Below are positions 1 to 64,000 of a stretch of DNA of 64,000 nucleotides, one piece after another. The DNA is from Mucilaginibacter sabulilitoris (GTDB lineage: Bacteria > Bacteroidota > Bacteroidia > Sphingobacteriales > Sphingobacteriaceae), in assembly GCF_034262375.1 (NCBI RefSeq), contig NZ_CP139558.1, forward strand, positions 2,666,001-2,730,000, read 5' to 3'. Within the stretch, counting starts at the first letter, position 1, and each line of letters begins with the position of its first letter. A program made the translations under genes and the position numbers. Under the pieces are notes generated by a model. The model had not been told where the DNA came from. It did no database searches and saw only the letters and a program-made list of their open reading frames with translations.

Positions 1-71
1 TCTAACTGGCCTTCCGGCCCTGCTACAAACCCATCAAGGGTCATTTGTACCTGTAATTTTAATTTTCTCAT
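1..71 (-). CDS. RibD-C / dihydrofolate reductase-like protein, N-terminus only
   Basis: Reading leftward from an ATG at 71 gives MRKLKLQVQMTLDGFVAG and runs off the window edge without a stop. The pattern of two or three basic residues, a beta strand and S/T-x-DGF/V is the usual start of the small DHFR-fold (RibD C-terminal domain) proteins; two other members are at 20379-20948 and 48434-48985 and begin in the same way. Only about 23 residues are visible, so the substrate and even the activity cannot be stated. It is divergent from nothing nearby; the 159 bases up to the GH2 gene show no other feature. Confidence 0.7.
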   Translation of the reverse strand, partial: MRKLKLQVQMTLDGFVAGPEGQL

Positions 72-230
72 AGTAATTGTGTTTAAAAATTGATTATGTC
101 TCTTTCTATCACAAATATCTGCAAACCATACATGTTATGGTGGGTATGATCACGACAAAACAAGAGGTGATTTGCGCAAAAAGAAAGCAGATGAGAGGTA
201 TCCGCAACGGGATCTTTCGTCATAAACGAT

Positions 231-2045
231 CTAAGGCGTCAGTTTATAACTTTCGTTGATAACGGCTTCATTGACTGCTTTAACCCTTTCCATCTCCATT
301 TTTTCAACGGCCCTGTCATAAGTAAGCACACCATTAACTTCATGTTCTACATCGGTTGTTTGCGTGTAGATAGCCACACTCAGGCCTTTGTACTTCATCA
401 GCTGTTCCACTTCATCCAGTAAAAATACGTACCTGTCTGTTAACCTCATTTTGGTTGGTTCATAGTCGTAAGCATTATTTGCTACGGGCCACATATGGTC
501 ACGCACAAACAAGCCTACTCCGCCAAATTCGCCTAATGATGCTGCCCGGTGTTCGTCGGGTACTGAGGCGCCATAAGGGCCCACGTAAATATGGGTGTCT
601 ACATAATCTCCATTTCCGGGGTCGCCATAGGCTTTCTGATAACTCGGGTTATTGTTAAAACCAGAATTACCATTAACAAGTCTTGACGGATCGTACTGCT
701 TCACCCAACTGGTAATATTCTTTACATCAAACGCCCCCCAGTTTTCATTAAAAGGCACCCAGGTGATTATAGATGGAGAATTGTAATGCTGATCAATAAG
801 GGTTTTTAGCTCTTTTCTGAATTGGGTGCGTGTTTTGGTGGTATCTTCATTTTGGTACCATATTGCCGGCATGTCCTGCCAAACTAGTAATCCCAGTTTA
901 TCGGCCCAATAATAAAACCGCTGCGGCTCAGTTTTCATATGCTTTCTGATGAGGTTGTAGCCAGCATTTTTGGTAAACTGGATATCAAACTTGAGCGCCT
1001 CTTCTGTTGGGGCGGTTAGTATACCGTCTGGCCAATAGCCCTGGTCAAGCAGCCCGAGCTGCATCATAAACTTACCATTAATCAAAGGCCGGTTAACGCC
1101 ATTAACCTTGCCTAATTTAATATCCCGCATACCGAAATAGCTTTTTACCTTATCGGTAATATTGCCATGAGCATCTTCCAGGCTGATGGTAAGGTCATAT
1201 AAAAAAGGATCGTCAGGCGACCAAAGCTTTGGCGACTTAATGGGCAGGTAAAAATAAGTGCCGTTTGTTGATTGTGCCTGTGAAACCAGCTTGTTTCCAT
1301 CAAGCGCTGCCGCAGTTACTTTTCCTTGACCTTTGGTGCTCACCTGTACTTTTAGCCTGTTGTTAGCCAGGTCGGGCAGCAAACGGATGTTCTCGATGTA
1401 CGTTTTATTTACCGGTTCTAACCATACGGTTTGCCATATTCCGGAGCAGAAGGTATAATCTCCGCGCGGGCCATTTTTACCGGATGGCACACGGCCATCA
1501 TTCAGATCATAAGCCGCAACTACCAGTGTGTTTTTCCCATTTTTTAAATAGGGTGTTATGTCAAAACTGAAGGCATCATAGCTGCCAGCATGGGTGCCCG
1601 CTTTATGTCCGTTCACAAATAATGTTGCACTGTGGGCCACAGCTTCAAAGTGGATAACTACCTGCTTGTTTTTCCAGGTGGCCGGGATTTCAAAACTGCG
1701 GCGGTACCACATATTGATCTCCTGTTTACGCTGAATGCCGGATAATACCGATTCCGGGCAATACGGAACACGTATTTGTTCGGCTTTATTATCAAAAGAC
1801 ACCGGTTCCGCCGGATCGAGTGCGTTGGTAACATTATTTCCTCCCCGGTAATCCCATTTACCATTCAGGCACATCCAATCGCTGCGTTGTAACTGCGGCC
1901 TTGGGTATTCCGGAAAAGGTACAGGGGCATCCATCGCCGCTTTTGTCCACGTTGTGGGCAGGGCAGGCGCCTGGGCAAATAGATAAGAACAATTAACGAT
2001 GAGTAATAGTAGAAAGAGTGCAGGGTTAATCCGGCTTTTATTCAT
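231..2045 (-). CDS. Secreted glycoside hydrolase family 2 enzyme
   Basis: A GH2 retaining glycosidase (beta-galactosidase, glucuronidase or mannosidase type; substrate not predictable). Order: signal peptide (NPALFLLLLIVNCSYLFAQ), jelly-roll sugar-binding domain (about residues 60-200), an Ig-like domain, then the TIM barrel. The acid/base Glu lies in FNENWGAFD (codon 744-746) and the nucleophile in SLGEFGG (codon 528-530), both intact. I place the start at ATG 2045 because the signal peptide begins there; an ATG at 2051 and an extension to 2099 are possible but add a non-signal sequence. The roughly 604-residue length fits the short GH2 enzymes of Bacteroidota without extra C-terminal domains. 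It stands alone with no SusC/SusD pair beside it. Periplasmic or surface location is inferred. Confidence 0.9.
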   Translation of the reverse strand: MNKSRINPALFLLLLIVNCSYLFAQAPALPTTWTKAAMDAPVPFPEYPRPQLQRSDWMCLNGKWDYRGGNNVTNALDPAEPVSFDNKAEQIRVPYCPESVLSGIQRKQEINMWYRRSFEIPATWKNKQVVIHFEAVAHSATLFVNGHKAGTHAGSYDAFSFDITPYLKNGKNTLVVAAYDLNDGRVPSGKNGPRGDYTFCSGIWQTVWLEPVNKTYIENIRLLPDLANNRLKVQVSTKGQGKVTAAALDGNKLVSQAQSTNGTYFYLPIKSPKLWSPDDPFLYDLTISLEDAHGNITDKVKSYFGMRDIKLGKVNGVNRPLINGKFMMQLGLLDQGYWPDGILTAPTEEALKFDIQFTKNAGYNLIRKHMKTEPQRFYYWADKLGLLVWQDMPAIWYQNEDTTKTRTQFRKELKTLIDQHYNSPSIITWVPFNENWGAFDVKNITSWVKQYDPSRLVNGNSGFNNNPSYQKAYGDPGNGDYVDTHIYVGPYGASVPDEHRAASLGEFGGVGLFVRDHMWPVANNAYDYEPTKMRLTDRYVFLLDEVEQLMKYKGLSVAIYTQTTDVEHEVNGVLTYDRAVEKMEMERVKAVNEAVINESYKLTP

Positions 2046-2548
2046 AATCATTGATTTATTAGGAGGAAGCCCAAACATATCAAAAATAAATTTATACATT
2101 CTACTGAACTGACACTATAAATAACATATAATCAGGTAGGTAGTATTCAGTCCACGGTTGATGTTATCACCGCACCTTATAATATACCCCGGCGCCGGAG
2201 TTGACCTGGGAACCGGACCAGGCTCGATTTTGTATGTAATTTAAAACAGGCTGATCATTAGGATTATAATTAAATAAAGGATAAATTTAGTTCAGCAAGT
2301 CTTTCTGCCAAAAGAAAAAGAATGTATCATAACATTGGCTGCCCGTTTCGTCCCTGACTTTGTCTTGTTCAGTTATTTCGTCAGCATTTTCCGGCAGCAG
2401 CCGCAATACCTTTGCTTTAGAAGTTGAGAAATCTTGAAAGTGGCCGTCTGGAATGAATATTTAAAGATGTTTTTGTCCAATAAATAACCCGTTGGTCACT
2501 TCCTGATTAATACACAAGGAAATAGAAACTATTAAAAAATCAAAGACA
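2046..2548. other. Intergenic region between divergent genes
   Basis: About 500 bases separating the GH2 gene and the nitrilase gene, so it should hold both promoters, but no convincing TTTG/TAnnTTTG pair or hairpin was seen. It contains at 2163-2181 a 19-base string (gttatcaccgcaccttata) that recurs with one difference at 51259-51277, in another intergenic region. Confidence 0.4.
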
Positions 2549-3550
2549 ATGGAAAATCTCAATAAATCAGGCAGTTCAAAAACTGTAAAGGTTGCTGCCG
2601 TACAAATCAGCCCTGTATTGTACAGCCGGCAAGGAACTGTTGAAAAGGTTATCAATAGGATTAAAGAACTGGGTGCAAAAGGAGTAGAGTTTGCTACTTT
2701 CCCCGAAACAATTATACCTTATTATCCATATTTCTCTTTTATACAGGCACCGTATGCTATGGGAAAAGAGCATCAACGCTTAATGGACGAGGCAATTGTG
2801 GTTCCTTCGGCCGAGACCCAGGCTATTGGCGAAGCTGCCAGGCAGGCCGGCATGGTAGTTTCGATTGGTGTAAACGAACGCGACGGTGGATCAATATACA
2901 ATACACAGCTGCTATTTGATGCTGATGGAACTTTGATTCAGCGCAGGCGCAAGCTTACACCTACCTACCATGAAAAAATGGTATGGGGACAGGGAGATGC
3001 ATCAGGTTTGCGTGCCATAGATAGCAACGTGGGCCGTATCGGACAGTTGGCATGCTGGGAGCATTACAATCCGTTATTCCGTTATGCCCTGATCGCTGAT
3101 GGAGAACAAATACACTCTGCGATGTATCCCGGATCTTTCTTAGGGCCATTACACAGTGAGCAGACAGAGATCAATGTCCGCCAACACGCCCTGGAGTCGG
3201 CATGTTTTGTGGTATGCGCTACGGGGTGGCTAACCCCGGAACAACAGGCACAAATTGCCAAAGATACCGGCGGCCCGATAGGCCCTATCTCTGGTGGTTG
3301 CTTTACTGCGATTATAGGACCAGATGGGCAGATTATCGGTGAGCCTTTAAAATCAGGAGAAGGTGAAGTAATTGCCGATCTGGATTTTGCATTGATTGAT
3401 GCACGCAAGCGTTTGATGGATAGCAATGGTCATTATAGCCGCCCGGAATTGCTAAGTCTGAACATTGACCGCACCCCGGCAGTTCATGTACATGATCGTA
3501 TGATTAGTAGTGAAATGATTGCTAATCAGGTTCAAAATATAGCTGAGTAA
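2549..3550 (+). CDS. Nitrilase (carbon-nitrogen hydrolase)
   Basis: Branch-1 nitrilase, expected to hydrolyse an organic nitrile to its carboxylate and ammonia in the cytoplasm. The catalytic triad is complete: Glu53 ([10 protein letters not shown]), Lys135 ([13 protein letters not shown]) and Cys169 ([12 protein letters not shown]). The CWEHYNPL context is that of true nitrilases rather than amidases or Nit1/Nit2 proteins, and 333 residues is the usual length. No signal peptide. It is monocistronic and convergent with the operon at 3666-5448, whose last gene is an HD protein of the cyanamide hydratase type, so both flank one terminator. Aliphatic, aryl or arylaceto specificity cannot be read from the sequence. 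Confidence 0.93.
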
Positions 3551-3568
3551 ACAAATAATTCATAAAAA

Positions 3569-3594
3569 GAGGTGCGGTGAAAATGCCGCGCCTC
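3569..3594 (-). terminator. Terminator of the leftward HD-AhpD-Crp operon
   Basis: Nine-base arms 3569-3577 and 3586-3594 (one G-T wobble). Read on the minus strand the hairpin is followed by TTTTT, so it terminates the operon ending at 3666; on the plus strand there is no T run after it. Confidence 0.6.
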
Positions 3595-3665
3595 AAGCTG
3601 ATTGCCTTGCATTGGGACTTTGAAATCCTTATTGTTATTACCTGATAATTCTGTTAGTTTGTACC

Positions 3666-4313
3666 TTATTCTGACCAGGGCGAGTGCAAAATCAAATCGC
3701 AATAGTCTTTTCTTTCATATCCCGGAATCATACATGCGCAAATATCTGCATTGATACTTCCGTAGGTAGTATGTGGCTTATGTTTAAACCCGTCGAAAAA
3801 TGTAGTTATCATATTTTTCTTTAATCCATTTCGCGGAAATTGGTTAACAATTTCCTCACGAACATTATTCGATAACTGGTCATAGCCCCGGCCAATGACA
3901 TCCAATGCTGCTCCATAGTTGAGTAATGCTACCTCAGATTCTTTGTATTCGGCAATACCGGGTGATGTATGCAGGGCAATTGCATCCCAAACCAATTGCA
4001 GTGATTGCGGTGGAACGCCATGACCGCGCAAAAAATCACGGGCGGCATTTGCCCCATCAACTTCAAACCTTTTATCGTAGCTGCGGTAGTGCGCTGTTAG
4101 TCCTAAATCATGAAACATAGTGCTAACGTACAAGAGTTCCGGATTATATTTAATGCTGTTGTGCTTGCCATTTAGGGCCGCGAAAATATAAACCCGCAGT
4201 GTATGGTTGTACAAAAGTTCGCTGCCATGTTCCCGCAATAATTCTGTTGCCTGTTTTGCCATTGCACTGTCGGGTATTTTTATACCGGCTATAGTTTTAC
4301 CTGCAATTATCAT
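3666..4313 (-). CDS. HD-domain protein, cyanamide hydratase-like
   Basis: A 215-residue metal-dependent HD-fold protein. His37 (LLYNHTLRVY), the HD pair His68-Asp69 (STMFHDLGLT) and His115 (AIALHTSP) supply a mononuclear metal site. The layout, including FEVDGANAARDFLRGHG after the HD motif, resembles the eukaryotic/bacterial cyanamide hydratase (Ddi2-like) family, which hydrates cyanamide to urea; this is family resemblance, and the true substrate is unknown. It is the last gene of a leftward operon behind an AhpD-like protein (31 bases away) and a Crp/Fnr regulator. The nitrilase gene converges on it, which suggests a small theme of nitrile or cyanamide handling but does not prove it. Confidence 0.8.
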   Translation of the reverse strand: MIIAGKTIAGIKIPDSAMAKQATELLREHGSELLYNHTLRVYIFAALNGKHNSIKYNPELLYVSTMFHDLGLTAHYRSYDKRFEVDGANAARDFLRGHGVPPQSLQLVWDAIALHTSPGIAEYKESEVALLNYGAALDVIGRGYDQLSNNVREEIVNQFPRNGLKKNMITTFFDGFKHKPHTTYGSINADICACMIPGYERKDYCDLILHSPWSE

Positions 4314-4344
4314 CGTATTGGTTTTTAATTAATTAAAAATATTT

Positions 4345-4794
4345 TTAGATAGCTACCGTTTGGGTTGATATAGCTACGCGATTTAGAAAGTTCATGTGGC
4401 AGATACAGATAATGATATCTGCTATTTCCTTTTGGGTAAAATGAGATTGGAGCTTTTGGTATGCATTGTCCGAAACACCATGATTAAAGATAAATGTAAT
4501 TTCTTCGGCCACCTCCAAAACCGCGCGTTCGGTTTCAGTGAACAGGGGGCTCTCCTGCCAGGCGGATAAAGCAAATATGCGGCGGGAAGTTTCTCCGTTC
4601 TTTAAGGCATCCTGCGTGTGGTAATCGATGCAATAAGCACATTTGTTGATTTGTGAAACCCTGATCTTGATAATTTCTATTAATGTTTTAGGGATAGCAG
4701 ATTCATATAAGCGTTTGTCTATTCCCGATATCAGATCCCAGTATAAAGGTTCTTCTGCCCATACATCAAGACGATGTTTGATTACTTTACTCAT
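4345..4794 (-). CDS. Carboxymuconolactone decarboxylase / AhpD-like protein
   Basis: 149-residue all-helical protein of the alkylhydroperoxidase AhpD core family. The redox motif is intact: Cys52-Ala-Tyr-Cys55 with His59 three residues on (KCAYCIDYHTQDAL). Members reduce peroxides through the CXXC dithiol or act as a thiol-dependent antioxidant; some decarboxylate. The gene sits between a Crp/Fnr-family regulator (60 bases upstream) and the HD protein (31 bases downstream) on the same strand. A Crp/Fnr gene directly before an AhpD-like gene is a recurrent arrangement in Bacteroidota, so regulation by its neighbour is the natural inference. Confidence 0.9.
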   Translation of the reverse strand: MSKVIKHRLDVWAEEPLYWDLISGIDKRLYESAIPKTLIEIIKIRVSQINKCAYCIDYHTQDALKNGETSRRIFALSAWQESPLFTETERAVLEVAEEITFIFNHGVSDNAYQKLQSHFTQKEIADIIICICHMNFLNRVAISTQTVAI

Positions 4795-4854
4795 GATAGT
4801 TCATTTATATTTTACAAAGGTGAGAAACATAAATGCCTTTCTGCTTAAACTGGT

Positions 4855-5448
4855 TTAAGAAAGAAATTTCTTCTTCAATTCACTCAAATATTCAGGTGTA
4901 AACCCTAAGAAAGAAGCAAGCAAATATTGAGGGATACGCTGTGTAAAAGCCCCAAAATGCTTCAGGAAATGCAGGTATAATTCTTCTTTAGAAAATTCAT
5001 AAAGATACCTTAGCCGCATCTGTGACGCTGCATATGCCCGCTGGAATACCAGGTGAAAATACGCGTTCATTTCCGGAATCTGTTTAAGCAGTTCGCGTTG
5101 GGCATCTGCGCTGATACATAGCACTTCGGTATCTTCTATGGCCCGGATAGAAAATTGTGCAGGGATGCTATCCTGGAAAGCCGTAAAATCCGAAGTCCAC
5201 CAGTTTTCTAAGGCAAAGTCGAGCGTTTGTTCTGCCCCGTTTGCCCTCAGGTAAAATAATTGGACACAGCCTTTAACAATAAAGAATTTTTCAAAACACC
5301 GGTGCCCCTCAGTTAACAGCAGGTCTTTTTTATGGCATATTTTATGTTCCAGAAATGAGCCGATCAAATTTGTCTTGTCTGTATCAATTGAACAAATCTT
5401 TTCTATATGGGTTAGCAGTGGTTGTATCGCGTTAATCATAATAATCAC
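4855..5448 (-). CDS. Crp/Fnr-family transcriptional regulator
   Basis: 197-residue regulator with an N-terminal cyclic-nucleotide-binding beta-roll (about residues 20-130, including the stretch CFEKFFIVKGCVQLFYLRANG) and a C-terminal region that ends in a short winged-helix-like segment (IPQYLLASFLGFTPEYLSELKKK). The HTH reads as the Bacteroidota type in which the LASFLGFTPEYLS helix contacts DNA. No cysteine cluster of FNR is visible. An internal ATG three codons in (MINAIQPL) is an alternative start. It is first in the operon with the AhpD-like and HD genes, so it is a likely local regulator. Whether it binds cAMP cannot be told. Confidence 0.88.
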   Translation of the reverse strand: MIIMINAIQPLLTHIEKICSIDTDKTNLIGSFLEHKICHKKDLLLTEGHRCFEKFFIVKGCVQLFYLRANGAEQTLDFALENWWTSDFTAFQDSIPAQFSIRAIEDTEVLCISADAQRELLKQIPEMNAYFHLVFQRAYAASQMRLRYLYEFSKEELYLHFLKHFGAFTQRIPQYLLASFLGFTPEYLSELKKKFLS

Positions 5449-5596
5449 GTTGTCAATTTCTTAAGTTTAATCAATCACTTTGTGGCCGGTATTATCTTTC
5501 ACTCCGGCAAGCGTTCCATTTTATGATTGAGCTAAATATTTCCTGGTTAAAGGTAATAAGTGGTGTCGCGAAAATATAACACAGGTTGAATAAGTT

Positions 5597-6430
5597 TTAG
5601 GCCTTAATATTGCGGTTTTTATACCAGCCGGTCAATATTAGTGCACTTATCAGCACTATGCCTTGTAACACGAGACCTATGTGATCCGGGTTTTCCATGA
5701 ACGTTTTTGCACCACCCTGCGGGTAAGAAATGGTCCATAATGCTGCTTTACTGCCTTTGAGTCCTGCCAGATTTTGCAAAATATTTAAAGCCAGGTGTAT
5801 ACCCGTTGGCATGGCAATACCGCCTGACCATAAAGCTGCAAGCCCGAATACAAAGGCCCAAACAAACGGCCCGTAAAAGGCAATTTGTATGTTCCATCCG
5901 TTTAAAATATGGTAAACCCCGAAACAAATGGCCACAATAAACTGGCTCACCCAGATACCGCATGCACTATTTAATTTTATCTGCGGATAAGTCCTGAAAC
6001 CTATCTCTTCCATCAGCGCTAACGGTACCAACGCTGCATACAATGACAATGATTGTATACTAAACGTTTTGGGGCTATACCTGATTGACAGATGGGTACA
6101 GCTTAACAGTACAAACATTATGAACATAAATATTGCCGTACCTATCAACAAGCCATAAATAAATCTTAACGGTGTTTTTCGTTCCCATTTCAAGCCAATA
6201 GCTGCTATTATCGGTAGGTTTTCCTTTTTTTGAAAAAGCCATACAGACAATAATCCCGCAATTACCCCGATGGTGCCATAAATAAATTTAGAACGGAGAA
6301 AAGGAAAGGGCGAAAGATTTTGTAAAAACGAGCCTGCAACCAATAGTATGATAAACAGAGCTATAAAAAGCATACTTTTAATAATAGCTGCAGATGGATT
6401 TTCGGAGAGAGGTGTGATCGGTTTGTTCAT
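5597..6430 (-). CDS. CPBP-family intramembrane glutamic protease
   Basis: 277-residue polytopic membrane protein of the CPBP (CAAX protease / bacteriocin processing) family. The signature residues are present: Glu141-Glu142 and Arg146 (LMEEIGFRTYPQ), His174 (CFGVYHILNG) and the last motif with His212 and Asn216 (PTGIHLALNIL). About eight hydrophobic segments are visible, the first at residues 15-35. Family members cleave within or near the membrane; the substrate here is unknown. The gene is divergent from an XRE regulator with its own membrane tail, separated by 91 bases, so the two could share control and perhaps act together. Confidence 0.9.
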   Translation of the reverse strand: MNKPITPLSENPSAAIIKSMLFIALFIILLVAGSFLQNLSPFPFLRSKFIYGTIGVIAGLLSVWLFQKKENLPIIAAIGLKWERKTPLRFIYGLLIGTAIFMFIMFVLLSCTHLSIRYSPKTFSIQSLSLYAALVPLALMEEIGFRTYPQIKLNSACGIWVSQFIVAICFGVYHILNGWNIQIAFYGPFVWAFVFGLAALWSGGIAMPTGIHLALNILQNLAGLKGSKAALWTISYPQGGAKTFMENPDHIGLVLQGIVLISALILTGWYKNRNIKA

Positions 6431-6521
6431 GCAGCAAATATATTGGGGGAATATTTAAAAGGCGGCCGCCATTTCAAAATGTCGTGTTAATGGCGTATTA
6501 TAGTGTCATAAATATCAGCTA

Positions 6522-6929
6522 ATGGAACACAAAAATGTACAGGAACTTGCTCGTCTGGTCAGGCAACATCGTTTACAAAAAAAGTTTACGCAGCAAGAGC
6601 TTGCTGAATGTACAGGTATAAGCCTGAGGTCTATACAGCGTATTGAAAATGCCGAGGTATGGCCCCGCACATATACCCTAAAAACGCTGGCTACTCAACT
6701 TGGTTTTGAGTTAGATCAGAAGGAACCCATTAAACACATTGCCGCCCGTAAGTTAAACCAACATCAAAAACTGGTACTAACATTTGGTTTGGCTTTTTTA
6801 CTAATACTGCTGGCCTGTGCTTTTGTATTCCAATCGCCTACCTTCCCCGAAACTCAGTTTGAGCTTTCACTATATGTTGCCGGGGTTATAGTTGTATATA
6901 CGATTTTTATGCTGATTATTTGGCGATAA
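6522..6929 (+). CDS. XRE-type HTH regulator with membrane tail
   Basis: 135 residues: an N-terminal XRE/Cro helix-turn-helix (residues about 8-65, with TQQELAECTGISLRSIQRIE as the recognition unit) followed by a basic linker and two hydrophobic segments (LVLTFGLAFLLILLACAFV and the C-terminal YVAGVIVVYTIFMLIIW). Such small membrane-anchored HTH proteins are common in Bacteroidota but their role is poorly known. It is divergent from the CPBP protease gene at 5597-6430 with 91 bases between the starts, a layout that suggests shared regulation. Confident as a gene, not in function. Confidence 0.85.
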   Translation: MEHKNVQELARLVRQHRLQKKFTQQELAECTGISLRSIQRIENAEVWPRTYTLKTLATQLGFELDQKEPIKHIAARKLNQHQKLVLTFGLAFLLILLACAFVFQSPTFPETQFELSLYVAGVIVVYTIFMLIIWR

Positions 6930-7023
6930 ATCTTTCTCCGTTCCGTCGCTGCCCGTTACCCATGGAATTTACTAATAAAATTATATTTCATATATTTATA
7001 TTACATCTTCCGCAGTATTCGTA

Positions 7024-7614
7024 ATGTATTCATTTACAGAACTATGGGCTATGGACCTGATTCAACATATCGAATCTAAGATAAAATTAAACGCAGGAGA
7101 ATGTGCGGTGATCAATGCTGCATTCAAAAAGGAATTTTATCCTAAAGGCACTAATCTTGTACAGCCTGATAACAGGTCGCCGAAAATTTATTTTGTAGAA
7201 GAAGGTTTGATCCGGTTATATTACATCAATCGGGACGGAAAGGATATTACGCATTTCTTCTTTGGCGAGAACAACTTTACCATGTCTGTAGAAAACGTTT
7301 ATTTTAATAACCCCGACCCCTATGGCAGGGAGGTTCTGGAGGATTCAACCTTGCGGATAATTCATTATAAAGAATTTACTGATTTGTTTGATAAAATTAC
7401 AGCGTTCAGAACCTTCTCTTTTCTGGTGACTATTGATATGTTAAAACGATTTTCAGACAGGCTTTTTTCACTGCAGTTCCAAACCGCCGAGCAGCGCTAT
7501 AAAATTTTTACCGACAACTATCCCAATATCCTGTTAAGAGCGCCCCTCGGGCATATTGCATCTTATTTGGGTATCACGCAGCAAACGCTGAGCGTAATAA
7601 GGGGCAAAAAATAG
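7024..7614 (+). CDS. Crp/Fnr-family transcriptional regulator
   Basis: 196 residues with a cyclic-nucleotide-binding-like beta-roll (about 20-130; LVQPDNRSPKIYFVEEGLIRLYY covers the core strands) and a C-terminal winged helix ending in LGHIASYLGITQQTLSVIR. The second Met (ATG 7051, MDLIQHIE) matches the family's usual start better than the first and may be the true one, giving 187 residues. It is followed after 85 bases by the flavin-reductase-like fragment and the RND efflux operon on the same strand, so it is a candidate regulator of that pump. Ligand unknown. Confidence 0.87.
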   Translation: MYSFTELWAMDLIQHIESKIKLNAGECAVINAAFKKEFYPKGTNLVQPDNRSPKIYFVEEGLIRLYYINRDGKDITHFFFGENNFTMSVENVYFNNPDPYGREVLEDSTLRIIHYKEFTDLFDKITAFRTFSFLVTIDMLKRFSDRLFSLQFQTAEQRYKIFTDNYPNILLRAPLGHIASYLGITQQTLSVIRGKK

Positions 7615-7699
7615 TTTCCCAACAAATTTCATTTTTTAAGATAGATTAAAAACGCTCTCGAGGGTTGTTACGTGCTTTGTATTATCAAATTATCAGATT

Positions 7700-8113
7700 A
7701 TGCAAGCATTTATTTCTATTCAGGATTTTGGTGTGCATCATGTGTTTTTCGCAGATGATTTAGGTGTTGCATCCATCTTCTATGGTTTAAAAAGCAGGTT
7801 GGCCGAGGTGAAATACCAGCATATCTCCCTGTTTTATTGTTCTCTAAATAAACAGCACCTTTTTAAAAAGGAGTTTAAAATACTGCAAAAACATTTTCCC
7901 GCTCAGTTATTCGTAAGCTACCATTCAAAGGGATCTGCGGGCCACTGTAATATTCGGCAAGAGGATATTGAGGCTATCCTGAATTCAAATACCATGCAGC
8001 AAATGCAATTTACGATTTCGGGTAACGAAGCTTTTGTCGAAAAAATTAAAGCATCACTGTCTTTCCTGGGCATCGAGAAAGTACAAATACAAGAACAATT
8101 TTTTACAGAATAA
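7700..8113 (+). CDS. Orphan NAD-binding half of a ferredoxin reductase-like protein
   Basis: 137 residues that resemble only the C-terminal NAD(P)-binding lobe of ferredoxin-NADP reductase or siderophore-interacting reductases. It opens with a strand and DLGVASIF turn where FNR enzymes have GxGxxP, continues with the LFYC strand, and ends with the FTISGNEAFVEKIKASL...FLGIEKVQIQEQFF pattern, the equivalent of the closing sGp.mv...L...G.....i..E.F motif. The FAD-binding N-terminal lobe is absent and there is no start of it upstream, so the protein is either a stand-alone nucleotide-binding subunit or a trimmed remnant. It is 14 bases before the RND adaptor gene and probably co-transcribed. The glycine-rich loop is degenerate, so activity is uncertain. 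Confidence 0.65.
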   Translation: MQAFISIQDFGVHHVFFADDLGVASIFYGLKSRLAEVKYQHISLFYCSLNKQHLFKKEFKILQKHFPAQLFVSYHSKGSAGHCNIRQEDIEAILNSNTMQQMQFTISGNEAFVEKIKASLSFLGIEKVQIQEQFFTE

Positions 8114-8127
8114 TAAAATCAAAAAAA

Positions 8128-9162
8128 ATGAAACGACCCATATTTTTCCCTGCACTTGTTGTCCTGTTTCTTGCCGTTAGCTGCAAGAACCGTACAACAC
8201 CGGCATCTGGCAGTACTCCTGCTGCCATTGCTGTAAAAACTGAAGAAGTTAAACCGAAACCCATTAATGCCGAAGTAGCGGTAAGCGGTAACATAGAAGG
8301 CTATACCACCGTGAATTTAGGTTTTATGGTGGCCGGCAAAATCAATTATGAATTGGCCAGGGAAGGCGAAAATATTTCAAAAGGACAATTGATCGCGAGC
8401 CTTGAACCTACCAATTATGCTATTGCCAAAGAGCTGGCCGATGTGCAGCTCGGTTCTACAACCGATGAATTTAATCGCTTAAAAATATTGCATGCAGGAA
8501 AAAGCCTCAGCGAAGCCGACTTTTCAAAAATAAGCTTCTCCCTGCAACAAGCCAGGCTGCAACAGCAACTGCAGCAAAAAAACCTGAGCGATACCAGGCT
8601 ATATTCTCCCATTAGCGGTGTACTGCTAAAAAAGCAAGCTGAAGAAGGAGAGATAGTGAGTGTGGGTATGCCTTTGTTCGTGGTATCTGATATCAGGAAG
8701 GTAAAAGTGCAGGCCTATGTTCCCGAAGCGGAATTGCATGAAGTGAAACTGGGGCAAATGGCAAATGTATACGTTGCTGCCCTGGGTAAAACATTTGCGG
8801 GTAAAGTAACAGAGGTTGGTTCTGCTGCGGATGCTACGTCCAGGGCATTCGGTATTAAAATCGAAGTGGAAAACCCAGGCTTGCTGATCCGTCCAGGCAT
8901 GATCGCTGATGCACGGATTGCCGGCAGCAATAAAAAGCAGGCGATCTTGTTACCGGCCGAATGTATTCAGCAGGATATGGCCAACCAAAGCTATGTTTTT
9001 GTAGTTGACAGGGCCCAGAATAAGGCCTTTAAACGCAGAGTGAGCCTTGGAAGCATGTTTGAAAACCGGATCGAAATTGTATCTGGTCTTATCGGTACAG
9101 AAACCATTGTTATAAACGGCCAGAAAAAATTATCTGATGGCTCATTAATCTCAATCAATTAA
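8128..9162 (+). CDS. RND efflux periplasmic adaptor lipoprotein
   Basis: 344-residue membrane-fusion protein that links an inner-membrane RND pump to the outer-membrane channel. The N-terminus is a lipoprotein signal (LVVLFLAVSCKNRT, lipid-bearing Cys in LAVSC). The lipoyl half-motifs appear around LGFMVAGKINYELAREGE and DTRLYSPISGVLLKK, separated by an alpha-helical hairpin rich in Gln (LQQARLQQQLQQK), and the beta-barrel and membrane-proximal domains follow (VYVPEAELHEVKLGQ region onward). First of three tightly packed efflux genes (12-base gap to the pump gene). Cargo is not predictable. Confidence 0.94.
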   Translation: MKRPIFFPALVVLFLAVSCKNRTTPASGSTPAAIAVKTEEVKPKPINAEVAVSGNIEGYTTVNLGFMVAGKINYELAREGENISKGQLIASLEPTNYAIAKELADVQLGSTTDEFNRLKILHAGKSLSEADFSKISFSLQQARLQQQLQQKNLSDTRLYSPISGVLLKKQAEEGEIVSVGMPLFVVSDIRKVKVQAYVPEAELHEVKLGQMANVYVAALGKTFAGKVTEVGSAADATSRAFGIKIEVENPGLLIRPGMIADARIAGSNKKQAILLPAECIQQDMANQSYVFVVDRAQNKAFKRRVSLGSMFENRIEIVSGLIGTETIVINGQKKLSDGSLISIN

Positions 9163-9174
9163 ATAATTACGACA

Positions 9175-12100
9175 ATGAATATCATAAAAACATCGCTGAA
9201 GTACAAGCACGTCACATTGTCGGTATTGTTCCTGCTGTTTGCTGTGGGTATAGATTCTTTATTAAATATGCCGCGCAGGGAAGACCCCAAAATCACCATC
9301 AGACAAGGTTTGGTAGTAGCTTATTTTCCCGGTGCAAACTCTGTGCAGGTAGAAGACCAGGTTACCAAAAAACTGGAACAATATCTTTTCCAATATGAGG
9401 AGGTAGATAAGTCTAAAACCTATTCTACCACAAAGGATGGAGAAGTAGTGGTAAACGTGGAACTCACAGAACGGGTAAAGCAGCCTGATATATTCTGGAG
9501 CAAGCTTCGTCATCAGTTGCTTACTTCAAAACAGCTCGATTTGCCCGAAGGGGTAAAAGGGCCCGTTGTTAATTCCGATTTTGGAGATACCGAAGCCCTT
9601 GTCATTGCTTTAGAAAGCAATAACGCCAGCTACCAGGAGCTAAAACAGTATGCTCAAAAGCTGGAGGACTACCTGCGTACACTGCCCGCCGCTTCTAAAA
9701 TAAAACGCATAGGGGAGCAGCAAGAAGAAATTGTGGTGTCTTCTACCTCTGAAAAATTGTCTCAGCACGGCGTTAATGCACAACAGGTTGTTCAATTATT
9801 GCAGTCACAAAACAGCATCAATGCAACCGGTGAGGTAAAAACAAATAGCAACAAAGCCCCTCTTTATACCAATGGCTATTACAGTACCGAAACAGACCTG
9901 GCCAACCAGGTATTGGGAACCTCGGCGTCGGGGTCGGTAGTGAAGTTGGGTGATGTGGCCACGTTGAAAAGAGATTATAAAGAACCCCAGAGTATCATTA
10001 CGGTAAATGGCAACAAGGCAATGATGCTTTCTGTTCAGATGCAGGAAGGGAATAATATTGTAAAATTCGGTGAAGAAGTTAAGCGGAAAATAGAGGAAGC
10101 CAGAAAAGTAATTCCTTCAGATGTTAAAGTCACTACTATCGTTAATCAGCCGCAGGTGGTAGACGAAAATATTTCACACTTCATCAGGGAGTTTTTTTTG
10201 GCCATAATTTCAGTAATTATTGTAGTGGTTTTGTTGTTGCCCCTGCGCATTGCAGCTGTAGCCGCAATGGCCATCCCTATGACCGTGGCAGTGACCTTTG
10301 CGGTGATGCACGCCCTTGGCATTGAATTGCATCAGGTGTCTCTGGCAGCTTTGATCCTGGTGCTGGGGATGGTAGTTGACGATGCTATTGTTATCGCCGA
10401 CAATTATGTAGAACTGCTGGATGAAGGTGTTGAACGATGGACCGCCGCGTGGCGCAGCGCCAATGATCTGGTAGTGCCGGTGCTGGCGGCTACTGTCACA
10501 ATCATTGCCTCATTTATGCCGATGGTTTTAATAAGCGGTACTGTGGGCGAATTTATCTTCGCATTGCCTGTTACTGTCGCTGTTGCCCTGGCCTCTTCAT
10601 TTTTTGTGGCGATGGTTTTGACACCCTTGCTTTGTTATACTTTTATCAAAAAAGGTCTGCACGAAAAAGCCGATCCTGCCAGGGACAAAGCAGATCATCA
10701 GTCTCCCGGGAAGCAAAAGAAATCCTTGCTCGACTACATGCAGAATGGATATAATGCCTTGTTGGATTGGTGCGTAAAACATCCATCAATTACTATTATC
10801 GGTAGCCTGATACCTATTGTCCTGGCGGGATTACTGTTTTCAGGCGGTATAAGGCAGCAGTTTTTTCCTGCGGCAGAAAGAAGCCAGTTTGTTGTAGAAT
10901 TATGGATGCCAACGGGAACAAAGCTGGAAAAAACAAATGAAGCGATTTTAAGGGCTGAAACATTGATAAAGCATGATAAGCGGATCGTGTCTTACGCCAC
11001 ATTTACCGGCACCGCTTCGCCCAGGTTTTATTATAATTTCTCGCCGGAGTTTGCTACAAACAATTATGCACAAATACTGATAAACACCACGACAGAGGAA
11101 ACTACGGAAGAACTTGCTGAAGAACTAAGCGCCAGGGTGGGAAAGCTGATACCCGAGGGCACAACTTATGTAAAGCTGATGCAGCAAGGCTCAGCGCTGA
11201 AGGCACCTGTTGAGATCAGGATTGTTGGAGAGGATATTGACCATCTAAAAACCATTGCCGAACAGGTAAGTGATATTGTGAAGCAAGCAAGGGGCAGCCG
11301 TTTTGTAAGAAACGATTTTGCCGAAGATTATTACGGCATCGGTATAAAGTTAAAAGAAGAAGCCAGTCGCCTGGGCTATACCACACGAAGCATTTCACAA
11401 TCAGTATACACCGGTTTTAGCGGAGCAGCGATTTCTACTATATATGAGGGTAATGATGCTGTAAACATTGCGTTGAGGCTTGACGAAAAAAGCAGGCAAA
11501 CAACCGGCGACTTGCAGAATACATATTTGAGATCGCCCGTTACCGGAGCAAATGTTCCGTTAAGGCAAATCGCAGATTTAGTTCCCCAATGGCAAAGCGG
11601 TCGTATTATGCATCGCAATGGGATAAGAACACTCACCGTACAAAGCGAAACCACCCATGATGTTCTCCCTTCAGAATTGTTGGCTGCTATACAGCCCGCA
11701 ATAAGTAACCTGCAATTGCCAAGCGGGTACCACATTGAATATGGCGGAGAGGATTTCAATAAAAAGGAATCCTTGGGTCAGTTGATTACAGCATTGCTCG
11801 TTAGCCTGGTGCTTATATTTTTCATCCTGCTGTTTCAGTTCAGGGACCTTAAAGAAACGGCTATAGTAATGTTCAGTATTCCGTTAAGCCTGTTCGGCGC
11901 CATATTGGGGCTGTTTGTTACCGGGAACTATTTCAGCTTCACTGCTTTTATCGGGCTCATCGCGTTGTCGGGAATTGTAGTACGAAACGCGATCATCCTG
12001 GTTGACCATACCAACGAGCTCATTGAACATGGCCTTGATATTAAAACAGCGGCTGTCGAATCGGGGAAAAGGCGTCTGCGGCCAATCTTCCTTACGGCAA

Positions 12101-12285
12101 TGGCAGCGGCGATTGGTGTATTGCCGATGATCATCTCGGGGTCGCCAATGTGGGCGCCGCTTGCAAGTGTGCTGGCATTTGGCGTGGTGTGGAGTATGGC
12201 AATGGCTCTGATATCTGTACCTGTACTGTACATAAAGTGGATTAAGTCAAAACCAGGTTCAATAGAAAAATCATTAAATTCTTAA
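9175..12285 (+). CDS. RND efflux pump, inner-membrane permease (HAE1/AcrB type)
   Basis: 1036 residues, the normal length of a hydrophobe/amphiphile RND transporter. Two repeats each have one transmembrane helix, a large periplasmic loop and five further helices. The proton-relay Asp pair of TM4 is present in LILVLGMVVDDAIVIADN, and the second-half counterpart of the repeat (GIVVRNAIILVDHTNE) follows near the C-terminus. It would form a trimer exporting drugs, solvents or lipids from the inner membrane and periplasm through the adaptor and the TolC-like channel on either side. The 18-base AT-rich linkers and lack of an HME-type metal signature argue against a heavy-metal pump. Specificity unknown. 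Confidence 0.96.
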   Translation: MNIIKTSLKYKHVTLSVLFLLFAVGIDSLLNMPRREDPKITIRQGLVVAYFPGANSVQVEDQVTKKLEQYLFQYEEVDKSKTYSTTKDGEVVVNVELTERVKQPDIFWSKLRHQLLTSKQLDLPEGVKGPVVNSDFGDTEALVIALESNNASYQELKQYAQKLEDYLRTLPAASKIKRIGEQQEEIVVSSTSEKLSQHGVNAQQVVQLLQSQNSINATGEVKTNSNKAPLYTNGYYSTETDLANQVLGTSASGSVVKLGDVATLKRDYKEPQSIITVNGNKAMMLSVQMQEGNNIVKFGEEVKRKIEEARKVIPSDVKVTTIVNQPQVVDENISHFIREFFLAIISVIIVVVLLLPLRIAAVAAMAIPMTVAVTFAVMHALGIELHQVSLAALILVLGMVVDDAIVIADNYVELLDEGVERWTAAWRSANDLVVPVLAATVTIIASFMPMVLISGTVGEFIFALPVTVAVALASSFFVAMVLTPLLCYTFIKKGLHEKADPARDKADHQSPGKQKKSLLDYMQNGYNALLDWCVKHPSITIIGSLIPIVLAGLLFSGGIRQQFFPAAERSQFVVELWMPTGTKLEKTNEAILRAETLIKHDKRIVSYATFTGTASPRFYYNFSPEFATNNYAQILINTTTEETTEELAEELSARVGKLIPEGTTYVKLMQQGSALKAPVEIRIVGEDIDHLKTIAEQVSDIVKQARGSRFVRNDFAEDYYGIGIKLKEEASRLGYTTRSISQSVYTGFSGAAISTIYEGNDAVNIALRLDEKSRQTTGDLQNTYLRSPVTGANVPLRQIADLVPQWQSGRIMHRNGIRTLTVQSETTHDVLPSELLAAIQPAISNLQLPSGYHIEYGGEDFNKKESLGQLITALLVSLVLIFFILLFQFRDLKETAIVMFSIPLSLFGAILGLFVTGNYFSFTAFIGLIALSGIVVRNAIILVDHTNELIEHGLDIKTAAVESGKRRLRPIFLTAMAAAIGVLPMIISGSPMWAPLASVLAFGVVWSMAMALISVPVLYIKWIKSKPGSIEKSLNS

Positions 12286-12289
12286 TCAA

Positions 12290-13609
12290 ATGAAACTTAC
12301 AATAAAATTCGTTTTACCGCTTATGGTATATTTCATGTGGTGCACCCTATCGCTAAAGGCGCAGGATGTGCCAACTTATTCCCTGGAGCAACTGACCGAT
12401 TCTGCTTTACGGAATAATCATGCGCTTGTTACTAAAATGTGGCAGATAAAAGAGAAACAGGCAAAAATTGAAGAAGATAAAATTAAAAGGTACCCTTCAA
12501 CAACTTTGAGCGGGAATTATCTGCATAGTTTTAGTTTAGGAGAATTGACCATCCCTGCAGGTTTAATCGGCCAATCAAGCCCCAGTACTGATAAGAGTTT
12601 CACGGTGGGCCAGAACAATAGCTCAGTGATAGGGATAATGGCTTATCAGCCCATTACACAACAGGCAAAAATAAAAACAGGTGTAGAAGTAGCTAAAACC
12701 GATGTGCTGTTGACAGAGAAAGACCGGCTTAAAATTACGCTGCAAATAAAACAGACAGTAGAACAACTTTACTATGGAATACTGATAACACAAAAGCGTT
12801 TGGAAGAAGCTGATGCTGCATTGGCATTAGCTAAATCAAAACTTCAGGATGTTGAAAATGCTTTGCGGGCCGGTAAAACGGTTACCGCTGATAAAGCGGG
12901 GTTGCAAGCCAACATTGCCGATGAGGAGCAAAATATACTAAAATTGAACATACAGGTACAGGATTACACCGGCGATTTAATCACCATTACCGGTATTATC
13001 GCAACCGATATAAAGTTAAAAGAAATTGAACCAGACATTCCTGCTATGCAAACTGTAGAGGAATACCAAAATGCCGCTAAAAATTCAAATGTTGATTTGC
13101 AAATAGCCAACCTGAATAAGTCAAAGGCTGTGTTGAGTATAAAGTCTTCCCGGCAAAGTAATATTCCCGAACTCGGATTGATTGGAGGGTACGCGCACCA
13201 ATTCGGCAATGCATTACTACCGGTCAACAATACTTATGTTGGCCTCAGCCTGAAGTGGGACCTGCAAAGTATATTTTCAAATAAGCAAATAACCAGGCAA
13301 AGGCGATTTGGCTTAAAGCAGGCAGAAGAGAATTTTATCAACACAGAACTGCAGGTAAGTAACGATATTAAAAAAGCACACAGGAAAGTAAATCAGGCGC
13401 AGGCATTAGTTGCTGCTGCGCAAAAGGCTGTGAGTTACCGGCAGGAGGAATTAAAGATACAGGATGATAAGCAGGCTGCCGGTCTCAACAAATCGGCCGA
13501 TTTGCTCAACACAAAGGCATTACTGGCTAAGGCCCGTGCTGATATGTATTCGGCACAGTTATCATACCGGATGGCTGTTTCAGATCTGAAAATTTTAGCA
13601 GGGCAGTGA
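12290..13609 (+). CDS. TolC-family outer-membrane efflux channel
   Basis: 439 residues with a cleavable signal peptide (FVLPLMVYFMWCTLSLKAQ) and the duplicated helical OEP domain of TolC proteins (about residues 35-220 and 230-430). Long coiled helices are visible, e.g. KKAHRKVNQAQALVAAAQKA, as is the GLSLKWDLQSIF strand segment that enters the outer membrane. Starts 4 bases after the pump stop codon, so translation is probably coupled. With the adaptor and pump it completes a tripartite efflux system; no dedicated TetR regulator is beside it, so control may fall to the Crp/Fnr gene at 7024. Confidence 0.94.
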   Translation: MKLTIKFVLPLMVYFMWCTLSLKAQDVPTYSLEQLTDSALRNNHALVTKMWQIKEKQAKIEEDKIKRYPSTTLSGNYLHSFSLGELTIPAGLIGQSSPSTDKSFTVGQNNSSVIGIMAYQPITQQAKIKTGVEVAKTDVLLTEKDRLKITLQIKQTVEQLYYGILITQKRLEEADAALALAKSKLQDVENALRAGKTVTADKAGLQANIADEEQNILKLNIQVQDYTGDLITITGIIATDIKLKEIEPDIPAMQTVEEYQNAAKNSNVDLQIANLNKSKAVLSIKSSRQSNIPELGLIGGYAHQFGNALLPVNNTYVGLSLKWDLQSIFSNKQITRQRRFGLKQAEENFINTELQVSNDIKKAHRKVNQAQALVAAAQKAVSYRQEELKIQDDKQAAGLNKSADLLNTKALLAKARADMYSAQLSYRMAVSDLKILAGQ

Positions 13610-13920
13610 AAATTCTGCTTGTTAACACGCTTACAAATGATTTTTTGCTGATAATATAATTAAGTGTTCGCTTTTATGAGTATTGTTATTTAATAGTTTA
13701 TCACAAAATGGTATACAATTTCATTTACATATTTTGCTGTCAAATAAAGTGCTAAAGGTAAATGTTCCTTAGAAAATCCAAATATGTTAAATGTCTGATA
13801 CATAGTTTGTGATGTTGATTTTAGGTTGCGTTCCTTTATATGTTTAGCAAGCAAAAATTCTTATTTTTAATATACTTTATCTGCGAGCAGTTTGAATTCA
13901 CCATTTAAAACTATTCCTGT
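13610..13920. other. AT-rich intergenic region
   Basis: About 310 bases between the efflux operon and the DUF4242-AraC gene. Strongly AT-rich with no ORF, RNA or hairpin recognised; it presumably carries the promoter of the gene at 13921. Confidence 0.4.
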
Positions 13921-15009
13921 ATGCCAATTTTCATGGACCGACATGATGTTTCCGAAACGGTTACAGCAGAGAACGTAGCACAGATACACCAGGAAGATTT
14001 AAAAATTCAGGGACAATTCTTGTGCAGGGGGCTAACTTATTGGTTTGACGACCAAAGAAAAACCGCATTTTGTTTAATAGAAGCGCCGGATGCCGATGCC
14101 ATTAAAAAGATGCACGCGAAAGCGCACGGGGATGTGCCGCACATGGTTATAGAAGTAGATACGAGTGTGGTTGAATCATTTTTGGGCCGCATTGGAGATC
14201 CTGTTAAAGCCCAGAATACGACATTAAATATTATAAATGACCCTGCTTTCCGAATCATCATGATCATAGGTTTAGATGGGTTTCCGGCGCTTTCCAGGTC
14301 AGACCAGTTTAAATCATTGTTAAACTATTATCACAACGCGATTGTGGAGATATTAAAGTCATTTGAAGGGAGTGTTGTTAAACAGAATGAAAAGCATTTT
14401 TTGATTTCATTTAAATCGGTTACTTACGCTTTGCATGCTGCTCAAAAAATCCAATTATTACTTAAAGAAGATCCTGATAAAACAGTAAAGAAAATTAATC
14501 TGAAAATAGGATTGAGTTCGGGAGTACCGGTGTCTGAGAAAAACCTGATTTTTGAAGATGCCATTAAGTTAGCCGAACGAATGTGCAGGGTTGTTCAGGG
14601 AGAGATCATAGCATCCTCAGAAGTTAAAGAGCTATACAATAGTGAGAATGCCAAAGCCTTAGATGAAGGTAATATATATTGCCTCACAAAACAGGATGAA
14701 AGGTTTTTAACACTGTTAATGGAATATCTCGAACTAAAGTGGAATAATACCGATTTAAAAGTTGATGATTTTAGTAAACCGGTAGGGTGCAGCAAATCTC
14801 AGCTGTACCGCAAATTAATTTTACTTACAGGCAAATCGCCTAATACTTTTATTAGAGACTATAGATTGGATGAGGCTTTAGTATTATTAAATAAAAACAC
14901 CTCGAATATTTCGGAAATAGCTTTTGAAACGGGTTTTAACAGTCCGTCATATTTCTCAAAATGCTTTCACAAAAAGTATAACTATCTGCCTTCCAGCTAC
15001 TCAAACTGA
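13921..15009 (+). CDS. DUF4242 + degenerate cyclase-like + AraC fusion regulator
   Basis: 362-residue three-part protein. Residues 1-95 match DUF4242, a small dimeric alpha/beta-barrel domain described as nickel-binding in one actinobacterial member (MDRHDV start, HAKAHGDVPHMVIEVD). Residues about 105-265 follow the class III nucleotide cyclase fold in order: GLDGFPALS where DIxGFTxL is expected, then FEGSVVKQNEKHFLISF, the A..AA..I.. helix and KIGLSSGVPV. The two metal-binding Asp positions are replaced, so catalysis is unlikely and a sensor role is more plausible. Residues about 270-362 are an AraC HTH pair (KPVGCSKSQLYRKL; ISEIAFETGFNSPSYFSKCF). It lies 215 bases before a flavin oxidase gene on the same strand, a likely target. 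Start ATG 13921; ATG 13933 possible. Confidence 0.85.
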   Translation: MPIFMDRHDVSETVTAENVAQIHQEDLKIQGQFLCRGLTYWFDDQRKTAFCLIEAPDADAIKKMHAKAHGDVPHMVIEVDTSVVESFLGRIGDPVKAQNTTLNIINDPAFRIIMIIGLDGFPALSRSDQFKSLLNYYHNAIVEILKSFEGSVVKQNEKHFLISFKSVTYALHAAQKIQLLLKEDPDKTVKKINLKIGLSSGVPVSEKNLIFEDAIKLAERMCRVVQGEIIASSEVKELYNSENAKALDEGNIYCLTKQDERFLTLLMEYLELKWNNTDLKVDDFSKPVGCSKSQLYRKLILLTGKSPNTFIRDYRLDEALVLLNKNTSNISEIAFETGFNSPSYFSKCFHKKYNYLPSSYSN

Positions 15010-15224
15010 ACAATTGTTATAGATAAGTAGAGTTTAGATAATTCATTTGAACCAAAATTGCTACTAATTGAACTAAAATTTATAGTCCTGAATTTTGTTA
15101 GCACGTAGTTTTGAAGAAAAATAAGCCTGATAAAATTACTTAAAAGAACAACCGGTTAATTGCATGTGCCTGCAAGAATTTTTATTAGGGATAATTAACT
15201 CTTTTAAACATTAAATACAAAATT

Positions 15225-16622
15225 ATGCCAGTTTTAGTTAAAGACTTAAGTCCGTCTGTTGTTGAAAAATTCAGCGGAGAATTTAAAGGTGAAGTTACGC
15301 TTCCTCAAAACCCTAATTATGATGAGGTACGTAAAGTGTACAACGGAATGATTAATAAACGTCCCGGGGTAATTGTTAAGTGCCGCAATGTTGACGATGT
15401 TGTAAAAGCAGTGAATTTTGCCAGGGAAAATAATCTTTTGGTAGCCGTTAGGGGAGGAGGGCATAATGGCGGTGGCTTGGGTTTAGTTGATGACGGTTTG
15501 GTTATTGACCTGTCGGGAATAAAGTTTGTACACGTTAACGCAACAGACAAGACCGTTCAAGTTGGAGGTGGAAACGTGTGGACAGAAGTTGATGCCGTTA
15601 CCCACCAATATGGCCTGGCTGTGCCTGCCGGCATCATATCAACAACCGGAGTGGGCGGGTTAACGCTTGGCGGTGGAATTGGATATCTTGCCAGAAAACA
15701 TGGCCTTACAATTGATAATTTGCTGGAGGCCGAAATGGTATTAGCAAATGGTGAAGTAGTTACTGTAAATGCCAGCCAAAATCCCGACCTGTTTTGGGCT
15801 ATCCGCGGTGGCGGCGGCAATTTTGGGATAGTTGCTTCATTTAAATTCCAGGCCCATCCGGTTAAAAATGTTTTTGGAGGGCCAACCTTATGGCCGATAG
15901 AAAAAACAGAAGAAATTATGGAATGGTACCATAATTTTATTCATAATGCTCCCAACGAGCTCAACGGGTTTATTGCCACACTTACCATTCCCGGTCCGCC
16001 ATTTCCGGAAGAACTTCATCTTAAGCAATTTTGCGGAATCATCTGGTGCTACTCAGGCGATTTAGAAAAAGCCGAAGAAGCGTTTAAACCGGTGCTTGCC
16101 ATGAATCCAATATTTCAACATCTTGGCGAAATGCCTTATCCGGCAATTCAGCAAATGTTTGACGGTATGCTCCCTCCGGGTTTACAATGGTATTGGAGAG
16201 CTGATTTCTATAACGATATCAATGAACAGGCGAGAGCTAAGCATTTAGAATTTGGATCGGCCATACCGACCCCGCTTTCTCAAATGCACATGTACCCGCT
16301 TAGCGGAGCTGCCGCGCGTGTTGCTAATGACGCTACACCGTGGGCTTACAGAGATGCAAAGTATGCCGGGGTAATTGTAGGAGTTGATCCTGATCCGGCG
16401 AATGCAGATAAAATAACCGATTGGTGTAAAAACTATTGGGACGCCCTGCATCCTTTTTCTGCCGGCGGCGCTTACCTGAATTTCATCATGAACGAGGGGC
16501 AGGATCGCATTAAAGCAAGTTATAAGGGTAATTACGAACGTTTGACGAAAATTAAAGGTAAATATGATCCGGATAACTTTTTCAGGGTTAATCAAAATAT
16601 TTTGCCGGCTGAGAGTAACTGA
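15225..16622 (+). CDS. FAD-linked oxidase, BBE type
   Basis: 465-residue PCMH/BBE-family oxidoreductase with the FAD-binding fold in the first 220 residues and the berberine-bridge C-terminal segment (YNFDRLTKIK-like end: NYERLTKIKGKYDPDNFF). His80 in VRGGGHNGGG is the site of the 8-alpha-histidyl flavin bond. The second attachment seen in bicovalent members needs Cys in a G-x-C-x-x-V-G motif; here that stretch reads ISTTGVGGLTLGGGIG with no Cys, so a monocovalent flavin is predicted. No signal peptide, so cytoplasmic. Members oxidise sugars, alcohols or alkaloid-type substrates with oxygen; the substrate is unknown. The fused AraC regulator upstream may sense it. Confidence 0.92.
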   Translation: MPVLVKDLSPSVVEKFSGEFKGEVTLPQNPNYDEVRKVYNGMINKRPGVIVKCRNVDDVVKAVNFARENNLLVAVRGGGHNGGGLGLVDDGLVIDLSGIKFVHVNATDKTVQVGGGNVWTEVDAVTHQYGLAVPAGIISTTGVGGLTLGGGIGYLARKHGLTIDNLLEAEMVLANGEVVTVNASQNPDLFWAIRGGGGNFGIVASFKFQAHPVKNVFGGPTLWPIEKTEEIMEWYHNFIHNAPNELNGFIATLTIPGPPFPEELHLKQFCGIIWCYSGDLEKAEEAFKPVLAMNPIFQHLGEMPYPAIQQMFDGMLPPGLQWYWRADFYNDINEQARAKHLEFGSAIPTPLSQMHMYPLSGAAARVANDATPWAYRDAKYAGVIVGVDPDPANADKITDWCKNYWDALHPFSAGGAYLNFIMNEGQDRIKASYKGNYERLTKIKGKYDPDNFFRVNQNILPAESN

Positions 16623-16717
16623 TGTTAAACCTGTAAAAAGATTCCCTAAGCTTTTCGAACCCTACGTCACCTCTGCATCGCAAACCCATTTCTTATCTTA
16701 TTGCGATGAATACCCGT

Positions 16718-16754
16718 TCAGATATCGATCCCTGTAAAAGGTATCGATATCTGA
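16718..16754. repeat. 12-base perfect inverted repeat (tcagatatcgat)
   Basis: Arms at 16718-16729 and 16743-16754 around a 13-base spacer. It follows the flavin oxidase and has no T tract, so an operator is as likely as a terminator. Confidence 0.6.
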
Positions 16755-16780
16755 TATTATAACCTCAATCAATTTTCTGC

Positions 16781-16824
16781 CGTTCAAAAAAGATGTGGTC
16801 TGTAACGATCACTCTTTTTGAACG
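16781..16824. repeat. Second inverted repeat before the lipoprotein gene
   Basis: Ten-base arms cgttcaaaaa (16781-16790) and tttttgaacg (16815-16824) with a 24-base spacer, ending 35 bases before the lipoprotein start. Position suits a regulator site for that gene. Confidence 0.5.
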
Positions 16825-16858
16825 TGTTGTACCTGATTTAAAAACCAAATTACACAAA

Positions 16859-17257
16859 ATGAAAGCTATAAAGATGGCTTTGGTTTCAGTGATAATTTTA
16901 CTGCAATTATCATGTTCCAAAGAAAAATCTGTCAATAATCCATTATCCAACCGGGTAATCAGATTTGAATTATATGCCAAAAAAGACAACTCAGATAATA
17001 ACCATAACATTACATTCTCTTTATTCATCAAAAGTCATAAGAAAGTTCTTTTCGATTCTACGCTTGCTGTAATGAAAATAAAGGACATTCCTGATTCCAC
17101 ACAAAAGCTGGTTTTTGAAAAAAAAGTCCCGGATGATGATGGTTCTGAATTAGCTGCCGGCTTCCGGTATGTTATCGAAGGTGTGGGTAATTCTTCGCAC
17201 CTGGATGTCTGCCGGGCAGGAGAGTCGTTCAAACTCATTGAATTTCCCTTTCAGTGA
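16859..17257 (+). CDS. Hypothetical lipoprotein
   Basis: I choose the ATG at 16859 (MKAIKMALVSVIILLQLSCSKE) because it begins a textbook lipoprotein signal with lipobox LQLSC; an ATG at 16793 would add 22 residues ahead of it and overlap an inverted repeat. The mature part of about 110 residues is predicted beta-rich (VIRFELYAKKD, ITFSLFIKSHKKVLFD, GFRYVIEGVG) and I recognise no family. It is expected at the outer membrane or in the periplasm. It lies between the flavin oxidase and an AraC regulator on the same strand. Confidence 0.75.
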   Translation: MKAIKMALVSVIILLQLSCSKEKSVNNPLSNRVIRFELYAKKDNSDNNHNITFSLFIKSHKKVLFDSTLAVMKIKDIPDSTQKLVFEKKVPDDDGSELAAGFRYVIEGVGNSSHLDVCRAGESFKLIEFPFQ

Positions 17258-17311
17258 GCGGAAATTAATACGGATACTTTAAGGAATATCAAAAATTTAA
17301 AATCGTTTGCG

Positions 17312-18178
17312 ATGCTTAATATTTATAATAAAAAGGTGAATGACCCTGGAGGTTATCGCCAATTTAAATACGGGAAAAGCTTAATAACGCTGTATAACTG
17401 CCCGTTAAAATCAAAGTTACAGGAAATTTGGAGCCAGCATAACTATATCATTTATGTGATGGAGGGACGCAAGATATGGCATACCGCCCACGGTAGCTAT
17501 GAATTAAATAAAGATTCTTGTGTATTTGTAAGGAAAGGGGCTTCTATTATCGAGCAATTTTTTGATGCAACATTTTGCCTGGTGATGTTTTTTTTGCCAG
17601 ACGACTTTATTTGTGATGTGCTAAAAACCAAAACAATTCCGCTTTATAAATCTGGCGAAAGGTATGAACCGGTTATGCCAATTTATACTGACACGCCGGT
17701 AAAAGCTTTCTTTCAATCTATGCTATTACTTTTTGAAAGTGGCCGCGAACCCGATCCATCACTTATAGAAGTTAAATTCAGGGAACTGGTTTTAACGCTC
17801 GCCGGCAACTCCCGTAACAGCGAATTGTTGTCGTTCTTTTGCTCGCTGCTTCATGAACCACAGGCGGTATCCCTGCAAAAACTGATGGAAAATAATTATC
17901 GCTTCAATTTAAAACTGGAGGAACTTGCCGAGTTAAGTAACAGGAGTCTGTCAACTTTTAAAAGGGATTTTAAAAAACAATTTAAAAGCACTCCCGGTAA
18001 GTGGTTAATTGAAAAACGGCTTAATCATGCCATGAACTTATTAACCAATACAGACAAAACCGTTAGCGAAGTTGCTTTTGAATGCGGATTTGAAAGTCTC
18101 TCTCATTTCAGTCGTGTGTTTCATGATCGTTTTGGAATAACTCCGCGGTGTCAGAAAAAGTGGTTATTGGCTTGTTGA
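17312..18178 (+). CDS. AraC-family regulator with cupin-like N-terminus
   Basis: 288 residues. Residues 1-165 form a beta-rich sensor (SLITLYNCPLKSKLQEIWSQHNYIIYVMEG..., with the GSYELNKDSCVFVRKGA strand pair of the cupin-type AraC sensors) and residues about 190-288 the two helix-turn-helices: LEELAELSNRSLSTFKRDFKK and SEVAFECGFESLSHFSRVFHDRFG. It is followed by a secreted NTF2-like protein gene 92 bases on, a common pairing in Bacteroidota. The inducer is unknown. Confidence 0.9.
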   Translation: MLNIYNKKVNDPGGYRQFKYGKSLITLYNCPLKSKLQEIWSQHNYIIYVMEGRKIWHTAHGSYELNKDSCVFVRKGASIIEQFFDATFCLVMFFLPDDFICDVLKTKTIPLYKSGERYEPVMPIYTDTPVKAFFQSMLLLFESGREPDPSLIEVKFRELVLTLAGNSRNSELLSFFCSLLHEPQAVSLQKLMENNYRFNLKLEELAELSNRSLSTFKRDFKKQFKSTPGKWLIEKRLNHAMNLLTNTDKTVSEVAFECGFESLSHFSRVFHDRFGITPRCQKKWLLAC

Positions 18179-18270
18179 ACTTTTAAGTCAATTTTCTGGA
18201 CTTTCAGGCAAAACTCGTTCTGTTACAGTATTATACATTTGTATTGTAATTATTAAAAATATTAAAAATC

Positions 18271-18702
18271 ATGAAAATTCTAAGAACACTAACATTGAGC
18301 CTGGTTTTATTAACCGGTTCTGTTGCACTAAAAGCCGCACCTGTTAAAACTGACGAAAAATCACTCACCATTAAAGACGTAGTTAATACTTATGTACGGG
18401 CTATGGCTCATGGCCTTATCAGTGATTTTGAATCGACAGTTGATCAAAACGCTAAATTTATTCTGCTTAGAGGTAAAAACATGCTGAGCTATTCAAAGGC
18501 CGAAATGTTAACTTCATTACTGGAAACCCAGGGTTACGATCAAAACTGTGCAGTAGATACCTCGGTTGCAAGTAATGGCGAAGAACTGGTAGTCGCAAAA
18601 ATTGATATGTATTATCAGGACTTAACGCGAACCAACTATGTAACCATGGTTAATACACCAGGCGGCTGGAAAATTACCGAAGTATATTCCGTATTCAAAT
18701 GA
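18271..18702 (+). CDS. Secreted NTF2/SnoaL-like (DUF4440-type) protein
   Basis: 143 residues with a signal peptide (ILRTLTLSLVLLTGSVALKA) and the alpha+beta cone of the nuclear-transport-factor-2 superfamily: helix TIKDVVNTYVRAMAHGLI, the strand FESTVDQNAKFILLRG and the closing strand pair VTMVNTPGGWKITEVYSVF. No catalytic residues can be assigned; such exported proteins usually bind a small ligand. Preceded on the same strand by an AraC gene that may control it and followed by a strong terminator at 18712-18745. Confidence 0.85.
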   Translation: MKILRTLTLSLVLLTGSVALKAAPVKTDEKSLTIKDVVNTYVRAMAHGLISDFESTVDQNAKFILLRGKNMLSYSKAEMLTSLLETQGYDQNCAVDTSVASNGEELVVAKIDMYYQDLTRTNYVTMVNTPGGWKITEVYSVFK

Positions 18703-18711
18703 GCAACCTTA

Positions 18712-18745
18712 AAATGAAGCCTGTGGCTACCCACAGGCTTCATTT
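18712..18745 (+). terminator. Strong intrinsic terminator
   Basis: Fifteen-base arms (18712-18726 and 18731-18745) with a CTAC loop and a T-rich tail, 10 bases after the NTF2-like gene stop codon. Confidence 0.9.
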
Positions 18746-18848
18746 AATTTATGAATAATAGAGCCTGTTTATACCCAATAAACAGCTAAACAATTACTTG
18801 AGTAATAGAAGTCCAGATCATCTTTCCCGTTTTATTCCGGGCCCATAT

Positions 18849-18899
18849 TGTTCATGTTCATGTTCACAGTCCCGTGAACGCCGTGAACAAATGTGAACA
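18849..18899. repeat. Tandem TGTTCA then spaced GTGAACA repeats
   Basis: Three back-to-back copies of tgttca (18849, 18855, 18861) are followed by three copies of gtgaac(a) (18874, 18883, 18893), the inverse complement. The group lies about 170 bases upstream of the GH43-like start and looks like an operator or multi-site regulator-binding region. Confidence 0.6.
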
Positions 18900-19066
18900 C
18901 TTGATAATCAATTACTTGAATATGTTCATTTGCTGACGCGCGCTACCCTAAGCGTCCTGTTTGAGGTTATTCGCTATGTATGCGTATCAGCTTTATTACA
19001 AATTGGCCGTAGTAAAATGTTTATTTTTATTTTGCCCTGGTTTAACTACCTCATGAAGCCAATTAC

Positions 19067-20137
19067 ATGAAAACACTTATGCCTGCATTTCCGAAATCAG
19101 CAAAACTAACCGTATTGCTATTATGTACTTTGCTGACCGCCGCGTTGCAGAAGGCCCAGGCCCAAAATAAGGACATGTGGATGCTTACCTACTTTCGTCA
19201 GCGTTATCCTACCCGTATTGAGATAGACGCCCAGGGGAAAACCGTTGAGGTGCCTTTACCTGATCCTATGCTTGTAGCGCAGTTGCATATTGCCCTATCA
19301 GCAGACGGCCGCCACTGGACGCCTTTAAACGATAACAAACCGATATGGGACCGGCACATGCGCGATCAGTTTATCCATAAGGGCCCTGATGGTCTTTGGC
19401 GATTGGTAGCAACAGGTGGGGGCAAAGACGCGCCCGACCGCAAAATGTTTGGCCCGAGCTGTATTTATGCTACATCTAAAGATCTTAGGCATTGGCAGTT
19501 TAAACGATATCTGCCCCTGATGAAAGATGTACGTGACGAATCTGGCGCATTGGTAAATAATATCTGGGCGCCCGAATATTTTTACGATGAGGCCACCAGG
19601 GAGTACACCCTCATCTGGTCGTCGACCTTTAAAAGCGAGGGCTGGCAGGAGAGCCGCCTGTGGTACTGCAAAACAAGCAATTGGAAAACCTTTACCCAGG
19701 CAAAAGTACTTTTCGCGCCTCCTTATTCCGTTATAGACGGCACATTGATAAAGCATAACGGAACCTATTACCTGTTTCACAAAGAAGAAGAATTTGGCGT
19801 AAAAACAGGCGAGCGCAGGGGCATCCGTGTTGCCACCTCAAAAAACCTGGAAGGGCCATACACCGTTTACCAGGGCCCGTTAAATGATGGACAAATTGCA
19901 CCAACAATTACCGAGGGCCCCAGTGTTACGCCAGATCCTATAAAACCTGAGGGATGGTTGTTGTACTATGACTACCCCATGGCCGACAAATATGGCATTT
20001 CATCATCGCCCGATTTATTACACTGGACTATTGAGAATGACATAGCACTGCCGCCCGATGCCCGGCATGGCAGCCTGTCGCGGTTAACAGCCGCTGAAGC
20101 AAAAGCGCTGCAAAACGCGTTCCCCAATAGCAAATAG
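19067..20137 (+). CDS. Glycoside hydrolase family 43-like secreted protein
   Basis: 356 residues with a signal peptide (LTVLLLCTLLTAALQKAQAQ) and the five-bladed beta-propeller pattern of GH43 and related families: repeated strands ending in W/Y such as MWMLTYFRQRYPTR, DLRHWQFKRYLPL, NIWAPEYFYDEATREYTLIWSS, LWYCKTSNWKTF and TYYLFHKEE. NNIWAPEYFYD sits where GH43 enzymes carry a catalytic pair. A hydrolase of arabinose- or xylose-type plant glycans is likely, but subfamily and substrate are unclear. It stands alone 240 bases before a DHFR-like gene. Start ATG 19067 gives the signal peptide. Confidence 0.85.
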   Translation: MKTLMPAFPKSAKLTVLLLCTLLTAALQKAQAQNKDMWMLTYFRQRYPTRIEIDAQGKTVEVPLPDPMLVAQLHIALSADGRHWTPLNDNKPIWDRHMRDQFIHKGPDGLWRLVATGGGKDAPDRKMFGPSCIYATSKDLRHWQFKRYLPLMKDVRDESGALVNNIWAPEYFYDEATREYTLIWSSTFKSEGWQESRLWYCKTSNWKTFTQAKVLFAPPYSVIDGTLIKHNGTYYLFHKEEEFGVKTGERRGIRVATSKNLEGPYTVYQGPLNDGQIAPTITEGPSVTPDPIKPEGWLLYYDYPMADKYGISSSPDLLHWTIENDIALPPDARHGSLSRLTAAEAKALQNAFPNSK

Positions 20138-20378
20138 CTACAATAAAGTCAAACTATCTGAAACAAGCGATGGGTTGAAACCAAACACGCGAGCAGGACG
20201 CTTGTGTGTGTAACTGTTGGCTTGATCTATAACCATTTTGATGTATCGATTATTACCATAATAATAAGCGAGTAAAATAAGAATCGTCGCAAAATGCCCC
20301 TCAATTTGTCATGATTTCCCCTTGTGCGTGTATACCGTCTCTTTTACCTTTATACAAACATTAAACCAATAAATCAAA

Positions 20379-20948
20379 ATGAGAAAGATCAGGATATTTG
20401 AACATATCTCGCTTGACGGCGTGATTGAACATGACGGAGATTACACCTATGGCGCATGGACAACACCCTATCGAAGCCCTGCCGGGGCGGCAATGCTTTT
20501 TGAGGCATACGGACCAAATTTTGACCTGCTGCTTGCCCGCCATACCTACGATATATTTAGTGGCTTTTGGCCTAATGCCGGAGATTTCCCAATGGCAAAT
20601 GCTATAAATGCTGCAACTAAATATATCGCAACCCACCGGCCCGACAGCCTGGAATGGGGCCCGGTGCGGGATTTGGGTGAGGATATTATAGGGGCGATTC
20701 GCGATCTCAAGTCAACGGATGGTCCCGACCTGATCGTTGTAGGAAGTGCGACGCTAACGTCCGTGTTGCTGGACAAGGGACTGGCCGACGAGGTTGTGCT
20801 CATTACCTACCCGGTGTTGCTTGGCCGGGGTAAACGCTTATTGGCGGACAGTATTAACGCCCGGGAACTTGCTTTTGTTGACTCGAAGACTACTTCCACG
20901 GGTTTGCTCTTAAACACTTATAAGCACGTTGGGCCGCTGAAAAAATAA
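20379..20948 (+). CDS. RibD-C / dihydrofolate reductase-like protein
   Basis: 189-residue member of the RibD C-terminal (DHFR fold) family. MRKIRIFEHISLDGVIEHDG at the N-terminus and GPDLIVVGSATLTSVLLDKGLADEVVLITYPVLLGRGKRLL-type core (glycine-rich VVGSATL, then the LADEVVLITYPVLLG strand) are diagnostic. Such proteins bind NADPH; many are uncharacterised reductases. Cytoplasmic. Followed by the terminator at 21027-21064. Confidence 0.9.
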   Translation: MRKIRIFEHISLDGVIEHDGDYTYGAWTTPYRSPAGAAMLFEAYGPNFDLLLARHTYDIFSGFWPNAGDFPMANAINAATKYIATHRPDSLEWGPVRDLGEDIIGAIRDLKSTDGPDLIVVGSATLTSVLLDKGLADEVVLITYPVLLGRGKRLLADSINARELAFVDSKTTSTGLLLNTYKHVGPLKK

Positions 20949-21026
20949 TCTTTCGCCGAGATGTTGGCGGTTGAGCGAACCGCGGGTCTATTATTATCGA
21001 TTTGCCCCGGCTGTCTGCCATCAAAA

Positions 21027-21064
21027 ACAAAAGCCCTGATACCAACATGTATCAGGGCTTTTGT
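21027..21064. terminator. Intrinsic terminator, copy 1 of a matched pair
   Basis: Arms 21027-21042 and 21049-21064 (16 bases, 6-base loop) with T-rich ends. Nearly the same hairpin recurs at 23509-23546 after the acyltransferase gene. Confidence 0.85.
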
Positions 21065-21228
21065 ACTGTACCACCCGTAAAACTGCAAAGCTTTATCTCC
21101 GGTAAAACGGCGGGTAATGTTTTGTCGGAATTTACCCCCAAAGTTGTCGTTTTTACACAGTATCTAATCCTAAAGCGCTTCCCATCTTTGTATTGTCAAT
21201 TAAATTCAAACTAAACTTAAATACTGTT

Positions 21229-22104
21229 ATGAAAAATTTATTCAAAACACCTAATCCCCTTAAATCGATACTGCTAATTACAATCATTCTGTTTGCAGCA
21301 TCCCGATCAAACGGACAACAAATCAAACCTTCCGATAGTGGCTACGCACCTGTTAACGGCATCAAAGTTTATTACGAGGTATATGGCGAGGGCAAGCCTA
21401 TAGTTTTACTGCATGGTGCCTTTATGACAATTAATATGAACTGGGGCCAATTGATCCCTGAGCTGTCAAAAACCAGGAAGGTAATTGCCATTGAATTGCA
21501 GGGACACGGACATACGCAGTTTTCAGACAGAAAATTAGACCACGCTACTCTGGCAAGTGATGTGGCAGGCGTAATGGACTACCTGAAAATTGACAGCGCC
21601 GATGTAGCAGGCTATAGCTTCGGCGGCGCTGTGGCTTACAAGTTTGCTATACAATACCCTAAACGGGTAAGAAAATTAGTGATTATTTCTTCTACTTATA
21701 AAAGTACCGGCTGGATGCCCGAAATAAATAACGCGTTTAAAGGCATGAAGCCTGAATTATTTGCAAATAGCCCTATGAAAGCAGCATACGATGCGGTAGC
21801 ACCTGATAAAACAAAATGGACAAAGTTCTTAGAACAGATGATTGCTTATGCTCAGACTCCATTTGACTTCGGTGACTCCAATATTTCGAAAATTTCTGCG
21901 CCTGTATTAATCATATCCGGTGATAATGACGGACTGGATAAAATTGAATTGATAAAAACATATAAATTATTAGGAGGCGCTGTTGCTGCTGATTTGGGAA
22001 CAATGCCAAAATCGCAATTGGCCATAGTTCCTGCACAGAGCCATGTAAGCCTGATGAAGCAAACACCAACAATATTGGGCTATCTGGATAGTTTTTTAAA
22101 GTAA
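21229..22104 (+). CDS. Alpha/beta hydrolase
   Basis: ATG 21229 is preferred over 21193 because it begins a signal peptide (PLKSILLITIILFAASRSNG); the protein is about 291 residues. The alpha/beta-hydrolase fold is complete: HG in VLLHGAFMT, nucleophile Ser in AGYSFGGAVAY, acid Asp in SGDNDGLD and His in PAQSHVSLMK. Substrate is unknown; peroxidase- or esterase-like proline-rich subtypes are possible. Exported by signal peptide to the periplasm. It lies between terminators and shares a strand with the acyltransferase after a gap that holds an AraC relic. Confidence 0.9.
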   Translation: MKNLFKTPNPLKSILLITIILFAASRSNGQQIKPSDSGYAPVNGIKVYYEVYGEGKPIVLLHGAFMTINMNWGQLIPELSKTRKVIAIELQGHGHTQFSDRKLDHATLASDVAGVMDYLKIDSADVAGYSFGGAVAYKFAIQYPKRVRKLVIISSTYKSTGWMPEINNAFKGMKPELFANSPMKAAYDAVAPDKTKWTKFLEQMIAYAQTPFDFGDSNISKISAPVLIISGDNDGLDKIELIKTYKLLGGAVAADLGTMPKSQLAIVPAQSHVSLMKQTPTILGYLDSFLK

Positions 22105-22246
22105 GAAGATTCTGATAGAGGCAAAGAATAAGGCGAAAAATGAAATGAACCTGATGATATCAATAACAGAAACCGGAGTTCAGGTAGCGTACCATTTAAA
22201 ACTAAAACGATCAATAGCGGCTTTATGGAATAGCCGATAAGTCAGA

Positions 22247-22384
22247 TTAATAAAAATATAATGCATAACTGCAATAGGCAAAGCCAAGTTCGCAGGCGAT
22301 TTCACTTATTGTCATGTCGGCTGGGCACCGATACATTTTCTTTTTTATAATTTGCGCCAGTTTTAATTCATAGTCTGTATATCC
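22247..22384 (-). pseudogene. Relic of an AraC-type regulator C-terminus
   Basis: Reading leftward this stretch encodes about 45 residues with ...LKLAQIIKKKMYRCPADMTI... then SEIACELGFAYCSYALYFY, closely resembling the second helix-turn-helix of AraC proteins (TISEIAxELGFxxxSYFSRxF). There is no good start codon upstream in frame within the intergenic region and the C-terminal helix ends early at a stop at 22247, so it looks like a truncated fragment. It overlaps nothing in sense. It could be a chance match; confidence is modest. Confidence 0.4.
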
Positions 22385-22394
22385 AATTATATTA

Positions 22395-23501
22395 ATGAAC
22401 AATAATGAGCTGGCCACCAAGCCACACTACCTTATATTAGACGGTCTTCGCGGTGTCGCAGCCATAATCGTTGTAACATTTCACCTAACCGAGCCTTTAG
22501 CCACCGGTCATTTAGATATCCTCGTCAATCACGGTTACCTGGCAGTCGACCTTTTCTTTTTATTATCAGGTTTCGTGATCGGATATGCTTATGACGACCG
22601 CTGGCATAAAATGACCGTTGGCAGTTTTTTCAAACGCCGTATAGAACGTCTTCAACCAATGGTAGTTTTAGGGATGACCCTCGGCGCTATCGGGTTCTAT
22701 TTTACGGATTCTACGCTATGGCCGCTCATTCACACTGTTCCTGTCTGGAAGATGCTGCTGGTGATGCTGATCGGTTATACTATCCTGCCCGTACCATTAT
22801 CGCTTGATATACGTGGCTGGGAAGAGATGCACCCCCTGAACAGCGTGGGATGGTCATTGTTCTTTGAATACATTGCCAACATTCTTTATGCTATCTGGAT
22901 CAGGAAATTCTCCAAAACAGCATTAACTATTTTAGTAATCGTTTCAGCAATCGCACTTGCACACCTGGCAATCACAAATGGAGACCTCAGTGGTGGCTGG
23001 ACACTAAATGTGGAACAGGTACGCATTGGGCTAACCCGTACCATGTACCCTTTCTTTGCCGGTCTGTTACTTTCACGGGTAGCGAAGCCGACCCGAATTA
23101 AAAACGCCTTTTTATGGTGCAGCCTTTTAGTAGCTATCGTACTTTACATGCCACGTATTGGCGGCGCTGAGCATGTTTGGATGAATGGGATCTATGAATC
23201 TGTTTGCATTATCATCGTTTTCCCGCTAATAGTATACCTTGGCGCCAGTGGCGTGATGCAAACTCAAAGGGAGAACAGGATATGCAAATTTTTAGGTGAT
23301 ATATCCTATCCGCTTTACCTGGTACATTACCCGTTGGTCTATTTTTATGTTGCCTGGATTAGCAATCATAAAGGCGTAACAATTGTGCAGGCGTGGCCCT
23401 ATGCATTACTCATTTTAACAGGTACGATCATTTTAGCCTACGCTGCATTGAAATGGTATGATGAGCCGGTTCGCAAATGGTTGCGGAAAAAGCTTGGGTA
23501 G
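22395..23501 (+). CDS. Acyltransferase 3 family membrane protein
   Basis: 368 residues of the acyltransferase-3 family, about ten transmembrane segments. The family's active-site His is in the first segment region (AAIIVVTFHLTEPLATG) and RIERLQPMVVLG and ISYPLYLVHYPLVYF are typical family motifs. It transfers an acyl group (often acetyl or succinyl) onto cell-surface sugars, such as exopolysaccharide, or small molecules. It is followed by a terminator (23509-23546). Acceptor unknown. Confidence 0.93.
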   Translation: MNNNELATKPHYLILDGLRGVAAIIVVTFHLTEPLATGHLDILVNHGYLAVDLFFLLSGFVIGYAYDDRWHKMTVGSFFKRRIERLQPMVVLGMTLGAIGFYFTDSTLWPLIHTVPVWKMLLVMLIGYTILPVPLSLDIRGWEEMHPLNSVGWSLFFEYIANILYAIWIRKFSKTALTILVIVSAIALAHLAITNGDLSGGWTLNVEQVRIGLTRTMYPFFAGLLLSRVAKPTRIKNAFLWCSLLVAIVLYMPRIGGAEHVWMNGIYESVCIIIVFPLIVYLGASGVMQTQRENRICKFLGDISYPLYLVHYPLVYFYVAWISNHKGVTIVQAWPYALLILTGTIILAYAALKWYDEPVRKWLRKKLG

Positions 23502-23508
23502 GATCAAA

Positions 23509-23546
23509 ACAAAGGCCCTGATACGGACATGTATCAGGGCTTTTGT
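23509..23546. terminator. Intrinsic terminator, copy 2 of a matched pair
   Basis: Arms 23509-23524 and 23531-23546 (16 bases with one G-T pair). Loop-proximal bases and the flank match the hairpin at 21027-21064, including ggaca t versus ccaacat, so the two are copies. Confidence 0.85.
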
Positions 23547-23620
23547 ACTGACAGTGGGAAATTAATTGAACACCTTAATTCAAAAAGTTTTTAAAGATTT
23601 TTTTAGTTCATTCACCAATT

Positions 23621-23650
23621 CAAAAGCGAACAGTAACCTGTCCGCTTTTG
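23621..23650. terminator. Possible additional hairpin
   Basis: Eight-base arms caaaagcg / cgcttttg (23621-23628 and 23643-23650) extended by an inner four-base stem. It sits 87 bases before the AraC-FtsX gene and could be a weak terminator or leader hairpin. Confidence 0.35.
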
Positions 23651-23736
23651 TTGCATAAAGTAATTTTATTTTTCATAATTTTATCATAATCAGTTTGTTT
23701 CTAATTTGGAATGATGATTGAAGCTGCTGACTTTAC

Positions 23737-26700
23737 TTGCAACTCTATTTCCCTCATATCAATCCGTATGACCTTGTCTCGCTGGGAACCCTGTTCTCGG
23801 GGATGACGGTCGCGTTGCTTTTAGGATTAGCTAAAAAGCCCGGCCAGGCAGCTAACTTGTTTTTGGGATCGGCATTAGCGGTGATCATATTAAAGGCCAG
23901 CGGGCTTATACCGTTTTTTTTACCGGCACTGGGTCCGCTACTGTATTTTTATGTAAGACAGCTAACATCCCCCGACCGGCGATTCCGCTGGAAAGATATA
24001 CTGCATTTTTCCTCCTTGCTTGCAGGATACTGGCTGCCGGTATGGCTGGTTTTAATTTCGGTCATCATCTATTTGTACTTATCGCATCGGCTGATAGAGG
24101 ATTTCTACCAAAGATTGCGGCCGGTGCTGATGGACAGGCCGCGCTATGCGTTCCGCCGACTGGACAGCACGTTGCTGATGCTTGGCTTGTTTTGCACAGC
24201 ATCGTTATTTAATGATATTTTTTATTTGGCTGTTGCCTTTGCACTGATTGCTGTGGCCGTGGAAGCGGTGCTGAAGCCTGATAACGATGTCCGACCGACC
24301 CTGCCAATAACGGACAGATCAGATGTAAGGGAGAAGGGCCGGAGACTAAAAGAAGCAGTTGCGGCAAATCGCTTATATGAGGATGCGGAACTGATATTGA
24401 CCAGGCTGGCGGTGAAACTTGCGATCCACCCTCATGACCTGTCCCGGATCATAAACCTGGGGCTGGAAAAGAACTTCAGCGATTTTATTAATGAATTCCG
24501 TGTTCGTGAAGTTGCCTGGAAAATGCAGGATCCGGCCTACGAGCGGCTCACGCTGTTGGGCATCGCTTATGAGTCTGGGTTCAATTCTCAAAGAACTTTC
24601 AACCGGGTTTTCAAAGAGATGACCGGAAAAACGCCGGCTGAATACAAAAACAGCTTAAAAAAAGAGTTGCCAATTGATAAGTTGGCCACCCCGCCACGAA
24701 TACGACCGCTAATATTGCGTCTGGAAAGCCCGCCAAACTGGGCCCGCGGAACATTAAAACGGAATTTTATGTTTAAGAATTATTTAAAGATCGCCTGGCG
24801 CAATACTATCGGTAACAAAGTTTACAGTGCCCTCAATATTACCGGACTCGCAGCAGGGATCTCTGTAACGTTACTGATCGCATTATGGGCCTGGCACGAA
24901 TATTCCTATGACCGTTTTTTACCCAATTACACGCAGCTTTACCAGATCAAACTGAACTTTGACCAGAATGGCGATATCCAAACGCAAAGCGGCGGTTGTC
25001 TACCTATTGCCAACGCCTTGCGCAATAATTTTCCGGAAGTAAAATACGTTGCTGAGACAGGTTGGACATCAAGACACAGTCTGATAGTCGGGGGTAAAAA
25101 GCTGTACCAGCAGGGTATGATCGTAGGGAGTGACTTTTTAAAGATGTTTCAGTTTCATTTGCTTTCAGGCAATCCCGCTACTGTGCTGAATGAACCGTTT
25201 TCTATCATCCTTACCGAATCTACTGCTAAAGCCTTGTTTGGCAATGATGATCCGATTGGTAAAGTGGTGAGGATAGATAACGGGCATGACGTTAAAGTAG
25301 CCGGTTTAATGGAAGATATACCAGACAATTCCACGTTGCAGTTCAACTACTTGCTACCGTTTAGCTATTGGGAGCAGACGGAACCCTTTGTAAAAGAAGC
25401 CAGGACGGACTGGACACATTACCCCTTTGATCAGTACGTTGAATTGCAGCCGGGCGTAACCGAAGAACAATTTGCCCCTAAGATCAAAAACCTGCTCCAC
25501 GGGCACGATCCCATCCATAAAGTCTCTATCGTTTTACAGCCGGTAAAAAACTGGCGCTTGTATTCGGAGTTTAAAAACGGAAAAGCAGCCGGGGGATTTA
25601 TTGTTTATGTGCGAATGTTCTGTATCATCGGCGCATTGGTGCTGCTGATCGCCTGTATCAATTTCGTTAACCTCTTTACTGCTCGTTCCGAAAAAAAAGC
25701 AAAGGAAGTTGGGGTGCGGAAAGCGATAGGTTCGAACCGGGCGAACCTGATTTTCCAGTTCCTGACCGAATCTGTTTTGGTGACCTTTATCGCGGCATTG
25801 CTGGCTATTGGCATGATTCAGTTATCCTTGCCCGCTTTTAATACTCTTACAAGCAATTCGCTTAAGATTCCTTATGCCGAGCCACTGTTTTGGGTACTGC
25901 TACTTGTGTTTGTTTTATTTACCGGCATAGTGGCCGGCAGCCGGCCGGCTTTTTACCTCTCTTCGTTTAACCCGATTAAAGTTCTGCGCGGCACGCTCCA
26001 GATGGGCAAAGCAGCGGCGCTGCCACGTAAAATACTGGTCGTGATTCAATTTACCTGTTCCATTGCGCTAATTACCGGTACGGTCATTATTTATCAACAG
26101 ATCAGCCATGTTAAAAGCAGGCCCGTCGGCTATGATACCGACCGCCTGGTAATGACTACCATCTCCGGTGACCTGAACCGCAATTATACCGCCCTTAAAT
26201 ATGCCTTATTGCAAAGTGGTTTTGTAAGCAGTGTTACCAGGTCATCCGGCCCGGTGACTGATTTCCAGGCCGGTTGCAGCTTGTTAAACTGGCCCGGGAA
26301 AAACGCCGGTGAAACGGTCGCGATGAATACTGCATCTGTTTCAGAAGACTATTTCAAAACGGTTGGTACTAAGATGGAAGAAGGAAAGGAATTTGCCGGC
26401 ACGCCCGCTGACACTCTCCATGTTATTCTCAACGAAGCAGCTGTAGCACTGCTTCGGCTAAAAGCCCCGGTCGGTCAAATGGTGACCACCGAATACTCAA
26501 AAGCGCCATTGCGGATCATTGGTGTGGTTCGGAACGCAATTATCGGCTCACCTTTTTCGGCCATTCACCCTGCCTTATTTGTTTACAATCCAAGTTGGGC
26601 CAGTACGGTGATTTACCGCCTTAAGCCTCATATAAACTTACACGATGCGGTAAGCAAACTCGCAATCATTTTTAACAAATTTAATCCTGCCTATCCATAC

Positions 26701-27138
26701 GATTATCAATTCACCGATGCAGTTTATGACAGCAAATTCAAACAGCAGCAATTGGTTGGCAAACTCTCTGCTGTTTTCGCAGGCTTGACCATTCTGATCT
26801 CCTGTTTGGGCCTCTTCGGTCTGGCGGCCTATATGGCGGAACAACGCACAAAGGAGATCGGTATTCGTAAGGTTTTGGGTGCGTCTGTCAGCAATGTCTG
26901 GTTGTTATTATCCAAAGACTTTATTGTGCTCGTGATCATCGGTTGTGTCATTGCGTCACCCCTGGCTTTTTATTTTATGAATAGTTGGCTCCGGCAATAT
27001 GATTACCGCATCACTATTGGACCATCGGTATTCATTTTATCTGCCTCAATAGCTATTGTCATCACTTTAATCACCATAAGTTTCCAGGCGATAAAAGCGG
27101 CCTTAGCCAATCCCGTAACGAGCCTTAGAAACGAATAA
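23737..27138 (+). CDS. Fused membrane AraC regulator and FtsX-type ABC permease
   Basis: 1133 residues with two unrelated halves in one frame. Residues 1-160 have several hydrophobic segments (ALAVIILKASGLIPFFLPAL; WLPVWLVLISVIIYLYL); residues about 240-310 are an AraC helix-turn-helix (LGIAYESGFNSQRTFNRVFKEMTG). From residue 345 (ATG 24769, MFKNYLKIAWRN) a complete 790-residue FtsX/MacB permease follows, with four helices and two extracytoplasmic domains; the last TM block is VSNVWLLLSKDFIVLVIIG. Permeases of this type usually start as separate genes, so this is either a real sensor-permease fusion or a start-stop fusion from loss of a stop. The only start in frame is TTG 23737 or ATG 23803. 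No ATPase is adjacent. Function unknown. Confidence 0.88.
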   Translation: MQLYFPHINPYDLVSLGTLFSGMTVALLLGLAKKPGQAANLFLGSALAVIILKASGLIPFFLPALGPLLYFYVRQLTSPDRRFRWKDILHFSSLLAGYWLPVWLVLISVIIYLYLSHRLIEDFYQRLRPVLMDRPRYAFRRLDSTLLMLGLFCTASLFNDIFYLAVAFALIAVAVEAVLKPDNDVRPTLPITDRSDVREKGRRLKEAVAANRLYEDAELILTRLAVKLAIHPHDLSRIINLGLEKNFSDFINEFRVREVAWKMQDPAYERLTLLGIAYESGFNSQRTFNRVFKEMTGKTPAEYKNSLKKELPIDKLATPPRIRPLILRLESPPNWARGTLKRNFMFKNYLKIAWRNTIGNKVYSALNITGLAAGISVTLLIALWAWHEYSYDRFLPNYTQLYQIKLNFDQNGDIQTQSGGCLPIANALRNNFPEVKYVAETGWTSRHSLIVGGKKLYQQGMIVGSDFLKMFQFHLLSGNPATVLNEPFSIILTESTAKALFGNDDPIGKVVRIDNGHDVKVAGLMEDIPDNSTLQFNYLLPFSYWEQTEPFVKEARTDWTHYPFDQYVELQPGVTEEQFAPKIKNLLHGHDPIHKVSIVLQPVKNWRLYSEFKNGKAAGGFIVYVRMFCIIGALVLLIACINFVNLFTARSEKKAKEVGVRKAIGSNRANLIFQFLTESVLVTFIAALLAIGMIQLSLPAFNTLTSNSLKIPYAEPLFWVLLLVFVLFTGIVAGSRPAFYLSSFNPIKVLRGTLQMGKAAALPRKILVVIQFTCSIALITGTVIIYQQISHVKSRPVGYDTDRLVMTTISGDLNRNYTALKYALLQSGFVSSVTRSSGPVTDFQAGCSLLNWPGKNAGETVAMNTASVSEDYFKTVGTKMEEGKEFAGTPADTLHVILNEAAVALLRLKAPVGQMVTTEYSKAPLRIIGVVRNAIIGSPFSAIHPALFVYNPSWASTVIYRLKPHINLHDAVSKLAIIFNKFNPAYPYDYQFTDAVYDSKFKQQQLVGKLSAVFAGLTILISCLGLFGLAAYMAEQRTKEIGIRKVLGASVSNVWLLLSKDFIVLVIIGCVIASPLAFYFMNSWLRQYDYRITIGPSVFILSASIAIVITLITISFQAIKAALANPVTSLRNE

Positions 27139-27276
27139 TTTGGTTAACCTGCTAAAAGGAATTTAGGTCCTTAAGCGTAGGATCTGAAGATTTGAAATAA
27201 TTGTGCTTTTAATCGCTTATAACAGCGTTTTAGGCGCAATGGTATGCATCTTATTTATTGTATCATATCTAATAGG

Positions 27277-28395
27277 TTAGTCTTTATTCCGGGGCTGGTA
27301 ATCTTTCCAAAGCCACTCCAAAGCCTCTGGAAGCGTTTGCCGTTTTACATTATTATCGACATGTCCGGCATTGCGGGCGAAAATAAACTGGTATTGATAG
27401 TGTTTGGCGGCGAGTGCTTTGGCCATGTTTTCATTTGCAAGCACCCAGTCATGCATGCCATCGCGCATAACATTCGGATTAAAAAGGTCCCGATCGCCCA
27501 CCTCCATCCATATCCTTAATGGTTTTGATTGGCTTGTCGGAATTATCTGTGCATGAAATCCCCAGGCACCCTGTGGCGTTTCGGGGTTGTAGGGCCATTG
27601 CTGGTTTATATAAGTCCCTGAATAGTTGAGTACACGGTGGTATAATTCTGGATGGTACCATGCCATGATCAGGGCGCATGATCCGCCCGAGCTGCCACCC
27701 ATAGTAGCCCGACCCGCAGGGTCTTTAGTTAATTTCACCTGGCACTTTCTTTCTACAAATGGCAGTATTTCATTTTCAATAAATTCAGCATATAAACCGC
27801 TCATTGTGTCATATTCCAGGCCTCGCTCGCTGCCCTGGGCATCACCACCGCCGTTACCTATAGAGATAGCAATCATTGCCGGTACTTTGCCACCTGCAAT
27901 CAGGTTATCCAATACCGTGAAAAGTAAGTTGTCTGGTCCGTCAGCACCAACTATAAATGGAGCTTTGGTGCCAGAGCGGTACTGCGTCGGAACGTATACT
28001 GCCACTTGACGGGTATAGGTGGCCGGGTGACTTGTAGTGACAATTAATTTAGCAGGATTTGCTGGGTCTGGCGTGCCAAATGTGTTTGGCTCCCGGGCTA
28101 TTCCTGGATAAATTTTGCTGTCTTTCGAATCGATAGTAAAGCGGTAAACAGTTCCTTGAGGCACGCCAACCTGTACTACCGATTCTGGTGCAGGGTTATG
28201 TTTGGGCCCGATAATAAAATTCCCGTTAGAGGTGGGGGACGGGGTGGCGCCATCCGGTAATTCTGTGGCAACTACATAACCGGGTGTATGCGGATCGCGG
28301 GTTGGTATTTGAGCCATAGTTGGGTTTAAACTCCATAGCATATAAAACCAAATTGCAAAAAGGCTGGCGCGATTAATAATTTCAGTCCGTTTCAT
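27277..28395 (-). CDS. Secreted esterase (IroE/Fes-like alpha/beta hydrolase)
   Basis: 372 residues with an N-terminal signal (SLFAIWFYMLWSLNPTMAQ) and an esterase-D-like alpha/beta hydrolase domain from about residue 120. The nucleophile Ser is in the GGSSGG turn (TMGGSSGGSCAL), and NRD/GHVDN supply the late residues (EVGDRDLFNPN; ARNAGHVDNN). A short N-terminal beta domain precedes it (DPHTPGYVVATELPDGATPSP). Such enzymes cut feruloyl, acetyl or enterobactin-type esters. Divergent from the ABC-F gene with 247 bases between starts. Substrate is not predictable. Confidence 0.88.
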   Translation of the reverse strand: MKRTEIINRASLFAIWFYMLWSLNPTMAQIPTRDPHTPGYVVATELPDGATPSPTSNGNFIIGPKHNPAPESVVQVGVPQGTVYRFTIDSKDSKIYPGIAREPNTFGTPDPANPAKLIVTTSHPATYTRQVAVYVPTQYRSGTKAPFIVGADGPDNLLFTVLDNLIAGGKVPAMIAISIGNGGGDAQGSERGLEYDTMSGLYAEFIENEILPFVERKCQVKLTKDPAGRATMGGSSGGSCALIMAWYHPELYHRVLNYSGTYINQQWPYNPETPQGAWGFHAQIIPTSQSKPLRIWMEVGDRDLFNPNVMRDGMHDWVLANENMAKALAAKHYQYQFIFARNAGHVDNNVKRQTLPEALEWLWKDYQPRNKD

Positions 28396-28642
28396 TTATT
28401 TAAATTTAAGAAAAGGTTGTTACGTCTGCGTTTTAAATTTAAGGCATATCAATACACCATCAAAATTTGATTTAAAGGAGAAATGTAGCTTGTAAGTATT
28501 TACACTCACTCAAAATAACGCTGCACAAATTATCCGGCGTTCACGGAGATTATATTTGACCAATCCAGCGATCCGATAATTCTCACCCTGCATTCCTCCA
28601 TCTTTCTCTTATCTTTGCCCATAATTTCAATATTCCCATACT

Positions 28643-30277
28643 GTGATCAATGTAAATAACATTTCCGTTTCATTTGGCGGAACCACGCTCTTTAGCGATG
28701 TAACCTTCTCAATAAACGAGAATGACAAGATAGCCCTAATGGGTAAGAATGGTGCAGGCAAATCTACCATCCTCAAAATTATTGCCGACGTAACCAAACC
28801 TACTACGGGCAACGTAACCGGCCCTAAAGACGCGGTAATAGCTTATTTGCCGCAGCATTTGCTCACCGAAGATAAGGTTACCGTTTTCGAAGAAACCATG
28901 AAAGCTTTTGCTGAGGCAAACCAAATGGAAAAAGAGCTTGAGGAATTAAATGAACAGCTTAATATCCGTACCGATTACGAGAGTGATGATTACATGAAGC
29001 TAATTGAACGAGTATCGGAATTGAGTGAGAAAGTTTATACGGTAGAGGGCAATAATTATGACGCCGAGGTAGAGAAAGTGCTCAAAGGCCTGGGGTTTGA
29101 GCGCAAGGACTTTGGTCGTCAAACCTCGGAGTTTTCCGGCGGGTGGCGTATGCGTATTGAGTTAGCCAAAATATTGCTGAAAAAGCCAGATCTTATCTTG
29201 CTTGATGAGCCCACCAATCACATGGATATCGAGAGTATACAGTGGTTGGAAGACTTCCTGATCAATTCGGCAAAGGCGGTGATGGTAATCTCGCATGATC
29301 GTGCTTTTGTAGATAACATCACCAATCGGACTATTGAAGTTACCATGGGGCGGATATATGATTATAAAGCCAAATACAGTCATTATCTGCAATTACGTGC
29401 CGACCGCCGTGTGCACCAATTGAAAGCTTACGAGGAACAGCAGCGTTTCATCGCAGATAATCAGGAGTTTATAGATCGCTTCAGAGGAACTTACTCTAAA
29501 ACCTTGCAGGTGCAATCGCGCGTAAAGATGCTGGAAAAGCTCGAAGTTATTGAGATCGACGAAGTGGATACTTCTGCCTTAAGATTGAAATTTCCACCTT
29601 CACCACGCTCTGGCCAATATCCGGTAATGGTAGAAGATTTGACCAAAACCTATGGTGACCATGTTGTGTTCAAAAATGCTTCTATGGTAATAGAGCGGGG
29701 AGAAAAAGTCGCCTTTGTAGGTAAAAATGGTGAAGGTAAATCGACCATGATCAAAGCTATCATGAACGAGATCGATTTCGAAGGAAGCTTAAAAGTTGGG
29801 CACAACGCCAAGATCGGGTACTTTGCACAGAATCAGGCTGCATTATTGGATGGGAACTTAACCGTATTTGAAACCATTGACCAGATTCCGCTAAGCGATG
29901 GTTCGGTAAAGATCAAAGATCTATTGGGCGCATTTATGTTTAGCGGCGATGACGTCACCAAAAAGGTTAAGGTGCTTTCCGGAGGAGAAAAAACTCGTCT
30001 GGCCATGATCAAGCTACTATTAGAACCTGTGAATTTGCTGATATTGGATGAGCCAACTAACCATTTGGATATGAAGACCAAAGATATTATCAAAGATGCG
30101 CTTAAAGATTTTGACGGCACTTTGATCCTCGTATCTCACGATCGGGATTTCTTAGATGGCTTAGCGAAAAAAGTATTTGAGTTTGGTAACAAGCGGGTAC
30201 GCGAACACTTTGAAGATATCAAAGGATTTTTAGCCTACAAAAAAATGGATAGCTTAAAAGAGATTGAACAGAGCTAA
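28643..30277 (+). CDS. ABC-F family ribosome-associated ATPase
   Basis: 544 residues with no membrane segments, two ABC nucleotide-binding domains in tandem, as in EttA/Uup-type ABC-F proteins. First domain: Walker A GKNGAGKST, signature SGGWRMRIELA, Walker B LILLDEPTNHMD. Second: GKNGEGKST, LSGGEKTRLAM, LLILDEPTNHLD. The interdomain linker (about 245-325) is the usual helical arm that reaches the ribosome. ABC-F proteins tune translation or confer target-protection antibiotic resistance; the sub-branch cannot be named from motifs alone. Start is GTG 28643, read from the immediate Ile-Asn-Val start of NBD1. Confidence 0.92.
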   Translation: MINVNNISVSFGGTTLFSDVTFSINENDKIALMGKNGAGKSTILKIIADVTKPTTGNVTGPKDAVIAYLPQHLLTEDKVTVFEETMKAFAEANQMEKELEELNEQLNIRTDYESDDYMKLIERVSELSEKVYTVEGNNYDAEVEKVLKGLGFERKDFGRQTSEFSGGWRMRIELAKILLKKPDLILLDEPTNHMDIESIQWLEDFLINSAKAVMVISHDRAFVDNITNRTIEVTMGRIYDYKAKYSHYLQLRADRRVHQLKAYEEQQRFIADNQEFIDRFRGTYSKTLQVQSRVKMLEKLEVIEIDEVDTSALRLKFPPSPRSGQYPVMVEDLTKTYGDHVVFKNASMVIERGEKVAFVGKNGEGKSTMIKAIMNEIDFEGSLKVGHNAKIGYFAQNQAALLDGNLTVFETIDQIPLSDGSVKIKDLLGAFMFSGDDVTKKVKVLSGGEKTRLAMIKLLLEPVNLLILDEPTNHLDMKTKDIIKDALKDFDGTLILVSHDRDFLDGLAKKVFEFGNKRVREHFEDIKGFLAYKKMDSLKEIEQS

Positions 30278-30617
30278 AAAAGAGAGCTTTGCCGTTCTTA
30301 AACACCACTGTCCCTACCTTGTTCCGCTGATTTTTAAATGCTTAGCGGGACAAGGATGCTGCTGCATGAAACCGCCCCTTTTCTTAATCTGAGTTCGATA
30401 TCTCAATTAATGAAACGAAGTATTTCTATTTAGATCTCCTATAACGCTGGCAAAGCGTAGAATCTTGCCAATACCCAAAACAACAAGATCCCTAAGTGGA
30501 TATCGGACCGACAAAAAATACCACCGGTGGTATCTTAAATTGGGTTTTAGACTATATTTCAAAAAGGTATAACAAATATTTACGGAAAAATCGAATAGTT
30601 ACTGGGAGTGGTGTAAC
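30278..30617. other. Intergenic region up to the ISAon1-type insertion
   Basis: About 340 bases without a gene. A hairpin with 12-base arms (30317-30328 and 30344-30355, one wobble) may terminate the ABC-F transcript, though without a T run. A 16-base perfect palindrome ataccaccggtggtat lies at 30518-30533. The element's 8-bp target duplication (ggtgtaac) begins at 30610. Confidence 0.5.
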
Positions 30618-30633
30618 GGATCAAGCAGAATAA

Positions 30634-31047
30634 TTGTGGGGGAATAAAAAAAATATTTGTTTTGTATACAGATACCAAACACGATACAATTTGTCAACAG
30701 CATACGAAACACTTGTCCGCCTGATCTTGCCCGAGGGGCTTTTGGAATACTTTGAACTTACTGATGTCCGCTCCTCTGAAAGCGGCCAATTGAACATTTA
30801 CCTTGAGGAAAAGAATCTTGCGCCCGCAGGCTATGACAAGCAACAACTGGAGTCAAAAGGTTTCTTACCGGAGACAGCTATCCAGGATTTTCCTATCCGG
30901 GGCCACAAAGTAGCTCTTTGCATTAAAAGACGCAGATGGGAAGTTAAAGCAAGTGGTGAGATCATCACAAGGGACTGGAACTTAGTTAGAAAAGGAGCGC
31001 GAATGACAACGGAATTCGGCACTTTTTTAAAAGGTATATTTGGATAA
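30634..31047 (+). CDS. ISAon1-type transposase, N-terminal ORF
   Basis: Product of about 119-137 residues similar to the ISAon1 N-terminal region protein, a DNA-binding start of the transposase (KQQLESKGFLPETAIQDFPIRG; LCIKRRRWEVK). No ATG is available: a TTG at 30634 lies inside the terminal repeat, and TTG 30688 (LSTAYETLVRLILPEG) suits the family's start better. It overlaps the next ORF by 8 bases; the two are in different frames (+1). Confidence 0.85.
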   Translation: MWGNKKNICFVYRYQTRYNLSTAYETLVRLILPEGLLEYFELTDVRSSESGQLNIYLEEKNLAPAGYDKQQLESKGFLPETAIQDFPIRGHKVALCIKRRRWEVKASGEIITRDWNLVRKGARMTTEFGTFLKGIFG

Positions 31048-32023
31048 TAATCCGATTAGCTGTCATTTGTTAGGGCGGCTATATACAGTTGATGGCAAAC
31101 AGCTACAGCAGCAATACAAAGACTTTCTGAGCGATTTTCATAGCTGGGATCAAAAAGAACATGCAGATGAATGGATGCTGTTTGAACAAAATATCGGGCC
31201 ATCGCTAAGCATAGATGAAACAGCATTGAGCAATGGCGAGCTCTATACCATTATCACCAATAAAGAAGCTAAAGGTGGCAAGAAAGCAATTGTAGCTATG
31301 CTAAGGGGCACACAAACGGAGCAGATCATAAAAGTTATCGAACGCATACCGCTACGTAAAAGGAACAAGGTGAAAGAAGTGACGATGGATATGGCGGCAA
31401 ACATGATCAAAGCCATCCGCAGGTGTTTTAGCAATGCCAGTCGTGTGATCGACAGATTCCATGTACAAAAGTTAGCCTATGATGCCGTGCAGGAAGCTCG
31501 TATAAAATATCGTTGGGAAGCGCTGGATGCAGAAAGCAATGCTATTGAACAAGCCAGGCAAAACAAGCAATCTTATCAGCCCGAAATATTCAGCAATGGC
31601 GATACGTTAAAACAATTGCTTGCCAGAAGCCGCTACCTGTTGTTTAAACATGAGTCCAGGTGGACCATCTCACAAAAAGAAAGAGCCGGTCTGCTTTTTC
31701 CAAGATACCCGGAACTGCTCAAAGCGTATAAACTGGCCATCGGGCTGGGCAATATATTCACCATCTGCAAAAGCAAGCAGATCGCCTTTAAAAGATTGGC
31801 GCTGTGGTATAATCATGTTGAGGAATCTGGGATTGACGCCTTTAAAACCGTGGCAAGGTCCGTTCATCAACATTATGAATCTATCCTGAACTTCTTTGAC
31901 AATAGAAGCACAAATGCCTCTGCCGAATCTTTTAATGCCAAGATCAAAGCTTTCAGAGCGACTTCCAGAGGCGTTAGAGACACTACTTTCTTCTTATTCA
32001 GACTCGCTAAAATCTATGCTTGA
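31040..32023 (+). CDS. ISAon1-type transposase, catalytic ORF
   Basis: 327 residues carrying the DDE catalytic core of ISL3-like transposases: Asp in LSIDETALSNGE, Asp in VTMDMAANM, and Glu in TNASAESFNAKIKAF, with the zinc-free insertion region between. Its frame opens only at 31031 (stop at 31028), so it is translated either by frameshift from the upstream ORF near the overlap (ata ttt gga taa) or by reinitiation at TTG 31040. It looks intact, so the element may be active. Confidence 0.92.
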   Translation: MDNNPISCHLLGRLYTVDGKQLQQQYKDFLSDFHSWDQKEHADEWMLFEQNIGPSLSIDETALSNGELYTIITNKEAKGGKKAIVAMLRGTQTEQIIKVIERIPLRKRNKVKEVTMDMAANMIKAIRRCFSNASRVIDRFHVQKLAYDAVQEARIKYRWEALDAESNAIEQARQNKQSYQPEIFSNGDTLKQLLARSRYLLFKHESRWTISQKERAGLLFPRYPELLKAYKLAIGLGNIFTICKSKQIAFKRLALWYNHVEESGIDAFKTVARSVHQHYESILNFFDNRSTNASAESFNAKIKAFRATSRGVRDTTFFLFRLAKIYA

Positions 32024-32094
32024 CTTCTACTCCCCCCAACTTTTCGTCATGATCCGGTGTAACTATTTGATTAATATATTTTTATAGGAATAAA

Positions 32095-32128
32095 AAAAGG
32101 AAACAACGACCATGTGTTGTTTCCTTTT
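32095..32128 (-). terminator. Terminator after tRNA-Leu
   Basis: Thirteen-base perfect arms (32095-32107 and 32116-32128) with TTTTTTT after it on the minus strand; ends the tRNA-Gly/tRNA-Leu transcript. Confidence 0.9.
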
Positions 32129-32129
32129 G

Positions 32130-32214
32130 TACTCAGAGCGGGAATCGAACCCGCACTCCGTTTACGGGAACAGGATTTTAAGTCCTGCGTGTCTACCAGT
32201 TCCACCATCTGAGC
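32130..32214 (-). tRNA. tRNA-Leu (anticodon UAA)
   Basis: The minus strand folds as a long-variable-arm tRNA: acceptor GCTCAGA paired with TCTGAGT (one G-T), anticodon stem CAGGA/TCCTG with loop CTTAAAA and anticodon TAA (Leu). The T arm is GCGGGTTCGATTCCCGC. CCA is not encoded. Preceded on the same strand by tRNA-Gly. Confidence 0.95.
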
Positions 32215-32236
32215 CGGCGTTTGCCAATTTAAAAAT

Positions 32237-32265
32237 AAAGCCCTTCTTTTTGAAGGAAGGGCTTT
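32237..32265 (-). terminator. Hairpin between the two tRNA genes
   Basis: Ten-base arms aaagcccttc / gaagggcttt (32237-32246 and 32256-32265) right behind the tRNA-Gly 3' end. On the minus strand it is followed by TTTATTTTTAAA, so it may partly terminate or form a processing site. Confidence 0.75.
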
Positions 32266-32266
32266 G

Positions 32267-32339
<73 letters not shown>

Positions 32340-32407
32340 GTTGGGAGTGCAAATATAGGCAGAAAAGCATATTCTGCAAGCAGAAATAATAAATTTTTTA
32401 ATTTTTT

Positions 32408-32899
32408 TTATAAGTCGCTGTTTTTCAAAACATCAGCAATCAGGTCGGCCTCATATCCGCGGCCCATGGCATACTGCTGCAGTTTGTAACGGCGCTTCAG
32501 GGCATTTTTTTCACTCAGTGTGGCCGCCTTCTTCTCCAGTATCCTGGTCAGGGCGACTAAATAATCGTCGGCATCAATGGTTTGCAACGCTTTTTTAATC
32601 AGCACATCGGGTACCCGTTTAAATTTAAGTCCCTGTTTTATCTTGATCCGGCCCCAGGCTTTCTGGCTAAATTTACCTTTGGTATAAGCCTTTGCAAAGC
32701 GGTCTTCATTTAAAAAATTACCTTCAATCAGCTGGCTTATAATTTGTTCAACGGCATCGGGCCAAAGTCCCCATTCATATAGTTTATCGCGCACCTCCTG
32801 TTGCGAGCGTTCCTGGTAAGCACAATAATGCTCGGCCTTTGTCAGCGCAATCTTCGGGTCAGTTATTTTAATTGTTTTGGGTTGGTCCATTAAAGTCAA
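32408..32899 (-). CDS. recX: RecX-family regulator of RecA
   Basis: 163-residue all-helical RecX protein, three three-helix repeats. Motifs: ALTKAEHYCAYQERSQQEVRDKL, NFLNEDRFAKAYTKGKFSQKAWGRIKI and the C-terminal KRRYKLQQYAMGRGYEADLI. It inhibits RecA filaments and recombinase activity. Length is typical. The start could be MDQPK (ATG 32890). No recA neighbour here; it is divergent from murF-alr with about 50 bases between starts, so promoters overlap. Confidence 0.93.
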   Translation of the reverse strand: MTLMDQPKTIKITDPKIALTKAEHYCAYQERSQQEVRDKLYEWGLWPDAVEQIISQLIEGNFLNEDRFAKAYTKGKFSQKAWGRIKIKQGLKFKRVPDVLIKKALQTIDADDYLVALTRILEKKAATLSEKNALKRRYKLQQYAMGRGYEADLIADVLKNSDL

Positions 32900-32949
32900 A
32901 ATTCGTTAAAAATTCTTCTATTGTTAGATAATATAAGCAAATTCGTGCC

Positions 32950-35412
32950 ATGCATAGCAATCAATACTCTGTAACCGAGGTAAAGCAAATTATAAACGCG
33001 GGTGGTAATATTGTAAAGGAATATACCATAAGCACCCTGTTAACTGATAGCCGCCGCATCAATAATGCGGCCGAGGGCCTGTTTTTTGCTTTAAGCGCGA
33101 GGCGTAACGGGCACGAGTTTGTTGCCGAGGCCTATGCAGCCGGTATCCGTAATTTTGTGGTGCAGCATGGCCCCGAATTTAATTTACCCGAAGCTAATTT
33201 TCTGTTGGTTGATAGTCCGTTGGCCGCCCTGCAGATTTTGGCCGCTTACCATCGCAGCCAGTTTAAGCTGCAGGTAATCGGCATCACGGGCAGCAACGGT
33301 AAAACCATAGTTAAAGAGTGGCTGTACCAACTGCTTGCTGCCGATAAAAATATTGTTCGTAACCCCAAGAGCTATAACTCGCAAATTGGTGTGCCGCTTT
33401 CGGTATGGCAGATCAACGGCCGTAACGACCTCGGTATTTTTGAAGCCGGTATATCTACCATAAACGAGATGGATAAGCTGCAGGCTATCATTAAACCGCA
33501 AATAGGAATCTTAACCCATATCGGTTCGGCCCACGACGAGGGCTTTACCAGCAGGAGAGAGAAGGTGCTGGAAAAATTGCAGCTGTTTAAAAACAGCAAG
33601 CAACTTATTTATCATTATGATGAGCTTTTAGATTACAAAAAAGATATACCTGTTAAGGAAACCTTTACCTGGAGCCGTAAGTTCAAGGTGGCCGATCTGT
33701 ATGTTTTCAGTGAAACCGTGATCTCCAAAAAATATTACTTGCGGGCCTATTACCACAAAAAAGAGATCGAATGCCTTATCCCTTTTTCCGACCAGGCATC
33801 TATCGAAAACGCCATTACCTGCTGGGCTGCCATGCTGGCTTTGGGTTACAGTGCCGTTGAGGCTGACAAGCGTATTGAGCGCCTGGCCCCCGTTAGCATG
33901 CGCCTGGAATTAAAGAACGGTGTAAGCAATTGTTCTGTTATTGATGATTCCTACAACTCCGATCTGCAATCGCTGGAGATAGCGCTGAACTTTCTGGGAC
34001 AGCAAAACCAGCATCAGAAAAAAACTCTGATCCTGTCAGATATATTACAATCGGGCCTGCAGCAGGATGTGTTGTACTGCCAGGTAGCCAACCTCATAGG
34101 TACACAGCGCATCGATAAATTTATTGGCGTTGGCGATGCGCTCATCAATAACCAAACGTGTTTTAACTTGCCCGAACAACATTTTTTTAAAGATACACCA
34201 GCCTTGCTGCAGCAATTAAAAACCATTGGCTTTAAGGACGAAACCATCCTCATCAAAGGATCGCGAAGCTTTGAGTTTGAGCGCATAAGCAATGCGTTAA
34301 CCCAAAAGGCCCACGAAACCATCATGGAAATTAACCTGAACACTTTGCTGGGCAACCTTAACTTTTATCGGTCTAAATTAAAACCGGGTGTAAAGGTGAT
34401 GGCTATGGTTAAGGCGTTCTCATACGGCAGCGGCACCTTTGAGGTGGCCAATATGCTGCAATACAATAAGGTTGATTACCTGGCGGTGGCCTATATTGAC
34501 GAAGGTGTGGCCCTGCGCCAGGCGGGTATTAACCTGCCTATTATGGTGCTTAACCCCGAGGCATCGGCGTTTGATAAGCTTACCGAAAATAAACTGCAGC
34601 CGGTTATTTACAGCTTTGGCCTGCTTGATGATTTTGTTATTTACACGCAGGAGCGAGGTATTGTAAATTACCCGGTGCACCTTAAAATTGATACGGGCAT
34701 GCACCGCCTGGGTTTCGAGAACCTGGATATTGAAACGCTTTGCGACATGCTGGAACAAAACAGGTATGTGCATATCCAGTCGGTATTTTCGCACCTGGTG
34801 GCGAGCGAGGCTCCGGAACATGATGAGTTTACCAAAAAGCAGATCAAGCGTTTTGAAAAGGCTTTTAAGGAGATAGAAAAAACGCTGGGTTATAAGGTGA
34901 TCAAACACCTGTGCAATACGTCGGGTATTACCCGCTGGCCGTCGGCGCATTATGATATGGTACGCCTTGGCATCGGTTTGTATGGGGTCGATTCGGCTGT
35001 TCCGGCGTCGGATAACGCTTTGCAGCCCATAGCCAGCTTAAAAACAAGCGTGGCCCAGGTTAAAAAGATAGGAGCGGGCGATACCATCAGTTATGGCCGG
35101 AGCGGCAGTTTATTAAAGGATGGCAAAATAGCCACGGTACGCATAGGCTACGCCGACGGATATTTACGAGCCTTTGGCAAAGGGGTAGGTAAAATGCTGG
35201 TGAAGGGCACGCTGGTACCTACCGTGGGAAATATTACTATGGATATGTGCATGCTTGATGTAAGCGGTCTTGACGTAAACGAGGGCGATGAGGTGATTGT
35301 TTTTAACGATCAGCTGCGGATTGAGGAGTTGGCCAGGCAAATAGGCACCATCCCATATGAAATATTAACTAATGTTTCGCAAAGGGTGAAAAGAGTGTAT
35401 TTTTATGAATAA
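32950..35412 (+). CDS. murF-alr: Fused MurF ligase and alanine racemase
   Basis: 820 residues. Residues 1-450 are UDP-N-acetylmuramoyl-tripeptide:D-Ala-D-Ala ligase (MurF): ATP loop ITGSNGKTIVKEWLY and nearby SAHDEGFTSRREKVLEK in a Mur-ligase fold. Residues about 455-820 are alanine racemase: the PLP Lys sits in MAMVKAFSYGSG, and the second catalytic Tyr in KIGAGDTISYGRSG, with the typical HLCNTSG and VGNITMDMCMLDV motifs. The fusion joins supply of D-Ala with its use in peptidoglycan precursors, and is common in Bacteroidota. Cytoplasmic. Divergent from recX. Full length and intact. Confidence 0.96.
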   Translation: MHSNQYSVTEVKQIINAGGNIVKEYTISTLLTDSRRINNAAEGLFFALSARRNGHEFVAEAYAAGIRNFVVQHGPEFNLPEANFLLVDSPLAALQILAAYHRSQFKLQVIGITGSNGKTIVKEWLYQLLAADKNIVRNPKSYNSQIGVPLSVWQINGRNDLGIFEAGISTINEMDKLQAIIKPQIGILTHIGSAHDEGFTSRREKVLEKLQLFKNSKQLIYHYDELLDYKKDIPVKETFTWSRKFKVADLYVFSETVISKKYYLRAYYHKKEIECLIPFSDQASIENAITCWAAMLALGYSAVEADKRIERLAPVSMRLELKNGVSNCSVIDDSYNSDLQSLEIALNFLGQQNQHQKKTLILSDILQSGLQQDVLYCQVANLIGTQRIDKFIGVGDALINNQTCFNLPEQHFFKDTPALLQQLKTIGFKDETILIKGSRSFEFERISNALTQKAHETIMEINLNTLLGNLNFYRSKLKPGVKVMAMVKAFSYGSGTFEVANMLQYNKVDYLAVAYIDEGVALRQAGINLPIMVLNPEASAFDKLTENKLQPVIYSFGLLDDFVIYTQERGIVNYPVHLKIDTGMHRLGFENLDIETLCDMLEQNRYVHIQSVFSHLVASEAPEHDEFTKKQIKRFEKAFKEIEKTLGYKVIKHLCNTSGITRWPSAHYDMVRLGIGLYGVDSAVPASDNALQPIASLKTSVAQVKKIGAGDTISYGRSGSLLKDGKIATVRIGYADGYLRAFGKGVGKMLVKGTLVPTVGNITMDMCMLDVSGLDVNEGDEVIVFNDQLRIEELARQIGTIPYEILTNVSQRVKRVYFYE

Positions 35413-35437
35413 TGATAGACTTTAAGTATAAAGTAAT

Positions 35438-35510
35438 TAGTATCAGGTATCAAGATTTTTAATGTTGATTTAAAAAAAATAAATTACTTGATACCAGCTA
35501 CTTGATACTA
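35438..35510. repeat. Inverted repeat built from gatac/tatca units
   Basis: Left arm tagtatcaggtatcaag (35438-35454) pairs with cttgatacc plus tgatacta (35487-35510), which carry a 7-base insert (agctact). It lies between murF-alr and the DUF502 gene and may act as terminator or operator. Confidence 0.5.
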
Positions 35511-35521
35511 AATTTGCATTT

Positions 35522-36136
35522 ATGAACAGATTGGCCGGGGCGCTATTAAGGTATTTTGTAAAGGGACTATTGGTAGTAGTACCCATAGGTGCGGCATTTT
35601 TTTTAATTTACTGGGCGGTATCAACCATTGACAAGGCCCTGAACCTGAGCGATGTGCTTTGGGTCGATAAAAATGGTAAACACATGTATATCCCGGGGCT
35701 GGGTATTTTAAATGTGCTGGTGGTGATCATGGTAGCCGGAATACTGGTTACCAATGTAGTAACCGAACCCATTAAACGTTGGTTTAACCGCTGGCTTAAT
35801 CGTTTGCCATTAATCAAGTTCCTGTATTCTTCTATCAAAGATCTTACAGAGGCTATTGTTGGCGACGAGAAAAAGTTTAATGAGCCCGTTATAGTAGAGG
35901 TGAACGAATTTGGGCTCAAGAAAATAGGTTTTATCGTTCAAAAAGATCTGACTGCTTTAAGCCTGCCCGGTGACGTAGCCGTGTACTTTCCTTATTCTTA
36001 TTCCTTCGCGGGGCAGGTGGTGATCATATCGGCCGATAAAGTAAAGCCTATTGAAAAAAGCGCCGCCGACATGATGAAATTTGTAATTTCGGGCGGGGTA
36101 AGCGGTTTAGATCATAAAGGCTCAGATCATAAATGA
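35522..36136 (+). CDS. DUF502-family membrane protein
   Basis: 204 residues with two hydrophobic segments near the N-terminus (GLLVVVPIGAAFFLIYWAV and ILNVLVVIMVAGILVTNVV) and a basic stretch (IKRWFNRWLNRLPLIKFLYSS), followed by a beta-rich domain (VIVEVNEFGLKKIGFIVQK; DVAVYFPYSYSFAGQVVII). This is the DUF502 pattern. Function is unknown in bacteria; a plant homologue is linked to cell-wall or vacuolar processes. It overlaps convergently by 10 bases with the MFS gene at 36127. Confidence 0.88.
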   Translation: MNRLAGALLRYFVKGLLVVVPIGAAFFLIYWAVSTIDKALNLSDVLWVDKNGKHMYIPGLGILNVLVVIMVAGILVTNVVTEPIKRWFNRWLNRLPLIKFLYSSIKDLTEAIVGDEKKFNEPVIVEVNEFGLKKIGFIVQKDLTALSLPGDVAVYFPYSYSFAGQVVIISADKVKPIEKSAADMMKFVISGGVSGLDHKGSDHK

Positions 36137-37404
36137 GGTGTTTTTGTAAGCTCATCCTCACTCACCACGTGTTTCTTTATTAACGCTCCCTTTTTAAAAC
36201 TCCTGATGGCTAAAAGCGCGCTGATCAGCATAAGCAATGCAGCCAGTATATAGGGTGCGCCGGGGAAATAGGTTGAGGTGTTTCTGTGTGTAAACAAGTG
36301 GAAAACCGAGCTCATGAGCAGGGGGCCAATAATAACAGCCATGCTGGTTAAACTTGTTAAGGAACCCTGCAGTTCGCCCTGTTCTTTTGGCGATACGGTA
36401 CCAGTGATCAACCCCTGTAATGCCGGACCTGATATGCCACCCAGGCAATAAGGGATCATATATATGTACATGAGCCAGCCATGATTTGCGAAAGCAATGA
36501 GTGTGAGGCCAAGGGTATAAAAAAGTAAACCGGCGACAATATTTTTTTCCTGCCCGAATTTGGGTATGGTATAACGGATGAGTCCGCCTTGTATAGCCAC
36601 CAGCACCACGCCTATAAATATGCCCAGTGTACCAATGCTGCTCAGCGTCCAGTTAAACTTTTCAATCAGGAAGAAGGATAAAACGTATTCCACCGCTTTT
36701 TGGGCTACGTAAACTAAAGAGAATGAAGCCACCAGGCCGGTAAGGGCAGGGTATTTCCCCAGATTACGCAAAGAGCTTATCGGGTTTGATTTTTTCCATT
36801 CAAACCTTCTCCGATTTTTTATAGGCAGCGATTCGGGGAGCACAAAATAACCGTAAGTGGCATTGACCAGAGCGAAGGCAGCTGCCGCCATAAAGGGGAG
36901 TTTCACATTTAAGTCGCCAAGATAAGCGCCTAAACCAATACCAATAATAAAGCCCAGACCCGAAGCCGCGCCCACCAACCCAAAGTTGGTAGCCCTGTTT
37001 TTCCCGGTGCTTACATCGGCAATGTATGCCGTAGCTGTGGAGTTGCTCGCCCCGGTAATACCTGCAATGGTGCGCCCTACAAAAAGCCAGCCTATGGTAG
37101 GGGCAAAGGCCATAAAAATATAATCAATACCAAAACCAAGTAGTGAGCTTAACAATACAGGCCTGCGGCCATAACGGTCGCTCAGGTTACCCAATACCGA
37201 CGAAAACAGGAACTGCATGGAAGCGTAAGTAAAGGTTAAATAGCCGTTGTATTGCGTAGCGGTACTTACATCAACATTGCCCAAAGTTTCCAGCAGTTTG
37301 GGCATCACGGGTATAATAACGCCTAAACCCAGCACATCTATAAACAGCGTTACAAATATAAATCCCAGCGCCGCTGAGTGCTTTTTTTTAGGTTTGGCGG
37401 TCAT
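36127..37404 (-). CDS. MFS transporter, TCR/Tet-type efflux
   Basis: 425 residues, 12-TM major facilitator of the TCR/Tet (DHA1) group: LFIDVLGLGVIIPVMPKL in TM1, the D-R loop GNLSDRYGRRPVLL between TM2 and TM3, GRTIAGITGASNSTATAYIAD in TM4. It probably exports drugs or small molecules by proton antiport. The first 18 residues are a basic lead, MTAKPKKKHSAA. It is a close paralogue of the neighbour at 37458 (53 bases apart, same order of motifs), so this is a tandem duplication. The last 10 bases overlap the DUF502 gene on the other strand. Confidence 0.92.
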   Translation of the reverse strand: MTAKPKKKHSAALGFIFVTLFIDVLGLGVIIPVMPKLLETLGNVDVSTATQYNGYLTFTYASMQFLFSSVLGNLSDRYGRRPVLLSSLLGFGIDYIFMAFAPTIGWLFVGRTIAGITGASNSTATAYIADVSTGKNRATNFGLVGAASGLGFIIGIGLGAYLGDLNVKLPFMAAAAFALVNATYGYFVLPESLPIKNRRRFEWKKSNPISSLRNLGKYPALTGLVASFSLVYVAQKAVEYVLSFFLIEKFNWTLSSIGTLGIFIGVVLVAIQGGLIRYTIPKFGQEKNIVAGLLFYTLGLTLIAFANHGWLMYIYMIPYCLGGISGPALQGLITGTVSPKEQGELQGSLTSLTSMAVIIGPLLMSSVFHLFTHRNTSTYFPGAPYILAALLMLISALLAIRSFKKGALIKKHVVSEDELTKTPHL

Positions 37405-37457
37405 TAATGATATAAAGGTTTAAACTGCGTAAAAGTTTTAGAAGGTATAGAATTGCT

Positions 37458-38678
37458 TTAACTCCTTTTAAAACTCCTCACCGCCAGTAATGCGCTCAGC
37501 AGCATTAATATACCGCCAATTACAAATGGAGCGCCTGGAAACTGAAAAGCGGCATCGGCCCGGGTAAAATGGTAAAAAGACCAGGTCATGAGCAGCGGGC
37601 CAAAAATGGAGCTCAGGCTCATTAAGCTGGTCAGGCCGCCCTGCAGTTCGCCTTGTTCATTGTCGGGCACGGAGGTGCTCATATAACCCTGCAAAGCCGG
37701 ACCTGCAATGCCACCCAGACAATAAGGAACCAGGTACGCGAACATTTGCCAGCCTTTATCAGCAAAGGCAAATAAAAACAAACCTAAACTATAAATAAGC
37801 AGGCCAACCCAAATACTGCGCTGTTCGCCCAGTTTGGGGAGTATGAACCTGATGAGGCCGCCTTGTACCACCGCAACCAGTAAGCCTACCAGTCCCAGTG
37901 AATAGCCTATCATATCTTCGCTCCAGGCAAATTTTTTGATAGTATAAAACGTCCACACGCTTTGCACCGATTGTACGGCAAAATACACCAGGAATAAGGA
38001 TACAGCCAAGCCTATAACCTCTTTATATTTACTCATTTGTACCAGCGAGCCTATAGGGTTTGCCCGTTTCCAGTCAAAATCCCTGCGCTTTTCTTTGGGT
38101 AACGACTCAGGCAAAATAAAATAGCCATATATGGCATTCAGGAAGGCAAGACCAGCAGCGGCCAGAAAAGGGTATTGTACATTGTACTTACCCAAAATGC
38201 CTCCAATTACAGGCCCTATGATAAAGCCCAGACCAAAGGCCACACCAACCAACCCAAAGTTGGCTGCCCGCTTTTCGGGCGCACTGATATCTGCAATATA
38301 GGCCGATGCAGTTGTAAAACTTGCCCCGGTAACCCCGGCTATAGTACGGCCAACAAACAGCCATGCTATTGAGGGGGCAAAGGCCAGAAAAGTATAATCA
38401 ATACCAAAACCTAATAAGGAACATAGTAACACCGGGCGCCTGCCAAATTTATCGCTCAGGTTACCTATCAATGGCGAAAACACGAACTGCATACTGGCAT
38501 ATACCGCCGTAAGCCAGCCCGAATAGCTGGAGGCCTCGCTTACATCGCCATGTATCAGGTGTTCAATAAGTTTGGGAATAACCGGTATAATAATGGCCAG
38601 CCCCATTACGTCAATCAGTAAAGTAGCGAAGATAAAACCTAATGCTGCCTGTGGTTTTGATTTTTCGATTATGCTCAT
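37458..38678 (-). CDS. MFS transporter, TCR/Tet-type efflux (paralogue)
   Basis: 406 residues, 12 TM segments, same family and motifs as the gene at 36127: [37 protein letters not shown] and [21 protein letters not shown]. It is the upstream, first copy of the tandem pair. The two share a colinear block of conserved motifs along their length but differ in many residues, which points to old duplication. Both lie in a run of leftward genes with the LOG-family gene 39 bases before and the symporter beyond; whether they form an operon is not certain. Substrate unknown. Confidence 0.92.
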
Positions 38679-38717
38679 AAGCGCGAAATGATAATTTAGT
38701 ACTTGATAGTGCTTTAA

Positions 38718-39425
38718 TTAAAAGTTCGGCTTTAATACATATTTGTTATAGAAGCGGGTAATATGTTCAACGGCTTCCTCGGCGGTGTCAACAACGCGGT
38801 ACAGGTTCAGGTCGTCTGGGTTAATGTTGTGCTGTTCGGAAAGCATTTTTTCTTCTACCCAGGCAAACAAACCTTTCCAGTATTCCACACCTACGAATAT
38901 GATGGGGAAACGGGCAATTTTACCGGTTTGTATGAGGGTGATAGCTTCAAACGATTCGTCCATAGTACCAAAGCCTCCGGGCAGGATGATAAAGCCCTGC
39001 GAGTATTTCATGAACATTACCTTGCGGATAAAGAAATAATCAAACTCCATGATCTTATCCCTGTCGATATATTTATTATGGAATTGCTCAAAGGGCAGCT
39101 CAATGTTTAAACCAACGGATTTACCACCGGCTTCATAAGCGCCTTTATTGGCAGCTTCCATAATACCTGGTCCGCCGCCCGATATTACCCCGTAACCATG
39201 CTCGGTAAGCAGGCGGGCGGTATTTTCGGCCAGTTGGTAATATTTATTATCATTATGGGTACGTGCCGAACCGAATATGGATACACATGGACCTATTTTA
39301 GCCAGTTTTTCAAACCCGTCAACAAATTCGGCCATTATCTTGAATATCTGCCAGGAGTCGGTAACCTTAATTTCCTGCCAGTTTTTATTTTCAAATGCTT
39401 GTCTTATTTTTTCTTCGCCAGTCAT
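38718..39425 (-). CDS. LOG-family (TIGR00730) protein, possible cytokinin-riboside phosphoribohydrolase
   Basis: 235-residue Rossmann-fold protein. The family signature PGGxGTxxE appears as ILPGGFGTMDESFEAITL, with the preceding GGGPGIMEAANKGAYEAGGKSVG. Characterised members (LOG) cleave nucleoside 5'-monophosphates to release cytokinin bases and ribose 5-phosphate; others have broader nucleotide hydrolase activity. Cytoplasmic. Followed after 39 bases by the MFS pair and preceded by the symporter with 22 bases, all leftward, so it may be co-transcribed with them. Old database names as lysine decarboxylase are not supported. Confidence 0.9.
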   Translation of the reverse strand: MTGEEKIRQAFENKNWQEIKVTDSWQIFKIMAEFVDGFEKLAKIGPCVSIFGSARTHNDNKYYQLAENTARLLTEHGYGVISGGGPGIMEAANKGAYEAGGKSVGLNIELPFEQFHNKYIDRDKIMEFDYFFIRKVMFMKYSQGFIILPGGFGTMDESFEAITLIQTGKIARFPIIFVGVEYWKGLFAWVEEKMLSEQHNINPDDLNLYRVVDTAEEAVEHITRFYNKYVLKPNF

Positions 39426-39447
39426 ATCTGTTATAAAATATAGTAAA

Positions 39448-40932
39448 CTATAACGTTGCCACCTTTGTTTTTGATGTCGACGTTAGCCAAAGGCCCACAA
39501 ATGTAATTAATCCGTTAACAATGATAAGTTCGTTGCTGAAAACATATCCGCCCAAAAATTTTGCCGATTCGGTACTTAGGAAGTAACATACCGCAGGCGA
39601 TATCAGGCAAATAAAGGGCACCAGTTTGTCCCGTACCTGCCTGTTACTTACAAACAAACCGAAGGAGTATAAGCCCAGCAATGGTCCGTAAGTATAGGAT
39701 GCTACTGCGAATATGGCGCTCACCACCGCATCGTTATTAATGGCATTGAATATTACAATGGTCAGGAACATGAGGCCCGAAAAGGCTACGTGTACGGTGT
39801 GCCTGATGCCCACCATTTTTTTGCTGTTGAGGTCGCCTTTTTTATTAAAGTTTAAAAAGTCGACACAAAAGGACGTAGTAAGCGCAGTAAGGGCCGAATC
39901 TGTAGTGGCAAAGGTGGCGGCCGTTAAGCCCAGCATAAATACCATGGCCGGTACTACACCCAGGTAATTAAGAGCAATGGTAGGGTACAGGTAATCGGTT
40001 TTATCAACATGGATGCCGTATTTGTTGGCATATATCCAAAGCAGGGCGCCTACGCTTAAAAAGAAGATATTGATAATCACAAACACCCCGGTAAAACTGA
40101 ACATGTTTTTTTGAGCTTCCTTGATGTTTTTCAGGCTCAGGTTTTTTTGCATCAGGTCCTGGTCAAGGCCGGTCATGCCTACGGTGATAAATAATCCGCC
40201 TAAAAACGCTTTACTAAAGTGGAGTTTGCTGCTTACAAAATCGTTAAAGAAAAATATCTGTGAATAGCTGCTGTTCTTGATGGCATCGGCGGCTTCAAAA
40301 ATGCTCATGTGCAGGCTCTGGCAAATAAAAAATATCGACAGAAATACCGATAATACCAGAAAAAAGGTCTGCAGGCTATCGGTTATGATAATGGTTTTTA
40401 AACCACCCTTAAATGTGTACGACCATATCAGTAGCAAACAGATCATCACTGTTACCGCAAAGGGTACGTGGTAGCTGTCGAATATAAATTTCTGCAACAC
40501 AATAACCACCAGGTAAAGCCTGAACGCCGAGCCTATTACCCGGCTGATGAGGAAGATCCCTGCCGCGGTTTTGTAGCTCCAGGTGCCCAATGCACCTTCA
40601 ATATAGCTGTAAATGGAGGTAAGCTTGAGCCGGTAATAAAGCGGCAATAGCACTGTAGCTATGATGATAAAACCCGCCGCATTGCCCAGTACAAACTGAA
40701 AGTAAGAAAATTCGTCGCCGGATGGTGCGCCAACCTTGCCCGGTACCGAAATAAAGGTTACGCCGCTCAGCGCCGTACCAATCATACCGAAGGCTACCAG
40801 GTACCATTTGGAGTTACGGTTAGCTACAAAAAAGGTATCGTTATCTGATGATTTTTTGGAGGTGAGCCATGATATGATGAGTAATACTAAAAAGTAACCA
40901 ATGATAAAAGACAGTAATATTCCGGGCGACAT
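39448..40932 (-). CDS. Sodium:solute symporter (SSS family)
   Basis: 494 residues with 13 or so transmembrane segments typical of the SSS family. Motifs: VAFGMIGTALSGVTFISVPGKVG at TM2 and FMLGLTAATFATTDSALTALTTSF at TM8, where the Ser/Thr-rich pattern binds sodium. SSS members import sugars, amino acids, vitamins or urea with sodium; the substrate is unknown. It is first in the leftward run that ends in the MFS pair. Its start at 40932 (MSPGILLSFIIGY) fits the first helix. Confidence 0.9.
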   Translation of the reverse strand: MSPGILLSFIIGYFLVLLIISWLTSKKSSDNDTFFVANRNSKWYLVAFGMIGTALSGVTFISVPGKVGAPSGDEFSYFQFVLGNAAGFIIIATVLLPLYYRLKLTSIYSYIEGALGTWSYKTAAGIFLISRVIGSAFRLYLVVIVLQKFIFDSYHVPFAVTVMICLLLIWSYTFKGGLKTIIITDSLQTFFLVLSVFLSIFFICQSLHMSIFEAADAIKNSSYSQIFFFNDFVSSKLHFSKAFLGGLFITVGMTGLDQDLMQKNLSLKNIKEAQKNMFSFTGVFVIINIFFLSVGALLWIYANKYGIHVDKTDYLYPTIALNYLGVVPAMVFMLGLTAATFATTDSALTALTTSFCVDFLNFNKKGDLNSKKMVGIRHTVHVAFSGLMFLTIVIFNAINNDAVVSAIFAVASYTYGPLLGLYSFGLFVSNRQVRDKLVPFICLISPAVCYFLSTESAKFLGGYVFSNELIIVNGLITFVGLWLTSTSKTKVATL

Positions 40933-41236
40933 ATGTTTTATTTAATCCGGAAACCCGACGGTCGGGAAAGTTCCGGAAGTGTTAGTTTATACTTCATTCC
41001 GAAAGTCGGAAACTTTTTTTACAAAAGGTAATTATTGGCGTGGGTTTGTGTATTTTATTATTCGGCCAAGCAATAATATATGTTTTATACTACAGATAGC
41101 TTTTAAGCATAGGTTAATATTCAGGTTAATAAGCGGGTTAATGATTTTTTTATCGGTCTTAATCTCCATTTAAGTATTTAGCCGTCTTATCATTGTAATA
41201 CAATAAACCTATAGTTAAACCTTAATACCTGAATTT
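40933..41236. other. Intergenic region with three palindromes
   Basis: About 304 bases between the symporter and GH76 genes, which diverge. It holds cccgacggtcggg (40954-40966), ttccggaa (40971-40978) and ttccga-aag-tcggaa (40997-41011), the last followed by a T run. They could be operators or a terminator; no RNA was seen. Confidence 0.5.
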
Positions 41237-42667
41237 ATGAGCGTACAAAAATTTTTCGTTTTTGTTATTATGGGGTCGTGCATCGCTTTGTTAAGCTGCA
41301 GTAAAGCAAAATACACCCCGCCGGATACTGCCAATGCTGATGCCGTCAGTAAGGCACAGGCTGTATTACGAACCGCAACTCCATCCGACAATGACCTTGC
41401 CAATCTGGCTTATTCTTCGTTTAACGCAGCCTGCTTAAATCCAAACACTAATTTATATTATAACAATACCAACAAGGATGGTATAGCTGCCATCTGGACG
41501 CAGGCCATTTACTGGGATATGGCCATGGACGTTTATAACCGCACCAAAAAGGCATCGCAGCTTGCTTTTCTAAACGCCATGTACCAGGGCGGCTTTAACC
41601 AGTACGATGGCTATAACTGGAACAATACCACTACCTGGTTTATTTATGACGATATGATGTGGTGGATCATGGCCCTGGCCCGTGCCAACCAGCTTACCGG
41701 GAACGCTACTTATCTGCAAAAAGCCAAAGAAGGTTTCGACCATGTTTGGGCCGGCTCTTATGACCCTGCTGATGGTGGTATGTTTTGGGATTTTAACCAC
41801 AGCGGTAAAAACTCGTGCATCAACTTCCCTACTGTTATAGCAGCCATGCGCTTGTATAAAGTAACAGGGGATAAAGCTTATTTAAACAAGGCACAATCTA
41901 TTTACACATGGTCAAAAGCCAACCTTACGAATGCCGCTACCGGGCAGGTTTATGATAATAAGATAGGGAGTAATCCTCCGGGCGGCCAGGCTTATACCTA
42001 CAATGCCGGTACGGCCATAGGGGCGGCCTACGCGCTTTATAAGCAATCAAAAAACAGCGCTTATCTGGAAGATGCAAAACGATATGCCGATTACGTAAAA
42101 AATAACTTATGCACCGACGGTATCTTGCCTGCCGAAGGCGACTTTAACGAGCAAGGCGTAATGAAAGCCATATTTGCCGATTACATGATGCAACTGATTA
42201 ACGAGGGCGGACAAACCCAGTATTTAAGCTGGATCAAAGGCAATATCACTACCGGCTGGTTAAACCGCGACAGGGTCCGCAACCTTACTTATCGCAATTA
42301 TGCCATAACCTGCCCTACAGGTTACATACAATCGTACGAGGCCAGCAGCCTGGTAACCTTTATGCAGCTGTATCCGGGGAAGGATTGCCTGTTCCCGGCC
42401 GGGGTAACTTTTTATGCCAATACCATGTATGGCGGCGCAAGTACAAAGCCTATACCTAAGGGGAGCTATACTTTAGCACAGTTGAAAAAATTTGGCTTTG
42501 CCGATGACTGGGCATCTTCGGCCAGCGTACCCGACGGTTGGAAGGTAACTATGTACAGCGAGGACAACTTTCAGGGTACCTCATGGCAGCTCAATGCCGA
42601 TACACCGCATTTCCCCAATCTTTCGCCTACGGCTAATGATGTAGTATCGTCGGTTAAGATAGAATGA
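41237..42667 (+). CDS. GH76 lipoprotein with C-terminal beta/gamma-crystallin domain
   Basis: 476 residues. The N-terminus is a lipoprotein signal with lipobox LLSC (Cys21). Residues about 50-370 form the (alpha/alpha)6 barrel of GH76 endo-alpha-1,6-mannanases; the catalytic Asp pair is in TTWFIYDDMMWWIMALARA (Asp138-Asp139). The C-terminal 90 residues (GVTFYANTMYGGAS to VVSSVKIE) are a beta/gamma-crystallin repeat, with SEDNFQGTSWQL as its strand-turn motif; such domains often bind calcium. Likely attached to the outer membrane and acts on yeast- or fungal-type mannans or bacterial mannan-like walls. It stands alone with a strong terminator behind it (42682-42711). Confidence 0.9.
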   Translation: MSVQKFFVFVIMGSCIALLSCSKAKYTPPDTANADAVSKAQAVLRTATPSDNDLANLAYSSFNAACLNPNTNLYYNNTNKDGIAAIWTQAIYWDMAMDVYNRTKKASQLAFLNAMYQGGFNQYDGYNWNNTTTWFIYDDMMWWIMALARANQLTGNATYLQKAKEGFDHVWAGSYDPADGGMFWDFNHSGKNSCINFPTVIAAMRLYKVTGDKAYLNKAQSIYTWSKANLTNAATGQVYDNKIGSNPPGGQAYTYNAGTAIGAAYALYKQSKNSAYLEDAKRYADYVKNNLCTDGILPAEGDFNEQGVMKAIFADYMMQLINEGGQTQYLSWIKGNITTGWLNRDRVRNLTYRNYAITCPTGYIQSYEASSLVTFMQLYPGKDCLFPAGVTFYANTMYGGASTKPIPKGSYTLAQLKKFGFADDWASSASVPDGWKVTMYSEDNFQGTSWQLNADTPHFPNLSPTANDVVSSVKIE

Positions 42668-42681
42668 TTTTTTGTAGAGTT

Positions 42682-42711
42682 AACAAGCCCCCGCTGCAGC
42701 GGGGGCTTGTT
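42682..42711. terminator. Palindromic terminator after the GH76 gene
   Basis: Perfect 30-base palindrome (42682-42711, centre ctg/cag) followed by gttttt. Symmetric, so it could stop transcription from either side. Confidence 0.85.
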
Positions 42712-42767
42712 GGTTTTTCGGGGTTGGGATGCGGTGATACAACAATAGGTTTTCGGAAGAAAAAGGG

Positions 42768-42877
42768 TGTCATTTCGACAAGGTACGAGGAGAAATCCTA
42801 TAGATATTGCAAATTCGTTTTGTGAGGCATATAAGATTTCTCTTTCGCACAACGCTCATACCCACCCATGCTCTCTC
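42768..42877. repeat. REP-like repeat, interrupted by the IS110 element
   Basis: An imperfect inverted repeat: tgtcatttcgac...gaggagaaatc (42768-42802) and gatttctctttcgcac...ctctctc (42830-42877). Its outer end should read gaaatgacaa, and exactly that is found on the far side of the element at 44185-44194. So the IS110 element split this palindrome near one tip. Another related copy lies at 60427-60508. Confidence 0.75.
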
Positions 42878-42889
42878 GATTTCTATGAT

Positions 42890-43897
42890 TTAAGCAACTA
42901 ATTTCTGATAATTTTTTTCGTAAGGTCTGTTTTGGTTGACGCAGGCGAAAAGGCGTAATATGAGTTTGTTCCTAACGGCATTAATGACACTCATTTTATT
43001 CTTTTTTTCCTGCAATACCTTTCGTTGGTAAAAGCGTTTTAGATCTTGGTTATGCTGTATAGCAACTATGGCTGCAAGATGTAGGAGCGTTTTTACTTTT
43101 TTGTTGGCCATATGCGATACCCTGGCCTTTTTAACAACCTTACCGGAGTTATCTGTAAAAGGTGCTACGCCTGAATAACAAGCGAACTTTTTAGGGTCGC
43201 TAATGTCCTTGAATTCGTTGGTAGTAACAATGACCTGAACGGCAGTTACTTTGCCAATGCCGCTTACTGAGGTTGCCAGTTTGAATATCCGGGTTAATTC
43301 TTTGTCCGCTTTAATAATTTCTTCTATAGCCCGCTCTGTCCTGGCTATGTCGCTTTCGATCGCCTTTAAGGAATGACTGCAGGCTTGTAGGTTCTGCTTG
43401 CTGGTTTTGCCGGGACTGAAAGACGCATGCTCTTTTAGTGGCACTTTCAATTGTTTTTTAACAGTTATCAACCGTAACCGGGTAGCTGCAAGATGGGCAA
43501 GTTGCTGCACAGCTTCGCGCTTAGGCTCCCATAAGCGCAGCCCTTCGCGCTCCTTATAAGCATACCAGGCGATACGCATGGCATCTACCTTGTCATTCTT
43601 GCCCCGGATATTCCCTAATGAGTTCTTGATCTGGGTAGCCGCTTCTAAGCAAATGTGTGCCTTCTTTTTATGCAGGCAAGCCAAAGCATGGTTGTTATAA
43701 ATGCCGGTATGCTCCATGCAGAAAATAGCTTTGCTTAAGCTGAACCCAGGAAGTTTTCCCAACTCCTTGAGAAATGTATTGATTGCTGCCGGAGCGTTAG
43801 CAATTTCCTGGTGGAATAGAAACCGGCTGCCTTGCTGAACAGCAAAGTCCAATTCGTTTTTGGACACATCGATACCAATGAAAAATTCAAATTCCAT
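42890..43897 (-). CDS. IS110-family transposase (recombinase)
   Basis: 335 residues of the DEDD-Ser IS110 type. The N-terminal RuvC-like domain begins FFIGIDVSKNELDFAVQQG with the first Asp, and Glu in AIFCMEHTGIYNN. The coiled segment LKAIESDIARTERAIEEI follows, then the C-terminal Transposase_20 domain with the catalytic Ser region (LATSVSGIGKVTAVQVIVTTN and FACYSGVAPFTDNSGK). It appears full length. Works with a bridge RNA transcribed from the element's own left end (44184 down to 43898) to pair donor and target. Confidence 0.93.
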   Translation of the reverse strand: MEFEFFIGIDVSKNELDFAVQQGSRFLFHQEIANAPAAINTFLKELGKLPGFSLSKAIFCMEHTGIYNNHALACLHKKKAHICLEAATQIKNSLGNIRGKNDKVDAMRIAWYAYKEREGLRLWEPKREAVQQLAHLAATRLRLITVKKQLKVPLKEHASFSPGKTSKQNLQACSHSLKAIESDIARTERAIEEIIKADKELTRIFKLATSVSGIGKVTAVQVIVTTNEFKDISDPKKFACYSGVAPFTDNSGKVVKKARVSHMANKKVKTLLHLAAIVAIQHNQDLKRFYQRKVLQEKKNKMSVINAVRNKLILRLFACVNQNRPYEKNYQKLVA

Positions 43898-43933
43898 ATC
43901 TTTACCCTGTTTATGTTAGTAAACAGTTAACAT

Positions 43934-44077
43934 GTTTTAAACTACATCAATTCCTTACTAATGAGCCTCGTAAACTCTAATTTCTATTTGATGCCACAGT
44001 TTAAAACAAGCGGTAAAGGAGTAAATCGAACGATAGGCCTACATGCCTGGAAATGACAATAATGCGCCTTTACCGCT
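43934..44077 (-). ncRNA. Predicted bridge RNA of the IS110 element (two guide loops)
   Basis: In transcript order (44077 to 43934): first hairpin, 11-bp perfect stem (44067-44077 with 44009-44019) holding a 47-base loop; second hairpin, 10-bp stem (43998-44007 with 43934-43943), asymmetric bulge and 6-bp stem (43988-43993 with 43945-43950) holding a 37-base loop. Loop 1 contains ttgtcatttcc (44059-44049), identical to the 11 bases outside the left end (44194-44184), and cgttcga, which pairs with tcgagag of the right flank except one base. Loop 2 contains atagaaat (43987-43980), identical to the right end (42886-42879), and aagga, complementary to tcctt at the left end. This is the target- and donor-binding loop layout known for IS621. 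Transcript ends are unknown; a further hairpin at 44135-44174 may be part of it. Confidence 0.72.
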
Positions 44078-44134
44078 GTTAACTTTATCCACAAAATCTA
44101 AGGTTATTAACAAAGAAAAAGAAGCAAAAAGAAA

Positions 44135-44174
44135 GCTTCAACAATAATAATAACCCTTATTATCTTGTTGAAGC
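44135..44174 (-). ncRNA. Stem-loop near the IS110 left end
   Basis: Ten-base perfect arms (44135-44144 and 44165-44174) plus an inner six-base stem. It lies upstream of the two guide loops and would be the 5' stem-loop of a bridge RNA if transcription starts beyond it. Confidence 0.5.
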
Positions 44175-44255
44175 TAATCTAAAGGAAATGACAAGATTTT
44201 TTCTTCCGAATATGTATGGTGAAAATGCTGACTATAAGATCAACTATTAAACATT

Positions 44256-44969
44256 TTAAGCATGTTTAAGCTGATTTAACTTTCTAAAAACCGCTGTGTG
44301 TAAAAATAAAATAGTCGCAGGTGCAAAAGCGGGGAACCAAACAAACGGAAATACGGTCACTTCCCGGAGGTTTCCATTGGCGCCGATAGTAACCGCAATC
44401 ACAAGCAGATCAATAATGTCCATGATGCCGAAAATGTTCCAGGCGTAAACGGCCGGTTTGCTCCATGACTTTCCCTTTGAAACCATTTTTGCCACCGGGA
44501 TTGCCAGAATCGCGGTAATGATATCTCCCAATCCGGCAAAAAAAGCAAATTTCGTGGGCAAAAGGTGATAGCAATAAAGCAAGATGAAAAACACACCGAG
44601 AATGCGGAATACATGCACGGCTATCAGCGATTCCAATGAAATTGACCTGAGTAAAGTTTTAAATAACCTGGTATTTCCAATAAAACCGAATAAGATGATG
44701 GTTAACGGCATACCAGCCCAAACCATCACTTTGGGCGGCAAAGAATTAACATCAAACGTTCCTTTCAAAGCAAACACGGAAACATAAATAAGATAGGCAA
44801 GGTAAAAAGCAACAATACCAATCTGGATGTTGGTTGATTTTCGAGCCGTCATACCGACGTTGAGCGCTGCCTGTTTTACCGGTTTGGTAATGAAAACTAC
44901 GGAATAAAGAAAACTTGCAATAAATAGTACGATGGCCCAAATGGGCATGTGGGATATGTGATTTGTCAT
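44256..44969 (-). CDS. Hypothetical seven-helix membrane protein
   Basis: 237 residues with about seven hydrophobic segments (IWAIVLFIASFLYSVVFI; IGIVAFYLAYLIYVSVFAL; VMVWAGMPLTIILFGFIG; HVFRILGVFFILLYCY; FFAGLGDIITAILAIPVAK; FGIMDIIDLLVIAVTIG; FVWFPAFAPATILFLHT). I do not recognise the family. No signal peptide beyond the first helix, no obvious catalytic motif. It ends 61 bases from the insertion boundary of the IS110 element (44195) but is not disrupted by it. Divergent from the serine hydrolase remnant at 45147. Confidence 0.75.
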   Translation of the reverse strand: MTNHISHMPIWAIVLFIASFLYSVVFITKPVKQAALNVGMTARKSTNIQIGIVAFYLAYLIYVSVFALKGTFDVNSLPPKVMVWAGMPLTIILFGFIGNTRLFKTLLRSISLESLIAVHVFRILGVFFILLYCYHLLPTKFAFFAGLGDIITAILAIPVAKMVSKGKSWSKPAVYAWNIFGIMDIIDLLVIAVTIGANGNLREVTVFPFVWFPAFAPATILFLHTAVFRKLNQLKHA

Positions 44970-45146
44970 AATATGATGCTTAAATATGAAGACAAAGGAA
45001 AAAGATATACATCAGCTTACACTTAGCAAATGACAAGAAATGAAATGGCGGGTCGATAACGCCGATCATAGGCTAAATAAATTTATTATTACATGCTTCT
45101 GTAAGTTTTTAAGTATTTCCTCTACTTATATGGAAATCATTTAAAT

Positions 45147-45443
45147 GTGAACAGATTTAAGATATTAATTATAGGAATCCAAATCGGCTATCGCCTGAGC
45201 AGTTTTGGTCAATCGTTGGTTAATACTAACAAAGTATTACATCAATACCTGAACATCCAACAGAAAAGTACTGATTTTAACTGTATAGTATTAATTACTA
45301 AAAATGAACGTACCATTTATAAAGAAGGGTTTTACGGAAAAAAAGTAAATATCCAATTTACTTTTAAGGTCGATCAGGAAAGGCGTGTGACCAGTCTGTT
45401 AGCAGATGGCAGGGGCCAAATTATTACCTTTATTAAAAAGTAG
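45147..45443 (+). pseudogene. Internally deleted serine hydrolase (beta-lactamase family) relic
   Basis: A 98-residue ORF that looks like two ends of a longer protein. After a signal-like start (ILIIGIQIGYRLSSFG) it reads NKVLHQYLNIQQKSTDFNCIVLITKNERTIYKEGF, the N-terminal strand-turn of class C beta-lactamase-type serine hydrolases, and then jumps to VDQERRVTSLLADGRGQI, the C-terminal beta-domain of the same proteins. The 300 or so residues with the SxxK and YxN motifs are missing. The likely join is near 45335. It is 2 bases before a sigma factor fragment. The reading as a deletion is inference. Confidence 0.55.
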
Positions 45444-45445
45444 GC

Positions 45446-45684
45446 ATGAATGAAGTACAGTTCTTAGCGCTTATAAAAGAGCACCAGGGTATCATTCACA
45501 AGATATGCCGACTATATCGTGAAAGCAATGAAGACCGTGAAGATTTGTTTCAGGAAATTACATTTCAACTTTGGCGGTCCCTGCCTGGTTTTAAGGGAGG
45601 CGCTAAAATAAGTACATGGATATATCGCATTTCGCTAAATACCGCGATAGCTACCTTCCGTAAAAAAAAGCCCCGTATTGAGTA
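45446..45684 (+). pseudogene. ECF sigma factor, 5' fragment (interrupted)
   Basis: N-terminal part of an ECF sigma-70 factor: sigma region 2 with ICRLYRESNEDREDLFQEITFQLWRSL and the FKGGAKISTWIYRISLNTAIATFRKKK helix. The frame runs into an IS1182 element at 45685; a stop arises at the insertion (RIE then TAG). The C-terminal part resumes at 47428, separated by an 8-bp duplication (attgagta). Removing the element and one duplicate gives an uninterrupted 158-residue protein. Not functional as it stands. Confidence 0.92.
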
Positions 45685-47419
45685 GAGGGCACTGAAAAAG
45701 TAGTGCAATAAAACGTATTACGAAAAGCGATCAAGAGAAAAGGCAACTTTTACTTGGTCGCTTTTTTGTTCTGATTGCTTTGTGTGGGTGATTTAATGTG
45801 GATAATACGGGCCTATAGGAGTTTGGGGAGTGCAAAAAACGGCTAAATACCTCTTTTTATTGTTTTTTAGGCGATCAGTTTGATGATCCTTTTCAGATTG
45901 ACAGTAAAGATGGCCAATGCGCCCTGCATCTGCATGTTTTCGATACCATAAGCTATCGCCCGGTCATAACCATGAACGTTTTTTAGTTCACTGTTTTTGG
46001 CTTCGATCTTATACCTGTGTTTGATGCTTTCCTTATATTGTGTCGTTTCCTGAAAAGCCATCTGTTGTTGGTGCAGGTCTGACTTTATGCTTACAGAATA
46101 GGTCTTGGTTTTTGCCCCAGGTTTGTAGCAACCCTCCCTAAATGGGCAGATTTTGCATTTTTCAACATCAAAGTAATACGTGTCTGTCTGATTTGTTCCA
46201 ACGTTCTTTTTTCCCTGTCTTGATTTTCGTATGGACAAATGCCCTGCAGGGCAAACGAACATATCAGCGTCTTTGTTATAATCGAACTTATCTTCTTCTT
46301 TTCTAAACCCCTGGGTAATGGTTGGGTTTAGTTTGGCTACCACCTTAATATCCTGTCCGTTCATTAACGCAAGGTTCTCTTTTCCTGAATAAGCCGAATC
46401 GCCGATGATCCTTTCTACTTCAATGCCGTTGTTCTGACTGATCTCCAGAAGCTTGGGAAGTTCCGGCCCATCACCTTTTTCACCTGATGTTACTACCGCA
46501 GCGGTAATGATGCGTTCCTCTGTCATCGCCAGATGGGTCTTATAACCAAAGAATGAGCTATCAGCTGATTTATGGCCGGTTTTGGCATCCTTGTCTTTAG
46601 ATACTATATAGTGCTCCTGAGTATCTGCTACTGTCTCTTTCAATAGATTCAGTTTTTCTTTTACCGCAGGTATCTGGCATAACGGTTGATCGGCTTCAAT
46701 ATACTTTTCCAATGCACTGCAATAAGCCAGTTCTTTTTCCAATTCGTCGGCTGTGTTCTTTTCGGGCATGCCTGCCTTCATATCTTCATCTATCGCATAA
46801 ACAGCTTTGCGGAGTAACTTTGAACGTTCCCGTAATACTTCCAATGCTGAATACGGGTTGGATCTCGACAGGGAATGGGTAGCATCAACAATAATGGATT
46901 TTGAGCGGATGAGCCCTTTTTCAATAGCTATGGTCACCGTTTTACCAATAAGCAGGTTTAACAGATCATTATCCTTTAGCCGCAGCTTTCTGAACTTGGT
47001 CAATGAACTCGGATCGATCATTCCTTCTTCCGGTGACATATCCAGGAAATATTTGAACGACATATCATACTGCGAACGCTCAACAACATCTACATCTGAA
47101 ACCGTATAGATCGTTTTCAACAACAGATACTTGAACATCCGTACAGGGCTTTCTGCTGCCCGGCCGTTAGTAATGCTGTATTTGCTGATCAGTTCATCAT
47201 AGATAAAGGTAAAATCTACCAGGTCATTGATCTTCCGCAGAAGATTGTCTTTAGGAACGATCAGGTCATATAAGCCCGAAAACGCGCTAAAATGGATCTT
47301 TTGTTGTTGAACGAGCATTTTGTAGTGGCTTTCTTTTGACACTTCAAGATACAAAAAAAGGGGTTGAAAAACTAATTTTTCAACCCCGTTTTGCCTATTT
47401 AGACTTTTTCAGTGCCCTC
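45685..47419 (-). mobile_element. IS1182-family insertion sequence
   Basis: 1735-bp element with perfect 17-base terminal inverted repeats (gagggcactgaaaaagt) and an 8-bp target duplication attgagta at 45677-45684 and 47420-47427. The transposase covers 45867-47318. The left 180 bases are non-coding. It splits the ECF sigma gene in the opposite orientation. The repeats and transposase look intact, so the insertion may be recent. Confidence 0.95.
45867..47318 (-). CDS. IS1182-family transposase
   Basis: About 483 residues from ATG 47318 (MLVQQQKIHFSAF). The N-terminal DUF772 region reads RKINDLVDFTFIYDELISKYS...RAAESPVRMFKYLLLK; the DDE core follows: Asp in IIVDATHSLSR, Asp in IIGDSAYSGKEN, and Glu in YKIEAKNSELKN near the C-terminus. 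A Cys-rich stretch (CKICPFREGC) typical of the family is present. An upstream start at 47354 would run into the terminal repeat, so 47318 is preferred. Intact. Confidence 0.93.
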   Translation of the reverse strand: MLVQQQKIHFSAFSGLYDLIVPKDNLLRKINDLVDFTFIYDELISKYSITNGRAAESPVRMFKYLLLKTIYTVSDVDVVERSQYDMSFKYFLDMSPEEGMIDPSSLTKFRKLRLKDNDLLNLLIGKTVTIAIEKGLIRSKSIIVDATHSLSRSNPYSALEVLRERSKLLRKAVYAIDEDMKAGMPEKNTADELEKELAYCSALEKYIEADQPLCQIPAVKEKLNLLKETVADTQEHYIVSKDKDAKTGHKSADSSFFGYKTHLAMTEERIITAAVVTSGEKGDGPELPKLLEISQNNGIEVERIIGDSAYSGKENLALMNGQDIKVVAKLNPTITQGFRKEEDKFDYNKDADMFVCPAGHLSIRKSRQGKKNVGTNQTDTYYFDVEKCKICPFREGCYKPGAKTKTYSVSIKSDLHQQQMAFQETTQYKESIKHRYKIEAKNSELKNVHGYDRAIAYGIENMQMQGALAIFTVNLKRIIKLIA

Positions 47420-47665
47420 ATTGAGTACACACCTATTTTACCCGACTTGCCCGAAGAACAGCAAAGCGAAGCGCTGTCTTTACGGCAAGAACGCTTATTT
47501 ATTGTGTTGAAACAGCTTGATGACAGCGAAAAGGCAATTATAGCGCTGTACCTGGAAGAATTAAACTACCAGCAAATTGCTGAAATAACAGGCATCAATG
47601 AAAATTACGTTGGTGTTAAACTTAACAGGATCAAAAATAAAATTCAAAAACTTTTAATTAAATAA
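47420..47665 (+). pseudogene. ECF sigma factor, 3' fragment
   Basis: C-terminal half of the interrupted sigma factor: after the duplicated attgagta the frame reads YTPILPDLPEEQQSEALS then sigma region 4 with LKQLDDSEKAIIALYLEELNYQQIAEITGINENYVGVKLNRIKNKI. The region-4 helix-turn-helix is complete. The last base of the element is 47419. Two bases after the stop an adjacent membrane protein gene begins. Confidence 0.9.
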
Positions 47666-47667
47666 AT

Positions 47668-48210
47668 ATGAAACTCGATGAATTGAAATACGCATGGGGT
47701 AAAATAGAAACTCCTGTTAAATCAACAGATGATATCAGGCTGATGTTATCTGAAAACCGGCATCCCGTTTTAAAGAAGATCAGAAAGCAGCTAACCATCG
47801 AAATGATTGGCTGGTCGGTTTTTTTTATATGTTATTATACCATGTTTGATGGCGATCAAAAACCAGTATGGATCAACCTAACATTGATAGTTTCGGTATT
47901 GCTGCCTTTAATTCATAACCTTATGGGTTATAGGTTTTCCAAGTATCTTGTGAATGGGAATACAATTAATGAATCATTAAAAAACTACCTCTCGAAAGTT
48001 AAAGTCTATGCTACTGTATCGATCATCTGCCGGTTTTTCTTCGCAACGGGGCTATTGGTATTTTTTACCTATGGATTAAGTTTTAATACAAAAAAATATA
48101 TCTCGCTTGGGGTCATTATCTTAATATTTCTGATTCAACTATCAATATTATACCGGTTATGGGCCAAACGATTGAAAAAACTTGAAAATGCAGTAACAGT
48201 ATTTAATTAA
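47668..48210 (+). CDS. Putative membrane partner (anti-sigma-like) of the interrupted sigma factor
   Basis: 180 residues: a 60-residue N-terminal cytoplasmic part (MKLDELKYAWGKIETP...), then four hydrophobic segments (TIEMIGWSVFFICYYTMF; INLTLIVSVLLPLIHNLMGY; VSIICRFFFATGLLVFFTYG; ISLGVIILIFLIQLSILYRLW). It starts 2 bases after the sigma gene stop, the standard layout of sigma-anti-sigma pairs. No ZAS motif (H-x3-C-x2-C) is present, so the anti-sigma role rests on position. With the sigma gene broken it may now be unpaired. Confidence 0.7.
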   Translation: MKLDELKYAWGKIETPVKSTDDIRLMLSENRHPVLKKIRKQLTIEMIGWSVFFICYYTMFDGDQKPVWINLTLIVSVLLPLIHNLMGYRFSKYLVNGNTINESLKNYLSKVKVYATVSIICRFFFATGLLVFFTYGLSFNTKKYISLGVIILIFLIQLSILYRLWAKRLKKLENAVTVFN

Positions 48211-48433
48211 AAGAAACTAATATTTACCACGAAAAACTGATAGCCATTTCTAATGCGCCCGATTCAAAACGGGCCGGATTGGATATTGCAGTGATTTTTA
48301 AAAAGAAATTGAGAAATTAGTCAAGAAATCGATATTTGGCAGAAACACCCCGTTTTTTGTCGCGATTACCCTCATTATATTTAATATCAGCTCTTATTTT
48401 TGGGCTATATCATTTAAATAAAAAACCATTAAA

Positions 48434-48985
48434 ATGAGAAGAGTAACATTCGGTATGAATATTAGCATAGATGGCTATTGTGATCACACCATTTTTAATC
48501 CCAGCAAGGAGCTTCACGATTATTTCACAGGAATGATGGACGATGTAGACCTGCTGTTTTTTGGCCGTGTCATGTATCAGCTCATGTTTCCCTATTGGGC
48601 AGATGTCGCAAAAAATCAATCCGGGACAGGATATGAAAATAGGTTTGCCGAAAAGCTTACTTCTATCGATAAGGTTGTTATTTCAAGATCATTAAGCAAT
48701 GCAGAGGAGAATACGCGGATTATTCGCAGCAACCCTGCAGAAGAACTACGGAAGCTGAAACAACAGCCCGGAAAAAAAATTTCAGTAGACAGTGTAAGCA
48801 TGCTTCCGGAATTAATTGAAGCAGGCCTTATCGATGAATTTCGTTTGGTTGTGCACCCGGTGATTGTGGGGAATGGAAGGAAATTGCTGGATGCCGGCAG
48901 CCTGCAGGAAAAATTGAATTTAACACTTACGGATACCATAATTTTCAAATCCGGTAGCGTGGCACATCATTACCTGAAACAGTGA
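48434..48985 (+). CDS. RibD-C / dihydrofolate reductase-like protein
   Basis: 183 residues with the same family traits as 20379: MRRVTFGMNISIDGYCDH at the start, ISVDSVSMLPELIEAGLIDEFRLVVHPVIVGNGRKLLDAG in the core. It binds NADPH by family precedent. Not a paralogue close enough to 20379 to suggest recent duplication. It is flanked by a membrane protein gene upstream and an acyltransferase-like gene downstream; no operon is obvious. Cytoplasmic. Confidence 0.9.
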   Translation: MRRVTFGMNISIDGYCDHTIFNPSKELHDYFTGMMDDVDLLFFGRVMYQLMFPYWADVAKNQSGTGYENRFAEKLTSIDKVVISRSLSNAEENTRIIRSNPAEELRKLKQQPGKKISVDSVSMLPELIEAGLIDEFRLVVHPVIVGNGRKLLDAGSLQEKLNLTLTDTIIFKSGSVAHHYLKQ

Positions 48986-49158
48986 CGGAGAATTTGCTAC
49001 GTACAAAATAAATGACCGTAAGTTGAACTATGTTTGGCTTACGGTTTTTTGTTACGTAGATTTTCCTGAATTATTCTCCGCTTGTTTAAAAAAGTTAAGA
49101 AGGCATGATTATATTTGAGGGTTTTGCAACATCTGAAAATCCTAAACCAACGTAATCA

Positions 49159-49695
49159 ATGCGAAAAACATTAACATTAATTTTTATTGTAATAATTACA
49201 ATTGGCTCAGTTTGTGCCCTGGTTCATTATCTTAAAATGGATGGTTTTGCGTTCGCCTGGGCGCTAAACTTCCTGTTGATGTTAGGTGTGCTTGCTTTTA
49301 CGGAATCGCTAAAAAGCCAACTTACCTCTTCTTACTATAATGAAAAGGGATGGGAACGGAGAGGAAAAATATATGAACATGTTGGAATAAATTTTTTCAG
49401 AAAATTATTGGTTTGGATTGGTTGGGAAAAACTGAATAAAAAATCTGCACCGGTAGAAAAAAATACCAATGCTTTGATGAATTTAGGTTATCAAACAAAA
49501 AAAGCTGAATTAGGTCACGTAATTATCTTGTTTATAGTGCTGGGGTTTAATGTTTTCGTGGCATTTAAATTTGGAGTCCTCAAGTCTTTGTGGTTACTCA
49601 TATTAAATGTCTTACTAAACCTGTATCCAATTTTCCTTCAACGATATAATCGTCCACGAATAGAAAGAGCTATCAATTTAAGTAAACGGAGATAG
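49159..49695 (+). CDS. CrtO-like glycosyl-diaponeurosporenoate acyltransferase family protein
   Basis: 178 residues with four hydrophobic segments. Motifs of the family: YYNEKGWERRGKIYEHVGINFFRKLL in the middle and the C-terminal FGVLKSLWLLILNVLLNLYPIFLQRYNRPR. The name-giving enzyme of Staphylococcus (CrtO) adds a fatty acid to the carotenoid staphyloxanthin; Bacteroidota homologues without a carotenoid cluster beside them may act on other lipids. No crt genes are nearby. Confident of the family, weak on substrate. Confidence 0.8.
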   Translation: MRKTLTLIFIVIITIGSVCALVHYLKMDGFAFAWALNFLLMLGVLAFTESLKSQLTSSYYNEKGWERRGKIYEHVGINFFRKLLVWIGWEKLNKKSAPVEKNTNALMNLGYQTKKAELGHVIILFIVLGFNVFVAFKFGVLKSLWLLILNVLLNLYPIFLQRYNRPRIERAINLSKRR

Positions 49696-49904
49696 AAACG
49701 CCCGCACAACATCAGTTTGGTAATATTTAGCTCACAACCACAAGCGAAGGACACTTGTGGGAGCAGAGGTGATAACACGGGCTTATAGGCTTACAAGCTT
49801 ATGCCGACTGAAGACATGTCGCAATTTACCCCTAAAAATGTCCCGGACGCCCCTGATCATCATTAGTGCAACCATTTATCTTTGAGTAAATTAAATGCAT
49901 TAAA

Positions 49905-50303
49905 ATGAAAACAGCTTATCGCCAGCTGGTTATAGCAATTAACCAGGCCTTTGAAAAAGGCGACGTGGAATTTTTAGCGGCTCATCTGAGTGAAGATGTA
50001 CGCTGGCAGATTACCGGCAGTAAACCGATCATCGGCAAAACCGATTTCTTAAAATGCTGCAGCGAAGCGCCTTTTAAAGAGGGATCTGTTAAAATCACCG
50101 TCAGTAATATTTTGGTGGATGGCGATAAAGCTGCCGCCGAAGGCATCATCGAGGCCGAAACATTAATCGGTGACCCTTACCGGCAGTCGTTTTGCGATAT
50201 CTATCATTTTGAGGATAGCCTGATCAAAACAATGAGTTCTTATTTAGATACTGCCTATGATCGGGAAACACTGTCAGGTGGCGCAATCTATAAAAACAAT
50301 TAA
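49905..50303 (+). CDS. SnoaL/NTF2-like protein
   Basis: 132 residues of the SnoaL-like polyketide cyclase/NTF2 fold: AINQAFEKGDVEFLAAHLSEDVRWQITG, then KTDFLKCCSEAPF and VSNILVDGDKAAAEGIIEAE. No signal peptide, unlike the related protein at 18271. It may bind or isomerise a small molecule; ligand unknown. It is followed by a VOC gene 41 bases on and may be co-transcribed. Confidence 0.85.
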   Translation: MKTAYRQLVIAINQAFEKGDVEFLAAHLSEDVRWQITGSKPIIGKTDFLKCCSEAPFKEGSVKITVSNILVDGDKAAAEGIIEAETLIGDPYRQSFCDIYHFEDSLIKTMSSYLDTAYDRETLSGGAIYKNN

Positions 50304-50344
50304 CGCTTATAATTTTTAGTATAATACACCAAAATCATTAACCT

Positions 50345-51232
50345 ATGTTACGTATCAAACCGCACATCTGGTTCGCCCAGGACAAAGCCAAAGAAGCAGC
50401 CGAATTTTATTCGACCGTAATGCCTGATTCTACTGTTGATTACGCCGGCCATTTTCCTACGGGCGATGGCGAATGCGAAACTGTTGAATTTACAGTTGCC
50501 GGTCAGCCCTTCCTGGGTATCAGTGCCGGGCATCATATGGAAATTAACCCGTCCATTTCTTTTATGGTCCATTTTGATGCTGCCGAACGCATCGACGAAG
50601 CCTGGGGCAAGCTGATAGAGAACGGCAAAGTGATGATGCCGCTTGACCGCTACCCGTTCAGTGAACGTTATGGCTGGGTGGCTGATAAGTACGGTGTATC
50701 ATGGCAGCTGATGCTCGCTAATCCTGATAACGGGGAAAGACCGGTCATTATGCCATCGATGCTATTTACACCACCAATGGCCGGTAAGGCCAACGAAGCC
50801 GTAGACTTTTATACTTCGGTTTTCAAAGACGGAAAGCGCGGAACTACGGCTACGCGCCAGGAAGATATGGGTCCTGATAAAACAGGTACGCTACTATATG
50901 GCGATTTTTATATTGACCAAACCTGGCTGGCGGCTATGGACAGCGCCCATCAGCACGGATTTAATTTTAACGATGCAATATCGCTGCTGGTCCCTTGTGA
51001 AACACAGGAAGAGATTGACTATTATTGGTCGGCACTTTCAGCTGATGGTAAGCCCGGACAATGCGGCTGGTTAAAAGATAAGTTTGGGGTATCATGGCAG
51101 GTGACCTCCACTATAGTGCCTGAGACACTGAAAAGTGGCAGCCCTGAACAGATCAGCCGGGTAACGCAAGCCTTTTTCCAAATGCAGAAAGTAGATGTGG
51201 CGGCTTTGCAGCAAGCCTATGACGGTCAATAA
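50345..51232 (+). CDS. VOC-superfamily protein with two PhnB-like domains
   Basis: 295 residues with two PhnB-type (3-dmu-9_3-mt) domains: residues 1-135 (KPHIWFAQDKAKEAAEFYSTVMPDS; FPTGDGECETVEFTVAGQPFLGISAG; GWVADKYGVSWQLM) and about 145-290 (PSMLFTPPMAGKANEAVDFYTSVF; GWLKDKFGVSWQVTS). Each domain has the beta-alpha-beta-beta-beta unit pair; single-domain homologues dimerise to bind a metal and small substrate. Here the two are fused. Substrate unknown. A terminator follows at 51290-51334. Confidence 0.9.
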   Translation: MLRIKPHIWFAQDKAKEAAEFYSTVMPDSTVDYAGHFPTGDGECETVEFTVAGQPFLGISAGHHMEINPSISFMVHFDAAERIDEAWGKLIENGKVMMPLDRYPFSERYGWVADKYGVSWQLMLANPDNGERPVIMPSMLFTPPMAGKANEAVDFYTSVFKDGKRGTTATRQEDMGPDKTGTLLYGDFYIDQTWLAAMDSAHQHGFNFNDAISLLVPCETQEEIDYYWSALSADGKPGQCGWLKDKFGVSWQVTSTIVPETLKSGSPEQISRVTQAFFQMQKVDVAALQQAYDGQ

Positions 51233-51289
51233 ATTTTTCATTTCTGCCTGTGGTCGGCGTTATCACCGCACTTTATAGTTTTAATCAGG

Positions 51290-51334
51290 AAGCCCACGAT
51301 GTCGCAAAGTCCCGCCTTGTGGTATCGTGGGCTT
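51290..51334 (+). terminator. Intrinsic terminator of the VOC gene
   Basis: Eleven-base perfect arms (51290-51300 and 51324-51334) followed by aggttttt. Immediately before it (51259-51277) is the 19-base string shared with 2163-2181. Confidence 0.75.
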
Positions 51335-51491
51335 AGGTTTTTCTTAGCAAAGAAATAATAGAAATTAAATATAACATTGGCATATAACTACAAGCCGCAA
51401 ACTACCCGTTGAAATGTCGCATCTGCACCCCGGTTGTTTTACCAATGCACGGTAACTTTGGTAAACAGTTTCTAACTAAAAAAACATAGAT

Positions 51492-51884
51492 ATGAACCCA
51501 AAAAAGATATGGTCGAATTTAACAGTAAGTGATTTGGACCGGACAACAAAATTTTATTCGGCACTTGGCTTTAAATTCAACGGCAGGTCTGACGACCTGA
51601 CAAGCTTTTTGGTAGGCGAGCACAATTTTGTGATGCACTTCTTTTTAAAAGATAAGTTGAAAGCGAATGTGCCTATTGAAATTTCCGACGCACACATAGC
51701 AAACGAAGTTATCTTTACCCTTTCTGCTGCAACCAGGGATGAGGTGAACCAATGCGCCAAAGAAGTGGAAAGCGCCGGCGGGAAAATCATTTCAGGACCC
51801 AGAACGTTTGGAGATGGATATTATGATTTTGTATTTGCCGATCCCGACGGACATAAATTTAACGTATTTTATACTGTAGGTTAA
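51492..51884 (+). CDS. VOC/glyoxalase-like protein
   Basis: 130 residues forming one vicinal-oxygen-chelate module pair: PKKIWSNLTVSDLDRTTKFYSALGFKF at the start, LVGEHNFVMHFF as the second strand, and DGYYDFVFADPDGHKFNVFY as the last strand. A dimer would make the metal site; bleomycin resistance, glyoxalase and dioxygenase functions are all possible. Not obviously paired with a neighbour. Confidence 0.88.
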   Translation: MNPKKIWSNLTVSDLDRTTKFYSALGFKFNGRSDDLTSFLVGEHNFVMHFFLKDKLKANVPIEISDAHIANEVIFTLSAATRDEVNQCAKEVESAGGKIISGPRTFGDGYYDFVFADPDGHKFNVFYTVG

Positions 51885-51991
51885 ACCCATTTATTCCTAA
51901 TAAACTAATGAACCAGTGAACCAATAACCCAACTCCATTTATTGACTTTTATCAAACTTAAGCTCATCTGCATACCGGATATTTGGGGGAA

Positions 51992-51997
51992 AGGAGA
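51992..51997 (+). promoter_or_regulatory. Shine-Dalgarno site (aaggag) deciding a TTG start
   Basis: An aaggaga block about ten bases before TTG 52007. It is one of the few clear ribosome binding sites in the window and it supports the non-ATG start of the next gene. Confidence 0.65.
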
Positions 51998-52006
51998 TTT
52001 AATTAA

Positions 52007-53032
52007 TTGAAGGCTATTTTACTTTCGCTGTGTTTATTAATTTGTTATGGTGCCGTCAAGGCGCAATTGAAGCCGGCCCGCAAAGCCGGCTTTACCACAC
52101 GTAATTTTGCAGACAGCAGCCGGAGTAACTGGCTCGGGAATGGTCCGCGGCCGCTACGGTCTGTAATCTGGTACCCGGCGGGCGATGGCGGAAGAGAGGA
52201 ACTGATTAATGATGCGCAGCAGTTTGCAAACCCGGTAACTGCTTATCATGATGCGCCTATAGCCGGTATCAGCAAATATCCGCTCATTCTTATTTCGCAT
52301 GGGGCGCAGGGCAATGCGATGCAAATGCGCTGGCTGGGATATTATCTGGCGTCAAGGGGGTTTATTGCCGTTGCGGTTAATCACAACGGTACGGCAGAGG
52401 AGGAGCGGAGGTCAAAAAACATAACCCTGACCGATTTTTGTATGTGGGAGCGGCCAAAAGATATTTCTGCGGTGTTAAATAAGTTACTTGCCGACCCGGT
52501 TTTTGCCTCGCGGATAGATACCGGTAGGATAGGTGTAGCGGGTTTCTCGCTGGGCGGCGCTACGGCCATTTGGGTAGCCGGCTCTATATTAAATATGGAT
52601 GCGCTGGCCAAAAGCGATCCCAACCCGCCGCCCCAGTTCCAGGAAGCCATTAACAGGCTCACCGCACTATCCAAAACAGATCCTTTGATCATCAGCTCGT
52701 TCAGAAACTCGGCCGATTCTTTCAGGGATAAACGTATCAAGGCAGTTTTTGCGCTGGCTCCGGCTATTGGTCAGGGTTTTACGAAACAAAGCCTGCAAAG
52801 TATAAACGTCCCCGTGCAAATTACGGTTGGCGATGCCGACCTGATAGCTCCAAAAGAACTGAATGCGATGTATTATACCCAAAACATCCCGACGGCAAAA
52901 AAGCTGATCATCCTGCCCGGCGAGCGCGGCCATTATACCAAGCCGCCTGCTGGTAACGAGCGACCTGCCGAATTACAAGAAGTGAGCGAAATTGCTTACA
53001 AATTTTTCAAAGAGGTGCTAAAACTGCAGTAA
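52007..53032 (+). CDS. Secreted alpha/beta hydrolase (dienelactone hydrolase-like)
   Basis: 341 residues from TTG 52007, chosen because an SD site precedes it and a signal peptide follows (AILLSLCLLICYGAVKAQ). The alpha/beta hydrolase core: LILISHGAQGNAMQMRW (HG), nucleophile Ser in AGFSLGGATAIW, acid Asp in VGDADLIAPKEL, His in GERGHYTKPP. Predicted dienelactone hydrolase or PET-hydrolase-like esterase, periplasmic. Substrate unknown. No clear operon. Confidence 0.88.
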   Translation: MKAILLSLCLLICYGAVKAQLKPARKAGFTTRNFADSSRSNWLGNGPRPLRSVIWYPAGDGGREELINDAQQFANPVTAYHDAPIAGISKYPLILISHGAQGNAMQMRWLGYYLASRGFIAVAVNHNGTAEEERRSKNITLTDFCMWERPKDISAVLNKLLADPVFASRIDTGRIGVAGFSLGGATAIWVAGSILNMDALAKSDPNPPPQFQEAINRLTALSKTDPLIISSFRNSADSFRDKRIKAVFALAPAIGQGFTKQSLQSINVPVQITVGDADLIAPKELNAMYYTQNIPTAKKLIILPGERGHYTKPPAGNERPAELQEVSEIAYKFFKEVLKLQ

Positions 53033-53221
53033 TTATTGCCGAAAACGCTATGAAATTTGTTAAAATGCACTTGATATTTACCGGGTTTTTAAAACTTCGT
53101 AAGTATTAATAGGGTATTTAAGTCATGCCGAATTTATTTCGGCACCCCACATGCCGGGGTATATCGCAAGCAGGTTACTTATGCTGATTCAACTTTCCGT
53201 ACTATTCCTTAACTTCGTAGT

Positions 53222-53839
53222 ATGAATTTTTCGTCCAAATTACTGGAAAACGCTGTAGCGGAATTTGCTAAACTTCCGGGAGTAGGACAAAAAACAGCCT
53301 TACGCCTGGTGCTGCACCTGCTTAACCAGGACAAGCAGGAGGTTGACCGTTTCAGCGCGTCCATCAGTAAGCTGCGTAACGAGATACAGTTTTGCAGTGT
53401 TTGCCATAATATTTCCGATCAGTCGGTTTGTGAAATATGCGCCTCACATAAACGCGATCGTAGCACTATTTGTGTGGTAGAAGATACCCGCGATGTAATG
53501 GCCATTGAAAATACTAGCCAGTACAATGGTGTGTACCATGTGCTCGGCGGCCTTATTTCGCCTATGGATGGTATCGGCCCGTCGGACTTACAAGTGGATA
53601 CTTTAGTGGAACGACTGAAGGCAAATGAAACCAAAGAGATCATTTTTGCGCTCAGCGCTACTATGGAAGGGGATACCACACTGTTCTATCTTCACAAAAG
53701 AGTAAAAAATTTCAATATTACCATATCAACCATTGCCCGTGGCATAGCTTTTGGAGGTGAATTGGAGTACGTTGATGAGATCACCTTAGGGCGGTCAATC
53801 GCTACACGTGTTCCCTATGAAAACTCACTGACAAAGTAA
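53222..53839 (+). CDS. recR: Recombination mediator RecR
   Basis: 205-residue RecR: N-terminal helix-hairpin (KLPGVGQKTALRLVLHLL), four-Cys zinc finger CSVCHNISDQSVCEIC, Toprim domain starting VVEDTRDVMAIE, and C-terminal AIARGIAFGGELEYVDEITLGRSIATR. It loads RecA onto SSB-coated DNA with RecF/RecO. Full length. It starts a rightward cluster of three genes whose next member begins 1 base later. Confidence 0.96.
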   Translation: MNFSSKLLENAVAEFAKLPGVGQKTALRLVLHLLNQDKQEVDRFSASISKLRNEIQFCSVCHNISDQSVCEICASHKRDRSTICVVEDTRDVMAIENTSQYNGVYHVLGGLISPMDGIGPSDLQVDTLVERLKANETKEIIFALSATMEGDTTLFYLHKRVKNFNITISTIARGIAFGGELEYVDEITLGRSIATRVPYENSLTK

Positions 53840-53840
53840 A

Positions 53841-54674
53841 ATGAAACTATCTGTCGTTATTATTAATTACAATACCTGTGATATGCTCAGGCTGGCGCTC
53901 AATTCTGTAGTAAGGGCCGCCCAGGATGTCATAAACGAGATTTTGGTAGTTGATAACGGATCGGCAGATAGGTCGCTGGCTATGCTTAAGGACGAGTTCC
54001 CGGCAGTAAAGGTAATAGCCAATGCCAAAAATGAAGGCATTGCCAAAGCATATAACCAGGCGCTGAAACAGGTTACCGGGGAGTATGTTTTAATGGTCAG
54101 TGCGGATACAATTACGGGCAAAAAAACCATTGAAAAAGCCCTGGAATTTATGGACATGCATACCGATGCCGGTGGCCTTGGCGTACGTATGATAACACCG
54201 GATGGACGTTTTCTGAAAGAATCAAAACATGGTTTTACACGGCCGTGGGCTATATTCTTTAAACTGACCGGGTTGGCCAAATATTTCTCTAAATCGCGCC
54301 TTACCGATATGCAGCGTAAGGATTGGGTAGAGGAGTTCCAGACATCCGAAACCGATGTGCTGAACGGCGCGTTTATGCTATACCGTAAAGAGGCGCTTGA
54401 CCATGCAGGGCCGCTCGATGAGCGTTTTCATATCTATGGATACGACATCGACCTGTCGTACCGGGTGAGGCTTACCGGGTTTAAAAACTACTATTTCCCC
54501 AAAACATATATCATCAACTTCAACACCCGTGGCAATGCTAAATTTAGCTATACTTATATCAGGGAATTTTATGGCGCTATGATTATCTTCGCCACAAAAT
54601 ACTTATTTAAGGTGCCCGAAATAAAAATGGAGGGCATACCGCAGCTCTATCCTCCATCGTATGAAGTTAAATAA
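53841..54674 (+). CDS. Glycosyltransferase family 2 protein
   Basis: 277 residues of a GT2 (GT-A fold) enzyme: VVIINYNTCDMLRLALNSV at the start, DNGSADRSLAMLKDEFP, NAKNEGIAKAYNQALKQV, VSADTITGKK in place of DXD, and GAFMLYRKEALDHAGPLDERFHIYGYDIDLSYRVRLTG for acceptor binding. Rhamnosyl- or mannosyltransferase-like by pattern. It lies 1 base after recR and overlaps the SDR gene by 14 bases, so translational coupling is likely. Likely builds a cell-surface polysaccharide. Confidence 0.93.
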   Translation: MKLSVVIINYNTCDMLRLALNSVVRAAQDVINEILVVDNGSADRSLAMLKDEFPAVKVIANAKNEGIAKAYNQALKQVTGEYVLMVSADTITGKKTIEKALEFMDMHTDAGGLGVRMITPDGRFLKESKHGFTRPWAIFFKLTGLAKYFSKSRLTDMQRKDWVEEFQTSETDVLNGAFMLYRKEALDHAGPLDERFHIYGYDIDLSYRVRLTGFKNYYFPKTYIINFNTRGNAKFSYTYIREFYGAMIIFATKYLFKVPEIKMEGIPQLYPPSYEVK

Positions 54675-55476
54675 CAAGATCATTATCATTACCGGAGCCT
54701 CCTCCGGCATTGGCAAATCATTGGCTATTGAGTGTGCCAAACGCGGCGCTTACGTTGTTTTAGCCGCCCGGCAGTATGTTACCCTTTGCGAGTTAGCCGA
54801 AAGTCTTGAAAAACAATATAACGTAAAAGCCCTTGCGGTGCAGTGCGATGTGGCTGTTGAGGAAGATTGCGCGCACCTGGTCAAACAAACACTTACTACT
54901 TTCGGGAAAATTCACGTGCTCATTAATAATGCCGGTATATCTATGCGGGCGCTGTTTAAAGATGTTGACCTGAAGGTGTTAAAAAACCTGATGGATGTTA
55001 ACTTTTGGGGAACGGTATACTGCACCAAATACGCCCTGCCTGAAATTATTAAAACCAAAGGCAGTATTGTAGGGGTATCATCAATAGCAGGTTATAAAGG
55101 CCTGCCCGGTCGTACGGGTTATTCAGCGTCTAAATTCGCGATGAATGGTTTTCTGGATTCGTTGCGGGTAGAGAATTTGAAAACGGGCGTACATGTATTA
55201 ACCGCCTGCCCGGGCTTCACGGCTTCAAACATACGCAACACAGCCCTCGCCAAAGACGGCAGCCAGCAGGGCGAAAGCTCCATGGAAGAGGATAAAATGA
55301 TGACCAGTGAAGAGGTGGCTAATATTATACTGAATGGAGTAGAAAACCGCAGCCGCACGCTCATCATGACAAGCCAGGGTAAGCTTACCGTAACCCTAAA
55401 CAAGTTTTTACCGGCTTTTCTGGATACAATGGTGTATAAGGTTTTCGCGAAGGAGAAGAACCCATTGTTGCGTTAA
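54661..55476 (+). CDS. Short-chain dehydrogenase/reductase
   Basis: 271-residue classical SDR: NAD(P) loop TGASSGIGKSLA, NNAG (VLINNAGISMRA), and the Ser-Tyr-Lys triad with YSASKFAMNGF. No signal peptide. It overlaps the upstream glycosyltransferase by 14 bases and converges with the potassium channel gene by 4. The pairing with a GT is not explained; substrate unknown. Confidence 0.93.
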   Translation: MKLNNKIIIITGASSGIGKSLAIECAKRGAYVVLAARQYVTLCELAESLEKQYNVKALAVQCDVAVEEDCAHLVKQTLTTFGKIHVLINNAGISMRALFKDVDLKVLKNLMDVNFWGTVYCTKYALPEIIKTKGSIVGVSSIAGYKGLPGRTGYSASKFAMNGFLDSLRVENLKTGVHVLTACPGFTASNIRNTALAKDGSQQGESSMEEDKMMTSEEVANIILNGVENRSRTLIMTSQGKLTVTLNKFLPAFLDTMVYKVFAKEKNPLLR

Positions 55477-56420
55477 CGGCTCAGTACATCAAAATCATTT
55501 ATCTTGTCCAAATGCAATACAACCCGGCCGTCCTGGTCGCGATCAAATGTGGGTTTAAATTTGGCATCCCAAACCATATCCTTATAAGTATAAGTGGTGC
55601 GGGAATGTATGGTTTGCGAAAAGGTGTCGTCAAATATTCTTAACAATACCGAGAAAACCACTTGTGCTTTTTCAAAATCTTCCTGCGTAAATCCTTTGAG
55701 CGGACTGTCGTCATCAATGGGGTGTACAACTGTCCAGTTAATGGATAATATGCTTACCGCTTTACGTTCCAGCACCAGCGGGTAAAACTTACGCTCAGTT
55801 TTACCGTTCACTTCTTCATTATAAGAAAATAAAACCTCTATATGAAGGTCTATCAATACATTATGCCTTGCATTAGCGAGTCTGAACATTAAACCTCTTC
55901 TCTTTTCCCCATAAGGGGCAATCAGGATGTTTTCGCTGTATTTGATCTTGGCCGTGGGCTTTGAAAACCGCCCGTAAAGCAAACCTGTAGCTAAAGCGAA
56001 GGCCAGCAGGCCAATCATTGATTCCATGGCTGCCACACAATTAGCCGCCATACCCTGCGGACTGATATGCCCATAGCCAACTGTGGATATGGTTTGCGCC
56101 GAAAAAAAGAAGGCATCCATAAAATGATCAAAAAGGGTAGTGCCGCTTTTGCCGTCAAGGCTGTCTGTTCCCAGTGCAACATATATACAGGCAAAGGTGA
56201 TGTTGGCTATCATATAACCACTTAAAACAACTATCCAGAACTTTGTCCAGCTCATGTTAATGAGCGTTTGATAGCTGTTCATCCGGTCAAAAAAGGGTAG
56301 TCCGGTACGCTTTACATTTATAGAACCATCTTTATTAATTACCGGTTGACTCTTTATAACGGGCTGATTGCCAAAACCAAGGTCGTCTTCGGGGTTAACT
56401 TTTCGGGTATTTAAGTTCAT
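55473..56420 (-). CDS. Inward-rectifier potassium channel (KirBac type)
   Basis: 315 residues. TM1 is near residues 60-80 (MSWTKFWIVVLSGYMIANITF), then the pore helix and selectivity filter ISTVGYGHISPQG, TM2 (CVAAMESMIGLLAFALATGLLYGRF) and a cytoplasmic beta-sandwich domain (from about residue 160: IKYSENILIAPYGEKRRGLMFRLANARHNVLI). This is the KirBac layout. It conducts potassium and is gated by lipid or ligands. It converges with the SDR gene (4-base overlap) and is divergent from the trp leader. Confidence 0.93.
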   Translation of the reverse strand: MNLNTRKVNPEDDLGFGNQPVIKSQPVINKDGSINVKRTGLPFFDRMNSYQTLINMSWTKFWIVVLSGYMIANITFACIYVALGTDSLDGKSGTTLFDHFMDAFFFSAQTISTVGYGHISPQGMAANCVAAMESMIGLLAFALATGLLYGRFSKPTAKIKYSENILIAPYGEKRRGLMFRLANARHNVLIDLHIEVLFSYNEEVNGKTERKFYPLVLERKAVSILSINWTVVHPIDDDSPLKGFTQEDFEKAQVVFSVLLRIFDDTFSQTIHSRTTYTYKDMVWDAKFKPTFDRDQDGRVVLHLDKINDFDVLSR

Positions 56421-56464
56421 TTTGCGTTTAAGCGTTTCGGCTTTTGCGTAAATTTATCATTCTG

Positions 56465-56496
56465 TTTGCTTTTAGTAAAAACTATTTCCATATTTG
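56465..56496 (+). promoter_or_regulatory. trp operon promoter
   Basis: Bacteroidota-type elements: tttg (56465-56468) and catatttg (56489-56496, one mismatch to TAnnTTTG) with 20 bases between. Transcription would start about 56502, just before the leader ATG. Confidence 0.6.
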
Positions 56497-56504
56497 TGGC
56501 ACAA

Positions 56505-56552
56505 ATGAAAATGATGACATTAAACAACAACTGGTGGTGGCTTAACGAGTAA
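56505..56552 (+). CDS. trpL: trp leader peptide
   Basis: Fifteen codons encode MKMMTLNNNWWWLNE, with three consecutive Trp codons (tgg tgg tgg, 56532-56540). It is followed by pause, antiterminator and terminator hairpins, so ribosome stalling when Trp is scarce can set the level of trpDFBA. Confidence 0.92.
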   Translation: MKMMTLNNNWWWLNE

Positions 56553-56618
56553 TCGTAAGGCAATTCCGTTTTTGTTTTTTAACATAAAATATTCAGAAGG
56601 GTTGCCATACGGTAACCC
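56541..56618 (+). promoter_or_regulatory. trp attenuator: pause and antiterminator pairings
   Basis: Pause pairing: cttaacga (56541-56548) with tcgtaag (56553-56559) around gtaa. Antiterminator: ggcaattc (56559-56566) pairs all eight bases (two G-U) with gggttgcc (56599-56606), the whole 5' arm of the terminator. A ribosome stalled at the Trp codons would cover the first segment and free the antiterminator. Layout is that of classic trp attenuation. Confidence 0.85.
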
Positions 56619-56625
56619 TTTTTTT
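56597..56625 (+). terminator. trp attenuator terminator
   Basis: Arms 56599-56606 and 56611-56618 with loop atac, extended by two A-T pairs, then a run of seven Ts. Placed about 110 bases before trpD. Confidence 0.92.
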
Positions 56626-56632
56626 ATGCTGC

Positions 56633-56731
56633 GCCCCCCGGCCCCCTAAAGGGGGAGTAATTAACGGAGGGAGCAAATACAGTAAATAAAAAATAATAAA
56701 CCAAAACTCCCCCTTTAGGGGGCTGGGGGGC
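56633..56731. repeat. Large C/G-rich palindrome before trpD
   Basis: Arms of 26 bases, 56633-56658 and 56706-56731, with one mismatch, built around ccccctaaaggggg. Such elements are intergenic repeats in Bacteroidota. It ends 2 bases before the trpD start, so it lies within the leader transcript between attenuator and gene. Confidence 0.85.
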
Positions 56732-56733
56732 AT

Positions 56734-57723
56734 ATGAAACAGATATTAAATCATCTTTTTGAGCACAAGACCTTTACCAGGGAGCAGTCAAAGAATATTT
56801 TGATCAACATTGCCCAGGGTAAGTACAACAACTCGCAAATGGCGGCATTCATGACGGCATACTGTATGCGCAGTATCACGGTTGATGAACTGGAAGGGTT
56901 CCGTGATGCCATGCTGGAGCTTTGTTTACCTATTGACCTGGAGACTGACGAACTGATTGACCTTTGTGGTACCGGTGGCGACGGAAAGGATACTTTTAAT
57001 ATATCGACCCTCGCATCATTTGTAGTGGCAGGTGCCGGTTATAAGGTGGCCAAGCATGGTAACTATGGCGTGTCATCGGGTTGCGGATCATCAAATGTGA
57101 TGGAATATCTTGGCTACCAGTTCACCAACGATACCGATAAGTTGAAAAAAGGTATAGATGCTGCTAACATCTGCTTTTTACACGCACCCTTGTTTCACCC
57201 TGCCATGAAAACTGTAGCGCCTATACGCCGCGAACTGGCTGTAAAAACGTTTTTTAATATGCTGGGCCCGCTGGTTAATCCGGCGAAGCCAGGTAACCAG
57301 TTAGTTGGAGTGTTTAACCTGGAACTGGCACGGGTGTATGCCTACCTGTATCAAAAATCGACAACAAAATACACCATCGTGAATGCGTTGGAGGGCTATG
57401 ACGAAATTTCGCTTACCTGCGATTTCAAAACCTTCTCGGCCGAAGGCGAAAAAATAAACACGGTTGAGGGGTTGGGATTTGAAAAATTAAATCCGGAGGC
57501 AATTGCCGGTGGCGATACCGTGGCTGCATCGGCAAAGATATTTTCTGATGTGTTGAATGGTCTGGGAACCTTTGCTCAGAACAATGTTGTGCTATCAAAC
57601 GCGGCTTTGGCTATCAAAACTATCGGCCCGGAAAAAACCTTTGCCGATTGTTACTATGAGGCCGAGGAAGCCCTGCTGAATAAAAAAGCTTTGAATAGTT
57701 TTAACCTGTTATTACAGAACTAA
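56734..57723 (+). CDS. trpD: Anthranilate phosphoribosyltransferase
   Basis: 329 residues of the TrpD family: GTGGDGKDTFNIST is the PRPP-binding loop, KHGNYGVSSGCGSSNVMEYLG and FFNMLGPLVNPAKPGNQLVGV are signatures. It joins PRPP and anthranilate. First structural gene after the attenuator; trpE and trpG, which normally precede it, are missing. Its stop is 2 bases before trpF. Start ATG 56734 abuts the palindrome. Confidence 0.96.
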   Translation: MKQILNHLFEHKTFTREQSKNILINIAQGKYNNSQMAAFMTAYCMRSITVDELEGFRDAMLELCLPIDLETDELIDLCGTGGDGKDTFNISTLASFVVAGAGYKVAKHGNYGVSSGCGSSNVMEYLGYQFTNDTDKLKKGIDAANICFLHAPLFHPAMKTVAPIRRELAVKTFFNMLGPLVNPAKPGNQLVGVFNLELARVYAYLYQKSTTKYTIVNALEGYDEISLTCDFKTFSAEGEKINTVEGLGFEKLNPEAIAGGDTVAASAKIFSDVLNGLGTFAQNNVVLSNAALAIKTIGPEKTFADCYYEAEEALLNKKALNSFNLLLQN

Positions 57724-57725
57724 AC

Positions 57726-58370
57726 ATGAAAATAAAAGTTTGTGGTTTAAAACACCCGGAAAACATACAAGCTGTGGCTGCCTTACAACCAGACTACATG
57801 GGCTTTATCTGTTATGGGAAGTCGCCACGCTATATTGATGTTTTGCACGCCGACGCATTGGCTTCAATACCGGCTTTCATCCATAAAACCGGGGTTTTTG
57901 TAAACGAAGATGCCGAAACTATTAATCTGCTGATTGATAAATACGGCTTTGATACCATACAATTACACGGTGATGAAAGCCCTGAATTTGGTAAGGCTTT
58001 CAGGAATAGGGTAACGGTGATTAAAGCTTTTGGGGTTGACAATGACTTTGACTTCGGAAAGCTTGATAATTATGTAAACAATGTAGACTATTTTATGTTC
58101 GATACCAAAACATCTGGATACGGTGGTTCTGGTAAAGTATTTGACTGGGACATTTTAAATAAATATACGCTTGGTATACCCTTTTTTTTGTCGGGTGGTA
58201 TCAGTTTGGATAATATTAACGAGATAAAAAACATCACCCATCCACAGTTTTACGCGGTTGACCTGAACAGCCGTTTTGAAACTGAACCGGGTGTAAAAAA
58301 TATAGAAAAATTGGAAACAGCATTTGATATCATCAAAAAACAAGACATTAAAAATGAAATACGGAGTTAA
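57726..58370 (+). CDS. trpF: Phosphoribosylanthranilate isomerase
   Basis: 214-residue (beta/alpha)8 barrel: [14 protein letters not shown] carries the general-base Cys, [26 protein letters not shown] and [19 protein letters not shown] follow (acid Asp in FDTKT), then [15 protein letters not shown] for phosphate. Amadori rearrangement in Trp synthesis. Usually preceded by trpC, absent here. Overlaps trpB by 17 bases. Confidence 0.95.
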
Positions 58371-59535
58371 TGAGCATGGCTACTATGGTGATTTCGGCGG
58401 CGCCTACATCCCCGAAATGCTGTATCCAAACGTTGAGGAATTAAGGCAGCAATACCTTACCATTATTAACGATGAGGATTTTAAAGCTGAATTTAATGAT
58501 CTGCTGAAAAATTATGTAGGCAGACCTTCACCTTTGTATCATGCTAAAAGGTATTCGGAAAAATATGGCGCGAATATATTTTTCAAACGCGAAGACCTGA
58601 ACCATACCGGTTCGCATAAAATTAATAATGCTATAGGTCAGATACTGCTGGCCAAACGACTTGGTAAAAAACGTATCATTGCCGAAACCGGTGCCGGGCA
58701 GCATGGTGTAGCCACTGCCACAGTTTGTGCCCTGATGGGTATTGAATGTGTGGTTTACATGGGCGAGGTAGATATGGCACGCCAGGCACCAAACGTATCG
58801 CGCATGAAGATGTTAGGCGCTACCGTAAGACCAGCATCTTCGGGTAGTAAAACGCTTAAGGATGCTACTAACGAGGCCCTGCGCGACTGGATAGCCAATC
58901 CGGTTGATACGCATTATATTATTGGATCAGTGGTTGGTCCATACCCATATCCCGATATGGTGGCCCGTTTCCAGTCGATAATTTCGGAAGAAACAAAAAA
59001 ACAGCTGGTTGAACATACCGGCAAAGCATTACCGGAATATGTTTTAGCCTGTGTTGGCGGCGGCAGTAATGCCATGGGCATGTTCTATCATTTTTTGGAT
59101 GATGAGGATGTTAAACTGGTGGCCATTGAGGCTGCGGGTAAAGGTGTGGATAGCGGTCATTCTGCAGCTACAACATTTTTGGGCCATGAGGGCGTATTGC
59201 ACGGTAGTCGTACCATACTCATGCAAACACCGGATGGGCAGGTTGTTGAACCCTATTCCGTATCAGCAGGGTTAGATTACCCGGGTATTGGGCCCCAGCA
59301 CGCACACCTGTACAAAATAAACAGGGCACAATATGTGAGCATTACCGACGATGAAGCTTTGCAGGCAGGTTTACTCTGCTCACAGATGGAGGGTATTATT
59401 CCGGCCATTGAATCGTCGCACGCGCTGGCGTATTTAGAGAAAATGAAGTTTAACCCAACAGATAATGTGGTGATCTGCCTTTCGGGCAGGGGCGACAAGG
59501 ATCTGGATACGTATATCAAATATTTTAATTATTAG
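58354..59535 (+). CDS. trpB: Tryptophan synthase beta chain
   Basis: 393 residues from ATG 58354 ([18 protein letters not shown]), preferred over ATG 58324 which adds ten residues. The PLP Lys sits in [14 protein letters not shown], with the glycine loop [14 protein letters not shown] and [11 protein letters not shown]. Condenses indole with serine. It overlaps the end of trpF, implying coupling. Confidence 0.96.
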
Positions 59536-59643
59536 ATCAGAATTTTCAGAAAAGGATTATCAGAATTTTAATAACAACTTAATGGATTCTGTAAATTCAA
59601 AAATCCTATAAATTCTGATTCAGACATCAACTATAAACTCAAC

Positions 59644-60414
59644 ATGAACCGCCTGAACCAGCTTTTCGCAGCAAAAAAAGATAACCTGTTATCTATATAC
59701 TATACCGCGGGTTATCCTGCGTTAAACACCACGGTTAATATTGCCGAAGCTTTGGAAAAAGCGGGGGCAGACTTTCTTGAAATAGGTTTCCCATATTCAG
59801 ATCCTGTGGCAGATGGGCCAACCATTCAGCACAGTTCTGAACAAGCACTGGAAAACGGCATGACGCTTAATAAGCTGTTTGAGGAATTAACAGAACTGCG
59901 TAAGCGCGTTACCATACCCATTTTATTGATGGGCTACGTTAACCCGATAGTGCAATACGGTGTTGAGCGTTTCTGTAAAAAAGCATCGGAGCTGGGTGTT
60001 GACGGTATTATTGTACCCGATTTGCCGATGTATGAATATGAGGCATTGTATTCGGCTCATTTTATCAATAACAACCTGAGCAATATATTTTTGGTAACCC
60101 CACAAACCTCGCCCGAGCGGATTCGCAAAATTGATGAGTTGAGCAACAGCTTTATTTACCTGCTATCATCGTCGTCTATAACCGGCGGTAACTTACAGCT
60201 TACACATAATATTGAAGATTATTACAAACGTGTTAAAGCCATGAACCTGAACAACCCGGCCATTATAGGATTTGGCATAGCGGATAATGCCACGTTTAAA
60301 AAGGCTTGTGAATATGCCAATGGCGCTATTGTAGGCAGCAAGTTTGTAAAGCTGTTGGGCGAGGAAAATTATATGGAAAAAATACCGGCGTTTGTTAAAG
60401 GAATAAGAGGCTAA
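59644..60414 (+). CDS. trpA: Tryptophan synthase alpha chain
   Basis: 256 residues. Catalytic Glu in FLEIGFPYSDPVADGPTIQ and Asp in the same stretch, phosphate loop around IGFGIADNATF and GAIVGSKFV. It supplies indole to TrpB through the tunnel. It is 108 bases after trpB, a larger gap than elsewhere in the cluster, with no terminator in it. Last trp gene; a REP-like repeat follows. Confidence 0.95.
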   Translation: MNRLNQLFAAKKDNLLSIYYTAGYPALNTTVNIAEALEKAGADFLEIGFPYSDPVADGPTIQHSSEQALENGMTLNKLFEELTELRKRVTIPILLMGYVNPIVQYGVERFCKKASELGVDGIIVPDLPMYEYEALYSAHFINNNLSNIFLVTPQTSPERIRKIDELSNSFIYLLSSSSITGGNLQLTHNIEDYYKRVKAMNLNNPAIIGFGIADNATFKKACEYANGAIVGSKFVKLLGEENYMEKIPAFVKGIRG

Positions 60415-60426
60415 GACCAATAAAAA

Positions 60427-60508
60427 TTGTCATTCTGAGCGATAGCGAAGAATCTATCCTACTTTATGCAAAGTTTACTAATAGATCCTTCGTTCCTCAG
60501 GATGACAA
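60427..60508. repeat. REP-like palindromic repeat
   Basis: Imperfect inverted repeat starting ttgtcattctgagcg and ending tcctcaggatgacaa (60427-60508), with gaatctat/atagatcc arms inside. The family resembles the interrupted repeat at 42768. It could terminate trp transcripts. Confidence 0.8.
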
Positions 60509-60525
60509 AAGATCTAATAGTAAAC

Positions 60526-61146
60526 TTACAGATACAATTCTAGCTCACCTTTGCCTTCGCGGATAATCTCAAAGTCGCCCGAAGTGCAATCAACTACGGT
60601 TGAGGCTATGTTATCCCCATAACCTCCGTCAATTACAATATCTACAAGGTCTTCATATTTCTCGTGTATCAATTCGGGATCCGTAGAATATTCTATGATA
60701 TCATCATCATCCTTTATAGATGTAGAAAGAATGGGGTTACCCAGCACTTTTACAATTTCGCGGGCAATATCATTATCCGGCACCCTGATACCCACTGTTT
60801 TTTTATTGGAGCTAAGCAATTTAGGCACCATGTGACTGGCGTTAAATATAAAGGTAAACGGGCCTGGTAAAGCCTTTTTAAGCACTCTGAAGGTGGTATT
60901 GTCAATGGGTTTAATATAATCAGATATGTGGCTCAGATCGTAGCATATGAAGGAGAAATTAGCCTTTTCGGGTTTAATGTTCCTGATCTTGCAGATGGCC
61001 TCGATGGCTTTATGATTAGTAATATCACAGCCTAAACCGTAAACAGTATCTGTAGGATATATGATAAGGCCGCCTTTACGTAATACCTCAACCACCTGCT
61101 CAATTGCTTTTGGGTTGGGGTTTTCGGGATATATTTTAATGAGCAT
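60526..61146 (-). CDS. Sua5/YciO/YrdC-type protein, YciO-like
   Basis: 206 residues of the YrdC fold: EVLRKGGLIIYPTDTVYGLGCDITN at the start, with positively charged pocket KTVGIRVPDN and NPILSTSIKD. YrdC/TsaC makes L-threonylcarbamoyl-AMP for tRNA t6A. The FTFIF stretch replacing the TsaC pattern is closer to YciO, whose role differs, so TsaC activity is not certain. Convergent with trpA across the REP repeat. No t6A gene adjacent. Confidence 0.88.
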   Translation of the reverse strand: MLIKIYPENPNPKAIEQVVEVLRKGGLIIYPTDTVYGLGCDITNHKAIEAICKIRNIKPEKANFSFICYDLSHISDYIKPIDNTTFRVLKKALPGPFTFIFNASHMVPKLLSSNKKTVGIRVPDNDIAREIVKVLGNPILSTSIKDDDDIIEYSTDPELIHEKYEDLVDIVIDGGYGDNIASTVVDCTSGDFEIIREGKGELELYL

Positions 61147-61254
61147 AATGTGTTATAACAAATATACCTATAAATTGGTTTAAAATGGGCTTAGCGGAAA
61201 CGATGTTAAAAATATGTCATTGCTTCGAGCCTCGAAATGAAAAACGGTTAATCC

Positions 61255-61287
61255 AGACTTACGAAGTTTTTAAAACTTCGTAAGTCT
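61255..61287. repeat. 33-base perfect palindrome
   Basis: Arms agacttacgaagtttt (61255-61270) and aaaacttcgtaagtct (61272-61287) around one T. A half-copy gtttttaaaacttcgtaagta is at 53085-53105. Confidence 0.85.
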
Positions 61288-61306
61288 TTATATTGAAAAG
61301 TTCCTG

Positions 61307-61345
61307 TTAATCCTCAAATCAGGAAAATCAAGGTTCAGACAAAAA
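61307..61345. repeat. Half-copy of the ggttcagac repeat
   Basis: taatcctcaaatcagg...aaggttcagacaaaaa matches one arm of the palindrome at 63836-63933 (aatcctttaatccg...tggttcagacaaaa). Confidence 0.7.
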
Positions 61346-61378
61346 CAAAGGCCATTTGCATTAGCAAATGGCCTTTGT
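61345..61378 (-). terminator. Terminator of the YceI gene
   Basis: Fifteen-base perfect arms (61345-61359 and 61364-61378), loop atta. On the minus strand a TTTGTTTTTGT tract follows, so it serves the leftward yceI-type gene. Confidence 0.85.
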
Positions 61379-61481
61379 CATAAGTTTTAATATGTTAAAG
61401 TGTTTCAGTAATGCCGTGTTGTTATTGGTATAACAACAGCGGCATTTTAAATGTTAAAACACAGCAACAGTATTGAAACAA

Positions 61482-62024
61482 TTAAGCTTGTTTAGTAAGT
61501 TGTATGTTAATCAACAATTTAATGTCTTCGCCAACTACAACTGATCCGGCTTCTGTTACACCATCCCAGGTTAAGCCAAATTCTTTACGGTTAACTTTGC
61601 CGGTTATTTCAAAACCTGCTTTAGTGTTTCCATAAAAATCGGCTGCTGAACCACCAAATTCTGCTTTAAGACTTACCGGTTTGGTTACATCTTTTATGGT
61701 CAAATCGCCTTTCAATTCGTATTCATCATCATCAGTTTTAGTTAATGAAGATGATTTAAAGCTGATTTTAGGATATTTTTCAGCGTCAAAAAATTCGGCT
61801 GATTTTAAGTGCTCATCGCGCTGGGTTTGGTTGGTATCGAGGCTATTGATATCAAGTGAAAAACTCACTTCTGCGTTATCGAAATCTTCGCCATCGCTTG
61901 TAATCTCGCCTTCAAAGCTTTTGAAAAAACCGCTTACTGTTGAGATAACTAAATGTTTTACTTTAAATTGTACTTCTGAATGCATTGGGTCAATTACCCA
62001 TTTTGTTGCTGTTTCTGTTGCCAT
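61482..62024 (-). CDS. YceI-family lipid-binding protein
   Basis: About 180 residues from ATG 62024 (MATETATKWVIDPMHSEVQF), preferred over 62066. YceI lipocalin-like beta-barrel: WVIDPMHSEVQFKVKHLVISTVSGFF, then DPFDN-like ISFDI-type strands and FGLTWDGVTEAGSVVVGEDIKL near the end. No signal peptide, so cytoplasmic, unlike E. coli YceI. It binds isoprenoid or amphiphilic molecules by family. A palindromic operator lies 41 bases upstream and may be the control site. Confidence 0.9.
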   Translation of the reverse strand: MATETATKWVIDPMHSEVQFKVKHLVISTVSGFFKSFEGEITSDGEDFDNAEVSFSLDINSLDTNQTQRDEHLKSAEFFDAEKYPKISFKSSSLTKTDDDEYELKGDLTIKDVTKPVSLKAEFGGSAADFYGNTKAGFEITGKVNRKEFGLTWDGVTEAGSVVVGEDIKLLINIQLTKQA

Positions 62025-62064
62025 GATTTTGTTTAATTTATTTTGTTGAGTCAAAGATAATAAC

Positions 62065-62090
62065 AAAATACATGTTTAAACATGTATTTT
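62065..62090. promoter_or_regulatory. 26-base palindromic operator
   Basis: Perfect palindrome aaaatacatgttt-aaacatgtatttt, centred 53 bases before the YceI start, between two divergent genes. It has a look of a MarR- or HxlR-type site. Confidence 0.75.
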
Positions 62091-62117
62091 TATTTAATTA
62101 CAATCTGCAGACAATGA

Positions 62118-62137
62118 AATACAAGTTTAACCATACA
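62118..62137. promoter_or_regulatory. Second, weaker copy of the same site
   Basis: aatacaagtttaaccatac resembles the first operator at 14 of 16 central positions (atacaNgtttaaNcat). It lies nearer the rightward gene at 62189. Confidence 0.55.
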
Positions 62138-62188
62138 ATTGCGCTATTGTTTAACTTTAAAAGTTATTTTTATATTAAATAATTATCT

Positions 62189-63829
62189 ATGAAGAAGCTT
62201 TTCATCACCTCATTTGTTATCATTTTTGCCCTGCTCATTGCCTGGACAATGATTTGGAAACCCGCTGCATGGTCGTTCCTGATTATTGTACCTATATATG
62301 TTATTGGCTTTTATGACCTGGTTCAAAAAAAGCACAGCATAGTGCGCAACTACCCTGTATTTGGTCACCTGAGGTTTTTGATGGAAGAGCTTCGTCCTAA
62401 AATATATCAATACTTTATTGAGAGCGATACCAACGGAACGCCATTTAACCGGCAAAATCGCAGCGTGATATACCAGCGCGCCAAAAAGGTTGATGATACC
62501 CGGCCGTTTGGTACCGAGCTTGATGTTTATGAAGATGGGTACGAATGGCTTAACCACAGTATTGCCGCTATTGATCACCATAAGCTTGACCTCTCGCCCC
62601 GGGTAAAGGTAGGCGGTCCCGATTGTAAGCAGCCTTATATGGCCAGTGTTTACAATATATCGGCTATGAGCTTTGGCTCACTGAGTGAGAACGCTATACT
62701 GGCCTTAAATGGAGGCGCTAAGCTTGATAATTTTGCTCATAACACCGGCGAAGGTGGCCTGAGCGATTATCATTTAAAACCTGGTGGCGATATTATATGG
62801 CAAATAGGTACCGGATATTTCAGCTGTCGCAAGCCCGATGGTACCTTTGATGAAGAAGCTTTCGCCAAGCGCGCTGTTTTGCAGCAGGTAAAAATGATTG
62901 AGGTAAAACTGTCGCAGGGAGCAAAACCCGGGCACGGCGGTATTTTACCCGCGGCTAAGGTTACACCAGAAATTGCCCGCATCAGGCTGGTAGAGATGGG
63001 ACATGATGTGGTATCGCCGCCGTATCATACCGCGTTTAATAATCCTATCGGAATGATGCAGTTTATTAAAAAACTGCGCGAATTGTCGGGTGGTAAACCT
63101 GTAGGTTTTAAGCTTTGCGTGGGTCACAAAAGTGAGTTTCTGGCAATATGTAAGGCAATGGTTAAAACTGGTATTTATCCCGATTTTATTACGGTGGATG
63201 GGGGCGAGGGCGGTACCGGTGCGGCGCCTTTAGAGTTCTCAAACTCGGTGGGTATGCCCTTGCGCGAGGCATTGGCTTTTATTTATGACGCGCTAACCGG
63301 CTTCGATATTAAAAGACACATTAAGCTTATTGCATCGGGCAAGGTGGCCACGGGTTTTGACCTGGTGAAGAATTTTGCTTTGGGGGCCGATATGTGCAAC
63401 AGCGCACGCGGGATGATGTTTGCCCTTGGCTGCATACAGGCGCTGGAGTGTAACATGAATACCTGCCCAACAGGTGTGGCTACGCAGAATAAAGATCTGA
63501 TGCGTGGTTTGGTGGTTGATGATAAAAAGGTTCGCGTGGCTAATTTTCATAACCAAACAGTAAGCAGCGCCATACAAATGATAGGAGCGGCAGGCTTAAC
63601 CAAACCTTGCGACCTGCACCGCATGTTTATTTATCGCCGTATAAACCACAGTCAGATACAAACCTATGCCGAGCTGTTTCCCTATATACCTAAAGGTAGT
63701 TTGTTAAATACGCCCTATCCTTCAAGTTTTGAGCTGGATATGGCCATCAGTAATGAAGATAGCTTTATACCTGATTATAGCAATGTAACCAATATTGATT
63801 ATAGTAACGTAAGCTCCTATATGAGCTGA
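62189..63829 (+). CDS. FMN-binding glutamate synthase-like protein
   Basis: 546 residues. Two N-terminal TM segments (SFVIIFALLIAWTMIWK and FLIIVPIYVIGFY), then a glutamate-synthase-type (beta/alpha)8 FMN barrel: SAMSFGSLSENAILALNGGAK, TGEGGLSDYH, ITVDGGEGGTGAAPLEFSN and the Cys cluster LECNMNTCPTGVATQ (3Fe-4S). Members synthesise Glu in archaeal-type enzymes; membrane-anchored versions in bacteria are uncharacterised. It lacks the GltB amidotransferase domain, so ammonia use or another oxidoreductase role is likely. Divergent from YceI. Confidence 0.9.
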   Translation: MKKLFITSFVIIFALLIAWTMIWKPAAWSFLIIVPIYVIGFYDLVQKKHSIVRNYPVFGHLRFLMEELRPKIYQYFIESDTNGTPFNRQNRSVIYQRAKKVDDTRPFGTELDVYEDGYEWLNHSIAAIDHHKLDLSPRVKVGGPDCKQPYMASVYNISAMSFGSLSENAILALNGGAKLDNFAHNTGEGGLSDYHLKPGGDIIWQIGTGYFSCRKPDGTFDEEAFAKRAVLQQVKMIEVKLSQGAKPGHGGILPAAKVTPEIARIRLVEMGHDVVSPPYHTAFNNPIGMMQFIKKLRELSGGKPVGFKLCVGHKSEFLAICKAMVKTGIYPDFITVDGGEGGTGAAPLEFSNSVGMPLREALAFIYDALTGFDIKRHIKLIASGKVATGFDLVKNFALGADMCNSARGMMFALGCIQALECNMNTCPTGVATQNKDLMRGLVVDDKKVRVANFHNQTVSSAIQMIGAAGLTKPCDLHRMFIYRRINHSQIQTYAELFPYIPKGSLLNTPYPSSFELDMAISNEDSFIPDYSNVTNIDYSNVSSYMS

Positions 63830-63835
63830 AGGATA

Positions 63836-63933
63836 TTTGTCTGAACCGGGATTAAACAGATTTTTTGCGATTAAGGGATTTTTTTAAAGTATCGTGGTAA
63901 TCCTTTAATCCGAAAAATCATGGTTCAGACAAA
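63836..63933. repeat. Palindromic intergenic repeat (tttgtctgaacc/ggttcagacaaa)
   Basis: Outer arms tttgtctgaacc (63836-63847) and ggttcagacaaa (63922-63933), with gattaaacagat / aatcctttaatcc inside. A half-copy lies at 61307-61345. Confidence 0.8.
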
Positions 63934-63943
63934 ACCATAGAAC

Positions 63944-63975
63944 AAAAAAAGGGAAGCAAAAGCTTCCCCTTTTTA
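63944..63975. terminator. Intrinsic terminator
   Basis: Arms gggaagc (63951-63957) and gcttccc (63962-63968), loop aaaa, flanked by an A run and cttttt; typical terminator after 62189-63829. Confidence 0.8.
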
Positions 63976-64000
63976 ATATGATAAAATTAGCTAATTATAA

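Follow-up and report, generated by a model that had tools for sequence, protein, structure and literature searches.

Does the non-coding left end of an IS110-like element in Mucilaginibacter sabulilitoris encode a bridge RNA, and can the DNA sites that such an RNA would join be read from its loops? The element lies in a 64,000-nt window of the genome (the whole stretch of DNA analysed), in which a sequence-only reading had described two large-loop hairpins with target and donor guides at positions 43934-44077. We consider it very probable that this is an insertion sequence of the IS110 group and that a bridge RNA with two loops is encoded in its non-coding left end. The features that bear on this reading are collected in Table 1.

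Table 1. Features of the element, the predicted RNA and the insertion site, in window positions
Feature	Position	Strand	Support
Complete IS110-group element, 1307 bp, with the right-end core TC	42878-44184	-	Four genome copies with the same ends and different flanks
Left target, TTGTCATT before core TC	44187-44194	-	All four copies preceded by GTCATTTC, with an additional C in one
Right target and remainder of the palindromic repeat that was hit; far end TCGAAATGACA on the minus strand	42759-42877	-	Joined flanks read by eye
Recombinase gene, 335 aa; DEDD residues D10, E62, D102, D105 and Tnp serine S251	42890-43897	-	PF01548 and PF02371 above cut-off
Probable bridge RNA core: outer closing helix, target-binding loop and donor-binding loop	43925-44084	-	Fold; 36 pairs counted in 20 sequences
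Predicted target-binding stem-loop, 11-bp stem, apical AGGC/GCCT hairpin	44009-44077	-	Helices 1 and 2 paired in 96.3% and 98.8% of cells
Left target guide TTGTCATTTC, identical to left flank with core	44050-44059	-	
Right target guide TATCGTTCGA, complement of TCGAACGATA	44026-44035	-	
Predicted donor-binding stem-loop with ATAGAAAT (43980-43987) and AAGGA (43952-43956)	43934-44007	-	Guides match the termini CATAGAAATC and CTTTAGAT by identity or complementarity
Long hairpin beside left terminus, followed by T-rich DNA	44134-44175	-	Fold -19.4 kcal/mol, z -3.94, 0/200 shuffles as good

The element, its ends and its recombinase

The host genome, a single contig of 7.55 Mb, carries four full copies of the element, 99-100% identical over 1318-1326 bases, as well as one short fragment. 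All four copies start with CTTTAGAT directly after GTCATTTC, with one extra C in the copy at L009, and all four end with CATAGAAATC followed by GA. Since these ends are shared and the four flanks differ, the ends and the core are fixed without any assumption about an RNA. The TC core at 42878-42879 and 44185-44186, the latter being the core left by the target at the element's left end, was re-derived as the sequence-only reading had it. The near-identity of the four copies argues for recent movement, and the element is probably active. At the left junction of the L009 copy, GTCATTTCC, with the extra C, precedes CTTTAGAT; since C is also the next base of the left guide in the RNA, the core may have shifted or a small slip may have occurred. 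At another locus, L116, the left terminus CTTTAGATTAGCAG is present twice in tandem, 19 bases apart.

The recombinase gene leaves non-coding ends of 287 nt on the left and 12 nt on the right. Pfam matches to the protein (PF01548, 5.1e-17; PF02371, 9.9e-20) show a RuvC-like DEDD domain and a Tnp (Transposase_20) domain with its serine, the combination that defines the IS110 family of DEDD transposases. Residues 5-329 align nearly end to end with the solved transposases of IS621 (E 4.5e-16) and ISCro4 (E 1.7e-17). IS621 is described as needing D11, E60, D102, D105 and S241 (PMC11208158), which correspond to the five residues given in Table 1, and these are kept in 51/51 aligned proteins, own copies included. 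Within the family, the long left end with the RNA, the short right end and the lack of long subterminal inverted repeats place the element in the IS110 group. Membership in the IS1111 group was considered and rejected: inverted matches between the 60-base ends reach 6 bases at most, within the 5-9 given by 30 shuffles.

In the window, the element is flanked by a DDE transposase gene (45867-47354, minus strand; PF13751, PF05598) and a glycoside hydrolase family 76 gene (41237-42667, plus strand). Elsewhere in the host genome, eleven equal-score matches (L031-L041) belong to a different IS110-family gene with a 450-aa open frame, and a 57-aa open frame covering profile positions 5-53 is the remnant of another IS110-like gene (G000:C1:4757974-4758120; L042, L010).

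A predicted two-loop RNA and its guides

The minus strand of 43910-44100 folds at -51.6 kcal/mol (z -3.42, 2/200 shuffles as good). In the predicted fold, stem 1 has the 11 bp that had been claimed for it (44067-44077 with 44009-44019), whereas stem 2 has 11+7 bp instead of 10+6. The stretch 43934-44077 does hold both loops, but the RNA is longer than that, since an outer helix of AGTTAAC (44078-44084) with GTTAACT (43925-43931) encloses them. Using a script that takes the longest stem between the two outer arms, we found this helix or an altered form of it in 15/20 sequences, both sides being altered in L081 (AGATTAAAC with GTTTAATCT) and in L112, L116 and L117 (GGTTAAC with GTTAACC); in L080, L053, L083, L084 and L086 the script chose another pair.

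Across 20 distinct sequences the RNA stems covary. Of the cells for the 36 named pairs, 94.8% are paired, as against 25-52% for control structures slid along the alignment, a comparison that favours the real structure in so far as it was derived from the first sequence. Changes on both sides were seen at 16 pairs (10.1 in shuffles) and in 73 cells (24.2 in shuffles), while the number of further pair types in these 20 sequences and 36 pairs was not above shuffles (28 vs 28.1). What is conserved as RNA structure is thus a pair of stem-loops with internal loops. A search with Rfam at the gathering threshold returned two tRNAs for the whole window and no family for this RNA; for 42600-44500, 18 matches up to E 10 were all under their own gathering scores.

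The RNA is presumably transcribed. The long hairpin between it and the left terminus, whose arms look alike by eye in relatives, is probably terminator-like or insulating, and was absent from the output of the terminator scan. It may block transcription from outside, in which case the conserved block 44092-44134 may contain a promoter for the RNA itself. A sigma-70 promoter scan, of a kind that does not cover Bacteroidota promoters, gave 3 matches in the region (shuffle mean 3.9).

The two guides of loop 1, separated by the apical hairpin, stand in the order TTGTCATTTC, hairpin, TATCGTTCGA. The loop contains TTGTCATTTCC, all eleven bases of which had been equated with the left boundary; the bases are indeed identical, but only ten of them correspond to the target flank with the core, the last C being the element's own first base. 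On the other side, the claimed pairing of CGUUCGA with TCGAGAG at six of seven positions, one of them G-U, was re-derived from the sequence. The target had also been read from the right flank of this copy, and this did not hold: judged from the guides, the target that the RNA codes is TTGTCATTTCGAACGATA with core TC, and it is to be read from the RNA, the right flank here fitting the right guide at only 4/6 positions past the core. The right guide is loosely matched in three of the four host-genome copies (L006, 4; L007, 2; L009, 4 of 6). For loop 2, we arrived at the same guides as before, ATAGAAAT, equal to the right terminus, and AAGGA, complementary to TCCTT at the left terminus. These donor guides fit the element's ends, and both the donor loop and the termini are nearly invariant among relatives, so that the pairing is consistent and carries no covariation signal.

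Together these features suggest how the element could move. The two guides of loop 1 spell the insertion site, the left half as an identical and the right half as a complementary sequence, sharing a core with C as its second base, and the two guides of loop 2 fit the element's own ends. By analogy with IS621, the recombinase would bind the RNA, and a circular form of the element with the junction CATAGAAA-TC-CTTTAGAT would be cut beside the core via the recombinase serine. The target would likewise be cut next to the core through the serine, and joined to the element without target duplication.

Insertion sites, guides in relatives and known systems

When the flanks of inserted copies were joined, a 19-bp palindrome arm ran across the junction at L007, with its partner 122 bases on, and arms of 11-18 bases were found at L104, L105, L108, L110 and L115. 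Arms above 10 bases were thus present in 6/25 tested cases, the other 19 giving at most 10 bases and 15 of these none, all as raw counts without a chance control; L078, whose right end is not intact, was left out. In this exact-match test the copy in the window had no junction-spanning repeat. Precise joining is shown, at the level of the joined flanks, where a palindrome arm is restored. By eye, about 9 of 12 unoccupied exact TGTCATTTCGA sites are ends of such palindromic repeats; the left half of the coded target TTGTCATTTCGAACGATA marks ends of dispersed palindromic repeats in the host genome. One repeat used as query gave 29 matches at E up to 10, six of them (itself included) below 0.01. 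Over-representation of the target word in the genome was not borne out, with 12 occurrences of TGTCATTTCGA vs 6 of the reversed control and 63 of GTCATTTCG vs 104 in the control. Use of repetitive extragenic palindromes is also reported for other insertion sequences (PMC1525189).

If the loops act as guides, those of related elements should follow their own flanks, a check that the sequence-only reading had proposed. We compared 27 copies (4 own, 23 from other genomes), of which 25 have a left flank; merged by guide, they give 16 left and 14 right types, and on the whole the loops do follow. Left guides match their own flanks at 6.10 of 8 positions (2.41 when shuffled) and right guides at 4.46 of 6 (2.09), with 0/100,000 shuffles as high on either side, a figure that is not a strict probability since the copies are related by descent. 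The own flank was best or tied best for 12/16 left and 12/14 right guide types. At least 6 of 8 positions matched on 18/25 left sides and at least 5 of 6 on 19/27 right sides. The misses were 7/25 left sides with at most 5 of 8 (L009, L110, L113, L114, L078, L083 and L086), among which L009, L110, L114 and L078 have a change in junction length or damage by eye, and 8/27 right sides with at most 4 of 6.

Individual loci illustrate how far the guides have diverged together with their sites. The left guide and the left flank are both GTCATCTC at L109, GTCATTGC at L108, TTAACTTAC at L115 and ACACCAAC at L080, and the guide TTCGTTCCTC at L053 equals its own flank. On the right, a guide ending CCTCGA stands with TCGAGG at L108, ACTTCGA with TCGAAGT at L115, CCTTTGA with TCAAAGG at L080, and GGACGGA with TCCGTCC at both L084 and L086. 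Even in a Ferruginibacter record with a recombinase 42% identical (L089), guide and flank are both AGACCAGGC. Target guides covary with the genomic target, and common descent alone would hardly produce guides that change with the flanks in many branches. Relatives with an intact left junction always have C as second core base; the first differs from element to element, both in the target and in the left guide, and in the target it is often not T (L108 and L110 have G, L080 and L115 have A). Because of this variable first base, one shared TC core is not a rule among the relatives. Plasmid records gave eight relatives at 34-44% identity, and viral contigs none.

These comparisons bear on the ways in which the left end could be read otherwise. 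Each single guide is short (5-10 bases), so chance hairpins with chance short matches have to be considered; we give this a negligible probability in view of the 0/100,000 shuffles, the covarying stems and the same target word at all four copies. The matches exceed chance because three further copies share the left target word and the guides follow the flanks in relatives. It is also very improbable that the protein itself recognises palindromic repeats and that the resemblance of the loops is secondary. Several sites in the host and in related genomes are ends of palindromic repeats, as such recognition would have it, but guides and flanks change together, and L080, L084 and L089 match their left guides at 8, 7 and 8 of 8 positions despite longest exact junction-spanning inverted repeats of 10, 6 and 0 bases (an exact-match test, which leaves room for diverged repeats).

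A genuine bridge RNA by descent, in a copy that is now inactive and whose match is a relic of its last insertion, would account for the loose fit of the right guide to the flank of this copy. We regard this as unlikely, given that the open reading frame keeps all five catalytic residues and that the ends of the four near-identical copies are intact.

Bridge RNAs are reported as predicted in 85.7% of IS110-group elements (PMC11208160), and the Mucilaginibacter element therefore belongs to a described kind. The earlier suggestion that its RNA is probably undescribed holds for this element as far as the searches reached, with no Rfam family and no paper linking IS110 and Mucilaginibacter found in the literature search, but not for the kind. 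The main text of PMC11208160, as distinct from its supplementary tables, contains no mention of Bacteroid, Mucilaginibacter, Pedobacter or Spirosoma. As described for IS621 of E. coli (PMC11208160, PMC11208158), the RNA lies in the long left end and has two loops, target first and donor second; the left guide would pair with the bottom strand and the right guide with the top strand, both reaching into the core; and the recombinase has DEDD residues and a Tnp serine. Insertion into repetitive extragenic palindromes (PMC11208160) and a less conserved first core base (PMC11208158) are likewise reported for IS621, and the long left and short right non-coding ends are those of the IS110 group as described in PMC11208160.

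The differences from IS621 lie in the core (TC instead of CT), in the outer helix around both loops (a 5´ stem-loop is described for the IS621 consensus), and in the strong hairpin between left terminus and RNA, through which a promoter re-formed at the junction, as in IS621, would have to read. At the E value given above, the two recombinases are only distantly alike. The seekRNAs of ISEc21 and other IS1111-type elements are similar in that a long non-coding region yields an RNA with short stretches complementary to each target strand (PMC11187229). With reference to the same account, the RNA is upstream here, as in the IS110 type, and the element differs from the IS1111 type in lacking subterminal inverted repeats.

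Bridge-RNA guides thus appear to be readable from raw sequence in Bacteroidota. The naturally reprogrammed elements, with 16 left and 14 right guide types and known insertion sites, would form a ready test set for pairing rules, such as the fixed C at the second core position of intact junctions, the freedom of the first position, and, in the host genome, the looser fit of the right guide compared with the left. As with IS621 in E. coli, dispersed palindromic repeats have become the home of this element, but the phylum is a distant one and the repeats are different.

Stem-loop arrays beside a sister clade of recombinases

A search of the genus gave matches at E up to 1e-60 in 39/149 genomes. 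The loci retrieved include 24 distinct recombinases (46.5-54.7% identity to the query) without CATAGAAATC in the 110 bases after the gene. A single branch with a support of 99/100 separates these from 24 with such ends, in a tree with a midpoint root and with the clade labelled by the missing end, not by loop counts. Beside genes of this sister clade are stem-loop units that resemble half a bridge RNA, with an outer stem, a 5´ guide, a small apical hairpin and a 3´ guide. An automatic scan of 20 longer loci detected 35 units in the 31.4 kb adjoining the genes, where shuffles (n=20) gave a mean of 2.25 and a maximum of 5; farther from the genes in the same loci, it detected 5 units in 58.1 kb. 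Two or more units were present in 8 of the 20 loci, one in 5 and none in 7.

The most extended case is L125 (genome G028, C1:3877500-3885500). At positions 2500-3415 of this locus, directly upstream of a gene for a 369-aa IS110-like recombinase, five B and five A loops alternate, and a possible eleventh loop, seen by eye, stands before the ten. The five B loops have one common right guide and differ in the left, while the A loops differ in both; by eye, all ten are readable with a TC core. The stretch folds at z -9.29, with 0/20 shuffles as good, and has the look of a bridge-RNA array. Two to six loop units were found beside same-clade recombinases at L140, where two loop types alternate, and at L128, L124, L135, L137, L141, L131, L067 and L072, the last two by eye only.

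Searches in the loci themselves and in G028 identified no targets for the guides of these arrays. Of 44 units, two had a match of at least 85% in their own locus of 4.7-12 kb, one of which was the neighbouring unit. In G028, one word had 1 exact hit vs 0 in the control, but its left half did not fit, and two other words had 1 hit vs 2 and 9 vs 7 in the control. A Pfam scan of the nearest open frames of 9 loci revealed no constant neighbour gene, and our literature search, whose scope was papers other than preprints, turned up no recognisable report of such loop arrays.

As a tentative reading, which we hold to be possible rather than probable, the element in the window may stand for a branch of a Bacteroidota IS110 lineage that is mobile and has one guide, and from this lineage a resident sister clade may have become a guide-array system. 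There, one recombinase would work with several bridge-type loops (in L125 ten or possibly eleven), with guides that change while the genomic place stays. If so, a single recombinase could connect DNA sites in many pairings, serving rearrangement or defence, and such multi-loop recombinases would matter more than the single element. At L139 and L124, the upstream neighbours are 90% and the recombinases 80% alike, and the loop-bearing DNA between them does not align. IS110 bridge RNAs are described as a single two-stem unit in PMC12045711. TIGR-Tas arrays, as described in the same source, resemble the loop arrays in that a number of stem-loop units with two guide stretches accompany a single protein gene, but differ in the protein, which at the loop arrays is a full IS110-type recombinase with DEDD residues and serine.
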